A DNA stretch of 46,706 nt, taken from Myxococcales bacterium (GTDB lineage Bacteria > Myxococcota_A > Polyangia > Polyangiales > Polyangiaceae). Below, piece after piece: positions 1 to 46,706 of the stretch. Position numbers and translations under genes: made by a program. The notes under the pieces are model-generated. The model was given only the letters and a program-made list of their open reading frames with translations, was not told where the DNA came from and ran no database searches. The stretch is taken from positions 1 through 46,706 of the forward strand of contig JAEUKG010000018.1 of assembly GCA_016794325.1 (NCBI GenBank), in the 5' to 3' direction. The stretch's first letter is position 1; every line of letters starts with the position of its first letter.

Positions 1-1
1 C

Positions 2-526
2 CTCCGACTCCGCTGGGCGAAGAACCCCTGGGGGCCGTGGGGAGCGACGGCGATGGTGAATCCCTACACGGGGCTCGGAGACCGCTTCGAGCCCGCGGGC
101 GGGGAGCCCGCAGCGATCCTGTTCGGAGATCGCGACCGGCCCTACGGCAACTACATGCACGCCACGGCGCCGGTCGTGCGCGAGGATCCACCCGCGAGAG
201 AGATCCCACTCACGCTCTCGATCCGGCCAGCCAGAGAGCTGAACGCTGGCCGGTTCGACAGCGCTGGCGACGACGGACTATCCGATGATCTCACCGAGCC
301 TGGAGTGAAGCTCGCAGGACAGGGCGCGTATGGCGCCTACTTGGTAGTGCCGTGGTTTCGCTACCGCAAGTCGCCTCTTGGTTCCCTGATCATCGATGTT
401 GTCTACACGCTGGCAACGGGGAATCCCTTTCAGGTCCAACTGATGAGCACGTCGTTTGAGGTCCACGAGGGCGTCACCGCCCGTGTCGACTCTGGGCTCG
501 AGAACCGGCCGCGGAGGGGATGGTGA
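2..526 (+). CDS. Hypothetical protein, 5'-truncated by the window edge
   Basis: The reading frame is open from base 2, so the true start lies upstream. About 174 residues are visible, beginning with a Trp-rich stretch (RWAKNPWGPWG) and ending in a basic tail (NRPRRGW). An internal ATG at 53 is possible but the frame upstream of it is equally protein-like. There is no transmembrane segment and no motif I recognise; one moderately hydrophobic stretch (LGSLIIDVVYTLATG) lies near the C-terminus. The stop overlaps the start of the next gene by 7 bases, which suggests an operon with the FG-GAP lipoproteins. Function unknown. Confidence 0.5.
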   Translation, partial: LRLRWAKNPWGPWGATAMVNPYTGLGDRFEPAGGEPAAILFGDRDRPYGNYMHATAPVVREDPPAREIPLTLSIRPARELNAGRFDSAGDDGLSDDLTEPGVKLAGQGAYGAYLVVPWFRYRKSPLGSLIIDVVYTLATGNPFQVQLMSTSFEVHEGVTARVDSGLENRPRRGW

Positions 527-1983
527 GCTCGCGAACGTTGCGATGCATCCGCGGACCTACCGTCGAGCTCGCCATCGCAGGCCTCGCCGCAATCATCGGC
601 GCAGGGTGTGGCGGCGACACCGACGTCAGCGCGTGCATCCTTCCCGACCCCGCCGACCGCCGCCCGCTTCGCCAAGAGGCGTACATCAAGGCACCCGCCG
701 AGGCGAGCAAGAAGAGCGTCTTCGGCGTCCCCGTTGCGCTCTCGGCCGACGGGCGCACGTTGGCGGTCGGCGCCCGCGACGACCCGAGCGGGGCGCTCGG
801 AGTTGGCGCGGACGCTGCGGACCGGTCGCAGCCAGGCGCGGGCGCAGTGTACATCTTCGCGCACGATGGATCTCGCTGGGCGCAGCAGGCATACCTGAAG
901 CCGTCGAACAAGTACGCGCTCGTCGGATTCGGTAGCGCACTGGCGATCTCTCGAACAGGAGACACGCTGATCGTAGGCGTCCCGGACGACTCGAACGCGA
1001 AGCTGCGGCCTGGTGGGCCGAGCGCCGGGTCGGCAGTGGTGTTCCAACGGGCAGGCACGACGTGGAGCGAGGAGGCGTACCTGCGCTCCTCACGTGCGGT
1101 GGGGGGCGCGAACTTCGGCACTTCGGTGGCCCTCACGGACAGCGGGGACACCGCGGTTGTTGGTGCGCCCGATGATCCGGGCGGAGACGACGCGCCTTGT
1201 GAAGGCGAAGTCAAGCCGCTGAGCTCGGTACCCCCGTGTCCGGGGGCCGTGACCGTCTTCGCGAAACTGGAAGGTCGGTGGAGGGAGCGCACGATCCTCG
1301 AGCCTCCGACGTGGGGCGTCCAGGCATCGAGCACGGCCGCGCACATGGGCATCAGGGTTGCCATTTCGGGAGATGGGAGCGTCGTGGCTGCGCTCGCACA
1401 GGGCTCCGTCCTTACCTATACGGGCGGGGCGAAGTGGGAGTTCGAGGCGTCCGTGGTCGCAACGCCTGGGACCAGCGCCGGTTCTTGGCTGCGCCTCGCG
1501 ATGGCGTCGGACGGAAGAACGCTCGCCGTTGGTGAGCCCGAAAGCGACCGCGTCGAGGTCTACACGCGTCTCGATCGACAACTGCGCCAGAGTGCGGTCG
1601 TTCAATCCCTCGCCACGCGCCCGGGCGCCGGTTTCGGGGGCGCGATCGCGCTCTCGGCGAGCGGAACCGCGCTTGCCGTCGGTGCCTTCAGGGATAGTGG
1701 GGGCGAAGGGGGCACCAACCCCAACCCCTGCGGAGTCAGAGTCGGGGTTGCGGGTGCGGCCTACCTGTTCACTTTGGACGCCGGGGGTTGGAAGGAGCGC
1801 GCCTTCATCAAGTCGCGCGCAGTCCATGAGAATGCATACTTCGGTGGCAGCGTCGCGCTCGATGGCCGCGGCGCGGCGATGGCGATCGGTGCGGGAGGAG
1901 ACCCGAGTGCCGCCTGGGGCATCGACGGTGACGAAAACGACAGCTCGAGCCCCTTCGCGGGCGCCGCCTATGTCTTCCGCTGA
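520..1983 (+). CDS. FG-GAP repeat (integrin-alpha-like beta-propeller) lipoprotein, copy 1
   Basis: 487 residues. A lipoprotein signal ends at Cys30 (IIGAG-C), followed by about seven repeats of the form FG-x-VALSxDGxTLAVGAxxD with GAVYVF-like strands, the hallmark of FG-GAP/VCBS propellers (known family). The likely role is an envelope-anchored adhesive or scaffold propeller; the ligand cannot be told. GGAGG at 513-517 is only 2 bases from ATG 520, so GTG 523 (5 bases) may be the real start. It overlaps the upstream gene by 7 bases and the ATG of the downstream paralog by 14 bases. Base composition is somewhat less GC-rich than the housekeeping genes further right. Confidence 0.85.
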   Translation: MVSSRTLRCIRGPTVELAIAGLAAIIGAGCGGDTDVSACILPDPADRRPLRQEAYIKAPAEASKKSVFGVPVALSADGRTLAVGARDDPSGALGVGADAADRSQPGAGAVYIFAHDGSRWAQQAYLKPSNKYALVGFGSALAISRTGDTLIVGVPDDSNAKLRPGGPSAGSAVVFQRAGTTWSEEAYLRSSRAVGGANFGTSVALTDSGDTAVVGAPDDPGGDDAPCEGEVKPLSSVPPCPGAVTVFAKLEGRWRERTILEPPTWGVQASSTAAHMGIRVAISGDGSVVAALAQGSVLTYTGGAKWEFEASVVATPGTSAGSWLRLAMASDGRTLAVGEPESDRVEVYTRLDRQLRQSAVVQSLATRPGAGFGGAIALSASGTALAVGAFRDSGGEGGTNPNPCGVRVGVAGAAYLFTLDAGGWKERAFIKSRAVHENAYFGGSVALDGRGAAMAIGAGGDPSAAWGIDGDENDSSSPFAGAAYVFR

Positions 1984-3473
1984 GCGCAGCCGCGACCTCG
2001 ACCTGCGCGCGCGGCTCGCCGTCGCGAGCCTCGTGACCGCGGAGCCGTTGTCGTCATCACGGGGTGTGGAGGCGACACCGACCTCAGCGCGTGCATTCTT
2101 CCCAACCCTGCCGACCGCCTCCCGCTTCGCCAACAGGAGTACGTCAAGGCGGCCGTTGGCGCGAGCACGGAGAGCAGCTTTGGAGCGCGCGTGGTTCTTT
2201 CTGGCGACGGCAGCACCCTCGCGGTGGGTGCTCCCTACGACCCCAGCGGAGCGCTCGGAGTGAACGCCGACCCAACGGATCGCTCGAGAACGGATGCGGG
2301 TGCCGTTCATGTCTTCGTGCGAAGTGGCGCGAGGTGGACCCCACAGGCCTACCTGAAGCCCGCGAACAAGTATGCAGCCCTCCAGTTCGGACGCGTGCTC
2401 GCGGTCTCGAGGGCTGGAGACACGCTGATCGTCGGTGTGCCCAAGGACTCGAACCCGAAGGGCTCGTCTTTGGGGTCCGCAGTGGTCTTCCGTCGGAGCG
2501 GCGCGACGTGGATGGAGGAGGCCTACCTCCACCCGTCGCGAGGTACGGCGGAATTCGGAACCGCGGTTGCGCTCTCGGACGACGGCGACACCGCCGTCGT
2601 CGGCGTGCCGGAGGATACTGGTGGACAGGGGTGGGACTACTGCGAGAGCCCCCCGTGCCGTGGCGCAGCGTACGTCTTCACACGGACGAATGGGCGCTGG
2701 ACTGAGAGCGCGATCCTCGAACCGCCGAGCTCGCTGAACCTCCCATCACCCGTCCATATGGCGGTGAAGATGGGCGCTCGGGTCGCGCTGTCCGGTGACG
2801 GGACGGTCGTGGGTGCCCTCGCGACGGGTGCGGTCGCCACGTTCACGCGAGGCGCGACCTGGGCGTTCGAAGCGACCGCGCCGCTACCAGGGCCACGCTA
2901 CGAGGTCGACCGGACCATTGGCCGGGGAATGGGCAGCCGGGGATACGTCGCCCCCTGGATGAGCCTTGGGATGTCCTCGGATGGGCGCACCATCGCCGTC
3001 GGAGAGCCATCGCCGCCACGGGGCGGAGAGCCGTTCGCGTCGCGCGTCGAGGTGTTCGCGCGTCAGGACGGGCAACTCCGACGGACGGCCGTGGTTCAGC
3101 CGCTCGCATCCCGACCCGGCTCGAACTTCGGAAGTGAGCTCGCGCTCTCGGCCTCCGGCACGCACCTCGCCGTAGGTGCGTATTCGGATAATGGAGGCAT
3201 CGGCGGCACGAACCCAGACCCTTGCGGTTCGACGGTCGAATGTCGGGTGCGGTGTACTTCTTCACCCTCGACGGCACGTGGAAGGAGCGCGCGTTCCTCA
3301 AACCGCGGATCGTCCACCCGAACCTTCGCTTTGGAATCAGCGTGGCGCTCGACGGGGCCGGGTCGACGCTGGCGGTCGGCGCCGACTGGGACCCCAGCAG
3401 CGCCTCGGGGATCGACGGTGACGACGCGGACTCCTCAGCCAACTCCGCCGGCGCAGCGTACGTATTCCGCTGA
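1970..3473 (+). pseudogene. FG-GAP repeat lipoprotein, copy 2, with two apparent single-base frameshifts
   Basis: A paralog of the preceding gene, alignable over its whole length. ATG 1970 opens a lipoprotein signal (RARLAVASLVTA) but the frame leaves the conserved sequence near 2040. Restoring one G in the GG at 2041-2042 joins it to GAVVVITGCGGDTD, which matches copy 1 (GAGCGGDTD). A second break is at the GGG at 3245-3247: one extra G gives PCG-STVECR-GAVYFF, exactly as long as the matching 14 residues in copy 1, and the frame then runs to TGA 3471. The middle section (from about 2060 to 3244) is intact. It could be a young pseudogene or two homopolymer sequencing errors; the raw frame otherwise starts at GTG 2191 and ends at 3648 with a nonsense tail. 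Confidence 0.75.
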
Positions 3474-3512
3474 CTCCGTGCTCGTGAAGGCGCCAGCCGT
3501 GCGTCCTCGTGG

Positions 3513-4868
3513 TCAGAGATCCGGGAACGGCGAGCGCGCGATCATCGCGGCGCTGAAGTGGCGGAGCGAAGGCGCCTCCTCCACGATCGAGAGGGCGGGG
3601 AGCTTGTCGCGCACGCGGGCCACGTCCTCGGCGACGGCGCCGACATAGTCGACGTGGCTCTGGGTGTAGACGCGCCGCGGCAGCGCGAACCGGACGAGCT
3701 GGCGGCGCGGGGGATCGCTCGAGCCGAACATCAGATCGCCGATCTCGCACGTGCGGATGCCGCCGGCGAGGTAGAAGGCGCACGCGAGCGACTGCCCCGG
3801 GAGGTCTCCCGGCGCGAGGTGGGGGCAGGCCGCGCCCGCGTCGACGTACACCGCGTGCGCGGCCGCGGGGGTCACGACCTCGAAGCCGACGCGCTCGAGG
3901 GCGCGGGCGAGGTAGCCCGACGCCGCGAAGCGGTACTCGAGGTAGCTGTCGTCGAGGACCTCCTCGAGCCCCTGGGCGATCGCCTCGAGGTCGCGCCCGG
4001 CGAGCCCGCCGTAGGTGACGAAGCCCTCGGTCCGGATCAGCTCCACCCGGATCTTCTCGGCGAGCGCGGGGTCGCGCACCCCGAGGATGCCGCCGATGTT
4101 CACGATCGCGTCCTTCTTCGCGCTCATCGTGAAGCCGTCGCAGAGGTCGAACATCTCGCGCGCGATGGCGCGCAGGGTGCGGTGCCGCTCGGAGGGCTCG
4201 TCGCGCCGGATCGCGAACGCGTTCTCGGCGAAGCGGCACGCGTCGAGGAAGAGGGTGACCCCCGCCTCGCGGCAGAGGTTCGACACCGCGCGCAGGTTCT
4301 CGAGCGAGACGCTCTGCCCGCCGACCGTGTTGTTGGTGACCGTCATCACGACGAACGCCACCTGGCCGGCGTGCTCGCGGAGCGCGCTCGCGAAGGCCGC
4401 GAGGTCCATGTTGCCGCCGAAGGCCACGCCCCTCTCGCGCACCGGCAGATCGATCCCTCGCGCGCCCGATCCCTCCACGTTGGCGCGGGTGGTGTCGAAG
4501 AGCCCGTTCGAGAGGACGACCTTCCCCGAGAGCGCCGACACCGCGCACAGGATCCGCTCGGCCGCGCGCCCTTGGTGCGTCGGGAACACCGAGGGGACGC
4601 CGGTGAGCTCCTGCACCACCGACTCGAAGCGGAACCAGCTCTTCGCGCCCGCGTACGACTCGTCGCCGCGCATCATCGCCGCCCACTGCTCGGCGCTCAT
4701 CGCGCCCGTCCCCGAGTCGGTGAGGAGGTCGACGATCACGTCGTCGGCACGCAGGCCGAAGAGGTTGAAGCGCGCCTCCTCGAGGAGTCGGCGCCGCTCG
4801 CGCGGCGTGGTCATGCGGATCGGCTCGACGACCTTGATGCGGAAGGGCTCGATGATGGGGCGCGCCAT
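3513..4868 (-). CDS. tnaA: Tryptophanase (tryptophan indole-lyase), PLP-dependent beta-eliminating lyase
   Basis: 451 residues, usual family length. It should split L-tryptophan to indole, pyruvate and ammonia in the cytosol. Visible landmarks: EPFRIKVVEPIR at the N-terminus, LLTDSGTGAMS at 48-58, MMRGDESYAG at 65-74, THQGRAAE at 97-104, and the Schiff-base lysine in SAKKDA (Lys252). Residues that separate tryptophanase from tyrosine phenol-lyase favour tryptophanase: FDTT at 124-127, EIG at 376-378 where the phenol-lyase has Arg, and SLRHF with His437 (E. coli His463). ATG 4868 begins at the family N-terminus; the 37-residue upstream extension is not conserved-looking. No tnaC-like leader or tnaB permease is adjacent. 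No clear Shine-Dalgarno. Confidence 0.92.
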   Translation of the reverse strand: MARPIIEPFRIKVVEPIRMTTPRERRRLLEEARFNLFGLRADDVIVDLLTDSGTGAMSAEQWAAMMRGDESYAGAKSWFRFESVVQELTGVPSVFPTHQGRAAERILCAVSALSGKVVLSNGLFDTTRANVEGSGARGIDLPVRERGVAFGGNMDLAAFASALREHAGQVAFVVMTVTNNTVGGQSVSLENLRAVSNLCREAGVTLFLDACRFAENAFAIRRDEPSERHRTLRAIAREMFDLCDGFTMSAKKDAIVNIGGILGVRDPALAEKIRVELIRTEGFVTYGGLAGRDLEAIAQGLEEVLDDSYLEYRFAASGYLARALERVGFEVVTPAAAHAVYVDAGAACPHLAPGDLPGQSLACAFYLAGGIRTCEIGDLMFGSSDPPRRQLVRFALPRRVYTQSHVDYVGAVAEDVARVRDKLPALSIVEEAPSLRHFSAAMIARSPFPDL

Positions 4869-5036
4869 GGCGGCGCGCGCGAAGCAAGACGCGTGCTCCC
4901 CGCAGGAAACCCGAAGAAATTCGGATGGCTGGCGGCTCGGGGGGTGATCCCGGAGCGCACCGGGTGCGCGTCGGCGCACGCGCTGCGCCGCCCGCGCGAT
5001 GTGGCGGCTCGGCGTGTCGTGTTAAGGTGCGCGCGC

Positions 5037-5834
5037 ATGAAACGGACCTACGTTCTGTTCCCTCTCCTCGCGATCGCTCTGCCCGTCTACGCCGTCGCCT
5101 GCGGCGGCGAGACCCAGACCGCGCCGCCGCCGCCGCCGCCGCCGGGCCCCACCGAGACCGCCAGCGCGCCCCCGCCGCCGCCCGCGTCGTCGCCCGTCGC
5201 GAGCGCGAGCGCCGCGCCGCCGGCCGCGCCCGAGATCCCCTTCAAGCCGGTGGTCGACTTCGCGGCGCTGCCGCCGCTCCGCGCGGCCAAGCCCGACGAC
5301 AAGAAGATCGTCGCCGCCGCGGGTGACATCAAGAAGACCCACGCCGAGTGCGCGGGCGCGCCCGTGCGCGTCGCCTCGCAGGCGACGGGCGCGTTCACCG
5401 CGAAGGGCGCGACCGAGACCGCGTACGTCCTCGAGTGGACGTGCGGCAAGGGCAAGGCGCAGACGTTCGTGCACAAGCTCCTCATCCTCAACGACGCCGG
5501 CAAGGCGATCCGCGAGCACGACGTCAACGCGAGCCAGATCGGCGGCATCACCGATCTCGACCTCGACGGCGACAACGAGATCGTCGTCGTGAGCGCGTCG
5601 GGTGCGCTCACCGCGCGCCTCGTCGACGTGTCGGACGGCGACATCAAGATCGTCTACGAGTGGGCGCAGCTCGGCTCGCACGACTGCGTGAACGGCAGCC
5701 AGGACGCGCCCAAGCTCGTCTACCGCAAGACGGACAAGAGCATGGATTTCCACGCCGAGCCGGCCAAGCGCGCGTGCTCGGCGGCCCCCGCCGCCTCGTC
5801 GGCCGCCCCCGCGAAGGCGCCGCCGAAGAAGTGA
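5037..5834 (+). CDS. Pro/Ala-rich lipoprotein with a calcium-loop-like motif
   Basis: 265 residues. The signal peptide ends at Cys22 (VYAVA-C-GG), then comes a disordered Pro/Ala/Ser linker (residues 28-65) with a run of seven Pro. The folded part (about 70-245) contains DLDLDGDNEI at 173-182, a DxDxDG calcium-loop like those in FG-GAP/VCBS proteins, and the C-terminus returns to Ala/Pro/Lys-rich sequence. ATG 5037 is chosen because it starts the signal peptide; the long in-frame upstream extension lies opposite tnaA and is a shadow. Function unknown; likely envelope-located. It lies divergent from tnaA and converges with the next gene. Confidence 0.8.
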   Translation: MKRTYVLFPLLAIALPVYAVACGGETQTAPPPPPPPGPTETASAPPPPPASSPVASASAAPPAAPEIPFKPVVDFAALPPLRAAKPDDKKIVAAAGDIKKTHAECAGAPVRVASQATGAFTAKGATETAYVLEWTCGKGKAQTFVHKLLILNDAGKAIREHDVNASQIGGITDLDLDGDNEIVVVSASGALTARLVDVSDGDIKIVYEWAQLGSHDCVNGSQDAPKLVYRKTDKSMDFHAEPAKRACSAAPAASSAAPAKAPPKK

Positions 5835-5837
5835 CGG

Positions 5838-6734
5838 TCAGCGCACCCGGGCGCGCAGCCAGACGAGGATCGCCTCGAGCTCGCCCGGGGCGTCGCCCTT
5901 GCCGTCCCACACCCGGACCTCTCCGCTTCGCCGCGTGGCCACGAGCCACCAGCGCGCGGAGAGGACGTCCTTGAGGTTCGAGAGCGCGTCGCCGGGGGCC
6001 GTCTTCTTCCACGGCGTCGCGTCGCGCCGGGCCGCGAGGACGGCGCCGTGGTCCGCGCAGCCGCGGGCCGCGGCGTCGATCATCACCTGATCGGCGTCGC
6101 TCGTGGAGAGGCGCTCGACCCCCGTTCGACCGGACGCGGTGCTCTTCTGCTGCGACAAGACGCCGCTCGCGTCGGCGCGGACGACGTGCCACTCCGCGCC
6201 GCGGGTCTCTTTGAGGACGGTCTCGCCCTCGTCGATGCCGAGGGTGTCGCCCATCGTCGTCGTCACGAAGAGTCGAACGCACGACACGTGAGCGTCGGCG
6301 GCGGCCTGATCGACCACGCTCGAGAGCCAATCGAGGGCGGGCGCGATCTCGGCGTCGGGCCGCCCCGTCGCGCCTCCCTCGAGCACGCGCACCTCGTCGC
6401 CGCGCCGCATCGCGATCGCCCAGACCCAGCGCGGCGGCCCGCTCGGCGGACCTTGCGTCGGGCCGACGGGCTGCCCGGCTCGCTGCCACGCCGCGTCGAC
6501 CCACGCGATGAGGCGACCGCGGTCCGACGGCGCGATCGTGAGCGGGCCACCTCCGACCGTCCCGCGGGGCGCCATCGAGTCGACGCGCCGCGCCCAGCGG
6601 GCCGAGCCGTCCGCGCGAGCCTCCACCGTGTGTCCGCTCACGCCGTGGGTGCCGCCATCCATCAGCGCAACGTCGCCGTCGTCGAGGAGGATCTCGCCGA
6701 AGTAGGACGCCCTGGCCGCCAGAGGTGAGCTCAC
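5838..6734 (-). CDS. Hypothetical protein with an internal duplication
   Basis: About 298 residues from GTG 6734; an upstream in-frame ATG exists at 6911 but that extension is Arg/Pro/Gly-rich and non-globular, so the shorter form is preferred. The protein contains two copies of a roughly 85-residue unit: one has WVWAIAMRRGDEVRVLEGG followed by EIAPALDWLSSVV, the other WWLVATRRSGEVRVWDGKG followed by LEAILVWLRARV at the C-terminus. No signal peptide or membrane helix is seen. It converges on the lipoprotein ending at 5834 with 3 bases between stops. No family recognised. Confidence 0.6.
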   Translation of the reverse strand: MSSPLAARASYFGEILLDDGDVALMDGGTHGVSGHTVEARADGSARWARRVDSMAPRGTVGGGPLTIAPSDRGRLIAWVDAAWQRAGQPVGPTQGPPSGPPRWVWAIAMRRGDEVRVLEGGATGRPDAEIAPALDWLSSVVDQAAADAHVSCVRLFVTTTMGDTLGIDEGETVLKETRGAEWHVVRADASGVLSQQKSTASGRTGVERLSTSDADQVMIDAAARGCADHGAVLAARRDATPWKKTAPGDALSNLKDVLSARWWLVATRRSGEVRVWDGKGDAPGELEAILVWLRARVR

Positions 6735-7042
6735 TCGGCGGAGACTAGCGCCTCGGCGTTCGTGTTGAGAACCACGAAGCCCGGCGTGATTCGCCGGCGG
6801 GAGCGGGTCGCGGCCGAGCGCGCGAGTCTTGCGCGCAGAGTTCCGCGGGGGGCCGTGTCCAGTGTCGGCGGATTCCCCGCTGGGGTGCCCGGCGGTCCCT
6901 CGAGCGTCCACCTCGGAGCGCTCTGGTCGTGCGACCCGAGGCCGATGGAGACGCGCGCGAGAGGCACAAATCGATGGGAAATTCTCCCCGATCGACTATG
7001 AGGGGAGCGCGCGCGCCCTCGCTCGCTCTCGGGAGGTCTTCC

Positions 7043-9754
7043 ATGGCCAGCGGTCTCAAGAAACACTCGGTCGCACTCAAGACCGTCGGCATCCTCACCG
7101 CGGTCGCAGCGGTCGTCATCGCGTGCGGCACGGGCCCCGAGAGCGCGTTCGAAGTGCCGCTCGACACGACGCCCGAGGCCGGCGCGAGCTCGTCGGGATC
7201 CGTCGGCCCGTTCGTCGGTGACGACGCGGGCCCCGTCGGTCCTGGCTGCAAGCCCAAGACGTGCGCCGACCTCAAGGCCAACTGCGGCCCGGTGGGCGAC
7301 GGCTGCGGCGCGATCGTCAACTGCGGGACCTGCAAGAGCGACGAGACGTGCGGCGGGGGCGGCGTCGCGAGCCAGTGCGGCAAGCCCGCGTGCTCGCCGA
7401 AGACCTGCAAGGACCTGGGGGTCGAGTGCGGCCCGGTGGGCGACGGCTGCGGCAACCTCATCGCGTCGTGCGGCACGTGCGACGGCGGCACCTGCGGCGC
7501 GGGCGGCCCGAGCAAGTGCGGCGCGTCGAGCGCGCTCGACGGCGGCGCGTGCGTCCCCACCAAGACCACGTGCGTCGCCGGCGACTGCGGCCCGATCGCC
7601 AACGGCTGCGGCGGCCTCGTCAACTGCCCGACCACGTGCCCCGCGGGTCAGACCTGCGGCGGCGGCGGCATCCCCAGCCTCTGCGGCGCGCCCCCGTGCG
7701 TGAAGAAGACGTGCGCCGGCGTCGGCGCCAACTGCGGCTTCATCGCCGACGGATGCGGCGGCGTCGTCAACTGCTGGGGCGCGGGCGCGGTGTGCCCGCC
7801 CGGCCAGACCTGCGGCGGCGCGGGCGCGCCCAACGTGTGCGGCACGGTGCCCGGCTGCACCGGCCTCTGCTTGCAGCAGCAGGCTTGCCCTGGCGGCGGC
7901 ACGACCAGCATCGAGGGCTACGTCACGTCGCCGAACGGCGTCTTGCCGATCCCGAACGCGATCGTCTACGTGCCCAACGCCGCGGTCGCGGCCTTCCCGG
8001 CCGGCGTCTCGTGCGAGACGTGCGCGACCGCGTCGGGCAGCCCGCTCATCTCGACCACGACCGACTCGAACGGCCACTTCCTGCTCCCGAACATGCCGGT
8101 GAGCGATCCCGCGAAGGTCAACGACATCCCCGTCGTGGTGCAGCTCGGGCGGTGGCGGAAGCAGTTCACCATCCGCACCATGGCGTGCACGAGCACGCTC
8201 GTCCCCGCGACGTCGAGCGCGCTGCCGAAGAACCACTTCGAGGGTGACATCCCGCTCACGGCGATCTCCACCGGCGCGGTGGACGCCCTCGAGTGCGTCT
8301 TCCGGAAGATCGGCGTCGACGACGCCGAGTTCACCCCCGGCAACGGGACCGGGCGCATCCGCCTCTATCAGGACAACGGCGCGTGCATCCCCACCGGGGC
8401 CGGCACCTGCGCCGCGGGCGGCAACACGAGCCCCAAGGCGTCCGCGCTCTACACCCCCTGCACGGGCGCGGGCTGCAAGAACGAGATCGACAAGTTCGAC
8501 CAGGTGATCTTCGGCTGCGTCGGCTTCCAGGACAACAAGGCGGCCAACGTCCGCAACAACGTCCTCGGCTACGCGAACAAGGGCGGCCGCATCTTCGCCA
8601 CCCACTACGCGTACGTGTGGCTGCACGCGACCGCGCCCTGGTCGGGCACCGCGTCGTGGCTCGGCGGGCTGCCCAACACCGAGGTCCAGTGGGACAGCTC
8701 GATCCAGGCGTTCGTCGACACGACGTTCCCCAAGGGCACCCAGTTCGCGAACTGGCTCCAGGCGCCGCTCGCGCCGATCTCGGCCACCTATCCGCCCCCG
8801 TATGCTGCGGTCAACGGCCTCTTCACCGTGATGCCGCCGTCGATCCAGATCGCCGAGGCCCGCAAGGACATCAACGTCCCCGCGGGCACCACCGGCGTCA
8901 CCGCGCCCGCGCAGCGGTGGCTCTACACGACCAACGCGTCGATCGTCGACAACGGCATCACCGATCCCCCGGCCGAGCCGGCGGTGATGCACTACACCTT
9001 CAACACCGACTGGTCGAAGCCGGCGGCCCAGCAGTGCGGGCGCGTCGTCTACAGCGACTTCCACGTGACGACGGGCCTCACCGAGGACGTGAAGTTCCCG
9101 GCCGAGTGCTCGCCCGGCTTCAGCAGCCAGGAGAAGGTGCTCGCCTACATGCTCTTCGACCTCGCCTCGTGCGTGTCGACGAGCGGGCCCCCGGTCTGCG
9201 CGCCCAAGACGTGCGCGGCGCAGGGCCTCGGCTGCGGCCTCGGCGGCGACGGCTGCGGCAACCAGATCGACTGCGGCCCGTGCCCGCCGGGCAAGACCTG
9301 CGGCGGCGGCGGCGTCCCGAGCCAGTGCGGCTCGCCGAGCTGCGTGCCCAACAAGTGCGCGGCCGGCCAGTGCGGCCTCATGGGCGACGGCTGCGGCGGC
9401 TCGCTCGACTGCGGCAACTGCCTCGTCGGCACGTGCGGCGGCGGCGGCCCCAACGTGTGCGGCGCGGCCCCGTGCGTCCCCAAGGCCTGCCCCGTCCCCG
9501 CGCCCGGCTCGGTGTGCGGCCCGGTGGCCAACGGCTGCGGCGGCCTCAACAACTGCGCGTGCCCGCCCGGCGTCCCCTGCGTCAACGGCACCTGCGGAGC
9601 GCCCGCGTGCACCCCGCGCACGTGCGCGCAAGCCGGCGCCAACTGCGGGCAGATCGCCGACGGCTGCGGCAACATCATCAACTGCGGCGACTGCCTCGCT
9701 CCGCAGACCTGCGGCGGTGGCGGCATCGCCAACGTCTGCGGCGGTATCAACTGA
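7043..9754 (+). CDS. Large Cys-rich repeat surface lipoprotein with a central carboxypeptidase-regulatory-like domain
   Basis: 903 residues. ATG 7043 follows GGGAGG at 7031-7036 and opens a lipoprotein signal ending at Cys28 (AVVIA-C). Four Cys-rich units (pattern CxPKTC...CGxxxDGCGxxxxCGxC...CGGGG...CG, residues 69-272) precede a CarboxypepD_reg-like fold (IEGYVTSPNG...TTTDSNGHFLLPNMP, about 290-390), then a Rossmann-like region (KFDQVIFGCVGF..., GGRIFATHYAYVWL, GRVVYSDFHVTTG) resembling ThuA/class-I amidotransferase-like domains, then four more Cys units (719-903). Each Cys unit is probably a small disulfide-bonded module. Known in outline from myxobacterial secreted proteins; function unproven. 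A 966-codon antisense frame opposite it is a composition artefact. Confidence 0.85.
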   Translation: MASGLKKHSVALKTVGILTAVAAVVIACGTGPESAFEVPLDTTPEAGASSSGSVGPFVGDDAGPVGPGCKPKTCADLKANCGPVGDGCGAIVNCGTCKSDETCGGGGVASQCGKPACSPKTCKDLGVECGPVGDGCGNLIASCGTCDGGTCGAGGPSKCGASSALDGGACVPTKTTCVAGDCGPIANGCGGLVNCPTTCPAGQTCGGGGIPSLCGAPPCVKKTCAGVGANCGFIADGCGGVVNCWGAGAVCPPGQTCGGAGAPNVCGTVPGCTGLCLQQQACPGGGTTSIEGYVTSPNGVLPIPNAIVYVPNAAVAAFPAGVSCETCATASGSPLISTTTDSNGHFLLPNMPVSDPAKVNDIPVVVQLGRWRKQFTIRTMACTSTLVPATSSALPKNHFEGDIPLTAISTGAVDALECVFRKIGVDDAEFTPGNGTGRIRLYQDNGACIPTGAGTCAAGGNTSPKASALYTPCTGAGCKNEIDKFDQVIFGCVGFQDNKAANVRNNVLGYANKGGRIFATHYAYVWLHATAPWSGTASWLGGLPNTEVQWDSSIQAFVDTTFPKGTQFANWLQAPLAPISATYPPPYAAVNGLFTVMPPSIQIAEARKDINVPAGTTGVTAPAQRWLYTTNASIVDNGITDPPAEPAVMHYTFNTDWSKPAAQQCGRVVYSDFHVTTGLTEDVKFPAECSPGFSSQEKVLAYMLFDLASCVSTSGPPVCAPKTCAAQGLGCGLGGDGCGNQIDCGPCPPGKTCGGGGVPSQCGSPSCVPNKCAAGQCGLMGDGCGGSLDCGNCLVGTCGGGGPNVCGAAPCVPKACPVPAPGSVCGPVANGCGGLNNCACPPGVPCVNGTCGAPACTPRTCAQAGANCGQIADGCGNIINCGDCLAPQTCGGGGIANVCGGIN
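7247..7858 (+). repeat. N-terminal block of four Cys-rich protein repeats
   Basis: Four imperfect units of about 45-53 codons, each with six to eight cysteines and the core DGCG/NGCG followed by CGxC and CGGGG/CGAGG. They match the four units at the other end of the same gene, so the coding DNA is internally repetitive and prone to recombination or assembly collapse. Confidence 0.8.
9197..9751 (+). repeat. C-terminal block of four Cys-rich protein repeats
   Basis: Four further units of the same type, ending right at the stop codon. Unit 7 deviates (PAPGSVCGPVANGCGG, CACPPGVPC), while units 5 and 8 are closest to the N-terminal consensus. Confidence 0.8.
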
Positions 9755-11448
9755 AGCTCGTCGGCGCGCTCACCCTCGGGCTCCTCGGGTCTCTCGTCGC
9801 GTGCGGCGGGCCCGACGCCGCGCCGGTGACGCCGCAACCCATCCCCGCTCCGGCCGCAGACGCGGCCGCGGCGGGGCCGGTCGAGGCCGGCGCGCTCGAC
9901 GCGGCGAGGGCCTCGATGGCTCCGGCGTCGGAGGAGCCGGCGGCCTACCTCGAGCACGTCGCCGTCCTCCGCGAGGCCGATCCCAAGACCGATCCGGGCG
10001 TGGCCCGCCTCGTCGCCGCGTTCCGCGGCGTGCGCGCGGCCGCAGACCCCCGCGCCGCGGATGACATCGCCCGCTACCTCGAGTCGCAGCCGCCGCCTCG
10101 CTTCCGCGTGCAAGCGGCGCTCGCGCTCGCGGAGATCGGCGATCGCCGCGCCGCCGAGCACCTCGCGTGGCGCCTCGGTCAAGACACGCTCTCCCTCTAC
10201 AAGGACGTTCCCGAGCTCCGACGCGACGACTCGGAGCGCGTCGCCTCGGCGCGGTACCTCGCCGATCTCGTCTGGCTCGATCCGAACGACGAGCCCCTCG
10301 CCCGGCTCGCCGAGAAGGCCGCGCTCGGGTGGCTCTCCGGGCAACCGTCGCCGCACGCGAACGGGCTGCGCGTGCTCTCGCTCACCGGGTCTTCGGCGGC
10401 GCTCGCGCGCTTGCGCGCGACGGCGGACCCGTCCGACCCGCTGCCGAAGGCGGGCGCGCAGCCGCCGTTCCCGATGGCCTTCGCGACGGCGCAGTCGGGG
10501 CTCCGCTACCTCGGCGCAGCGACGCGCCGGACCGGGGCGCTCGACGAGACGACGGCGAAGCTCCTGCGCAAGCAGCTGTCGCGTCGCCCCAAGGGCTTCG
10601 ACGGGACGATGGACGGCATCACGAGCGGAGGCAACGCGATCCTCGGCATGACGCTCCGCGCGCTCGCCGTCGGCGCCGCGCAGGGGATGGCGGAGACGCG
10701 CGACGCCCGGTTCTCGAACGATCTCATGGCGATCGCCTCCGATCCGAAGGCGAACGAGCAAGCCCGCATCGAGGCCTGTCTCGCGCTCGCGGCGGTGGGC
10801 ACCGACGCTCAGATCGCGGCGTTGCCGGCCAAGGTGCTCTCCCCGCACAGCACCGGCCCCGCGGGCGAGGTCGAGCGGCTCTGCTATCTCGAAGCGATGG
10901 GTCGGCGCTCTGCCGGTGAGCGCACGGTCGACCTCCTGCCGCTCCTCGGGCGCAAGCCGGACGAGGCCCAGGCCGCGGCCCGCGCGCTCGGAAGGAACGG
11001 CGTCGTCGCCTCTGCGCGGCCCACCCTCACGGCCGCGCTCGACGTCCCCAGCACCGCGGTCGCGGCGGGCCTCGCGCTCCTCCTCGGGGGCGACGAGCGT
11101 GACGCGGCGCTCGTCGGCGCGAAGCTCGCTGCGAGCGAGGAGCTTCCGCTCGCCTACTCGCGCGGCTTCGACGTGGTCCTCGACACCGATCTCGAGCGAG
11201 GGAACCTCGCGCGTTGGGTGAAGAACGCGCGCGCCTCGGGCGCCTCGTGGGCGCCCACGTTGCTCTCACGCGCGCTGTCGGCGGTGGAGTACGACGCGGG
11301 CCCGCAGACGCTCACCCGCGTGCGGCTCCGCATGAGGCTCTACGACGCGGCGCGCGGCGCCGACGCCGCGAAGCGCGCCGACGCGCTGCTTGTCCTCGAC
11401 GCGCTCGGCGAGCGCGGTGTCCTCGGGGCGGCGCGGCAGCCGCGCTGA
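9751..11448 (+). CDS. HEAT-repeat-like lipoprotein, probable CTG start overlapping the upstream stop
   Basis: 565 residues. Read from CTG 9751 the protein begins (M)KLVGALTLGLLGSLVA-C-GG, a textbook lipoprotein signal with the lipid Cys at about residue 18. No ATG, GTG or TTG is in frame before the lipobox. The CTG overlaps the preceding TGA (CTGA in place of the usual ATGA), pointing to translational coupling. The mature part has a Pro/Ala linker and then alpha-helical repeats such as FRVQAALALAEIGDRRAAEHLAWRLG, like HEAT/PBS-lyase-type repeats, to the C-terminus. Probably an envelope scaffold partnered with the Cys-rich lipoprotein upstream; no enzymatic motif. The next in-frame starts lie beyond the signal peptide. 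Confidence 0.75.
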   Translation: MKLVGALTLGLLGSLVACGGPDAAPVTPQPIPAPAADAAAAGPVEAGALDAARASMAPASEEPAAYLEHVAVLREADPKTDPGVARLVAAFRGVRAAADPRAADDIARYLESQPPPRFRVQAALALAEIGDRRAAEHLAWRLGQDTLSLYKDVPELRRDDSERVASARYLADLVWLDPNDEPLARLAEKAALGWLSGQPSPHANGLRVLSLTGSSAALARLRATADPSDPLPKAGAQPPFPMAFATAQSGLRYLGAATRRTGALDETTAKLLRKQLSRRPKGFDGTMDGITSGGNAILGMTLRALAVGAAQGMAETRDARFSNDLMAIASDPKANEQARIEACLALAAVGTDAQIAALPAKVLSPHSTGPAGEVERLCYLEAMGRRSAGERTVDLLPLLGRKPDEAQAAARALGRNGVVASARPTLTAALDVPSTAVAAGLALLLGGDERDAALVGAKLAASEELPLAYSRGFDVVLDTDLERGNLARWVKNARASGASWAPTLLSRALSAVEYDAGPQTLTRVRLRMRLYDAARGADAAKRADALLVLDALGERGVLGAARQPR

Positions 11449-11532
11449 CAGTCGGATTGGAAGGTCGAGCACTGCATCACCGGCGCAGCTGCCACCGCCC
11501 GCATAGAAAAGCCCTGAGACCGTCGCGAGACC

Positions 11533-11565
11533 GCTAGTAAAGTAAATCTGGACTAGCTAATTTAG
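11533..11565. promoter_or_regulatory. AT-rich palindromic leader upstream of the Fic gene
   Basis: GCTAGT (11533-11538) and ACTAGC (11552-11557) form an inverted repeat with a 13-base spacer, and directly after it lies a second palindrome CTAATTTAG (11557-11565). The stretch 11530-11580 is strikingly AT-rich for this genome. It sits 35-70 bases before the Fic start, a suitable place for a promoter/operator. Binding is inferred only. Confidence 0.4.
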
Positions 11566-11599
11566 TGTCCGTCGCTATGAAAGCGTTCTTTCACCGTGG

Positions 11600-12781
11600 T
11601 TGCCTGTGAGCTCGTCCAGGGCGGGCAACTTCGTCCAGCAGGGCATTGGTGACGCCGCTTTTCGGGCCTTCATCCCCGCGCCTCTTCCACCAACCCTCGA
11701 CCTGGCACGCCTGCAAGGCGCATCAGAGAAGGCTGGGGTGGAACTCGGGCGCCTCGACGGAATCGCACGTGTCATCCCGAACCTGAGTCTGTTCCTCTAT
11801 ATGTATGTCCGCAAGGAGGCAGTGCTCTCGAGCCAGATCGAGGGTACGCAGTCCTCCCTCTCGGACCTCCTTGCCCACGAGGCCGGGAGCAGCCCGGGTG
11901 CTCCGGTCGACGCAGATGTGAACGAGGTCTCCAACTACGTCGCCGCGATGGAGCACGGATTGCGGCGCCTGAAGGAGCTCCCCGTCAGCCTCAGGCTCCT
12001 TCGAGAGATCCACGGCGTCCTCATGAAGGGCGCACGAGGCGGGGAGAAGAGCCCTGGAGACTTCCGGCGCACGCAGAATTGGATCGGTGGCTCGATGCCA
12101 GGCAACGCCCGATTCGTGCCGCCGCCGCCACACGAAATGCACGCGGCGTTGAACGATTTCGAGCGCTTCCTCCACGCCGACTCGGCCCCACCCCCATTGA
12201 TCAAGGCCGGCCTCGCGCACGCTCAGTTCGAGACGATCCATCCGTTTCTAGATGGCAACGGGCGCATGGGACGCCTGCTGATCACGTTCTTGCTCGTCAC
12301 CGACGGCGTTCTCGGCAGTCCGCTCTTGTACCTGAGCCTCTACCTGAAGAAGCACCGCGACACGTACTACGACCTCCTCCAGCGCGTTCGGACCCATGGG
12401 GAGTGGGAGGAGTGGATGCTGTTCTACCTGTCGGGGGTCGCGGACGTCGCAGCGCAAGCGACCGAGACCATCCAGAAGCTGCTGGCGTTGCTCGACACGG
12501 ACAAGCAGAAGCTGGAGTCCCGGAAGGCTTCTCCCGCAGCGCGGCGGGTGTTCGAGCGATTCTGTCGGTATCCCGTGTCGTCCATTCCTGGACTCGCTGC
12601 GGAGCTCGAACTGACTCACCCGACGGCCGCAAAGGCGGTGCGGCTGTTCGTCGACGAAGGAATACTCGTCGAGACTACGGGGCGGCAGCGTGACCGGGTC
12701 TTCGTCTACGAACGGTACCTCCGAGTTCTCGAGGAAGGTACGAAGGATGCGGTGAACGTCGACGGACACCGACCGGCGTAG
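11600..12781 (+). CDS. Fic-domain protein (probable AMP-transferase, self-inhibited class II) with C-terminal winged helix
   Basis: 393 residues from TTG 11600; GTG 11606 is an equally good start. The catalytic Fic motif HPFLDGNGRMGR is complete (His214 to Arg225), so protein AMPylation or a related nucleotide transfer is expected. The upstream helix carries SSQIEG (77-82), fitting the inhibitory [S/T]xxxE[G/N] motif with Glu81 that blocks ATP placement in class II Fic proteins. Residues 25-100 look like the Fic N-terminal domain, and about 315-375 form a winged helix (RYPVSSIPGLAAELELTHPTA), suggesting DNA binding or autoregulation. No separate antitoxin gene is adjacent. Codon use and G+C are lower than in the neighbours, compatible with horizontal acquisition. 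Confidence 0.92.
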   Translation: MPVSSSRAGNFVQQGIGDAAFRAFIPAPLPPTLDLARLQGASEKAGVELGRLDGIARVIPNLSLFLYMYVRKEAVLSSQIEGTQSSLSDLLAHEAGSSPGAPVDADVNEVSNYVAAMEHGLRRLKELPVSLRLLREIHGVLMKGARGGEKSPGDFRRTQNWIGGSMPGNARFVPPPPHEMHAALNDFERFLHADSAPPPLIKAGLAHAQFETIHPFLDGNGRMGRLLITFLLVTDGVLGSPLLYLSLYLKKHRDTYYDLLQRVRTHGEWEEWMLFYLSGVADVAAQATETIQKLLALLDTDKQKLESRKASPAARRVFERFCRYPVSSIPGLAAELELTHPTAAKAVRLFVDEGILVETTGRQRDRVFVYERYLRVLEEGTKDAVNVDGHRPA

Positions 12782-12880
12782 GCCTCGAGCAGGATCGTGA
12801 CCGCGCGCTCGCACGCGTGTGTGAACGCATTCAGCCTCGTGTTCGAACGAAATATCCCGATACGCCCCGCAGCCGCTGCG

Positions 12881-13861
12881 CTACGGCTGGACCCGGACGA
12901 CGACCTTGCCGCGCACCTTGCGGTCCTCGAGCTCGCGGATCGCGTCGGCGCCGCGCTCGAGGGGGTAGGTGGCGTGGATGGGCGGCACGATGCGCCCGTC
13001 GCGCACGCGCTCGAGGATCTCCGCGAGCTCCCGTCGGGCCTTCTCGTGCTCGCGGGTGGCGAAGTGGCCCCAGAAGACGCCGACCAGCGACGCCCCCTTG
13101 AGCAGGCACAGGTTGGTAGGCACCTTGGGGATGTCACCAGCGGCGAAGCCGACGACCAGGACCCTGCCGTTCCACGCGGTCGCGCGCAGCGCGGCCTCGG
13201 TGAACGACCCGCCCACCGGATCGTAGACGACGTCGACGCCGGCCCCGGTGAGCTCCTTCACCCGCGTCTTCAGGTCCTCGCGGGTGTAGTCGATGGTTTC
13301 GTCGGCGCCGATTCGCTTGCAGAACTCGAGCTTGTCGGCGCTGCTCGCGGCGGCGATGACGCGCGCGCCGAGGAGCTTGCCGATCTGGATCGCCGCGACC
13401 CCGACGCCGCCAGCGGCGCCGAGGACGAGGAGCGTCTCACCCGCGACCAGCCCCGCGCGATCGACGAGCGCGTGCCACGTCGTCCCGTACGTGACGAGCG
13501 AGCCCGCGGCGACCACCATGTCGACGCCCTCGGGGATCGGCCACGCCGCGAGCGCGCTCACGCCCACGCGCTCGGCGAGGCCGCCGTACGGCATCCACGC
13601 GCAGACGCGTTGGCCGACCGTGAGGCCCGACACGCCCTCGCCGACCTCGCGCACCGTCCCCGAGATCTCGCCGCCGGGTGAAAACGGCGGGTCGGGCCGG
13701 AACTGGTACTTCCCGTGGACGAGGAGCACGTCGGGGAAGTTGATCCCGCACGCCGCGACGTCGACGACGACCTCGCCGGCGGCGGCGCGAGGCTCGGGCA
13801 GGTCCTCGCGCAAGACGAGGTTGTCGAGCGAGCCGGTGGCGGTGCAGTGGAGGGCTCTCAC
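12881..13861 (-). CDS. Quinone oxidoreductase-like NADPH-dependent zinc-free MDR protein
   Basis: 326 residues, typical of the medium-chain dehydrogenase/reductase superfamily. The N-terminal GroES-like half has ACGINFPDVLLVHGKY; the Rossmann half has LGAAGGVGVAAIQIGKLLGA (about 148-167) for NADPH and GADETIDY and YDPVGGSF further on. It lacks the structural-zinc cysteine cluster, so it fits the quinone reductase (QOR/zeta-crystallin) branch that reduces quinones or enoyl groups. It starts at GTG 13861, whose GTGA overlaps the stop of the TetR gene by 4 bases, so the two form a translationally coupled operon and the regulator probably controls it. Confidence 0.88.
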   Translation of the reverse strand: MRALHCTATGSLDNLVLREDLPEPRAAAGEVVVDVAACGINFPDVLLVHGKYQFRPDPPFSPGGEISGTVREVGEGVSGLTVGQRVCAWMPYGGLAERVGVSALAAWPIPEGVDMVVAAGSLVTYGTTWHALVDRAGLVAGETLLVLGAAGGVGVAAIQIGKLLGARVIAAASSADKLEFCKRIGADETIDYTREDLKTRVKELTGAGVDVVYDPVGGSFTEAALRATAWNGRVLVVGFAAGDIPKVPTNLCLLKGASLVGVFWGHFATREHEKARRELAEILERVRDGRIVPPIHATYPLERGADAIRELEDRKVRGKVVVRVQP

Positions 13862-14514
13862 GGTGCTGCGCCGAGGCTACCACGGGCCGGCGCCGACTTC
13901 GCGGCCACCCCGAGGTAGGACGTCACGAGGCGCGTGAGCTCGTCGACGACCGCCGGGGTGTTGTAGCGGGGGCGATCGATGACCACCCCGTGCACGACGC
14001 CGAGGACCACCCGCACGAGGATGAACGCCGCCACCTCCGGATCGGGGAGCGGCAGCTCGGCGGCGGCGAGGGCGGACGCGACGACGCCCTCGAGCCGCTC
14101 CTCGAAGCCCTCGACCTCGCGGCGCGCGCTCGACCGCACCACCTGCTCGAGGAGCACCCGGTGGAGGGCGGGGTTGATTCCGCGCGCGCGGAAGAGGTCG
14201 GTGAAGAGCTCGCGGACGATGGACTCGAAGCTCTCGTGATCGGCGGCGCCGAGCCGGCTCCCCACGAGCTCGATGAGCGTCTCGCGGTAGCGCTTGAGGA
14301 GCTCCACCGCGATCGCGTCTTTGCTCGGAAAATACTGGTAGAGCGAGCCCACGCTCACCCCGGCCGCGACCGCGATCCGGTTGGTGGTCGCCCGGGCGTA
14401 CCCCTCCTTGACGAAAACGCGAGCCGCGGCCTCGAGGAGGTGCTCGACCATCTCCCGTGAGCGGGCTTGCAGCGGGGATTTCCGGGGTTTGGTGCGTCTC
14501 TTCGGGGTCGCCAC
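13858..14514 (-). CDS. TetR/AcrR family transcriptional regulator
   Basis: 218 residues from GTG 14514. The N-terminal helix-turn-helix is canonical: MVEHLLEAAARVFVKEGYARATTNRIAVAAGVSVGSLYQYFPSKDAIAVEL in pieces (residues about 20-75), preceded by a basic tail (PKRRTKPRKS). The C-terminal ligand domain has the typical all-helical look. The longer in-frame version from 14592 would cover the operator palindrome and is rejected. First gene of an operon with the quinone oxidoreductase (4-base overlap), and divergent from the DUF962 gene, the usual layout for a local repressor. Ligand unknown. Confidence 0.88.
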   Translation of the reverse strand: MATPKRRTKPRKSPLQARSREMVEHLLEAAARVFVKEGYARATTNRIAVAAGVSVGSLYQYFPSKDAIAVELLKRYRETLIELVGSRLGAADHESFESIVRELFTDLFRARGINPALHRVLLEQVVRSSARREVEGFEERLEGVVASALAAAELPLPDPEVAAFILVRVVLGVVHGVVIDRPRYNTPAVVDELTRLVTSYLGVAAKSAPARGSLGAAP

Positions 14515-14538
14515 GGACCCATGAGAACGCGAGTAGCG

Positions 14539-14560
14539 AACGCGAGCAATAGCTCGCATT
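14539..14560. promoter_or_regulatory. Candidate TetR operator palindrome
   Basis: GCGAGC-AATA-GCTCGC (14542-14557) is a perfect 6-base inverted repeat, extended by AA (14539-14540) and TT (14559-14560) with one mismatched pair in each arm. It lies in the 76-base gap between the divergent TetR (14514) and DUF962 (14591) starts, so one site could repress both promoters. Confidence 0.5.
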
Positions 14561-14590
14561 ATGTGCGTCCTCGAACCACGGAGTGAGACC

Positions 14591-14911
14591 ATGCGCCTGA
14601 ACGACGAGTGGACCCAGCTGATGAAGAACTACGAGGCGGATCATGCCGATCCGCGCAACCAGGCGTGCCACAAGGTGGGCATCCCCCTCATCGCGGCGTC
14701 CCTGCCGCTCGGCGCGACCGTGGTCGGCCTGCCCCTCGCCGCGGCGATGTTCACGACCGGCTGGACGTTCCAGTTCGTCGGCCACTACTTCGAGGGGAAG
14801 AAGCCTTCGTTCGTGGGAGACCGCCGCTACCTGATCGTCGGCCTCCTCTGGTGGATGAAGAAGAACGGCTTCGACGTCGAGCTCGCCGATCTCGCGACCG
14901 CGGCCGAGTAG
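14591..14911 (+). CDS. DUF962/Mpo1-like small membrane protein
   Basis: 106 residues. ATG 14591 has GGAG at 14580-14583, 7 bases upstream; the longer frame from 14561 lacks such support. The sequence matches the DUF962 (YGL010w/Mpo1-like) pattern: HADPRNQACHKVGIPL (about 19-34), two hydrophobic segments (LIAASLPLGATVVGLPLAAAM and YLIVGLLWWM), and WTFQFVGHYFEGKKPSF between them with conserved His residues. The yeast relative is an iron-dependent dioxygenase acting on 2-hydroxy fatty acids; that activity here is only possible. Its stop is 3 bases from the convergent response-regulator stop. Confidence 0.8.
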   Translation: MRLNDEWTQLMKNYEADHADPRNQACHKVGIPLIAASLPLGATVVGLPLAAAMFTTGWTFQFVGHYFEGKKPSFVGDRRYLIVGLLWWMKKNGFDVELADLATAAE

Positions 14912-14914
14912 CGC

Positions 14915-16282
14915 TCACTCACGCGGGGCGAGCTTGTAGCGTTCGAGCTTGCGGTAGAGCGTCGACCGATCGATCCCGAGGATGCGCGTGGCCTCGGTCT
15001 TGTTCCAGCTCACCGCGTCCATGACCCGCTCGATGTACCGGCGCTCGACCTCCTCGAGCGTGACGAGCTCGCGCGGGTCGCCGCTGGTGACGAGCACGTC
15101 GGTGGACTGGTAGCTCCGGATGCGCGGCGGGAGATCGTCGACGGCGACCTGCTCGAAGCGCGCGAGCGCGACCGCGCGCTCCATCGCGTTCTGGAGCTCG
15201 CGCACGTTGCCCGGCCAGGAGTAGTCGAGGAGCTTCGCCGCGGCCTCGGACGAGAGGCCGGCGACCGTCTTCTTGTGGCGCTCCGCGAAGCGGGCGACGA
15301 ACGTCTGCGCGAGATCGAGGACGTCGCGGCCGCGCGCGCGCAGAGGCGGGAGCTCGAGGTGGACGACGTCGATGCGGTGGAAGAGGTCTTCGCGAAAGCG
15401 CTTCTCGGCGACGAGCGACGCGAGGTCTTGGTTCGTCGAGGCGACGAGGCGGGCGTCGAAGGGGACCTCGGCGTCGCTCCCCACCGGGCGCACGGTGCGC
15501 CCCTCGAGCGCGCGGAGGAGCTTGGCCTGCATCCCGAGGGGCAGCTCGCCGATCTCGTCGAGGAGGAGCGTGCCCCCCGACGCCTCGGCGAAGAGGCCCT
15601 TGCGCGCGCTGCGGGCGTCGGTGAACGCCCCCTTCACGTGGCCGAAGAGCTCGCTCTCGAGGAGCGCCTCCGGGAGGGCCGCGCAGTTCACCGCGACGAG
15701 CGGGCCCGCCGAGCGGCGGCTTCGCTCGTGGATCGCGCGCGCCACGAGCTCCTTGCCTGAGCCGCTCTCCCCGGTGACGAGGACGGTCGCGTCGGTCGGC
15801 GAGACGCGATCGATCAGATCGAACACCTGGAGCATCGCGGGCGACGACCCCACGAAGCTCCCGAAGCCGTCGGCGGCGGCCCGGCGCGTGCGCAGCGCTC
15901 GAACCTCGTCCTCGAGGCGCCGATGGCGGATCGCTCGCTCCAGCGTGAGCGCGAGCTGCTCGGCGTTGAACGGCTTGGTGATGAAGTCGAACGCCCCCGC
16001 GCGGAGCGTCGCGACCGCCGTCTCCATGCTGCCGAAGCCTGTGACGACGACGACCGGGATCGCGGGCCGGTTGGAGACGACCCGATCGCACAGCTCGACG
16101 CCGCTCATCCCCCGCAGGTTCAGGTCGGTGACCACCGCGTCGAAGTCGCCGTCGAGGACGAGGGCGTAGGCCTCGTCGGCCGACTCCCGGGTCGTCACGT
16201 CGAAGCCGCGCTTCCCCAGGGCGCGCGCGAGCTCGCGACACATGTCGGCGTCGTCGTCGACCACCAGGATGCGACCTGTCAT
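14915..16282 (-). CDS. NtrC-family sigma54-dependent response regulator
   Basis: 455 residues. Receiver domain (1-115) with acidic pair Asp10/Asp11, phospho-acceptor Asp53 (VVTDLNLRG), Thr81 and Lys103. AAA+ domain with Walker A GESGSGKE (171-178), Walker B GTLLLDEI (237-244), and RIDVVHLELPPLRARG; the sigma54-contact loop reads GAFTDA (218-223) instead of GAFTGA. A Fis-type helix-turn-helix ends the protein (WNKTEATRILGIDRSTLYRKL). It activates transcription by remodelling sigma54 polymerase. ATG 16282 overlaps the kinase stop in ATGA, so the pair is one operon. Targets are unknown. Confidence 0.95.
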   Translation of the reverse strand: MTGRILVVDDDADMCRELARALGKRGFDVTTRESADEAYALVLDGDFDAVVTDLNLRGMSGVELCDRVVSNRPAIPVVVVTGFGSMETAVATLRAGAFDFITKPFNAEQLALTLERAIRHRRLEDEVRALRTRRAAADGFGSFVGSSPAMLQVFDLIDRVSPTDATVLVTGESGSGKELVARAIHERSRRSAGPLVAVNCAALPEALLESELFGHVKGAFTDARSARKGLFAEASGGTLLLDEIGELPLGMQAKLLRALEGRTVRPVGSDAEVPFDARLVASTNQDLASLVAEKRFREDLFHRIDVVHLELPPLRARGRDVLDLAQTFVARFAERHKKTVAGLSSEAAAKLLDYSWPGNVRELQNAMERAVALARFEQVAVDDLPPRIRSYQSTDVLVTSGDPRELVTLEEVERRYIERVMDAVSWNKTEATRILGIDRSTLYRKLERYKLAPRE

Positions 16283-17670
16283 GACAACCTCGGTAGGTAT
16301 AGTGAGAAGGTGCTGCCGCGGCCGGCTTCGCTCGCCGCGTCGATCGCGCCGCCGTGGTCGCGCGCGATGTCCGCGGCCACCGTGAGCCCGAGCCCGGTCC
16401 CGGCGCCCGGGGGCTTCGTCGTGTAGAACGGCTCGAAGATGCGGGCGAGCGCGTCCTCGGTGAGGCCGACGCCTCGGTCGACGACCCGGATCATGGCGAC
16501 CGGTCCGACCTGCGGCAGCGGCCGGCCCTCGGGCGCGCGCTCGGCCACGTCGACGACGATCTCGAGGTCACCGCCTTCGGGCATCGCTTGGACTCCGTTG
16601 ACCACGAGGTTGGTCACCGCCTGCTCCAGGTACTCCGCGTCGCCGAGCACGAGCGCGTCGTGACGGACGGTCACCCGCAGGTGGACCCCGTGCTTCTCTG
16701 CCAGCGAGCGGAGGAGCTGCATCGAACGCTCGGCGACGGCGGAGAGGCGCACCTCGCCGCGCGCTCCCGCGCTCCGCCGCGAGAAGTCGAGGAGCTGGGT
16801 CACGAGGCGCCGCATCTTCTCCACTTGCGCGAGGATGACGCCCCCGGCCTCGCGCGCCTCGTCCGGTGAGGAGTCTTCGGTGGCGAGCGCTTGGCCGCGG
16901 ATGAGGAGCACGGCGAGCGGCGTGCCCAGCTCGTGCGCGAGGCTGGACGCGAGCGTGCCGACCGTCCGGAGCCGGTCGAGGTGGCGGAGCTGCTCCAGCG
17001 TCTCGACGCGCGCGGTGGACTCGGCCTCGGCGCGCCGCTGCGCCTCGGCGATGCGGTCGCACATCACGTCGAGCTCGCGCTCGAGCGCCCCGATCTCGTC
17101 GCCCGTCGTCGGCGCCAGCCGCTGCGAGAGGTCCCCCGCGCCGACGCGCCGGGCCAGGCCGACGACGCGCTGGAGGGGCCGACCGATCAGCGCCCCGCCG
17201 AGGACGATCGCCAGCCCGGCGGCCGCGACCGCGAGCGCCGCCGCGACCGCGAGCTCCGCGCGGAGTTGCTCCCGGAGCACCGCGCCCTCGTCCATCACGC
17301 CGCGGCTCACCTCCAGGGTGCCGCCGCCACCGCCGACCCGGACGGGCAGCGTCGCCCGGACCACGCGCCCCTCCGGAGTGGTCGCGGTCTCGACGTGGTC
17401 GGCGGGGGCGATCTCGCGCGACCAGCGGAGGGTGACGTCCCCGCGCCGCCGTTGGAGCACCTGGAGCAGGTCGAGCGCCCGCTCCTCGCCGTCGCGCGCC
17501 CACGTGGCGACGAGGACCTCACGCAGATCTTCGCCCAGCTCGCGCGTGTCCGTCTCCACGCTGCGCGAGACCGCTCGGGCCTCGGCGCGCGCGGCGACGT
17601 AGCCGTACACCCCGAGGAGGGCGACGCTCACCACGAAGAAGAGGGCCGCGAACTTCGCGACGACTTTCAA
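16279..17670 (-). CDS. Membrane sensor histidine kinase (HAMP, HisKA, HATPase_c)
   Basis: 463 residues. Two membrane helices (about 7-25 and 139-162) bracket a periplasmic sensor of roughly 110 residues with no recognised fold. A HAMP segment follows (RPLQRVVGLARRVGAGDLSQRL), then the H-box SLAHELGTPLA with His246, N-box EQAVTNLVVNGVQAM, G1 DRGVGLTEDALARIFEPFYTT split across the lid, and G2 GTGLGLTVAADIARDHGG. It should autophosphorylate and pass phosphate to Asp53 of the overlapping response regulator. It belongs to the NtrB/ZraS-like class that partners sigma54 activators. The signal sensed is unknown. Confidence 0.95.
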   Translation of the reverse strand: MKVVAKFAALFFVVSVALLGVYGYVAARAEARAVSRSVETDTRELGEDLREVLVATWARDGEERALDLLQVLQRRRGDVTLRWSREIAPADHVETATTPEGRVVRATLPVRVGGGGGTLEVSRGVMDEGAVLREQLRAELAVAAALAVAAAGLAIVLGGALIGRPLQRVVGLARRVGAGDLSQRLAPTTGDEIGALERELDVMCDRIAEAQRRAEAESTARVETLEQLRHLDRLRTVGTLASSLAHELGTPLAVLLIRGQALATEDSSPDEAREAGGVILAQVEKMRRLVTQLLDFSRRSAGARGEVRLSAVAERSMQLLRSLAEKHGVHLRVTVRHDALVLGDAEYLEQAVTNLVVNGVQAMPEGGDLEIVVDVAERAPEGRPLPQVGPVAMIRVVDRGVGLTEDALARIFEPFYTTKPPGAGTGLGLTVAADIARDHGGAIDAASEAGRGSTFSLYLPRLS

Positions 17671-17742
17671 GCTCGAGTTTACCTAAGCCCCACCCCGAGG
17701 TGAGGCAAGGCCAGGCGCGCGTTCAGGCGCCCGCCCGCGCCC

Positions 17743-18906
17743 TCAGGGGGCTACGGACGCCCACGCGGCGTCGCCGGAGCTCATCTGTCCAAGCCAGGTG
17801 AAGAGCCCGACGCCGCCGGCGGTGTATTTCGCCGGATCGCCGAGCATGGTGTGGCTCGCGCCCGGAACCACGAAGTGCCGGTAGTTCGGGAGCGGCGTGA
17901 GGACGTCGGCGTTGAGCTTCTCGAGCGCGGCCTGGAAGTCGGCAGGCTGGAGCTGGAAATAGGTGCGGATGGTCTGATCTTGCTGGGACGAGAGCAGCGC
18001 CATCCGGTCCTTGGGGTACTTCTGGGCGACCGCCTTCGGGAAGAGCGACAGGTCGTCCTTGCACGCGGCGCCGCAGATGGGGCCGGCCACGGCGTCGAGC
18101 TTCCAGCTGTCGAACCACGCGCCGCGGAGGCCGGGGTTGATCGAGTTGCCGATGAAGAGCGGGAGCGAGTCGTCGACCAGCATCATGTTCGTGTCGGGCC
18201 ACGCCGCGCGGAACGTCGGGTAGTTGAAGAGCGCCCCGCCGCCCCCGGCGCTCGAGCCCGTCACCATCACCTGCGACGGCTTCTTGAACGTGGCCACGAG
18301 GCGCTTCAGGTACGCGGTGACGTTGGCGTGCCCTTTGTGGTGGATTTGTTTGCTCTTTCCGCCGTTCGCGTAGGTGTTCACCGTGTCGCCCGTGTGCACG
18401 TCGCCGGTGCAATAGGGGATGAAGACGGTGTTGTAGTCCTTGAACGGGTTCTCCGCGGACTTGTGATCCATCACCGAGCCGGCGAACCCGCTCCGCGACG
18501 CGGCGGTGAACTGCGCCTGCCCGAACGGGCCGTGGGTCGACGTGTTCAGCTCGACGCAGGTGAAGTAGTCCCAACACGCGCCGCCGCCGTTGAAGAACAC
18601 GAGCAGCTTGTCGCTAGACGGGTTCGGATAGACTCCGATGCCGGTCTTGGTCCCGTCGTCGCACGCCGAGTCGGGGAAATCGACGAAGGTCCAGGTGTTG
18701 GCCGGAGCGTCGATGGGGGCGCCATCGCCCGAGCCGGAGTCCCCGCTCGATCCGCCGTCGCCGCCGGCGCCGTCGGCGGTCGCGCCCGCGTCGTTGCCGC
18801 CGCCGCCGGGGTTCGTGACGGTGGCGGGGTCGCTGCTGCACCCCTGCGCGGCGACGAGGCAGGCGAGCGAGCCGAGGGCGAGGACGAGCGGGAGAGCGCG
18901 ACGCAT
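17743..18906 (-). CDS. Pectinacetylesterase/Notum-family lipoprotein
   Basis: 387 residues. The signal ends at Cys23 (LVAAQG-C), followed by a Gly/Ser/Asp-rich linker (30-66). The alpha/beta-hydrolase part has FFNGGGACWDYFTC (104-117), the family-typical YCTGDVHTGD (165-174), and nucleophile Ser219 in GSSAGG; His in PGASHTMLG near the C-terminus completes a plausible triad. Known relatives remove acetyl or acyl groups from polysaccharides or proteins, so a surface esterase is likely; the substrate is not known. It lies upstream of the kinase operon on the same strand with a 72-base gap. Confidence 0.85.
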   Translation of the reverse strand: MRRALPLVLALGSLACLVAAQGCSSDPATVTNPGGGGNDAGATADGAGGDGGSSGDSGSGDGAPIDAPANTWTFVDFPDSACDDGTKTGIGVYPNPSSDKLLVFFNGGGACWDYFTCVELNTSTHGPFGQAQFTAASRSGFAGSVMDHKSAENPFKDYNTVFIPYCTGDVHTGDTVNTYANGGKSKQIHHKGHANVTAYLKRLVATFKKPSQVMVTGSSAGGGGALFNYPTFRAAWPDTNMMLVDDSLPLFIGNSINPGLRGAWFDSWKLDAVAGPICGAACKDDLSLFPKAVAQKYPKDRMALLSSQQDQTIRTYFQLQPADFQAALEKLNADVLTPLPNYRHFVVPGASHTMLGDPAKYTAGGVGLFTWLGQMSSGDAAWASVAP

Positions 18907-18943
18907 GGGCGTCAGCCTACCACCGGCGCGCGCCGCGCGCCGC

Positions 18944-19585
18944 TTAGACGACCGGCCGCGGCACGAGGGCGTGCTCCACGCGATCGAGGCGGAACTGCCG
19001 CGACTCGCCCTTGTCGAGGTCGTCGCAGTTGAGCAGCGTGACGCTGCGCTCGAGCACGACGCTCACGATGCGGACGAGGCGGGTTGTGACCTCGCCGTTC
19101 GCGCCCCGGTAACGGATGCGCACCGGCTGGCGCTCGAACCAAGCGCGCTCGATCGCGGCCCGCACGCCGGGCGGCGCCGGCAGCGCCGGGACGCCGGTGA
19201 CCTTGAGCTCGCTCATCAGCTCGACCAGCTCCCGTTGGGCCGAGCCCGACAGCGCGCCGCGCACCTTGTCGAGGGCCCCCTGGAGGGTGTCCGAGAACGG
19301 GATCATCCGCAGCTCGGTGACCCAACGCCCCGCCGTGAGGAGGAGGGCGGCTTCGCGGGCGGTGAAGTTCACCGGGGGCAGGGTGTAGTTGCGCTCGAGG
19401 GCGTAGCCGCCGCCGCGGCCGCGATCCGCCTGCACGGGCAGGGACGCGTCGCGGAGCGCGTCGAGGTCGCGGTAGATCGTGCGGACCGTGACCCCGAAGC
19501 GCTCCGCCATCGCCTCCGCGGTGATGCCGCTGCGGCGGGAGCGCATGAGCTCCACGATCGCGAAGAGGCGCGCTTGGCGTCGCAC
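18944..19585 (-). CDS. WYL-domain transcriptional regulator (YafY/HTH_11 type)
   Basis: 213 residues from GTG 19585. An N-terminal HTH_11 winged helix (RQARLFAIVELMRSRRSGIT, then VTVRTIYRDLDALRDASLPV) is followed by the linker GGGYALERNYTLPPVNFTAREAALL in pieces and a C-terminal WYL-like beta fold (PVRIRYRGANGEVTTRLVRIV). The exact W-Y-L triplet is not preserved, as in many members. It lacks the long WCX extension of bigger relatives. A TGACA/TGTCA palindrome lies 12 bases before the start, suggesting autoregulation. Downstream of panE on the same strand. Confidence 0.85.
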   Translation of the reverse strand: MRRQARLFAIVELMRSRRSGITAEAMAERFGVTVRTIYRDLDALRDASLPVQADRGRGGGYALERNYTLPPVNFTAREAALLLTAGRWVTELRMIPFSDTLQGALDKVRGALSGSAQRELVELMSELKVTGVPALPAPPGVRAAIERAWFERQPVRIRYRGANGEVTTRLVRIVSVVLERSVTLLNCDDLDKGESRQFRLDRVEHALVPRPVV

Positions 19586-19596
19586 GACGTCAAAGC

Positions 19597-19612
19597 TGAC
19601 ACGAACCTGTCA
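19597..19612. promoter_or_regulatory. TGACA-N6-TGTCA inverted repeat, candidate operator of the WYL regulator
   Basis: A perfect 5-base inverted repeat with a 6-base spacer sits in the 44-base gap between panE and the WYL gene, just upstream of the regulator start. Position and symmetry fit autoregulation; binding is inferred. Confidence 0.45.
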
Positions 19613-19629
19613 CCCGGTAAAGGCCGCGC

Positions 19630-20655
19630 TCAGCCGGCCGCGAGGGCGCGCCAGAGGGCTTCGGCGGACATCTTCGGGGAGCCGGCGCGCTCGGCTTCGA
19701 CCCGGTGCACCAGCTCCACCACCCGCGCGTTGACGGGTGCGGCCAGCCCGTGGCGCTGCGCCAGCGCCACGATCTCGCCGTTGAGGTAGTCGACCTCGGT
19801 GAGGCGGCGCTTGTCGAGGTCCTCCCACATCGACGATCGGGCCTCGGGATCGACCGCGAGCTGGGCCCTCGCCGCCACGCGGAAGAGCGGCGAAGGGAGC
19901 GCGAGGACCCAGGGGAAGACGCGCGGCGGCAGCGGGCCGAGCCTCGCCATGGGCATGCCCGCGGCCCGGATCACGCCGATCGCCTCCTTCATGAGCGCGC
20001 GGACGACGCGCCGGTATCCTGTTAGGTATAGTATGTCGCGGGTCGGGGCCCCCGAGAGCGCGCTCACGCAGTTCGCGACGTTCATCACGAGCTTCGACCA
20101 CTGGAGCGGCCGCACGTCGGCGGGGGTCTCCACCGTCGTCCCCGCGTCGATGAGGGCGCGTACGAGCGCTCGGGCGCGCGAGTCGGCGCTCGCCTCGATC
20201 ACCAGGTGCCCGGTCGTCGCGCGCCGGAATCGGCCTCCGCCCTGGGAGATCACGTTGAAGCCCACGATGCCGCCGAGGACGACGTGGCTCGGCAGCCCCG
20301 CCCGGAGGACGTCGGCGTTGCCGACCCCGTTCTGCAGGCTCACCACCACCCGCGGCGTCGCGAGCGTCTTCGCGAGCGTCTCGGCGACCTCACGGGTCTG
20401 CGCGCTCTTCACGCAGCAGAGGACGACGTCGCGGTCGGCGAGGGCTTCGGGCTCGACCCCGTAGCGCACGGCCTCGGGAGCCACCGCGTGGCGGCTCCCG
20501 TCCATGTCGGCGATGGTGAGGCCCGCGGTCGCGATCTCCCGAGCCAGACGCTCCCGTCCCACCATCACCACGTCGTGTCCGCTCGCGGTGAGGCGGCCCC
20601 CCAGCCAGGTGCCGATCGAGCCAGCCCCGATCACGCCGATGCGGACCTCACCCAT
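19630..20655 (-). CDS. panE: 2-dehydropantoate 2-reductase (ketopantoate reductase)
   Basis: 341 residues. N-terminal Rossmann motif IGVIGAGSIGTWLGGRLTASGH (NADPH), KSAQT around 88-92, LQNGVGN (family signature), catalytic Lys in PLQWSKLVMNVANCVSAL, and the C-terminal signature SMWEDLDKRRLTEVDYLNGEIV split across positions about 275-297. It reduces ketopantoate to pantoate in pantothenate/CoA synthesis. Many genomes hold several PanE-like proteins acting on other 2-keto acids, and no panB/panC lies nearby, so the biosynthetic assignment is probable but not certain. Preceded on the same strand by the MCP gene (45-base gap). Confidence 0.88.
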   Translation of the reverse strand: MGEVRIGVIGAGSIGTWLGGRLTASGHDVVMVGRERLAREIATAGLTIADMDGSRHAVAPEAVRYGVEPEALADRDVVLCCVKSAQTREVAETLAKTLATPRVVVSLQNGVGNADVLRAGLPSHVVLGGIVGFNVISQGGGRFRRATTGHLVIEASADSRARALVRALIDAGTTVETPADVRPLQWSKLVMNVANCVSALSGAPTRDILYLTGYRRVVRALMKEAIGVIRAAGMPMARLGPLPPRVFPWVLALPSPLFRVAARAQLAVDPEARSSMWEDLDKRRLTEVDYLNGEIVALAQRHGLAAPVNARVVELVHRVEAERAGSPKMSAEALWRALAAG

Positions 20656-20700
20656 CCGCGGCAGAGGTAAGCCGACCTCGGCCGCTCCGTCAACCCGGCC

Positions 20701-21918
20701 TCACGCCGCGCGGCGATGGCTCGAGGCCGTCGATCGCGCCCGCTGCGCGCTCTTCGGCGCTTCGTCCCCGCGGAGCGAGAGCAAGAACTCGTCGACCTCG
20801 GCGCGCAGCATCGAGGCCTGCTCGGCGAGTCCGCCAGCCGCGCCCAGGACCTCGCCCGCGGCGTCGCCGGTGTGGCGGGCGGTGTCGACGATGGCCTCGA
20901 CGCCGCTCGTCACGAGCCGCGTGTTCTGCGCCGCGTGCTCGACCGTGGTCGCGATCTCGCGCGTCGCCGCCTCTTGCTCCTGCACCGCCGCCGAGATCGC
21001 GCCCGCCGCGCCGTCGACGCCCTCGAGGGTGACGGCGATGCTCCCGATCGCGTCGACGACCCGGGTCGTCGCGGTGCGGATCGCGCCCACCTGCTGCTCG
21101 ATCTCCAGCGTCGCGTTCGCGGTCTGCCCCGCGAGCCGCTTCACCTCGGAGGCGACCACCGCGAAGCCGCGGCCGGCCTCGCCGGCCCGCGCGGCCTCGA
21201 TCGTCGCGTTGAGGGCGAGCAGGTTCGTCTGCGAGGCGACCTCGTTGATCACCTTGACCACGCGCCCGATCTGCTGGGCCGCGTCTCGGAGCCCGCTCGC
21301 CGCGAGGTCGGCCTGCTTGCCGTTGTCGACGGCCCGCTTCGCCACCGCGCTCGCGTGGCTCGCCTGCCCGGCGATCTCGCGGATGGAGGCGCTCAACTCT
21401 TCGGCCGCGGAGGCGACCGTCTGCACGCTCTCGCTCGTGCTCTCGGAGGCGCGCGCGCTCTCGACCGAGCGCTCCTGCGTCGCCGTCGCCGCCCCCGACA
21501 GCGAGCTCGCCGAGGCTTGGAGCTCGACGGCCGCGGCGGCGACGGTCTCGGCGACCGCCTTGACCCGCTCCTCGAAGCTGTCGGCCCGGCGGGCGTTCTC
21601 GCGCTTCATCTCCGCGAGCTCGTTCGAGCGCTGGTGCATGCGGTCGATGGCGTCGTTGATGATCCCGGCGCCGCGCTTGAAGGACCCGCGCATGCCGTGC
21701 GGGAGCACCCGGCGGTAGTATTGCTCTCGCGACACGTGCTCGAGCGAGGCGCACGACTCGCGGACGTAGGCGTCGGTGAGGTCGAGGAGCCGGTTGATCG
21801 CGTGCCACAGCGGCGCGAGCTCTTCGTCGTCGTGGATGCGCATGATGCGGGGCTCGAGGTCCCCGGTCGCGGCGCGCTGGCAGACCTCGATCGCTTCGTT
21901 CACCTTCGGATCACGCAT
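20701..21918 (-). CDS. Cytosolic methyl-accepting chemotaxis protein (signalling half)
   Basis: 405 residues, no transmembrane helix. After an N-terminal helical region (1-100, possibly HAMP-like: [10 protein letters not shown]) comes a long coiled-coil with the conserved hairpin tip [20 protein letters not shown] and [18 protein letters not shown], which binds CheA/CheW. There is no ligand domain of its own. ATG 21918 lies inside the end of the preceding PAS gene (8-base overlap) behind a strong GGAGAGA site, so both proteins should be made together. Inference: the PAS protein is the sensor and this is the output module of one receptor complex. Confidence 0.92.
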
Positions 21919-22450
21919 GGCTCTCTCCTTCGAGCTGGAACATGAGCTCGTCGTACGTCGTCCCGAGCTTGCCGAGCGCCTCCGTGAGGGTCGAAGTGCC
22001 CGCGCGGATCTGGTCCGCCTTGGTCGTCTCGCGGCGCTCGGCGGCGAGGATCGCCGCGTAGAGCCCCTTCACCGTCTCCACCGCGGAGCGGCGCGGCACC
22101 CGCCGGTTGGAGTGGTACCCCGTGATGTGGCCCGCGGCGTCGAACGTCGGCGTCACGTGGGCGAAGACCCAGTAGTGATCGCCGTTCTTCGCGAGGTTCA
22201 CGACGTAGGCGAAGATCTCCTCGCCGCTCTTGATGCGATCCCAGAGGAACTTGAACACGCTCCGCGGCATCTCCGGGTGCCGGATCATGCTGTGGGGCGC
22301 GCCGAGGACCTCGTCTTCGGTGTACCCCGCGACGCGAAGGAACACGTCGTTCGCGTAGGTGATCTTTCCTTCGCGGTCGGTCTTGCTGACGATGATGTCG
22401 TCTTCCTCGAACGTCCGCTCGTGGCCCGTGGGTGTGCTCGATCGCGTCAT
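21911..22450 (-). CDS. PAS-domain protein resembling the aerotaxis receptor Aer sensor half
   Basis: 179 residues. Residues about 17-125 are a PAS domain closely following the Aer-type pattern: [74 protein letters not shown]. In Aer this domain holds FAD and reads redox state. The remaining 50 residues form a helix that ends by overlapping the MCP gene by 8 bases. No membrane segment is present. The arrangement looks like an aerotaxis receptor divided into two proteins. FAD binding is an inference from the RHPxMP and NGxxYWV signatures. Confidence 0.88.
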
Positions 22451-22594
22451 GCACGGCGGATGTGCACGGTGCGTGCCGCATCCATCGTCCCCTCGGAGGT
22501 CGTCACTCGCGCCGAATCCTCGATCCCGCCCCGCCCGCCACCGCCATCGCGCTGCCGCTGGAGTGTCAGCCCGCTGGCGGCGTCCGTCGCCGAT

Positions 22595-23986
22595 TCACGG
22601 CTTCGGACGCGCAAGGTCTGCGCTTTCGTCGGTGCTGTCGCATCCTGCGCTCGGGTGCTTTGCGAGATACGTGCCCAGGCTATCCCAGAGCGCGCAGAGC
22701 AACCGATCGGCCATCAGCTCGTGGCCCGGCTTGGTGAGGTGGATGAAGTCGTTCCACGCGAGGCCCTTCTTCACGAAGGTCTGGATGGACTTGGGGCCGC
22801 CCATCGCCGCGTGGAAGTCCCAGAACGCCGCCCCGCTCTCGGCGGCGATCGCCCGCAGGATGGGCACCATCGACACGATGTGTGCGTCGGGGTGCGTCGT
22901 CCCCGGTTCCATGGTGTCGGGAGGCGACATCACGAGGATCGCGACGCCGGGGAGCGCGGCGCGCAGGTCGTCGACCACGACCTTGGTCGCGCGCCGGTGG
23001 TCGGCGTCGGTGCCGTACATGTTGGTGCCGAGGTGGATGATGACGAGGTCGTAGCCGCGCCGGGTGAGCTGAGCGCGTCGGGAGGCGCCGTTCACGAGCG
23101 TCATCTGCTCCATGTTGAGCGCGCCGGTGCCGAGCGCGTCGACGACGACGCTCGGGCTCCCGCGCTCGATCGCGACCCCGAACAGGCGCACGGTGCCGTG
23201 CCCTCGCACGTGCACCTTCACCTCGTGGCCGGCGTCGGTCGTCTCGACGCGCTCGAACGCGGCCGCGGCCTCGGCGGCGCGCGCGTCGACCGATCGCACG
23301 ACCGCGCCGTCGACCTCGACGTCGAAGCGTCCGCCGTCGGGCCGCTTCATGTAGAAGAGGTCGAACCGGCTCGCGCGCCAACCGATGGGGGCGTCGGCGT
23401 CGCGCGGGTTCGTCGAGACGAAGGCGACGGCGCCCGGCGAGCTCGACTCGGAGGCGATGTTGGCGAAGCCGTAGTGGCCGTCGTACGTCTTGTGGGTCGA
23501 CACGGCGATCTGCTTGAAATCACGCCATGATCCGTCGTGTCGCACGTCGCTGTGGCGATACCACGGCCAGGGCCGCGCGAGCGCGACCCAGCCGTGCCCA
23601 GCGTCGCCGAAGCGGCCTTGGAGCTCGCGTCGGATGCGGCCGGTGGTCTCGTCGGTGGTGAGGTTGCTGTCGCCGTACATCGCCACGCGCACGTGGTCCT
23701 TCGCGACGCCACGGGCGAGGGCGGCGACGCGCCGGTAGAACGGCGCGAGCGACGCCGTGGGATCGACGATCTCGGGGATGGGGGCGTCGATGACGCTCGC
23801 GTCGCAGCGCATGGGCGCGAGCTTCTTCGGGTCGATCGGCGCGCACGCGGGCGCGCGCTCGGCCACCGCCGCCGTCCGCGCCTCGATCGGCGGCTGCTCG
23901 GTGGCGCTCGGGGTGCCACGACCCTCCGTGCACGCGGCGGCGCCGAGCGCGGCACCGACGACGAGCGCGAACGCGAGGCGGGGCAC
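22595..23986 (-). CDS. SGNH/GDSL-type esterase lipoprotein
   Basis: 463 residues from GTG 23986, the only start giving the lipoprotein signal (FALVVGAALGAAA-C, Cys19). A nearby ATG is in another frame. SGNH blocks are visible: YGDSN with Ser107 (block I), IIHLGTNMYG (block III Asn), and a C-terminal NDFIHLTKPGH giving the Asp-x-x-His pair. The region between (about 130-300) forms a beta-rich insert, as in carbohydrate esterases and AlgX/PC-esterase relatives. Likely removes acyl or acetyl groups from surface polymers. It is the first of a minus-strand run but lies 144 bases before the PAS gene. Confidence 0.82.
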   Translation of the reverse strand: MPRLAFALVVGAALGAAACTEGRGTPSATEQPPIEARTAAVAERAPACAPIDPKKLAPMRCDASVIDAPIPEIVDPTASLAPFYRRVAALARGVAKDHVRVAMYGDSNLTTDETTGRIRRELQGRFGDAGHGWVALARPWPWYRHSDVRHDGSWRDFKQIAVSTHKTYDGHYGFANIASESSSPGAVAFVSTNPRDADAPIGWRASRFDLFYMKRPDGGRFDVEVDGAVVRSVDARAAEAAAAFERVETTDAGHEVKVHVRGHGTVRLFGVAIERGSPSVVVDALGTGALNMEQMTLVNGASRRAQLTRRGYDLVIIHLGTNMYGTDADHRRATKVVVDDLRAALPGVAILVMSPPDTMEPGTTHPDAHIVSMVPILRAIAAESGAAFWDFHAAMGGPKSIQTFVKKGLAWNDFIHLTKPGHELMADRLLCALWDSLGTYLAKHPSAGCDSTDESADLARPKP

Positions 23987-24085
23987 GGCCCCATGGTAGG
24001 CGCCCGGCGCCGAAATGGCGAAATTGCGCGGGCACCGTTGATCCCGCACGCGGGTCGCGCCATCCTCGCCGGTGGGGGAGGTTCG

Positions 24086-24622
24086 ATGGGCGGACTGAAA
24101 GCACAGTACGAGGCGCTGGCTCGCTACAACCGCTGGATGAACGAGCGCGTCTACACGCTCGCCGACGCGATGGGCGACGACGCGCGCCGGCGCGACGTGG
24201 GCGCCTACTTCGGCTCCATCCACCGCACGCTCAACCACCTGCTCCTCGCCGACCGCGCCTGGATGTTGCGCTTCACCGGAGACGACGACCGCTACGCCTC
24301 GCGCGATCCCTCGGGCACGGTCATCGAGGTGCGCTCGCTCGGACAGGAGCTCTACGCGAGCTTCGAGGCCCTGCGCCGGGAGCGGGCTCGCACCGACTCC
24401 GACATCGAGGCGTGGGTGGCGTCGCTGACGGCCGAGCGCCTGGACGGCACGCTGCGCTACTCGCGCGCCGGCAAGGAGTACGAGCACCCGCTGTGGTGGG
24501 CCGTCGGCCACCTGTTCAACCACCAGACCCACCATCGAGCGCAGGTGGGCACGCTGATGAAGCAAATGGGCCACGACCCAGGCGTCACCGATCTCATCTC
24601 GCTCCTGCGCGGCGACGCCTGA
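24086..24622 (+). CDS. DinB-family four-helix metalloprotein
   Basis: 178 residues. ATG 24086 follows a strong GGGGGAGG (24073-24080). The DinB pattern is clear: YNRWMNERVYTLAD, SIHRTLNHLLLADRAWM with metal-ligand His, and near the C-terminus FNHQTHHRAQVGTLMKQMG, giving the other two His. Family members bind Zn or Ni and include thiol-dependent S-transferases; the substrate here is unknown. Divergent from the esterase gene, 99 bases away. Confidence 0.88.
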   Translation: MGGLKAQYEALARYNRWMNERVYTLADAMGDDARRRDVGAYFGSIHRTLNHLLLADRAWMLRFTGDDDRYASRDPSGTVIEVRSLGQELYASFEALRRERARTDSDIEAWVASLTAERLDGTLRYSRAGKEYEHPLWWAVGHLFNHQTHHRAQVGTLMKQMGHDPGVTDLISLLRGDA

Positions 24623-24652
24623 GCGCGCCGGGTGCGCTATCGTCCATCGTCG

Positions 24653-25279
24653 ATGAAGCCGCGCGTCGCAGCAGCGCTGTCAGCGGTCGCGCTCGCCTCG
24701 GTGGCCGGGCCGGCCCAGGCCGCGACGTTCGGCCTCGCGGTGCACGTCGCCCAGGCGTCCGACGAGGGGCGCCCGCGCCCGCTCGTGCAAGAGGAGCCGT
24801 GGATCCAAGCCCAGATCGACGCGGCCAACGCCCTCTTCGCGCCGATGGGCGTCGACTTCCGGTGGCATCAGGCGTTCGAGATCGCCCCCGTCCACGCGGC
24901 GCTCGAGACGCGCAAGGACCGCGACGCGCTCGCGGCCCTGGTGGAGCCGCGCGTCATCGACGTCTTCGTGGTGGGCTCGCTCCGCGACGTCGACGACGGG
25001 AAGAGCTTCCGGATGGGGGTGTGCTGGCAGAGCACCCGCGACTCCTCCAAGCGCTACGTGATCCTCGCGGCCACGGCGCGGCCCACCGTCCTCGCGCACG
25101 AGCTCGGCCACTACTTCGGGCTCGGCCACGACGCGCGCGTCGACACCCTGATGAGCTACAACCGCGGAGACGGTCGCATCTTCCTCGACGGCGCCCAGCA
25201 GGCGACGGTGAAGGCGCGCGCGCGGCTCTACGAGTCGGGGCCGCTGCTCGTGCTGTGGCCCGCTCGCGTCCTACCGTGA
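24653..25279 (+). CDS. Secreted zincin metalloprotease (metzincin-like)
   Basis: 208 residues. ATG 24653 starts a signal peptide (AALSAVALASVAGPAQA) cleaved after about residue 23. The active site HELGHYFGLGH is the extended zinc motif HExxHxxGxxH, followed by DTLMSY, a Met-turn. The protein is short for this group and has no propeptide long enough to recognise, so it may be a minimal matrixin/archaemetzincin-like enzyme. Its last 9 bases overlap the convergent TPR-like gene. Confidence 0.88.
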   Translation: MKPRVAAALSAVALASVAGPAQAATFGLAVHVAQASDEGRPRPLVQEEPWIQAQIDAANALFAPMGVDFRWHQAFEIAPVHAALETRKDRDALAALVEPRVIDVFVVGSLRDVDDGKSFRMGVCWQSTRDSSKRYVILAATARPTVLAHELGHYFGLGHDARVDTLMSYNRGDGRIFLDGAQQATVKARARLYESGPLLVLWPARVLP

Positions 25280-26230
25280 CGTCGTGCGCGTCACCCTCTC
25301 CGCGCGGGCAGCGAGCTCGGCGTCGCCGAGGCTCTTCGCGATCGCCTCGACCCGCCTCGCGACCGCGGCGTCGCCGGTGATGTGGGCGAGGAGACCGAGC
25401 GCCCCCACGCGCAGCCGGACGTAGCCGGCGTCGCCGGCGATCTGCGCGGCCTCGCCCGCCAAGCGCGCGGCCTTCGCCGGCGACCCGCGCCGCCACGCGA
25501 CGTAGGCGAGGCCCGCCGCGCGCTTGCACGCCGAAAACGGCGGATCCGTGGGCATCGCCTCGTACAGCTCCGCCGCGCGCGAGAGATCCGGCGGCCCGCT
25601 CTTCGGGTGCGTGACGTTGTATCCCGATTGGTCGAGGTGGCGCGCGCGAAACACCGCCTCGTCGCTCCCCGCGGGCAGCCGCCGCGTCGCGCGCTCCGCG
25701 GCGTCGAGCGCCTCGGTCACCTCCTCGTACCGCCGGCGGTGCTGCGCCGCGAACGCGCGGACGAGGCTCGCCTCGGCGAGCACGTCCGGGCGCGCGGAGC
25801 CGAGCACGGCTTGCCTCGCGTGGGCGACCGCCGTCTCGAACTCCCGCAGGCGGAGCGCGCACGACGCCCGGCCGAGCTCGAGCCACGCCCGCCCCTTCGA
25901 CTCGCTCACCGGCGGCCGATCCCACGCGCGGATGAGATCGAGGCACAGCGGGACCGGCAGATCCGAAAAGCGTGTATGATACATGCCCATCCAGCGGATG
26001 GTGGCCTCGACCTCGGTCGGGAGGCCGAAGATCGCGAGGAGCCACCGGCCGTATTTCCCGCCCTCGCCCGACGGCGTCTGGCGCAGGCGCCGGAGGCCGC
26101 GCTCGATGGTGGCGGCGTCGGCCTCCGGTCGCGCGCGCTCGACCCGCAGCGCGAGCCGCGCGAGCGACCCGTGGGCGCGCGTGAGGTGATCGACGTACGA
26201 TCTCCAGTCGAGCGCGGAGTCCTGGAGCAC
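25271..26230 (-). CDS. TPR-like helical repeat protein
   Basis: 319 residues from GTG 26230. All-helical, Ala/Arg/Leu-rich with paired-helix periodicity (GRASCALRLREFETAVAHARQAVL; KRAAGLAYVAWRRGSPAKAARLAGEAAQIAGDAG), as in degenerate TPR/Sel1-like repeats. No signal peptide or catalytic motif. Likely a cytosolic scaffold or the C-terminal part of a larger repeat family common in myxobacteria. Divergent from the endonuclease/phosphatase-fold gene. Confidence 0.65.
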   Translation of the reverse strand: MLQDSALDWRSYVDHLTRAHGSLARLALRVERARPEADAATIERGLRRLRQTPSGEGGKYGRWLLAIFGLPTEVEATIRWMGMYHTRFSDLPVPLCLDLIRAWDRPPVSESKGRAWLELGRASCALRLREFETAVAHARQAVLGSARPDVLAEASLVRAFAAQHRRRYEEVTEALDAAERATRRLPAGSDEAVFRARHLDQSGYNVTHPKSGPPDLSRAAELYEAMPTDPPFSACKRAAGLAYVAWRRGSPAKAARLAGEAAQIAGDAGYVRLRVGALGLLAHITGDAAVARRVEAIAKSLGDAELAARAERVTRTTSR

Positions 26231-26305
26231 GCGAGGAGGCTACCACGCAGCTGTCCGGAAACGCGTCCGGGCCGCGCGCGCGCGGGCGCCGTAGGTTCTG
26301 AGCCG

Positions 26306-27298
26306 ATGACATCGACACCGCCTTCCGGTCGGTCGAGGCCGAAGCTCCTCCTCGTCCGCGTGCTCGTCCTCGCCGTGCTGTACACTCTGCTCGTGGCGCT
26401 CGATCGGCTCTTCGGACGCAAGGTCGCCCTCGCGGCGTTCGCGCTCGCGATCGTGGGCGTGTGCGTCGCCCACGCGTCGGGCTGCATGCGGACCACGAAC
26501 GTCGCCACCTACAACGTGCGGGATTTCGGGCCCCAGACCGATCTCGCCCGCCTCACGGAGATCGTGTCCGCCGTCGATCCCGACGTGCTCGCCCTCCAGG
26601 AGGTCGCCGAGCCCGCGCGGGTGAAGGAGCTGGCGCGCCGCCTGTCGGCCGGCGGGCGCCGCTACGCGTCGACCGTCTCGCGCTGCGGCGACAAGCTCCG
26701 CCTCGCGCTCGTCTACGACACCGCGGCGGTGAAGCTCACCTCGACGGAGGAGATCCCCGACCTCGATCCGAACAAGGGCGGGTGCGACGGCAACGAGCGG
26801 CCTGGCCTCGTCGCGCGCTTCGAGCGCGACGGGAGGGCCTTCCGCCTCCTCGTGGTCCACCTCGCCGCGGGCAGCGACCCCGCGCGGTTCGCCAAGCGCA
26901 AGGAGCAGTGGCGGCGCGTGTACGCGCTCGTCGCGAAGATGCGCCGGGAGTCGAGCGATCCGGTCATCGTCGTCGGCGACGTGAACTCGACGGGATACCT
27001 CGACGACGCCAACGGCGAGCGCTCCTTCGTGCGCGACAGCGCGAAGAGCGAAGGGCTCTCGCTCGAGAGCGACGGCCTCGGGTGCACCGAATATTTCGGC
27101 CCCCGGGGGCGCCTCTCGCCGAGCCTCCTCGATCACGTGGTGGCAACTCCAGGTGCCATCCGGTGGGCGACCCCGCGCGTCCACGGCTACTGCCCGGCGC
27201 TCCGCTGCGAGCCGCACCAGGGGGAGCCCCCGCGGGACTTCACCGCAGTTTCGGATCACTGCCCCGTGTCGTTCCGCGTGAAGACCGGCCTGTTCTGA
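26306..27298 (+). CDS. Membrane-anchored endonuclease/exonuclease/phosphatase-family protein
   Basis: 330 residues. Two N-terminal hydrophobic helices (about 14-33 and 40-58) are followed by an EEP fold: TYNVRDF (68-74), LQEV (97-100, metal Glu), VVHLAAGS, VVGDVNSTG (222-230, Asp/Asn), LLDHVVAT (274-281) and SDHCPV (316-321, catalytic Asp/His). The chemistry is hydrolysis of a phosphodiester or phosphomonoester; substrate could be DNA, lipid or nucleotide. The membrane anchor argues for an outward- or membrane-acting enzyme. ATG 26306 is the first good start; no clear Shine-Dalgarno. Confidence 0.85.
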   Translation: MTSTPPSGRSRPKLLLVRVLVLAVLYTLLVALDRLFGRKVALAAFALAIVGVCVAHASGCMRTTNVATYNVRDFGPQTDLARLTEIVSAVDPDVLALQEVAEPARVKELARRLSAGGRRYASTVSRCGDKLRLALVYDTAAVKLTSTEEIPDLDPNKGGCDGNERPGLVARFERDGRAFRLLVVHLAAGSDPARFAKRKEQWRRVYALVAKMRRESSDPVIVVGDVNSTGYLDDANGERSFVRDSAKSEGLSLESDGLGCTEYFGPRGRLSPSLLDHVVATPGAIRWATPRVHGYCPALRCEPHQGEPPRDFTAVSDHCPVSFRVKTGLF

Positions 27299-27490
27299 GG
27301 TCCCGGCGCGCCGGAGGGGCCCGCCTCGGGTGGGTATCGAACCCACATTCCGTTCAGTGTTGGATCGCCGTCGGACCGGGGGCGACGTCGCACCTTCGGC
27401 TACGAAACTGAAGGGATTGTCTGCGTTTGCCCTGCTTCCCGAATACACTCGAGTCAGGGGTCGGGTCTGGGAGCTCGGAAAGTGGGTGCC

Positions 27491-28648
27491 ATGAACACGT
27501 CGCGTGTGCTGACCGGGATGATTTCTGTGCTGGGCCTCGGCGCCCTCGTCGTCGCCTGCGGCAGCTCGGGCAACGACAGCGACTTCGGCGCCTCCGGCGG
27601 CTCGAGCGGCTCGAGCGGCTCGAGCGGCTCGAGCGGGGAGAGCTCGAGCGGCTTCGGCTCGAGCGGCAACAACTCCTCCTCCGGCGCGTCCGGCGGCGGT
27701 TGCTCGGCGACCATCGCCCCGACCGGCAAGGCCAAGGTCGACATCATCTTCGTCATCGACGACTCGGGCTCGATGACCGAGGAGATGAACCAGATCAAGG
27801 TCAACGTGAACAAGTTCGCGTCGAAGATCGGCGGCACCGGCCTCGACTACCGCGTCATCTTCATCGTGAAGAAGGCGACGAGCCCCACCCAGACGGGGAA
27901 CGTGATCTGCGTCCCGGCGCCGCTCGCTGGCGCCAACTGCGCCGACAACCCGCCGCAGTTCCACCACATCAACCAGGACGTGCAGAGCCGCGACTCGCTG
28001 CAGCTGATCCTCTCGACCTACGACAGCGGCAACGCCGCGCTCGCGTGGAACAAGCACCTGCGGCCGGAGGCGACGAAGGTCTTCGTCGAGGTCACCGACG
28101 ACCAGTCGGCGATCTCCGCCGCGCAGTTCGACACCCAGCTCCTCGCGAAGGCGCCGGCAGGGATGTTCGGGACCGCCGCTGCCCGCAAATACATCTTCCA
28201 CTCCATCGTCGGGTGGAAGGAGGGCACCGCCGTGCTCTCGGCTCAGAAGTGCGACAGCGCCGTCAACACGGGCAGCGTGTACCAAGAGCTCAGCCAGCTC
28301 ACCAAGGGGATCGTCGACTCGGTGTGCAAGCTCGACTACTCGAGCACGCTCGACAACATCGCGAAGGACGTCACCGACAAGCTCGCGTGCGACCTCACGC
28401 TGCCCCCGGCGGCGACGGCGGACCCGAGCAAGGTCGTCGTGAAGGAGACGCCGCCGGGCGGCTCGCCCACCGACCTCGTGCAGGTCACCGACGCCAGCAA
28501 GTGCGCGGCGAATGCGAACGCTTGGTACTACGACGACAACGCCAAGCCGACGAAGGTCATCCTCTGCCCGTCGACCTGCTCCGCGGCGAACACGAAGCAG
28601 TCGAAGATCGAGGCCGCCGTCGGCTGCGCCGCGCCGCCGCCGCGCTGA
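27491..28648 (+). CDS. von Willebrand factor A (vWA) lipoprotein with Gly-Ser linker
   Basis: 385 residues. ATG 27491 opens a lipoprotein signal ending LGALVVA-C-GS. A Ser/Gly linker (about 30-70) is coded by a DNA tandem repeat. The vWA domain begins at KVDIIFVIDDSGSM, whose DxSxS forms the metal-ion adhesion site, and continues with VTDDQSA and many Cys pairs to the C-terminus. Likely a surface or periplasmic adhesion/assembly protein. The 192 bases upstream hold no gene; they contain only a T-arm-like hairpin discussed elsewhere. Confidence 0.9.
   Translation: MNTSRVLTGMISVLGLGALVVACGSSGNDSDFGASGGSSGSSGSSGSSGESSSGFGSSGNNSSSGASGGGCSATIAPTGKAKVDIIFVIDDSGSMTEEMNQIKVNVNKFASKIGGTGLDYRVIFIVKKATSPTQTGNVICVPAPLAGANCADNPPQFHHINQDVQSRDSLQLILSTYDSGNAALAWNKHLRPEATKVFVEVTDDQSAISAAQFDTQLLAKAPAGMFGTAAARKYIFHSIVGWKEGTAVLSAQKCDSAVNTGSVYQELSQLTKGIVDSVCKLDYSSTLDNIAKDVTDKLACDLTLPPAATADPSKVVVKETPPGGSPTDLVQVTDASKCAANANAWYYDDNAKPTKVILCPSTCSAANTKQSKIEAAVGCAAPPPR
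27599..27634 (+). repeat. Four tandem copies of GGCTCGAGC within the vWA gene
   Basis: Four perfect 9-base units encode the Gly-Ser-Ser linker, with further imperfect copies after 27640. Unit number could change by slippage without breaking the frame (9 is a multiple of 3), altering linker length. Confidence 0.85.
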
Positions 28649-28681
28649 CCCGTCCGTGGTAGAACGGGATCTCGGGATCCC

Positions 28682-29947
28682 GTGACCGAAGAAGAACGCG
28701 ACGACGCCCCCGCCGGCCCGCCGAGCGCTCGCACTCGCCTGAGCGCCGAGGAGGTCGCGGACTATCTCGTGGAGGTCGGCGCGACCCTCGCCGCGTACGG
28801 CTGCCCGTCGTACCGCCTCGAGGACGTGGTGAAGGCGATCGCCGAGGTGGAGGGCTACACCGCGGCGCCGTTCGCGATGCCGACGGGGTTCTTCGTCAGC
28901 GTCGCGAGCCCTCGGCACCCCGCGCCGATCCAGCGCATGTCGCGCGTCATCGATCGCGGGGTGAACCTCGGGCGGCTCGCCGAGGTCGACGCCATCTTCA
29001 ACGACGTCGTCGACAAGAAGATCGCGATCGCCGAGGCGCGGCGCCGCCTCGTCGCGCTCGAGAAGCGCCCGTCGGGCTACGCGCGCTGGCACAAGTGGCT
29101 CGCCATCGCCACGGTGGGCGGCGCGTCGGGCGTGTTCTTCGGCGGTGGCGCGGTCGAAGCGGTCGCGGGGGCGTGCGCGGGGCTGTGCGTCAACGCCATC
29201 GCGCGGCTGCTCGCCCGCCGCGAGTCGGGGAGCTTCCTCGTGGATTTCTTCGGCGGGCTCGTCGCGGCGCTCGTCGCGGGGGCGACGGCGCGCTTCGCCC
29301 GCGGCTCGTCCGAGGTCGTCGTCCTCGCCGGCGTGATCGGCCTCGTCCCCGGGATGACGCTCACCACCGGCCTCGCCGAGCTCGCGCGCAAGAGCCTGGT
29401 GTCGGGCGCGGCGCGGCTGATGGACGCGGTCGTCACGCTCCTGTTCTTGGTGTTCGGCATCGCGCTCGCGGTGGGCCTCGGCACGCTCGTCGGGAAGGCT
29501 CCGGCGGTCGACCCCGCCCGCGTCCCGCTCGGGCCGCACTTCCAGGCCATCGCGCTACTCGCCTCGTCGGCCGCGTTCGCGGTGCTCTTCTCGATGCCGC
29601 GCCGGTACTTCTGGGCGGCGATGGCGTCGGGCGCGACCGGCTACGCGGTCACCCAGGTCGGCCGGCACCTGCCGCCCCACCTCGGCGCGTTCGCGGCGGC
29701 GCTCGGCGTGTGCCTCTTCGCGAACCTCCTCGCGCGGTGGACGAAGAGGCCCGCCCAGATCTTCCAGCTCCCGGGGATGATGCTGCTCGTGCCCGGGAGC
29801 TTCGGCTTCCTCGGCTTCGGCGACTTCTTGCGCGGCGACGTCGTCGCGGGCGCCTCGAAGACCTTCCAGATGCTCCTCATCGCGGGGGCGCTCGTCGTCG
29901 GGGTCCTCCTCGCGAACCTCGTCCTCCCCGCGCGCAAGCTCCTGTGA
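28682..29947 (+). CDS. ThrE-type threonine/serine exporter-family membrane protein
   Basis: 421 residues from GTG 28682. Residues about 20-130 are cytosolic (LSAEEVADYLVEVGATLAAYGCPSYRLEDVV; PTGFFVSV), followed by about ten hydrophobic helices. Motifs of the ThrE family are present: GGGAVEAVAGACAGLCVN, VIGLVPGMTLTTGLAELAR, and in the second half LPGMMLLVPGSFGFLGFGDFL. Both halves (ThrE and ThrE_2 parts) are fused in one protein, as in actinobacterial ThrE. Expected to export Thr/Ser or small peptides by proton gradient. Follows the vWA gene by 33 bases. Confidence 0.88.
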   Translation: MTEEERDDAPAGPPSARTRLSAEEVADYLVEVGATLAAYGCPSYRLEDVVKAIAEVEGYTAAPFAMPTGFFVSVASPRHPAPIQRMSRVIDRGVNLGRLAEVDAIFNDVVDKKIAIAEARRRLVALEKRPSGYARWHKWLAIATVGGASGVFFGGGAVEAVAGACAGLCVNAIARLLARRESGSFLVDFFGGLVAALVAGATARFARGSSEVVVLAGVIGLVPGMTLTTGLAELARKSLVSGAARLMDAVVTLLFLVFGIALAVGLGTLVGKAPAVDPARVPLGPHFQAIALLASSAAFAVLFSMPRRYFWAAMASGATGYAVTQVGRHLPPHLGAFAAALGVCLFANLLARWTKRPAQIFQLPGMMLLVPGSFGFLGFGDFLRGDVVAGASKTFQMLLIAGALVVGVLLANLVLPARKLL

Positions 29948-30003
29948 CTCGACCGGGGTGACGGAAGTCCAGACGTACGGCTGCCGGCAGAAGTGGCACG
30001 TCG

Positions 30004-30020
30004 CGCCATCGAAGATGGCG
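30004..30020 (+). terminator. Hairpin after the ThrE gene, weak terminator candidate
   Basis: CGCCATC-GAA-GATGGCG is a perfect 7-base stem with a 3-base loop, 56 bases past the ThrE stop. No T-run follows, so intrinsic termination is doubtful. It lies at the point where base composition changes to lower G+C. Confidence 0.3.
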
Positions 30021-30080
30021 GACGCATACTTCCGCACGATAGGTGTCGGTCCCACCACAACAACACGCATAGGAGATCGT

Positions 30081-30398
30081 ATGTCCGCGTCGAACTACAG
30101 TCGCTCCATTTCCGCGCGCGTACGGGAGGTTGTCGGCATGCTGGTGAGAGGGGAATACTTGGAGTTGGAAGAACTGACCAACGCCATGCGCCTTCGTGCT
30201 AGCGACATCCAGGCTGGGGTTGAGGAGTATGGTCGCAGGCTCGTCCTACCGCCGAACAGTGCGTACGACAACATTGATGCCATCGCGGTGGTGGGAAGCA
30301 GCCCAAGCGCATATTCCATTAGATTCCGGCTGTACACTGTCTGGTCGTCGCTGTGGCAGTCGGTCGAGAGGTCACCGGTGAAATACCAGCGCGACTGA
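30081..30398 (+). CDS. Small hypothetical protein, paralog 1 of a DUF7668-like pair, C-terminus divergent
   Basis: 105 residues. ATG 30081 has AGGAG at 30071-30075. Residues 1-84 match the protein starting at 30641: RGEYLELEELTNAMRLRASDIQ against SGSYADLEQLTGAKRLRARDIE, then YGRRLVLPPNSAYDNIDAIAVVGS against YGRTLVMPPETAYDNIDVIPIRGS, and IRFRLYT against VRFRLYT. After RFRLYT similarity stops abruptly and an unrelated 20-residue tail follows, so the C-terminal strand segment is lost. The fold resembles what I remember of DUF7668, with low certainty. G+C is well below the genome norm. Confidence 0.6.
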   Translation: MSASNYSRSISARVREVVGMLVRGEYLELEELTNAMRLRASDIQAGVEEYGRRLVLPPNSAYDNIDAIAVVGSSPSAYSIRFRLYTVWSSLWQSVERSPVKYQRD

Positions 30399-30586
30399 TC
30401 CCACGTGCACGGCAGATTCATTGCCCTGAAGGGATGCGCTACTTTCTGGAGGTTGATCTCGTACGCGAGGCGATTGAGGTGTGGATCAAGTGGAGAAACG
30501 GCGCAACTCCCACACTCGACGAGGCGGTTGCGGCGGTCATCTACTATGGCGAACAGGACGCGTATCTCCCGTGCGAACCGAGCTGA
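30353..30586 (+). CDS. Small hypothetical protein in the low-G+C islet
   Basis: 77 residues from GTG 30353 (overlapping the previous gene by 46 bases in another frame) or 50 residues from ATG 30434. The last 50 residues look protein-like and acidic: MRYFLEVDLVREAIEVWIKW, TPTLDEAVAAVIYYGEQDAY. No family is recognised. It may be the 3' remnant of a gene whose 5' part was replaced by paralog 1. Confidence that this is expressed is low. Confidence 0.4.
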   Translation: MAVGREVTGEIPARLIPRARQIHCPEGMRYFLEVDLVREAIEVWIKWRNGATPTLDEAVAAVIYYGEQDAYLPCEPS

Positions 30587-30640
30587 GATGCGAGCGTTCA
30601 GCCATCGCGGTTGCGGCGGCGGGCGTGGTGAGGTGTCGAG

Positions 30641-31105
30641 TTGACGACGACCCAATACAATAGCGCAGTAGCCCATTCCGTGCGGCATGTTGCCCGTCTG
30701 TTGGCGAGCGGGAGCTATGCGGACCTGGAACAGTTGACGGGTGCGAAGCGTCTTCGTGCACGGGATATCGAGGGGGAGGTGAACGAATACGGCCGGACAC
30801 TCGTGATGCCGCCGGAGACTGCGTACGACAACATTGATGTCATCCCTATACGGGGTAGCGAGCCTCAAGCCTATTCTGTGAGGTTTCGATTGTACACGAA
30901 GGAGGAAGGTCAGTCCGATCTGGAGGTCCAACTGACATTGATGGATCGGGCACCGGAGAGGAAATGGGCATTCAGTTGGACGGGATACTGGTTGCCTAGT
31001 GCGCTGGCGATACCATGGAGCCGTTTGCAGCCCTCCGGCAGGGCGAGCTCCAAAGCCGGTTCGGAGCACGTCGACAGCAGCGACAGGCGGCCGTATCCGC
31101 CGTGA
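30641..31105 (+). CDS. Small hypothetical protein, paralog 2 of the DUF7668-like pair, probable 3' frameshift
   Basis: 154 residues as read from TTG 30641. Residues 1-105 parallel paralog 1 and go on through LYTKEEGQSDLEVQLTLMDR. Near 30955-30965 the frame appears to slip: the +2 alternative frame gives EEMGIQLDGILVA followed by TAG at 30997-30999, a natural short C-terminus, whereas the read frame runs on with a low-complexity Ser/Arg/Pro tail to 31105. One missing base would explain this. Lower G+C than flanking genes. Possibly a former immunity-type or regulatory small protein; function unknown. Confidence 0.55.
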   Translation: MTTTQYNSAVAHSVRHVARLLASGSYADLEQLTGAKRLRARDIEGEVNEYGRTLVMPPETAYDNIDVIPIRGSEPQAYSVRFRLYTKEEGQSDLEVQLTLMDRAPERKWAFSWTGYWLPSALAIPWSRLQPSGRASSKAGSEHVDSSDRRPYPP

Positions 31106-31111
31106 ATCCCC

Positions 31112-32512
<1,401 letters not shown>

Positions 32513-32688
32513 CAGGTCTGCCAGCCTACCAGATCGTCCGCGGGGAACGCATTCTTCCACCGCTGAAATTGCGACGAGACGCGGATGAGCGCCCGCGTTT
32601 CGGCACACGGGCTTGGCCCACCCGTGGGGAGTCGCTGAACACCGAATCAGGCTTTCGGGCGCTTGCTCCAAGCCTTTCGCCGGCCTAC

Positions 32689-33690
32689 ATGACGAGCGCC
32701 GTGCAGAGCCAACCGGTCCGAACCCCCCGCCTCGCCCGCTTCGCGTGGGGCGTGCTCGTCTACAACCTCGCGGTCATCGCGTGGGGGGCGTTCGTGCGGG
32801 CGACGGGGTCCGGCGCGGGGTGCGGCCGCCACTGGCCGATGTGCAACGGCGAGGTGATCCCGCGGCCCAAGCACGTCGAGACGGTGATCGAATTCGCCCA
32901 CCGGGCGACGAGCGGGATCGCCCTCGTCCTCGTGATCGCGCTCTTCGTCGCCGTCTTCCGGACCTATCCCAAGAGGTCTAGCGCGCGGCGAGCCGCCGGC
33001 TTCTCGCTCGGCTTCGTGCTCTCGGAGGCGCTCGTGGGCGCGGGGCTCGTGCTCTTCGAGCTCGTCGCCCACGACGCGTCGATGAAGCGCGCGCTCTCCA
33101 TGGCGATCCACCTCAACAACACGTTCCTCCTGCTCGCCTCCCTCGCGGCCACGGTGTACTTCACCTCCGGAGGGGAGCGCGTGCGCTGGCGCGATCAAGG
33201 CCTGGTCCGCGCCCCGATCGGCGCCGCGCTCGCGGGGATGATGCTCCTCGGCACGAGCGGCGCCCTCGCCGCCCTCGGAGACACGCTCTTCCCCGCGCGC
33301 TCGCTCGCGGCCGGGCTCGCCCAGGACCTGTCGGTCGGCGCCCACTTCTTGATCAAGCTGCGCGGGCTCCACCCGCTCTTCGCGCTCGTCACCGGCTTCG
33401 TCTGCACGACGGCGGCGGTCGCCGCCCGCCGCGCCCGCCGCGGGGACGCGGCGATCGACAGCGTCTCGCGCGTGTTGACGGGGGCCTTCCTCGCCCAGCT
33501 CTGCCTCGGGGTCGCGAACCTGCTCCTGCTCGCGCCGGTGGCGCTGCAGCTCGCGCACCTCGTCCTCGCCGACGTGGTGTGGATCGCGCTCGTCTTCCTC
33601 GGTCTCCGCGTGTTCGCCGCTCGCCACGCGGTGAAGGTCGAGCCCGCCGTCAGCCCGACATCAGATCGAGGAACGGTCCCGCTCCGATGA
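32689..33690 (+). CDS. ctaA: Heme A synthase, CtaA/COX15 family
   Basis: 333 residues with about eight membrane helices. CtaA signatures: AFVRATGSGAGCGRHWPMCNG (helix 1/loop with paired Cys), HVETVIEFAHRATSGIA (first heme His), MAIHLNNTFLL (second), LHPLFALVTGF (third) and LQLAHLVLADVVW (fourth). It converts heme O to heme A for aa3-type cytochrome oxidase. ATG 32689 starts just before the first helix; the upstream in-frame stretch is Arg/Pro-rich and rejected. No ctaB or cox genes adjoin. The last 41 bases overlap the convergent SDR gene. Confidence 0.9.
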   Translation: MTSAVQSQPVRTPRLARFAWGVLVYNLAVIAWGAFVRATGSGAGCGRHWPMCNGEVIPRPKHVETVIEFAHRATSGIALVLVIALFVAVFRTYPKRSSARRAAGFSLGFVLSEALVGAGLVLFELVAHDASMKRALSMAIHLNNTFLLLASLAATVYFTSGGERVRWRDQGLVRAPIGAALAGMMLLGTSGALAALGDTLFPARSLAAGLAQDLSVGAHFLIKLRGLHPLFALVTGFVCTTAAVAARRARRGDAAIDSVSRVLTGAFLAQLCLGVANLLLLAPVALQLAHLVLADVVWIALVFLGLRVFAARHAVKVEPAVSPTSDRGTVPLR

Positions 33691-34459
33691 GCTCGGTCCC
33701 GCCGTCGACCACCAGGCACGCGCCGGTGACGTACGACGCGGCGGGCGACACCAGGTAGAGGACAGCGTCCGCGATCTCGTCGATGCGGCCGAAGCGCCCG
33801 AGGGGGACGCGCTTGGTCATGCGCTTGGGGTCGTCGCCGCCGAGGCGCGACATCCCCTCCGTGCCCTCGATGGGGCCGGGAGACACCGACACGACGCGGA
33901 TCCCCGAGGGCCCCCACTCGAGGGCGAGATCGCGCGTCAGCTTCTCGATGCCGGCCTTGGCCGCGCCGGCGTGGCACTGGAGCGGCATCGGGACGTGGGC
34001 CTGCCCGGCGGTGATGCTCACGACCACGCCGCGCGCCGCGGCGAGGTGCTTGAAGGCGGCGCGGCACGCGTTGAACGTCCCGCACAGGTCGATGTCGACG
34101 ACCGAGCGGAAGCCGTTCGCGCTGAGCTGCGCGGCCGGCGCGAGGAAGTTGCCGGCGGCGCTGTTCACGAGGATGTCGAGCCCTCCGAGGGCGGCGACGG
34201 CGCCCTCGATCGCGCCCTCGAGCGCGGCGTATTGGCGCACGTCGCACGCGGCGGTGTGGCACTGGCCACCGGCCGCGCGGATCTCGGCGGCGACGGCGTC
34301 GAGCTTCTCCTGCGTGCGCCCGCAGAGGGCCACCTTCGCGCCTTGTTCGGCGAGCCGGCGCGCGATGCCGGCGCCGATCCCGCTGCCACCTCCGGTGACG
34401 AACGCGACCTTCCCGACGAGCAAGTTGGGCTGGAAAATCGAGGGCATGCGCGCATTCAA
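33650..34459 (-). CDS. 2,4-dienoyl-CoA reductase-like short-chain dehydrogenase
   Basis: 269 residues. SDR nucleotide loop TGGGSGIG (22-29), NSAAGNF (99-105), Ser148 and Lys168. The usual YxxxK Tyr is replaced by Ala164 (CHAGAAK), a trait of the dienoyl-CoA reductase branch, and the whole stretch HAGAAKAGIEKLTRDLALEWG plus SPGPIEGTEGMSRLGG resembles peroxisomal DECR2. It should reduce 2,4-dienoyl-CoA with NADPH during breakdown of unsaturated fatty acids. Start could be ATG 34459 or 34447. Ends inside the ctaA 3' end (convergent overlap of 41 bases). Confidence 0.85.
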   Translation of the reverse strand: MNARMPSIFQPNLLVGKVAFVTGGGSGIGAGIARRLAEQGAKVALCGRTQEKLDAVAAEIRAAGGQCHTAACDVRQYAALEGAIEGAVAALGGLDILVNSAAGNFLAPAAQLSANGFRSVVDIDLCGTFNACRAAFKHLAAARGVVVSITAGQAHVPMPLQCHAGAAKAGIEKLTRDLALEWGPSGIRVVSVSPGPIEGTEGMSRLGGDDPKRMTKRVPLGRFGRIDEIADAVLYLVSPAASYVTGACLVVDGGTELIGAGPFLDLMSG

Positions 34460-34505
34460 GGCCGCGCGCCCACCTGCCGCAACTCAATTCGCCGCGCGCG
34501 CGCGG

Positions 34506-34802
34506 TCAGCGGGGCGGCTCGCCGCGGGCGTCGTCGTCGTCGGCGATCTCGGCCAGCCCCGCGAGCTCCGCGAAGCGCGCGGGGTGGAGCGGCGGCCGCG
34601 GCGTGAACGGGAGGTTCGCCTCGTGACCGCGCTCGGCCAGCACGCGCGCGCACACCGCGACGCAGCCCTTGCCCTGGCACCACCCGGTGCCGAAGCCGGT
34701 GTAGCGCTTGAGCGACTCGATGTCGTCGTGGCCGCGATCGATCGCCTCCACGAGCTCGTGGAGCGTCACGTCCTCGCAGCGGCAGACGAACGCCTTCGCC
34801 AC
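34506..34802 (-). CDS. BFD-like [2Fe-2S] protein
   Basis: 98 residues from GTG 34802. Four cysteines in the bacterioferritin-associated-ferredoxin pattern: CRCEDVT at 7-13 and GWCQGKGC at 40-47, holding a [2Fe-2S] cluster. The charged C-terminal tail (residues 65-98) has no known role. Members are often subunits or domains of FAD oxidoreductases (e.g. HcnA, sarcosine-oxidase-like). Here the gene begins 1 base after the queD stop, so they are translated together, an unusual pairing. Electron donor unknown. Confidence 0.85.
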   Translation of the reverse strand: MAKAFVCRCEDVTLHELVEAIDRGHDDIESLKRYTGFGTGWCQGKGCVAVCARVLAERGHEANLPFTPRPPLHPARFAELAGLAEIADDDDARGEPPR

Positions 34803-34803
34803 C

Positions 34804-35166
34804 TCAGCCGCCCCGGTATTCGCAGCGGGCGTCGCACGTCTCGAACAGGGTGACCTGCTCGAGCGACGGGAGCTTCGCCTTCATCCGCTCCCAGATCCAA
34901 TGCGCGAGGACCTCGCTCGTCGGGTTCTCGAGGCCGGGGATCTCGTTCAGGTAGTTGTGATCGAGCACGTCGTGGAGCGGCTGCCAGATCGCGTAGAGCT
35001 CGCCGAAGTCGATGAACCAACCGGTCTCGGGGTTGACCGGGCCCTTGCACGCGATCTCGACCTTGAACGAGTGGCCGTGCAGCCGCTGGCATTTGTGGCC
35101 GGGCGGGACCTTGGGGAGGCGGTGCGCCGCCTCGAAGCGAAACTCGTGGACGAGCCTGACTTCCAT
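34804..35166 (-). CDS. queD: 6-carboxytetrahydropterin synthase (QueD)
   Basis: 120 residues, the compact length of bacterial QueD. ATG 35166 has AAGGAG six bases upstream. Zinc ligands His15, His30 and His32 (EAAH; LHGHSF), catalytic Cys26 (CQRLHGH), His70 in LDHNYL and Glu109 in LFET are all present. It converts dihydroneopterin triphosphate to 6-carboxytetrahydropterin, the first dedicated step to queuosine/preQ0. queC, queE and queF are not in the window. Closely coupled to the BFD-like gene downstream. Confidence 0.92.
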   Translation of the reverse strand: MEVRLVHEFRFEAAHRLPKVPPGHKCQRLHGHSFKVEIACKGPVNPETGWFIDFGELYAIWQPLHDVLDHNYLNEIPGLENPTSEVLAHWIWERMKAKLPSLEQVTLFETCDARCEYRGG

Positions 35167-35192
35167 CTGCGTCTCCTTAGCGACAAAAGCGA

Positions 35193-35221
35193 AGCGGCGC
35201 GAGACCAAGTCCCGCGCCGCT
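35193..35221 (-). terminator. Intrinsic terminator of the small lipoprotein gene
   Basis: On the minus strand, AGCGGCGCG (complement of 35213-35221) pairs perfectly with CGCGCCGCT over 9 bases around an 11-base loop with 3 further pairs, then TCGCTTTTG follows. It lies between the lipoprotein stop (35268) and the queD ribosome site, so it should separate the two transcripts. Confidence 0.65.
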
Positions 35222-35231
35222 CACGCTCGTG

Positions 35232-35266
35232 GTCACCGCCTCGCCCGGAAGGCGAGACGGGGTGAC
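35232..35266 (-). other. Nested hairpin directly after the lipoprotein stop
   Basis: GTCACC pairs with GGTGAC as outer stem and CTCGCC with GGCGAG as inner stem around CGGAA. It starts 2 bases past the lipoprotein stop. It may assist termination or protect the mRNA end. No T-run directly follows. Confidence 0.5.
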
Positions 35267-35267
35267 T

Positions 35268-35606
35268 TCACTTCTTGCCGGCGGGCTTGGTGCCGGGCTT
35301 CGCGCTCGCCGAGGTGGCGGGCTTGCCGCTGGCCGAGGCCGCGGGCTTCGCGCTCGCCGACGAGGGCGGGGTCGCGGTGGTGGTGTCGACCGGCGGGGTC
35401 GTCGGGACGGCCGAGGCGACCGACGAAGCGGCCGACGAAGCCATCGTCGAGGCGGTCGGGGCCGCGATGTCGGTGCTCGCCGAGGTGACCGGGTTGCTGG
35501 GGGTGACAGGCTCCGGCTCCTTCTTGTCGCCGCCGCAGGCGACGAAGAAACCAACGGCCGCCGTGACGGCGAAGGGCGCCAAAACCAGAAGCTTGCTCTT
35601 TTGCAT
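35268..35606 (-). CDS. Small Ala/Ser/Pro/Thr-rich lipoprotein
   Basis: 112 residues. ATG 35606 has GGAG six bases upstream and starts a signal ending VGFFVA-C-GG (Cys24 or so). The rest is disordered: repeated Ala-Ser-Ala, Pro-Thr-Thr and a Lys/Pro C-terminus (KPGTKPAGKK). There is no globular domain, so it may be a tether or spacer between membrane and cell wall. Divergent from the DUF2330 genes over a 375-base gap. Confidence 0.8.
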   Translation of the reverse strand: MQKSKLLVLAPFAVTAAVGFFVACGGDKKEPEPVTPSNPVTSASTDIAAPTASTMASSAASSVASAVPTTPPVDTTTATPPSSASAKPAASASGKPATSASAKPGTKPAGKK

Positions 35607-35981
35607 GTCGTTCTCCGTAGGAGCTGCCATGGGCAGCGATAATTTCCGTTTTCAGCCGCTCTGGGCGGCGAACTCACGAGGAGCTGCGGAAAAGACCGTT
35701 GCTCCTCGGGCCTGGCTCGCGCCAAGGGCCGAAATGCGAGCCGTAGTTACTTCCCGTTTTTGCCTAGCACAACAAAAAAGCTATCCCCCGAGCCTGTGCC
35801 AGGGCGTGCCGAGCCCGCCCTCCGTGTCGCGGCGGGGGCACCACGGTGGGGATTTACATCAGTAGATCCATGCGGTTGCGTTGTGGGCACAGTCCGTGCT
35901 TTTGAAGCCCATCTCATCTATCGTGATCTGAGGGCGTCTTCGCTCCCAGCCAACCAACAGCCCAGCAGACGGAGTGTGGTC
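35607..35981. promoter_or_regulatory. Intergenic region between divergent lipoprotein and DUF2330 genes
   Basis: About 375 bases with no convincing gene and several AT-rich patches (near 35640-35655 and 35745-35790) that stand out in this genome. It should hold the promoters of both flanking transcripts. A longer in-frame extension of the DUF2330 gene through part of it has no protein-like sequence. Confidence 0.6.
35760..35787 (+). promoter_or_regulatory. Possible sigma70-type promoter for the DUF2330 genes
   Basis: TTGCCT (35760-35765) and TATCCC (35782-35787) are spaced by 16 bases containing an A-run. The -10 match is poor, and the predicted leader would be about 190 bases, so this is tentative. 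Confidence 0.22.
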
Positions 35982-37400
35982 ATGAGGAAAGCGGTCTTCG
36001 GAGCTCTGGTCGGAGCGGCGCTCGCAACCGGCGCCGTGCTCGTGCCCGCCGACGCGTACGCTTGCGGTGGGTGCTTCGGCCCGCCGCCGCCGCCCTCCGA
36101 GCAACCCTCGATCGTCACCGACCACCGCATGGTGTTCTCGGTCTCGCAGGGCCAGACGACGCTCTACGACCAGATCAAGTACACGGGCAACCCGGCGTCG
36201 TTCGCGTGGGTGCTCCCCATCGTCGGCGAGGTCAAGGTCGGGCTCTCGTCCGACGTGATGTTCGGGGTGCTCGATCGCAACACCCAGACGACCATCCAGG
36301 CGCCGCCGCTCAACTGCCCCCCGCGCCCCTCGGACTGCAACAACCGCAACGCCTTCGGCGCTGCGCCGTCCGCCGACGGGAGCAGCAGCGGCGGCGGCAC
36401 GGGCGTCGACGTCCTCAAGAGCGAGGTCGTCGGGCCCTACGAAACGGTTCAGCTTCGGTCGACGGATCCGAACGCCCTCATCAACTGGCTGAACGAGAAC
36501 AAGTTCGTCATCCAGGAAGACTCGAAGCCCGTCATCGCCCAATACGTGAAGGAGCACTTCGACTTCCTCGCGCTCAAGCTCGCGCCCGGCCAGAACGTGA
36601 AGTCGATGCGCCCGGTGAGCATCACCACCCAAGGCGCCTCCCCCGTGTTGCCGCTGCGGATGGTCGCGGCCGGCACCGGCGCCACCGTCGGCATCACCTT
36701 GTGGGTGGTGGCCGAGGGGCGCTACGAGACGCAGAACTTCCCGTTCTTCCGCGTCGAGACCGACGAGATCGCGTGGGACTGGGCGGCGCAGAAGAGCAAC
36801 TACACCGACCTCCGCAAGGCGAAGACCGACGCGTCGGGCGGCCGCGCGTGGGAGATCGAGTCTTCGATCGCGCTCGGCAAAGACACCCTGTCGCAGCAGA
36901 TCCAGTACGGCGGCGGCGGCATCGGCGGCTCGAGCAGCGGCGGCGCCCAGCCCGAGGACTTCGGCGGCTACGCCCCGATCAAGGACGGCCAGGGGCAGGT
37001 CACGAAGACCGCGCGCCAGGTGTACGAGGAGGACATGAAGACGCTCCTCGGGTCGATCTCGGGCTCGTCGATCCGGCTCACCCGCATCCGCGCCGACCTC
37101 TCGCACGCGGCCCTCACGGAGGACCTCGTCATCAGCGCGTCGAAGGACCAGGCGGTGCTCACCCCCTACCGCCAGCTCACCAAGGAGATCGGCGAGCCGC
37201 TCTGCCCGGTGTGGGACGGCTGCACGCAGGTGGGCACCGCGCCCCGGAGCGAGGCGATCGCCAAGGGCCGGCAGAGCGAGGACACCGCGTCGTTCACCTG
37301 CAAGACCTCGCCGAAGAGCAGCTTCCCCAGCGTGCTCGGCCTCGGCGCGCTCGCGTCGTTCCTCGGCCTGGTGGTGGTCCGGGCCCGCAAGAAGAGCTGA
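35982..37400 (+). CDS. DUF2330 secreted surface protein, copy 1
   Basis: 472 residues. ATG 35982 follows GGAG (35971-35974). Signal peptide (LVGAALATGAVLVPADAYA) is cut before CGGCFG, then the DUF2330 signature TDHRMVFSVSQGQTTLYDQI and FAWVLPIVGEV. Mid-protein QNFPFFRVETDEIAWDW and Gly/Ser linkers follow. The C-terminus has a Cys (TCKTS), a hydrophobic stretch (SVLGLGALASFLGLVVV) and RARKKS, resembling a MYXO-CTERM sorting tail. Function of DUF2330 is unknown. Forms an operon with the paralog 30 bases downstream. Confidence 0.9.
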   Translation: MRKAVFGALVGAALATGAVLVPADAYACGGCFGPPPPPSEQPSIVTDHRMVFSVSQGQTTLYDQIKYTGNPASFAWVLPIVGEVKVGLSSDVMFGVLDRNTQTTIQAPPLNCPPRPSDCNNRNAFGAAPSADGSSSGGGTGVDVLKSEVVGPYETVQLRSTDPNALINWLNENKFVIQEDSKPVIAQYVKEHFDFLALKLAPGQNVKSMRPVSITTQGASPVLPLRMVAAGTGATVGITLWVVAEGRYETQNFPFFRVETDEIAWDWAAQKSNYTDLRKAKTDASGGRAWEIESSIALGKDTLSQQIQYGGGGIGGSSSGGAQPEDFGGYAPIKDGQGQVTKTARQVYEEDMKTLLGSISGSSIRLTRIRADLSHAALTEDLVISASKDQAVLTPYRQLTKEIGEPLCPVWDGCTQVGTAPRSEAIAKGRQSEDTASFTCKTSPKSSFPSVLGLGALASFLGLVVVRARKKS

Positions 37401-37430
37401 TCGTCGTCGGCTCGCTCACTGGAGGTGCAC

Positions 37431-38807
37431 ATGAAGACGTCGATCGTCGTGGGCCTGGCAGGCGCGCTGCTCGGGTGCGTGCTCCTCGTCCCCTCCGAGG
37501 CCCGAGCTTGCGGCGGCTGCTTCGGCGAGCAGCCCACCGTCGTCACCGATCACCGCATGGTGTTCTCGGTCTGGCAGGACAAGACGACGCTCTACGATCA
37601 GATCGTCTACTCCGGCGACCCCAAGTCGTTCGCGTGGGTCCTACCGATCGTCGGTCAGGTCGAGGTCGCGGTGTCGTCGGACGTGATGTTCCGCGCGCTC
37701 GATCAGCAGACCGCGACGACGATCCGCCCTCCGCCGCGGAACTGCCCTGCCCAGGCCCAGACCTGCGATCTGCCGCAGTCGGCCGGGGGCTTCGCCGACG
37801 GCGGCGCGGCGAGCGGCGGCGTCGACGTGCTCAAGAGCGAGGTGGTCGGGCCCTACGAGACCGTGCAGCTCCGCTCCACCGATCCGGGCGCGCTGAACAC
37901 GTGGCTCGTCGACCACGCCTTCGTGATCCCCGAGGACAACAAGCCGATCATCGCCCAGTACGTCACCGAGCACTTCGACTTCCTCGCGATCAAGCTCGTC
38001 CCCGGGAAGTCGGTCACCTCGATGCGGCCGATCGCGATCACGACCGTGGGGGCTTCGGCGGTGCTGCCGCTCCGCATGGTGGGGGCGGGCGCGGGGGCGA
38101 ACGTCGGCATCACGCTCTGGGTCGTGTCCGAGGGCCGCTACGCGCCGCAGAACTTCCCGTTCTTCCGCGTCGCCGACGACGAGATCGTCTGGGACTGGAA
38201 CACGAACGCGAGCAACTACCGCGCGCTCCGCCAGGACAAGAGCGCGCAGTCGGGCGGGCGCGCGTGGGAGATCGAGAGCTCCACCGACGTCTCCAAGTCG
38301 GCCTTGCGCTCGCGCCTCCAGTTCGGGACGGCGCCGACGTCGAACGGCGACCCGCAGGTGGGAGGTTATCTCCCCGAGCTCGACGGTCAGGGCAAGGTGA
38401 CCAAATCGTCGCAGAAGCTCCTCGAAGAGGACATGGCGCGCCTGCTCGGGTCGGCGCCGAGCGCCAGCGTCCGCGTGACCCGCATGCGCGCAGATCTCGC
38501 GCGCGCGGCGCTCGACAAGGACCTCCTCGTCACCGCCAGCTCCGATCAAGCCGCGCTGCCGAACGTCCGTCAGGTCACGCGGGAGGCCAACGAGCCCCTC
38601 TGCCCCGTGTACGACGGGTGCGAGTACGTCGGGCAAGCTCCGCGCAGCGAGGCGGGAGCGCGCAAAGACTCCGCCGCGCTCGGCGGCGGCGGCTGCACCG
38701 CGGCGCGCGGAGATCACTCGACCGGCACGCTCGCGTCGGCGCTGGCCGTGCTGAGCTTGGCGGGCGTCGCCGCCGCTCGGTCGCGCCGCGCGCGCCCGCG
38801 CCGTTGA
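37431..38807 (+). CDS. DUF2330 secreted surface protein, copy 2
   Basis: 458 residues, clearly paralogous to copy 1 from CGGCFG to the DEPLCPV-like region (EPLCPVYDGCEYVGQAPRSEA). ATG 37431 has GGAGG five bases upstream. Copy 1 has longer Gly/Ser inserts. The C-terminus is a clearer MYXO-CTERM-type tail: GGGGCTAARG, a hydrophobic run (TLASALAVLSLAGVAAA), then RSRRARPRR. In myxobacteria such tails are thought to be cut at the Cys by a myxosortase and the protein kept at the surface. Partner or ligand unknown. Confidence 0.9.
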   Translation: MKTSIVVGLAGALLGCVLLVPSEARACGGCFGEQPTVVTDHRMVFSVWQDKTTLYDQIVYSGDPKSFAWVLPIVGQVEVAVSSDVMFRALDQQTATTIRPPPRNCPAQAQTCDLPQSAGGFADGGAASGGVDVLKSEVVGPYETVQLRSTDPGALNTWLVDHAFVIPEDNKPIIAQYVTEHFDFLAIKLVPGKSVTSMRPIAITTVGASAVLPLRMVGAGAGANVGITLWVVSEGRYAPQNFPFFRVADDEIVWDWNTNASNYRALRQDKSAQSGGRAWEIESSTDVSKSALRSRLQFGTAPTSNGDPQVGGYLPELDGQGKVTKSSQKLLEEDMARLLGSAPSASVRVTRMRADLARAALDKDLLVTASSDQAALPNVRQVTREANEPLCPVYDGCEYVGQAPRSEAGARKDSAALGGGGCTAARGDHSTGTLASALAVLSLAGVAAARSRRARPRR

Positions 38808-38852
38808 AACGACCCTTGGAGAGGGGCGCGGGATGCCCTATGGATCGAAGGG

Positions 38853-39365
38853 ATGAACGCACGCCTCCTCTTCGCCAGCGCGCTGTTCGCAGCCGCGGCG
38901 GGTTTGGCAATCGGCTCGGGCTGCACCTCCTCCGATCCGGGCACGGGTCCGCCCAGCTCGTGCGCGGAGTACACCCCGCCGGCGACGTTCGACGCGCAGA
39001 ACCCCAAGATCTCGTTCAAGAACGACCTCGCCCCCATGTTCGAGGCGTCGTGCGGCTTCACCTCGTGCCACGGTGCGCTCACGGGCGCCAACAACGGCCT
39101 CTACGTCGGTAAGGACGGCGCGCGCTTCGTGAAGGAGGCGGTGAGCCAGCCCGCGCTCCAGCTCACGTCGATGCCGTTCGTCACCGCCGGCGATCCGAAG
39201 AAGAGCTACTTCATGCACAAGCTCGACAACGATTTGTGCGTGTTCGACAAGCAGTGCGGCGGCGGGTCGTGCCTCGACCCGATGCCGCAGGGCGCGCCGC
39301 TCTGGTCGGTGGAGGATCGCGACAAGGTCCGGCGCTGGATCGCCCAGGGCGCCCAGAACAACTGA
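38853..39365 (+). CDS. Cytochrome-c-like lipoprotein with an atypical CX4CH motif
   Basis: 170 residues. Lipoprotein signal ends at Cys24 (AIGSG-C). The body has the planctomycete/myxobacterial cytochrome-like pattern: ISFKNDLAPMFEASCGFTSCHGAL, with C67-x4-C72-H73 instead of CXXCH, and later PKKSYFMHKLDNDLC, DPMPQGAPLW and VRRWIAQGA. The second half resembles the C-terminal part of such domains, with Met and Cys residues. Whether heme is attached through CX4CH is uncertain; it may be a degenerate, heme-free relative. Likely periplasmic or surface electron-transfer or binding protein. 45 bases after DUF2330 copy 2. Confidence 0.75.
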   Translation: MNARLLFASALFAAAAGLAIGSGCTSSDPGTGPPSSCAEYTPPATFDAQNPKISFKNDLAPMFEASCGFTSCHGALTGANNGLYVGKDGARFVKEAVSQPALQLTSMPFVTAGDPKKSYFMHKLDNDLCVFDKQCGGGSCLDPMPQGAPLWSVEDRDKVRRWIAQGAQNN

Positions 39366-39375
39366 GCGCGCGCGG

Positions 39376-40002
39376 ATGATCGGTCGCCTCTCGGGCTCGG
39401 TGATCGCACACGAAGACGACGGCACGGTCGTCGTCGACGTCGGCGGCGTGGGCTACGACCTCACCGTGCCCATCGGCACCGTGGGCCGCGCCGCCACCGA
39501 CGAGGCCGGGCGGACGGTGTTCTTCGTGCACACCCACGTGCGCGAGGAGGCGCTGTCGCTCTTCGGCTTCGCGTCCGATCGCGAGCGCACGGCGTTCCGC
39601 ACCCTCATCGGGGTGAGCAACGTCGGCCCGAAGACGGCGATCGCCGTCCTCTCGGCGCTCCCGGCCGAGGAGCTCGCGCGCGCGGTCGCCTCGCGAGAGC
39701 TCGGCAAGCTCACCTCGATCAGCGGCGTGGGGAAGAAGACGGCCGAGCGCCTCCTCCTCGAGCTCAAAGACAAGCTCCCCGTGCTCACCCACGAGGGGGC
39801 GAGCGTGCAAGTGCAGAATGCACCTAAATCGAACGGCGCCGCGCCGTCCGGCGGCAAGGCCGAGCTCCTCGCGAGCGCGCTCACCCGCCTCGGCTACAAA
39901 CCCGTGGAGGCCGACCGGGCGGTGAAGGCGCTCGAGGATCGGATCGCGACCGACGAGCTCGCCGCGCTCGTGAAGGACGCGCTCGCGTTCCTCGCCAAGT
40001 GA
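39376..40002 (+). CDS. ruvA: Holliday junction branch migration complex subunit RuvA
   Basis: 208 residues. OB-fold domain I (MIGRLSGSVI, VVVDVGGVGYDLTVP, VREEALSLFGFAS), then the two HhH motifs of domain II (LIGVSNVGPKTAIAVLSALP; LTSISGVGKKTAERLLLELKDK), a flexible acidic/Gly linker (about 145-158), and the three-helix domain III (LASALTRLGYKPVEADRAVKAL) that binds RuvB. It forms the tetramer that holds four-way junctions. ruvB and ruvC are not in the window. The gene is 10 bases downstream of the cytochrome-like lipoprotein, and converges on rtcA. Confidence 0.96.
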   Translation: MIGRLSGSVIAHEDDGTVVVDVGGVGYDLTVPIGTVGRAATDEAGRTVFFVHTHVREEALSLFGFASDRERTAFRTLIGVSNVGPKTAIAVLSALPAEELARAVASRELGKLTSISGVGKKTAERLLLELKDKLPVLTHEGASVQVQNAPKSNGAAPSGGKAELLASALTRLGYKPVEADRAVKALEDRIATDELAALVKDALAFLAK

Positions 40003-40011
40003 CGGCGGCGG

Positions 40012-41037
40012 TCACCGGACGGTGATCACGAAGCGCCCGCGCCCCTCGTCGCGCGCCTCGAAGCGCACGTCGGGCAGGAAGCGGGGCACGAGCCCCATCT
40101 GGGTGGTGGTGTGGAGGCTGGGAGCGACGGTCGCGATCTCGCCGCCGCGCCCGAGCGCCATCGGCAAGAGGTGCTGATCGGCGAGGTGCTCGCCGATCGG
40201 CACGTCGGCCGCGAGGAGCGCGCGAGCCTCCTCGGCCGCCGCGTCGGCGACCTTCTTCGCCGGCACGCCCTTCTCTCCGAAGGCGGTGACGATCTCGCGC
40301 GAACGCTCGCGCTCGATCTCCACCATCACCGCGTTGCCGGGGCCGCGCTCGGGGGCGAGCTCGTCCACCCCGACCGCGTCGCGCGGGAGCGCCAGCGCCT
40401 CGGCGAGGTGGGTCACCTCGTCCCAGCCGACGCGCGGGCGGATCCCCGCCACGAGCGCGCGCGCGCGCACCGCGGTCACCCGGCCGTCGTCGAGGGCCTC
40501 GAAGCGGCTCACGCGACCGGCGCCCTCGGGCCGCACGTGCACCTCCACGTCGCCGCCGCCGGCGGGGAAGAAGCCGTGGCGGTGGAGGGTCGCCTCCACC
40601 GCCAGGCCCATCCGCGCGAGCGCGGGCACGAACGCGCGGGCGAAGTGATCGAACGGCGGCGCCATCGGGGCGTGGGTGCCCCCGGTGACGCGCACGGTCG
40701 ACGGCTCCTTCGCGAGGAGGAGCGCGGGCAAGATCGTCTGCACGACGAGGAGCGCCGATCCCGCGGAGCCGATCGAAAACGTGTAGTTTCCACCTTTCAG
40801 CGCGCGAGGAGAGAAGGAGACGCGGCGCGAGCCGAGCTCGGCGCCGGTGACCTCCGCGTCCCCCACCGCGGCCGCGGCGCGGAGGGCGGTGAGGTGCTGC
40901 CGGAGGAGGCCGGGCTTGGCCCTCCCGCCCCGAACGTCGTCGAGGCGGAAGGGGGTCCCGGTCGCGAGCGAGAGCGCGAGCGAGGTCCGGAGGACCTGCC
41001 CGCCGCCCTCTCCTTGTCGTCCGTCGATGTTCAACAT
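40012..41037 (-). CDS. rtcA: RNA 3'-terminal phosphate cyclase
   Basis: 341 residues, full length. Family landmarks: IDGRQGEGGGQVLRTSLALS (3-22), RGGRAKPGLLRQHLTALRAAA split at 36-56, TGGTHAPMAPPFDHF, HGFFPAGGGDVEVHV, and the AMP-binding catalytic His in GEHLADQHLLPMALG near residue 285. It converts RNA 3'-phosphate to a 2',3'-cyclic phosphate using ATP. ATG 41037 lies 3 bases past the rtcB stop, so the two are coupled in one operon. Confidence 0.96.
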   Translation of the reverse strand: MLNIDGRQGEGGGQVLRTSLALSLATGTPFRLDDVRGGRAKPGLLRQHLTALRAAAAVGDAEVTGAELGSRRVSFSPRALKGGNYTFSIGSAGSALLVVQTILPALLLAKEPSTVRVTGGTHAPMAPPFDHFARAFVPALARMGLAVEATLHRHGFFPAGGGDVEVHVRPEGAGRVSRFEALDDGRVTAVRARALVAGIRPRVGWDEVTHLAEALALPRDAVGVDELAPERGPGNAVMVEIERERSREIVTAFGEKGVPAKKVADAAAEEARALLAADVPIGEHLADQHLLPMALGRGGEIATVAPSLHTTTQMGLVPRFLPDVRFEARDEGRGRFVITVR

Positions 41038-41040
41038 GGC

Positions 41041-42288
41041 CTATCCCTTGACGCACACGACCTGGCGGAGCTCGTGGACGATCGCGACCAGATCCTTCTG
41101 CGCCGCCATGACGAGGTCGATGGGCTTGTACGCGCCCGGCGTCTCGTCGATGACGTCCGCGTCCTTGCGGCACTCGACGCCCGCGGTCGCCTTCGCGTGG
41201 TCCTCGAGCGAGAACGAACGCTTGGCCTCCGCGCGGCTCATCAAGCGGCCCGCGCCGTGGCTGCACGAGCAGAACGACTCGGGCTGGCCGAGCCCGCGCA
41301 CGATGTACGAGCGCGCGCCCATGCTGCCGGGGATGATGCCGAGGTCACCCGCGCGAGCGCGCACCGCGCCCTTGCGGGTCACGAAGACGTCCTCGCCGTA
41401 GTGGTGCTCCTTCTCGACGTAGTTGTGGTGGCAGTTGATCGCCTCGAGGTCGATCTCGAAGGGCGGCAGCTTCGCTCCCTTCGCGGAGCGGAGCGCCTCG
41501 ATCACCTGATCCATCATGAGCGCGCGGTTCGCCTTCGCGAACGCCTGCGCCCATCCGACGGCCTCGACGTAGTCGTCGAAGTGGGTCGTCCCCTCCGGCA
41601 GGTACGCGAGGTCCTGGTCGGGGAGGTTCACCATGTACGTGCGCATCTCCTTCTTCGCGAGCTCGATGAAGTAGCTGCCGATGCGGTTACCCACGCCGCG
41701 CGAGCCGGAGTGCAGCATGACCCAGACGCGGTCCGCCTCGTCGAGGCAGAGCTCGATGAAGTGGTTGCCGGTCCCGAGCGTACCGAGGTGCGTGACGTGC
41801 GAGCCGCGATCGAGCTTCGGGTGCTTCTTGCAGATGCGCTCGTAGGTCGTCGACAGCGCGTACCACGCCTGCTTCTGCGCGGCGGGGAGCTCGCGCCACG
41901 CGCCCTTGTCGTTGGGGCCGCCGTTGTCGGTGCGGCCGTGGGGGACCGCCTTCTCGACGGCGAAGCGCAGGGGCTTCAGGTCGTCGGGGAGATCGCTCGC
42001 GACGAGGCTCGTGCGCGTCGCGATCATCCCGCAGCCGATGTCGACGCCGACCGCGGCGGGGATGATCGCGCCCTTGGTGGGGATCACGCTCCCGACCGTC
42101 GCGCCGAGGCCCCAGTGGACGTCGGGCATCGCCGCGACCCACTTGTGGATGAAGGGCATCTTCGCGAGGTTCTTGAGCTGGTCCTCGGCCTTGGGATCGG
42201 TGGGCACGCCGACCGTCCACGCCTTGATGGGCACGCCGCCCTTCTCGTGCAGGACCTGATAGCCGGGCGAGGGGTTCGTCTTCGTCAT
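41041..42288 (-). CDS. rtcB: RNA-splicing/repair ligase RtcB
   Basis: 415 residues. Motifs: PDVHWGLGATVGSVIPTKGA split across 60-79, VGVDIGCGMIATR (metal Asp/Cys), GTGNHFIELC, LHSGSRGVGNRIG, AINCHHNYVEKE (metal His pair) and SCSHGAGRLMSR with the His that takes GMP. It joins 2',3'-cyclic phosphate or 3'-phosphate ends to 5'-OH ends using GTP and Mn2+. The first nine residues are extra relative to E. coli RtcB; no other ATG fits. Upstream lie a sigma54-like promoter and an AT-rich repeated element, echoing the RtcR/sigma54 control known in E. coli, though no rtcR is in the window. Confidence 0.96.
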   Translation of the reverse strand: MTKTNPSPGYQVLHEKGGVPIKAWTVGVPTDPKAEDQLKNLAKMPFIHKWVAAMPDVHWGLGATVGSVIPTKGAIIPAAVGVDIGCGMIATRTSLVASDLPDDLKPLRFAVEKAVPHGRTDNGGPNDKGAWRELPAAQKQAWYALSTTYERICKKHPKLDRGSHVTHLGTLGTGNHFIELCLDEADRVWVMLHSGSRGVGNRIGSYFIELAKKEMRTYMVNLPDQDLAYLPEGTTHFDDYVEAVGWAQAFAKANRALMMDQVIEALRSAKGAKLPPFEIDLEAINCHHNYVEKEHHYGEDVFVTRKGAVRARAGDLGIIPGSMGARSYIVRGLGQPESFCSCSHGAGRLMSRAEAKRSFSLEDHAKATAGVECRKDADVIDETPGAYKPIDLVMAAQKDLVAIVHELRQVVCVKG

Positions 42289-42304
42289 GATGCCCACCCA
42301 GCAA

Positions 42305-42320
42305 AGCAGACCCCGTGCCG
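42305..42320 (-). promoter_or_regulatory. Candidate sigma54 promoter of rtcBA
   Basis: On the minus strand the sequence is CGGCACGGGGTCTGCT. Against TGGCACG-N4-TTGCW it matches 10 of 12 fixed positions, including the invariant GG and GC with exact spacing. Transcription would begin near 42294, leaving a leader of about 6 bases before ATG 42288. E. coli rtcBA is sigma54-driven, which supports the call. Confidence 0.5.
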
Positions 42321-42371
42321 GGGGCGAAACCCGCTCGATCGCGGGCTTCGACGGGCGCCAACTCGCTCTCT

Positions 42372-42397
42372 GGATAAGTATGATATCCAATAGGATA
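42372..42397. promoter_or_regulatory. Repeated GGATA/TATCC element upstream of rtcBA (possible activator enhancer)
   Basis: GGATA (42372-42376), TATCC (42384-42388) and GGATA (42393-42397) form two overlapping inverted repeats with spacers of 7 and 4 bases in an AT-rich pocket. The centre is about 90 bases upstream of the predicted rtcBA start, a normal enhancer distance for a sigma54 activator. It could instead serve the divergent ThuA-like gene. Confidence 0.45.
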
Positions 42398-42483
42398 AAT
42401 TGTTCGCTCCGCCGCACCGCGGAGGGGCAAGGGCCGGGGCCGCCCTGGGGTCACCCCGCACGATGGGGTATCGTGCCTTCGGG

Positions 42484-43401
42484 ATGACGCGGTCGGTCGT
42501 GCGGCGAGCCCTCGGCGGTGCGCTCCTGGTGCTCTCCGCCGCGTTCGCGCTCGCGGGCCCGGCCTGCGACACCGCCACCGCGGTCGCCCTCGCGTCCGAG
42601 GCTGGAGCCGACGACGCGGCGCCGGCGCCGAAGGTCGTGGTGCTCGTGGCGGACGATCCGAGCCACGGACGGCGCGAGCACGAGTACCACGCCGGCGTGA
42701 CCCTGCTCGCCTCGCTCCTCGCGCAGAGCCCCGGCGTGACCGCGGTGGTGCACCGCTCCTTCCCGGACGATCCGCGGGCGCTCGATCGCGCCGACACGGT
42801 GGTCCTCATGACGAGCGGTCGCGAGCGCCACCCCCTCCTCGCCCCGGCGCGCGCGGACACGCTCGGCGCGGCGATGGCGCGCGGAGCCGGGCTCGTGAGC
42901 CTCCACTGGTCGGTCGACGTGACGCCCGCGCTCGAGGAGCAGACGCGCGCGTGGCTCGGCGGCTACGCGCTCTTCGGGGCGTCGGTCTATCCCATTTGGG
43001 ATGCAACGTTCGAGCCCCTGCCCGATCACCCGGTCGCGCGGGGGCTGCCCGCGACCTTCTCCCTCCACGACGAGCTCTACTTCGGGCTCCGGTTCGCCGG
43101 CGACCTCCCCCGGCTCGCGCCCATCCTCCGGGCTCGCCCGCCCGACGACGCGCGCACGACGCCCGAGACCGCCGCCGCGCTCGGCCGGACGGAGACGGTG
43201 GCGTGGGCGTACGATCGCGCCGGCGGCGGGCGGTCGTTCGGCTACAGCGGCCTGCACTTCCACGACACCTGGAGCCGCTACGAGGTGCGGCGCCTCGTCG
43301 TGAACGCGATCCTCTGGACCGCGGGCCGCGAAGTGCCGCGAGCGGGGGCGCCGGTGGAGCTCGACCCGGCGATCCTCGAGCGCGATCTCGACCCGAAGTG
43401 A
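42484..43401 (+). CDS. ThuA-like domain secreted protein
   Basis: 305 residues. Signal sequence to about residue 27 (LLVLSAAFALAGPA-C); the Cys context (GPAC) is a poor lipobox, so it may be secreted or a lipoprotein. The rest follows the ThuA/class-I-amidotransferase-like fold: VVVLVADDPSHGRREHEYHA, TVVLMTSGRERH, GLVSLHWSVDVTP, DELYFGLRF, and C-terminal GRSFGYSGLHFHDTWSRYEVRRLVVNAI in pieces. ThuA-like domains are linked to sugar metabolism or glycoside processing; the exact reaction is unknown. ATG 42484 is preferred to upstream in-frame codons because it starts the signal. Confidence 0.8.
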   Translation: MTRSVVRRALGGALLVLSAAFALAGPACDTATAVALASEAGADDAAPAPKVVVLVADDPSHGRREHEYHAGVTLLASLLAQSPGVTAVVHRSFPDDPRALDRADTVVLMTSGRERHPLLAPARADTLGAAMARGAGLVSLHWSVDVTPALEEQTRAWLGGYALFGASVYPIWDATFEPLPDHPVARGLPATFSLHDELYFGLRFAGDLPRLAPILRARPPDDARTTPETAAALGRTETVAWAYDRAGGGRSFGYSGLHFHDTWSRYEVRRLVVNAILWTAGREVPRAGAPVELDPAILERDLDPK

Positions 43402-43450
43402 CGCGCGCGCGCCGTTGTCGCGCGGCGCGCGGATCGCCTATCGTTGCCGG

Positions 43451-44530
43451 ATGAAGCGCGCGCTCGTCCTCGCTCCGCTCCTCCTCTGGGCTTGCGGGAG
43501 CCCGTCGCCCGCGGCGCCGTCCGTCGCCGCGCCCCCGGCGCCCGCCCCGGTGGCGGTCACCGCCGCCGGCGAGGGCGATCAGCGCATGGCCGATCTCAAG
43601 ACCTGCGCCCTCGACAGCGGCGAGAAGATCGAGGGGTGCAAGGTCGGCTTCCGGACCTTCGGCAAGCTCGACGCGAAGCGCTCGAACGTCGTGCTCTTCC
43701 CGACCTGGTTCACGGGGACCACGAAGCAGCTCGTCGAGCTCGTCCCCAACAAGCTCGTCGACACGTCGAAGTACTACCTCGTGCTCGTCGACGCGCTCGG
43801 CAACGGCGTCTCGTCGTCGCCCTCGGCGAGCGCGACGCAGCCGCGCCTCCGCTTCCCCAAGATCACGATCCACGACATGGTGGAGAGCCAGCGGAGGCTC
43901 CTCAAGGAGGCGCTCGGCGTCGAGAAGCTCCACGCCGTGGTGGGGATCTCGATGGGGGGGATGCAGGCCTACGAGTGGGCGGTCGCGCACCCCGACGACG
44001 TCGGGCGCATCGTGCCGATCGCGGGCACGCCCCAGCTCTCGTCGCAAGACCTGCTCCTCTGGAACGCGGAGCTGCACATCCTCGACGGCGACGCGACGTA
44101 CGCGAAGGGCGAATACCAAGGTCGGCCCAAGATGCGCGCGGTGCAAGACGTCCACTGGATGATGCTCTCGACCGCCGGTCACCGCAACGCGGAGACGAGC
44201 CGGGACGCGTTCCCGGCGTGGCTCGAGAAGATCGAGAGCGACACGACCTTCGACTGGAACGACTGGCACCGGCAGCTCGAGGCGATGATCGCCCACGACG
44301 TCGCCCGCGCCCACGGCGGCAAGCTCGACGAAGCCGCGAAGGCGACCAAGGCCAAGGCCCTCGTCGTCGTCGCCGAGCACGATCAGATGGTCAACCCCGC
44401 GAGCTCGAAGGCGTTCGCGGCGGCGAAGGGCGCGAAGCTCCTCGTCCTCGAGGGCCACTGCGGCCACCTCGCCCCGGTGTGCGAGAGCGAGCGCCTGCGC
44501 AAAGAGGTCCGCGCGTTCCTCGACGAGTGA
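43451..44530 (+). CDS. MetX-like alpha/beta-hydrolase lipoprotein
   Basis: 359 residues. ATG 43451 opens a signal ending LLLWA-C-GS, followed by an Ala/Pro linker. The catalytic domain parallels homoserine O-acetyltransferase (MetX): FRTFGKLDAKRSNVVLFPTW, DALGNGVSSSPS, nucleophile Ser in VGISMGGMQAYEWAVAHP, Asp in VVAEHDQMV and His in GHCGHLAP. A lipid anchor is incompatible with cytosolic methionine synthesis, so this is probably a surface or periplasmic hydrolase or acyltransferase derived from MetX. Substrate unknown. Follows the ThuA-like gene by 49 bases. Confidence 0.85.
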   Translation: MKRALVLAPLLLWACGSPSPAAPSVAAPPAPAPVAVTAAGEGDQRMADLKTCALDSGEKIEGCKVGFRTFGKLDAKRSNVVLFPTWFTGTTKQLVELVPNKLVDTSKYYLVLVDALGNGVSSSPSASATQPRLRFPKITIHDMVESQRRLLKEALGVEKLHAVVGISMGGMQAYEWAVAHPDDVGRIVPIAGTPQLSSQDLLLWNAELHILDGDATYAKGEYQGRPKMRAVQDVHWMMLSTAGHRNAETSRDAFPAWLEKIESDTTFDWNDWHRQLEAMIAHDVARAHGGKLDEAAKATKAKALVVVAEHDQMVNPASSKAFAAAKGAKLLVLEGHCGHLAPVCESERLRKEVRAFLDE

Positions 44531-44543
44531 CGGCGAGGCGCCG

Positions 44544-45902
44544 TCAGTGCACGACGAACGAGCCGGCGCGCCCGCGATCGGCGGCCGAGCTCTCGGCGAG
44601 GACGCCGCCGCCGCCCGAGCCCGTCGCGCTGGACGTGTAGCCGCCGCCGGTCTGGTCGCTGCACGACCGGGCCGCCAACAAGCGAGACACGATCTGCGCG
44701 CGGCGGATGAGCTCGCCCTGGTTGCGCTTGTCGGGGTCGATCAAGAACTTCGACAGGAGCGTCTCGCCCTTGGCGCCGAGCTGGATGTGCCGGAACTGCA
44801 CCGCGTCGTCGGCGGCGTGCTCGCCGCCGTGGCAGCCGTTGCAGGTGTTGCGCGAGAAGAGGCGCGACGCCGGGTCGTTCGGCTTCTGCGACATCCACCG
44901 GAACGACTCCGACGGTGTCTGCGCCACCGCGGCGAGCCGGCTCGACTCGAGCGCGTTGTCGCCGAGCGCGATGCGTTTTGCGTTCGCGGTGATGTGCGTC
45001 GCCAGGTCGCTCGAGTTGTCGAGGTCCGCGCGCGGCGTGTTGGTGAGGGGGGTGGGCACGAAGCCGTTCTTTCCCGTCTCGAACTGCCGGAGCTCCCATT
45101 GGGCTCCGAACGCGTGCTCGTTGGTGCGAAGGTGCGCGAGCCTCGGCACGAACGCGTTCGCGTTCTCCGAGAACAGGCGGGTGATCCCCTCGAGCCTCTC
45201 GTTGAAGGCCTCGCCGAACGGCAGCTCCGCCACCGTGTGGAAGCTCCGCGCCCAGGCCATCGCGCTCCCGCCCTGCAGCGAATACTCGAAGATGACGGTG
45301 AGCTCGATCGGCGCGCCCGTCGTCGGGTCCACGCCGCCGTACACGAAGCGACCCTCGGAGCCCTGCGTGCACGGACCCTCGGGGATGTCGGTGCGATTCA
45401 CGATCGCCATCAGCTTGAAGGGCGCCTTGGCGAGGTCGAGCTTGCGCCCCGCGCACGCGCCGCACGTCTCGTCGCATTGGTTCTCGGGCGTCAGCCGCAT
45501 CCACGGGCAGACGAGCTTCGCCTCGACGTCGCGCGCGGCCACCGGCGTCCCCGCGATGGTGGAGGTGCCGTAGGTGGCGAGCCAGTTCTTCACCATCACC
45601 TCGGTGTCGACACCGGACGGCGTGAGCTGCTCCATGTGCCAGCGGAAGCTCCACGGGCCACCCGCCGCGTTCGACGCGCGCCGGTCGTCGACCACCGACG
45701 GGTCGGTGATCATGAGCTCCTTCTCGATGACCACCGGCGCGCCCCCGCCCGCGGGCACTCCCGGCGGCTGCGGAGGAATCTCGCCGGACACGTTCGTCCC
45801 GTCGCCTGCGCCGGTGGTGAGCACCTCGGGTGCGTTCCCCTTGCAACCCCCCGTCGCGATCACGAGCAGCGCCGAGAGCCCCAACCAACGCGCGTGCATC
45901 AT
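44544..45902 (-). CDS. Lipoprotein with a C-terminal CXXCH heme motif
   Basis: 452 residues from ATG 45902 (ATG 45899 equally possible, behind TAGGG). Signal ends LLVIATGG-C. A Cys-cluster CDETCGAC and large mixed body with no known fold (e.g. RWHMEQLTPSG, MAIVNRTDIPEGPC) leads to RNTCNGCHGGEH, a CXXCH c-type heme site, near the C-terminus, and then a Ser/Gly-rich tail. Relatives in myxobacteria have the same outline; an envelope electron-carrying or peroxide-related role is possible. The upstream extension from 45986 has no signal logic. Confidence 0.8.
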   Translation of the reverse strand: MMHARWLGLSALLVIATGGCKGNAPEVLTTGAGDGTNVSGEIPPQPPGVPAGGGAPVVIEKELMITDPSVVDDRRASNAAGGPWSFRWHMEQLTPSGVDTEVMVKNWLATYGTSTIAGTPVAARDVEAKLVCPWMRLTPENQCDETCGACAGRKLDLAKAPFKLMAIVNRTDIPEGPCTQGSEGRFVYGGVDPTTGAPIELTVIFEYSLQGGSAMAWARSFHTVAELPFGEAFNERLEGITRLFSENANAFVPRLAHLRTNEHAFGAQWELRQFETGKNGFVPTPLTNTPRADLDNSSDLATHITANAKRIALGDNALESSRLAAVAQTPSESFRWMSQKPNDPASRLFSRNTCNGCHGGEHAADDAVQFRHIQLGAKGETLLSKFLIDPDKRNQGELIRRAQIVSRLLAARSCSDQTGGGYTSSATGSGGGGVLAESSAADRGRAGSFVVH

Positions 45903-46141
45903 CCCTATCAGTTCGCCGTCAAAACGCCCTTTCGTCAAGGCGAGCGGCCACAAAAAGCGGAGGGGCGAGCGGCGCGTACACCTCACTACAGCGCGGTCGG
46001 CGGAGGCGAGCGCGCGGTCGCTTCGTGCAGCGTGTTGTGCAGCGCGTGAACGAGCTGTGCGACCCGTCGGTCGGGACAGCCCCCGAAACCCGTCGATCTC
46101 CAGGAGACAGCGACTGGAATGGCGCGTGCACCCCGCGACGC

Positions 46142-46706
46142 GTGCCCTCGACCCTCCTCGCCCGTGTCGCCGTCACGCTCGCCCCGTTGGCTCTCGTCAC
46201 CGGCTGCGGCGGAGCGGCACCGGCCCCCGCCTCGGCGCCGGCGACCGGGCCGAGCGCGAGCCAGGCCGCGGCGCCGGCCGTCGCGCCGCTCGTCCGCGAT
46301 CCGCGCGCGCCCGCGGAGTGCGGCGCCACGCCGGCCGACCTCTCCGCCGCGACGCCGCTCCTCCTGACGCGACTCTGGGTCGTCGCGCCGGCGCGAGCCG
46401 TCGCCCTCCGAACGCCGAACGACGCCGAGGACACGCGGCTTCGCCTCGACGGCGGCGACGCCGGGCCGCCGCGGTTCTTGGTTCGAGCGCGGGAGACCTG
46501 GCGCGTGCGCAACGGGCCGAGTGAGGGCGCCGCGTTCGACGCCGAGGTCGCAGGCTTCCTCCAGCGATCGTTCGCCCAGGAGGTCGTCGGCGATCTCGCG
46601 ATCGAGCGCGTGGCCCTGCGCGATCCGAACGTGCGCGCGTACGCCGCGCGTCCGACGTCGCACCAGCTCGCGCCGGGCCGCGCCGACGTGCTCGTGCTCG
46701 CGCTGC
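46142..46706 (+). CDS. Lipoprotein, 3'-truncated by the window edge
   Basis: 188 codons are visible from GTG 46142. The signal ends TLAPLALVTG-C-GG, then an Ala/Pro-rich linker, then DPRAPAECGATPADL and a mixed domain (LTRLWVVAPARAVALRTPND; RARETWRVRNG; FLQRSFAQEVVGDLAIERVAL). No family recognised. A frame from ATG 46119 closer to AGGAG gives a basic, non-protein-like product and is rejected. The 239 bases before it hold only a short direct repeat (GTGCAGCG twice, around 46026-46045). Confidence 0.6.
   Translation, partial: MPSTLLARVAVTLAPLALVTGCGGAAPAPASAPATGPSASQAAAPAVAPLVRDPRAPAECGATPADLSAATPLLLTRLWVVAPARAVALRTPNDAEDTRLRLDGGDAGPPRFLVRARETWRVRNGPSEGAAFDAEVAGFLQRSFAQEVVGDLAIERVALRDPNVRAYAARPTSHQLAPGRADVLVLAL

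Follow-up and report, generated by a model that had tools for sequence, protein, structure and literature searches.

Does a PAS protein without an output domain, encoded beside a chemotaxis signalling protein without a sensor, make up one receptor divided over two genes, and is such a receptor new? Two overlapping genes in a contig of a Myxococcales bacterium raise this question (JAEUKG010000018.1, positions 1 to 46,706; this whole stretch of 46,706 nucleotides is called the window here). The original prediction, made from the DNA letters alone, read the pair as an Aer-type aerotaxis receptor split in two and suggested that a soluble, two-protein oxygen or redox receptor would be a distinct architecture. 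The relevant features are the following.

21911..22450, minus strand: cetB-like gene for a stand-alone PAS protein of 179 residues (open reading frame and Pfam; AF2 model, mean pLDDT 95.4)
20701..21918, minus strand: cetA-like gene for a soluble methyl-accepting chemotaxis protein (MCP) of 405 residues (open reading frame and Pfam; no transmembrane segment)
21911..21918, minus strand: 8-base overlap of cetB and cetA (PAS stop codon at 21911-21913, MCP ATG at 21916-21918)
21925..21930, minus strand: ribosome-binding site AAGGAG of cetA, within cetB, 6 nt before the cetA ATG (from the sequence)
22100..22417, minus strand: Aer-type PAS domain, residues 12-117 (profile matches to Aer PAS 8DIK and NifL 2GJ3, Foldseek, mapping of CetB2 residues)
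22265..22282, minus strand: RHPEMP motif, residues 57-62 (from the sequence; R57, P59, M61 and P62 invariant in 39 homologues)
22166..22189, minus strand: KNGDHYWV motif, with NGDHYWV at residues 89-95 (G90, Y93, W94 and V95 invariant in 39 homologues)
21917..22090, minus strand: C-terminal three-helix part of the PAS protein, residues 121-178 (AF2 helices 121-139, 144-162 and 166-178)
21643..21906, minus strand: CetA-type HAMP domain, residues 5-92 (alignment; conserved in 95 pairs)
20773..21684, minus strand: signalling domain, a long antiparallel helical hairpin, residues 79-382 (AF2 helices 79-244 and 250-382; MCPsignal)
21133..21231, minus strand: receptor tip of 33 residues, the region of an MCP that contacts CheA and CheW (invariant core in the alignment)
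20962..20994, minus strand: candidate methylation site of 11 residues, 309-319 (consensus match; cheR and cheB present in the genome)

The two genes are adjacent and co-oriented, as in the CetA/CetB family, and both the 8-base overlap and the strong ribosome site predicted for the second gene were found exactly. Two plus-strand frames of about 400 codons (20716-21945 and 20504-21718) run antisense to the MCP gene; the G+C content makes it most likely that both are spurious shadow ORFs. Elsewhere on the minus strand, the window holds a typical two-component pair with a 4-base overlap (14915-17670; an NtrC-family sigma-54 response regulator and a HAMP histidine kinase) and a Pectinacetylesterase-family protein (PF03283) with a lipoprotein-like N-terminus (17743-18906).

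The PAS protein proved to be of the predicted Aer type and devoid of an output domain, as both signature motifs are present and PAS families alone score above the Pfam cut-off. Its best profile match is the E. coli Aer PAS domain 8DIK (E 2e-37), a match that ends at about residue 135, and the further solved relatives are full-length Aer, MmoS and NifL. Aer, MmoS and NifL are all flavin redox sensors. The AF2 model also gave 8DIK as the top Foldseek match (rmsd 1.0 Å over 126 columns); among natural redox sensors NifL came next after Aer by both profile and fold, and LOV domains were weaker profile matches. In CetB2 of M. gryphiswaldense, FAD is held via H54, N55, R58, F67, W71, N86, V100 and R117, and replacing Phe67, Trp71 or Asn86 renders the protein non-functional (PMC12442639). 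The corresponding pocket in the window (H53, S54, R57, F66, W70, N85, V99 and R116) keeps the spacing of CetB2 and is identical to it, position by position, at seven of eight residues, with F66, W70 and N85 in the places of the three essential ones. The odd position is Ser54, where CetB2 has Asn55; serine is the commoner residue across the family. H53, R57, W70, N85 and R116 were invariant in all 95 CetBs compared. The three helices that follow the PAS domain are a candidate docking region.

For the second gene, the original prediction of a soluble MCP stood, but its description as a signalling module only did not, because a CetA-type HAMP domain at residues 5-92 had been missed. Pfam, which scores the signalling part well (MCPsignal, E 4.7e-29), leaves this domain unscored, and it was recognised from conservation: an alignment with 23 relatives gave nine invariant positions (G19, R24, D46, R53, E54, R69, G75, G78 and N88), and the window CetA shares all nine columns with a CetA from Campylobacterales (L118). 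Elliott, in 2009, reportedly defined the CetA/CetB family from the conservation of this HAMP domain and listed 55 adjacent pairs along with nine residues that are conserved. By profile comparison, fused Aer-type receptors, among them E. coli Aer, showed no CetA-type HAMP. In the AF2 model, a short HAMP-like domain leads into a single long antiparallel hairpin. No transmembrane segment was detected: the best 19-residue Kyte-Doolittle mean (1.39) lies inside the signalling hairpin. Nor is there a hydrophobic stretch upstream of the ATG, even in the longest in-frame extension, which rules out a mis-called start that conceals a membrane hairpin. Judged from hydropathy, an anchor is absent, and peripheral binding to the membrane is possible. 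A basic tail of 17 residues forms the C-terminus and was not present in the relatives compared.

Thus, by its sequence, the pair is very probably a bipartite energy-taxis (redox) receptor of the CetBA type that has no membrane anchor. The claim of a distinct architecture is not supported, since a split receptor with overlapping gene order is the published CetA/CetB family (PMC2628428, PMC12442639); the Aer-type split is well supported, and it is the soluble, anchor-free CetA that is a variant differing from the members described. Bipartite receptors of this kind, CetA/CetB (and CetC), are known from Campylobacter jejuni (PMC2628428, PMC3558505), and a 2026 review lists CetA/CetB receptors as a class (PMC13401364). 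As in the window, neighbouring co-transcribed genes of C. jejuni encode a protein with only an Aer-type PAS domain and a HAMP-MCP. However, CetA of C. jejuni carries a membrane hairpin of two helices and its CetB associates with the membrane, whereas the window CetA starts at the HAMP domain. M. gryphiswaldense has four overlapping cetBA pairs, of which CetB2 carries FAD and contacts CetA2 (PMC12442639); the mechanism described there is the one that we propose here, but CetA2 is linked to the inner membrane. The window CetA lacks the inner-membrane N-terminal hairpin that both studied systems share, a hairpin that is not known as a defining feature of the family. The studies consulted here present CetA only as membrane-linked.

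E. coli Aer has the closest PAS domain by sequence and structure and shares the RHPxMP and NGDHYWV motifs. In contrast to the window pair, which is encoded by two genes and has no membrane segment, Aer carries PAS, HAMP and MCP in a single membrane protein, without a CetA-type HAMP profile match and without the three helices C-terminal of the PAS domain. AerC of Azospirillum, CetZ of C. jejuni and FrzCD of Myxococcus are likewise cytoplasmic MCPs, and AerC and CetZ have PAS input. They differ from the window pair in that sensor and signaller are in one chain or, for FrzCD, that there is no PAS partner.

To examine the pairing itself, we scanned one genome for each species, with 80 named loci retained, as well as the Myxococcota genomes and plasmids. 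Together they yielded 99 loci that carry a close CetB. An MCP with a CetA-type HAMP directly follows CetB on the same strand at 95 of these loci; three of the other four have no adjacent partner and the fourth is a fused gene of the Aer type, with no CetA HAMP in its MCP, although fused forms are under-sampled among the 80 named loci, which were picked by similarity to full-length CetB. A reciprocal test covered 379 Myxococcota genomes, with the PAS query taken up to E 1e-30 and the HAMP profile below 1e-12. The PAS query matched 15 genomes and the HAMP profile 14, all within the PAS set; the two matches were adjacent in every one of the 14 and never fused, and the fifteenth PAS match is an ordinary fused receptor. 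Weaker HAMP matches came mostly from very long frames, each with several of them. Beside the pair, no third gene proved to be conserved, and the flanking genes of the window do not recur at related loci. Because both searches converge on the same 14 genomes, with adjacency in all and unconserved flanks, the pairing is not due to chance. Separation of the genes in relatives, which the original prediction had counted against a joint receptor, was thus looked for and not seen among these Myxococcota. CetB-like PAS genes without an adjoining CetA (L055, L105 and L121, the last with an MCP about 0.8 kb downstream) are possible analogues of CetC or CetB5.

Could the two genes be co-expressed and yet form no joint receptor, the PAS protein serving another target and the MCP taking its input from HAMP alone or from another partner? 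The partnerless CetB genes lend this some support, and CetA is said to act without CetB in C. jejuni cell invasion (Elliott 2009). However, the strict co-occurrence and adjacency in 14 of 14 Myxococcota genomes, while the flanks change, and the interaction of homologues in M. gryphiswaldense (PMC12442639) leave this reading very improbable. A split receptor whose PAS domain responds to heme, light or a small molecule, or has no cofactor at all, would agree with the many ligands of PAS domains and with the LOV matches; since the nearest relatives by sequence and fold are the FAD-binding Aer, NifL and MmoS, and the residues essential in CetB2 are kept, we regard it as very improbable. That an ordinary fused Aer-like receptor was newly split by a frameshift or an assembly error might be suspected in a draft genome, and another record does hold a frame-broken aer-like gene. 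But the split is kept across about nine phyla, the stop codon, ribosome site and start codon are all in place, and the MCP bears its own CetA-type HAMP, missing from fused receptors; the conserved split and the distinct HAMP rule this explanation out, and we give it practically no weight. The frame-broken gene lies in an IMG/VR contig (L037, 4941-5330 and the following frame), where an apparent frameshift puts a PAS part in one frame and a PAS tail plus MCP in another.

A tether of CetA to the membrane or to a scaffold, via a partner or the basic C-terminal tail, would modify rather than replace the reading of the pair as a CetBA-type receptor. The tail itself speaks for it, as does the precedent of FrzCD, a soluble myxobacterial MCP that uses DNA as a scaffold (PMC12077210). 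Considering that the relatives compared lack the tail and that no conserved third gene adjoins the pair, such a tether appears unlikely.

In the CetBA-type receptor that we propose, CetB would bind FAD non-covalently and report the redox state of the cell. It would dock, as a subunit of its own, on the CetA-type HAMP of the MCP dimer, presumably by direct contact and at 1:1 stoichiometry, and the HAMP domain would relay the change along the helical hairpin to CheA/CheW and, through a probable coupling to CheA, to flagellar switching. Methylation by CheR and CheB would adapt the receptor, and the 8-base overlap may couple the translation of CetB and CetA. Which CheA takes part, in which direction the cells respond and where the complex sits in the cell are likewise inferred; the CetA half, without an anchor, should work in the cytoplasm. 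The mechanism of contact between CetA and CetB is unsolved even in C. jejuni, where a chimeric CetA-CetB fusion failed (PMC3558505).

The genome, a fragmented draft of 1300 contigs, provides the components for such a pathway, as it encodes FliG, flagellin, CheA, CheW, CheB, CheR, CheX and a globin-MCP outside the window pair. With FliG and flagellin genes present, the source organism can probably swim. A che cluster (G000:C1020, L029 1-9607) encodes a CheA-like kinase with two CheW stretches, CheW, CheY-like proteins, CheB, CheR and CheX, and it also carries a globin-PAS-MCP of 862 residues, which might sense oxygen directly and so supply a second input to the same pathway. The window CetA aligns without gaps over 260 residues with this globin-PAS MCP and with a PAS-PAS MCP of the genome, and therefore belongs to the same hairpin length class. 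From the equal hairpin length, a shared array of CetA with those MCPs is plausible.

How widespread is the missing anchor? The N-terminal hydrophobic segment of CetA is absent in all 14 Myxococcota pairs, and anchor-free CetAs make up 41 of the 95 pairs (the window pair and 40 others that otherwise show the features of the family), with three borderline cases (L060, L064 and L125) scored as membrane forms. Outside Myxococcota, such pairs occur in Acidobacteriota, Gemmatimonadota, Planctomycetota, Verrucomicrobiota, Actinomycetota and some Alphaproteobacteria. Most alpha- and betaproteobacterial and campylobacterial pairs have a two-helix hydrophobic hairpin directly N-terminal of the CetA HAMP, and in hairpin-bearing pairs the genes usually overlap by 23-26 bases. 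Seven Actinomycetota loci (L053, L083, L088, L089, L092, L111 and L122) have CetB beside a short anchor-free CetA of about 300 residues, in a group that is unusual for flagellar chemotaxis receptors. On the tree, the anchor label changes at least 10 times, yet the starred branches force only two changes, and an AU test did not reject a single clade of anchor-free forms (p 0.346). Anchored and anchor-free sets share the invariant HAMP residues and the FAD pocket, an argument that docking and sensing do not differ between them.

The anchor-free form is worth recording, as it bears on an acknowledged question: the reason for the membrane placement of CetA is unknown, CetB being cytoplasmic (Reuter and van Vliet, PMC3558505). 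Nature provides CetAs of both kinds, hairpin-bearing and hairpin-free, that have their HAMP domain and PAS partner in common, and comparing them offers a test of why the membrane is used. Furthermore, purification and structure determination of the complex should be easier with a soluble pair than with the membrane forms, and the structure would reveal how the PAS subunit drives the HAMP domain. We put forward tentatively, as a view with somewhat less than even chances, that a two-protein redox receptor free of the membrane exists in several phyla and either joins cytoplasmic chemoreceptor arrays or forms them, and that its CetB senses a soluble redox pool and not a respiratory component bound to the membrane. 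If this is true, the membrane anchor of CetA would be dispensable for FAD-based energy sensing.

What the first reader, a model, noticed from the sequence alone, without database searches (positions are those of the whole stretch)
30081..31105. Low-G+C islet with two decaying paralogs and an orphan small ORF
Two tandem copies share about 84 residues (YDNIDxI, RFRLYT) but both lose the expected C-terminus: copy 1 by abrupt replacement, copy 2 by an apparent frameshift near 30960 just before an alternative ending QLDGILVA-stop. A third small ORF sits between. Composition is much less GC-rich than both sides. The pattern resembles turnover of orphan immunity or toxin-associated small genes.
Basis: partly seen in the sequence, partly recalled or inferred. 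Interest (0 to 1): 0.6.

Follow-up and report, generated by a model that had tools for sequence, protein, structure and literature searches.

The report
Wreck of bacterial toxin-antidote gene array
A 1.2-kb foreign patch in a bacterial genome is the decayed remains of antidote (immunity) genes plus the last scrap of a DNA-cutting toxin they once guarded against; it is an ordinary kind of wreck, but it ties an unnamed protein family (DUF7668) to a toxin it probably neutralises.

Summary
Both copies belong to Pfam DUF7668. Copy 1 breaks off after RFRLYT; copy 2 loses its final strand by a frameshift. The 'third small ORF' is not an orphan: it is the C-terminal two-thirds of a DUF7716 gene, joined abruptly to copy 1. 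Intact relatives show what the pieces were. DUF7668 lies directly behind Rhs/Tox-SHH-type toxins in Pelagibius and Pseudomonas. DUF7716 lies directly behind Rhs/WHH toxins and is a tested immunity protein in Salmonella (PMC13224477). A Burkholderia glumae plasmid carries Rhs-WHH, DUF7716, displaced Tox-SHH-type tip and DUF7668 in one row. A relative has only 40 bp where the islet sits. So this is a decayed, detached orphan immunity array of polymorphic-toxin modules, a known kind. The useful by-product: DUF7668, named in no paper found here, is probably a Tox-SHH immunity protein with an NTF2-like fold.

The parts
28682..29947 (+). left flank: ThrE-type threonine/serine exporter, intact; its stop abuts the islet
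   Evidence: Pfam ThrE E 7.7e-67, ThrE_2 3.2e-25
29981..30019 (+). possible upstream piece of the toxin scrap, in another frame, with the spacing expected of the toxin tail
   Evidence: reached by 149 of 3000 shuffles, so weak alone
30021..30071 (+). C-terminal scrap (17 residues) of an Rhs Tox-SHH-type nuclease toxin
   Evidence: score 54.3, next best 22.0 among 93,312 frame positions of the window, 0 of 3000 shuffles; best window hit of a 4-sequence HMM that excludes the window, E 0.0035
30081..30398 (+). DUF7668 immunity gene copy 1, cut off after residue 86 (about 30338) and running out of frame into DUF7716 DNA
   Evidence: Pfam PF24705 35.9 bits, profile 2-70 of 100
30338..30586 (+). C-terminal two-thirds of a DUF7716 immunity gene, no N-terminus
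   Evidence: Pfam PF24832 16 bits, below its cut-off of 26; HMM of four intact DUF7716 proteins finds it at E 1.5e-5, next window hit E 7.6
30641..31105 (+). DUF7668 immunity gene copy 2, frame broken near its 3' end; the family's last strand continues in another frame to a stop at 30997-30999
   Evidence: Pfam PF24705 64.8 bits, profile 3-87; frames; nearest intact homologue L011
31112..32671 (-). right flank: serine/threonine protein kinase, intact, convergent with the left flank
   Evidence: Pfam Pkinase E 2.2e-37

Best explanation
The islet is the remnant of a horizontally acquired row of polymorphic-toxin C-terminal modules (toxin tip followed by its immunity gene), now detached from any Rhs gene and decaying. 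Shown: foreign composition; an empty site in a relative; a Tox-SHH-type toxin tail followed by the immunity-like family DUF7668; a breakpoint inside copy 1 that runs into the middle of a DUF7716 gene; a second DUF7668 with a broken frame. Inferred: the row arose as such rows do, by new toxin/immunity modules displacing older ones to the 3' side. A deletion then removed everything between the middle of DUF7668 copy 1 and the middle of DUF7716, including whatever toxin tip lay between them. When intact, DUF7668 would bind and block the Tox-SHH DNase, and DUF7716 the WHH DNase, in the cytoplasm. In this genome all three immunity genes look dead.
For: Pfam assignments. Toxin scrap. DUF7668 directly behind intact Rhs toxins with Tox-SHH-type tips in L055 and L060; L066 has a DUF7668 gene directly behind such a tail. 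Decayed tips of the same type upstream of complete DUF7668 genes in L058 and L050. DUF7716 directly behind Rhs toxins: L038, L039 and L040 show the layout, and WHH was detected in L038, the one of the three whose toxin was scanned with Pfam; also B. glumae L107/L109. Experimental neutralisation of an HNH/WHH DNase by a DUF7716 protein in Salmonella Tennessee (PMC13224477, abstract and passages). Rhs-WHH, DUF7716, displaced Tox-SHH-type tip, DUF7668 and DUF2750 in one row on NZ_CP100246.1. Empty site of 40 bp in G462 against 1164 bp here. Patchy distribution: DUF7668 in 9 of 144 genomes of the order and 9 of 377 of the phylum, DUF7716 in 3 of 144 and 2 of 377.
Against: The toxin scrap is only 17 clearly matched residues, most of them beyond the end of the Pfam Tox-SHH model, and carries no catalytic motif. 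No Rhs core lies next to the islet. No close full-length relative of the DUF7716 fragment was found (1 of 144 and 1 of 377 genomes, the window's own each time). Only 4 of the 24 non-window DUF7668 loci scored have such a tail upstream, so part of the family may serve other toxins. The copy 2 frameshift could be an assembly error in this fragmented assembly (1300 contigs).
Confidence: 0.87

Rival explanations
1. The islet is an orphan immunity locus that still works: copy 2 is intact in the living strain, its frameshift being a sequencing or assembly error, and it protects the cell from Tox-SHH-type toxins of neighbours.
For: Copy 2 keeps 85 of 100 profile positions, and the family's last strand is still readable in another frame. 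Synonymous change exceeds nonsynonymous change between the copies (NG86 dN 0.36, dS 1.26), so they were under constraint for most of their history. [quoted passage not shown] coli EC93 (PMC3150448, passages).
Against: Its neighbours copy 1 and DUF7716 are broken by a rearrangement that no single-base error explains. Copy 2 has only a TTG start in the listed ORF.
Confidence: 0.2
2. The two copies are a local tandem duplication of one housekeeping small gene, unrelated to toxins.
For: The copies are each other's nearest relatives in the tree (support 83/50).
Against: They share only 53% identity; the region is foreign in composition; the toxin scrap lies in front of copy 1 and a different immunity family between the copies.
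Confidence: 0.04
3. The islet is an assembly chimera or contamination.
For: Fragmented, incomplete assembly (1300 contigs, 88% complete); composition differs from the flanks.
Against: ThrE, kinase and COX15 lie in the same order across the site in G462 and G138, so the flanks belong together. Foreign composition is expected of toxin/immunity modules; intact homologues are also lower in G+C than their surroundings (L055 gene 0.50 in a 0.66 locus, L029 gene 0.63 in 0.72).
Confidence: 0.04

Closest known systems
Orphan CT/immunity modules downstream of cdi and rhs loci (PMC3150448; passages read)
   Same: detached toxin C-terminal fragment followed by its immunity gene, several unrelated modules in one row
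   Different: here no parent toxin gene is adjacent, the toxin fragment is reduced to its last residues, and the immunity genes are broken too
Immunity gene arrays formed by sequential effector displacement in Vibrio T6SS clusters (PMC5361080; passages read)
   Same: toxin replaced, old immunity genes kept on the 3' side, including a shifted-back 3' end of an effector
   Different: there the immunity genes are kept and the array sits in a T6SS cluster; here it is decayed and sits between two ordinary genes
Heterogeneous polyimmunity loci (Zhang et al. 2012, PMC3482391; passages read)
   Same: unrelated immunity families in tandem, same strand, short spacing
   Different: genes here are not intact, and a toxin scrap is present
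RhsA-HNHc / DUF7716 pair of Salmonella Tennessee (PMC13224477; abstract and passages read)
   Same: DUF7716 is the middle piece of the islet
   Different: only a fragment here, without its toxin
Imm-NTF2 immunity families (PMC3482391; passages read)
   Same: the DUF7668 model has an NTF2-like fold
   Different: listed partners are Tox-NucA and Tox-JAB-2; Pfam did not match DUF7668 proteins to these families

Membership tests
DUF7668 (PF24705) | score above the curated cut-off of 27 bits | tested here: met
   copy 1 35.9 bits, copy 2 64.8 bits
DUF7668 (PF24705) | full-length domain with both C-terminal strands | tested here: not met
   copy 1 ends at profile position 70, copy 2 at 87 of 100; the model of an intact member has strands at residues 86-99 and 102-112
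DUF7716 (PF24832) | score above the curated cut-off of 26 bits | tested here: not met
   16 bits over profile 55-101; described as a fragment only, homology supported by E 1.5e-5 with a separate HMM
Tox-SHH toxin (PF15652) | SHH catalytic motif and HNH/EndoVII core | tested here: not met
   only the extreme C-terminal tail is left; the Pfam model finds none in the own genome
Orphan CT/immunity array | toxin C-terminal fragment directly upstream of its cognate immunity family | tested here: met
   with intact pairs in L055 and L060
Orphan CT/immunity array | lies downstream of a parent Rhs or CdiA gene | tested here: not met
   flanks are ThrE and a kinase; the five Rhs core matches of the genome are on other contigs. 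Hence described as a detached remnant, not a member
Polyimmunity locus | tandem immunity genes of unrelated families on one strand with short spacing | tested here: met
   DUF7668, DUF7716, DUF7668 within about 0.95 kb
Polyimmunity locus | intact immunity genes | tested here: not met
   all three broken in sequence
NTF2-like fold | structural match over the whole domain | tested here: inconclusive
   VIA Z 9.1 to 7 against many NTF2-like chains over about 100 residues, but no Foldseek match at E <= 0.001

The most novel reading that the evidence does not exclude
DUF7668 is an undescribed NTF2-fold immunity family for Rhs Tox-SHH-type DNases whose toxins are repeatedly erased while the immunity gene and the last codons of the toxin in front of it are kept. 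Of the five DUF7668 genes found with such a tail (window copy 1, L050, L055, L058, L060), three have a dead toxin, and two of these three a complete DUF7668 gene. The kept toxin tail may be a functional leader, for instance carrying the immunity gene's translation start region, rather than an accident.
Probability: 0.3. Interest if true: 0.5.

Novelty: new member of a known kind. Interest (0 to 1): 0.36.

Why it matters
The islet is a snapshot of how bacteria lose toxin/immunity modules. More usefully, it led to a testable assignment for a family without function (DUF7668 against Tox-SHH-type DNases) and to two further neighbourhoods in which DUF7716 sits behind WHH nucleases, beyond the one published pair. 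It also shows that a few toxin codons left in front of a small unknown gene can reveal which toxin that gene once countered.

Tried and rejected
Rejected: phage origin or mobile element. Phage tblastn with an intact DUF7668 gave no match, there were no flanking repeats of the kind a transposon leaves, no Rfam match, and no PADLOC match beyond one chance-level hit (Cmr3, E 0.032). Close DNA relatives on plasmids: none. A toxin tail in front of copy 2 was looked for and not found (best score 8.3). Tox-SHH in the order by Pfam: 1 of 144 genomes, G122, with different downstream genes. Full-tail search of 144 genomes of the order gave only chance-level matches, in 7 (best E 9.3e-4, three stops inside). 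Copy 2 against solved structures by sequence: nothing up to E 5. The first genome-contig scan with copy 2 found nothing. B. plantarii L067 has a downstream gene that resembles DUF7668 by eye but matched no Pfam family, so it is not counted. The first tree had L060 read in a wrong frame and was replaced, in which L007, L008, L014, L062 and L067 were dropped. In one search the gap of L104 was computed from a wrong frame; one search gives 531 bp. Of the 12 other genomes with a ThrE match, 7 were fetched and 2 of these 7 keep the kinase next door. A note gives the identical run shared by the copies as 22 nt; read again it is 20 nt.

Full report
Setting. The window is a whole contig of a fragmented assembly (8.74 Mb, 1300 contigs, 88% complete). 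Two genomes placed in the same family have contigs whose length and match position agree with records named Myxococcales bacterium 68-20 and Myxococcales isolate NC_groundwater_1660, so the host is a member of the Myxococcota (inference). The islet lies between an intact ThrE exporter, stop at 29947, and the stop of a convergent protein kinase at 31112.

Observation. Composition drops from a mean of 71.1% (sd 2.5%) to 59.7% G+C over 29948-31111, and GC3 from 0.93-0.97 to 0.62-0.70. Copies 1 and 2 are DUF7668 proteins, 53% identical over 86 residues, with an identical 20-nt run at 30260-30279 and 30820-30839 (sequence). Copy 1 follows the family up to RFRLYT and then reads out of frame into other DNA. 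That other DNA, in its own frame, is the C-terminal part of a DUF7716 protein from about 30338 to the stop at 30586. A profile made from four intact DUF7716 proteins finds it at E 1.5e-5, with the next window hit at 7.6. Copy 2 follows the family to about profile position 87, and the last strand is then found in another frame. The nearest intact homologue, L011 from the same order, ends as expected and forms a supported clade with both copies (96/95).

Missing piece. In L055 (Pelagibius MAG) and L060 (Pseudomonas frederiksbergensis 38F7) the gene in front of DUF7668 is an Rhs protein. The tip of L055 matches Tox-SHH (E 1.4e-4, 23.0 bits, cut-off 22.7); that of L060 did not match the Pfam model but aligns with the L055 tip over its whole length. 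The two tips end alike, and the stretch just in front of copy 1 in the window has the same ending: 17 residues at 30021-30071 score 54.3 against the mean of three intact tails, the next best of 93,312 frame positions scores 22.0, and none of 3000 shuffles of the stretch reaches it (maximum 24.0). An HMM from four tips ranks the same place first in the window (E 0.0035, next at 2.2). A further 13 residues lie directly upstream in another frame with the expected spacing, but alone they are weak (149 of 3000 shuffles). The scrap lies mostly beyond the end of the Pfam Tox-SHH model, so it is called a toxin tail, not a Tox-SHH domain.

How general. One search scored the 600 nt (or what was held) upstream of 26 DUF7668 genes: 24 loci besides the two window copies, one of them (L012) with no upstream sequence and one (L008) with 96 nt. 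High scores came from window copy 1 (48.3), L055 (44.0), L058 (44.0), L060 (36.0) and L050 (24.0); all others were 15 or less. L055 and L060 served in the profile and were scored with themselves left out. L062 and L063 are near-identical and count as two rows. In L058 (Aquabacterium) and L050 (a lake Myxococcales MAG) the toxin is dead while DUF7668 is complete. A plasmid search with the L060 tip found 13 records, all Burkholderia or Paraburkholderia. I opened four of the 13: L066 and L107 have a DUF7668 gene right behind the tip, L108 has the same protein accession there as L107, and L067 has a gene there that matches no family. The other nine were not opened.

DUF7716. In G133, of the same family as the window genome, three loci carry a DUF7716 gene overlapping the end of a large Rhs gene. 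The Pfam scan of the one examined (L038) gives WHH at the tip (E 1.9e-5, 24.7 bits, just under the cut-off of 25.1). On B. glumae plasmid NZ_CP100246.1 the Rhs gene in front of DUF7716 has Colicin-DNase and WHH matches (E 1.5e-6 and 1.8e-4, the latter under its cut-off). A DUF7716 protein has been shown to neutralise an HNH/WHH Rhs DNase in Salmonella Tennessee by competition, co-expression and plasmid degradation assays (PMC13224477, abstract and passages). In G368 DUF7716 sits next to a gene with a weak SUKH-1 match (22.2 bits, cut-off 25.4).

The B. glumae row is the closest parallel: Rhs with WHH tip, DUF7716, an unannotated displaced Rhs tip of Tox-SHH type, DUF7668, DUF2750. The window islet holds the same three pieces (Tox-SHH-type tail, DUF7668, DUF7716) but no parent gene, and all are broken.

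Insertion. In G462 ThrE and the kinase are 40 bp apart, with COX15 next, against 1164 bp in the window; in G138 the gap is 531 bp with a different open frame. So the site is variable, and the islet is best read as an insertion. No terminal repeats were found.

Mechanism. Step 1, acquisition of a row of toxin tips and immunity genes: inferred from composition, patchy distribution (9 of 144 and 9 of 377 genomes for DUF7668, 3 of 144 and 2 of 377 for DUF7716) and the parallel row. Step 2, displacement of older modules by newer ones: described elsewhere (PMC5361080, PMC3150448, passages), inferred here. Step 3, loss of the toxin body, a deletion from within copy 1 to within DUF7716, and a frame break in copy 2: read from the sequence, though the last could be an assembly error. 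DUF7668 as the Tox-SHH immunity protein rests on gene adjacency in the order toxin then immunity and on the usual logic of these systems; no binding or protection test has been done. Zhang et al. 2012 list SUKH, Imm11, Imm24, Imm30 and Imm55 for Tox-SHH (PMC3482391, passages), and DUF7668 is named in none of the papers searched (open-licence PMC papers only). The V2c/V3c pair of Agrobacterium is a tested Tox-SHH pair (PMC10902643, passages); whether V3c is a DUF7668 protein was not tested.

Structure. The L055 DUF7668 protein, modelled from 13 sequences, has mean pLDDT 92.9: helices followed by a sheet. VIA-align 2 puts many NTF2-like chains at Z 7 to 9 over about 100 residues, but Foldseek gives no match at E <= 0.001, so the fold is probable, not settled. 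The break in copy 1 removes the last two long strands and that in copy 2 the final one, which should prevent proper folding (inference).

Verdict. It is a wreck of a known kind of locus; the new part is the DUF7668 to Tox-SHH link.

Noticed in passing
L107 (NZ_CP100246.1 98535-100243): The displaced Tox-SHH-type Rhs tip between DUF7716 and DUF7668 carries no annotation in the record's gene table, although its neighbours do.
   Followed up: partly
L048 7099-11618 (G214): A DUF7668 gene lies at one end of a row of small genes of lower G+C on one strand, one of them DUF4265 and the others scanned without a Pfam match; it looks like a living orphan immunity row.
   Followed up: partly
L049 7127-10563 (G387): A DUF7668 match lies directly upstream of an Rhs gene rather than behind one.
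   Followed up: no
L106 1-2750 (G122): Intact Tox-SHH toxin followed by two tandem small genes that look similar to each other and not like DUF7668.
   Followed up: no
L104 2204-2734 (G138): The gap between ThrE and the kinase holds a different open frame, so this spot may take up foreign genes repeatedly.
   Followed up: no
L026 6180-6476 (G000:C124): A third DUF7668 gene of the same genome, of another subfamily, near a contig end; little of its upstream side is in the assembly.
   Followed up: partly
L081-L084 (G000:C744, C59, C527, C702): The genome's own Rhs proteins carry other C-terminal tips; none of the four read resembles the Tox-SHH-type tip by eye.
   Followed up: partly
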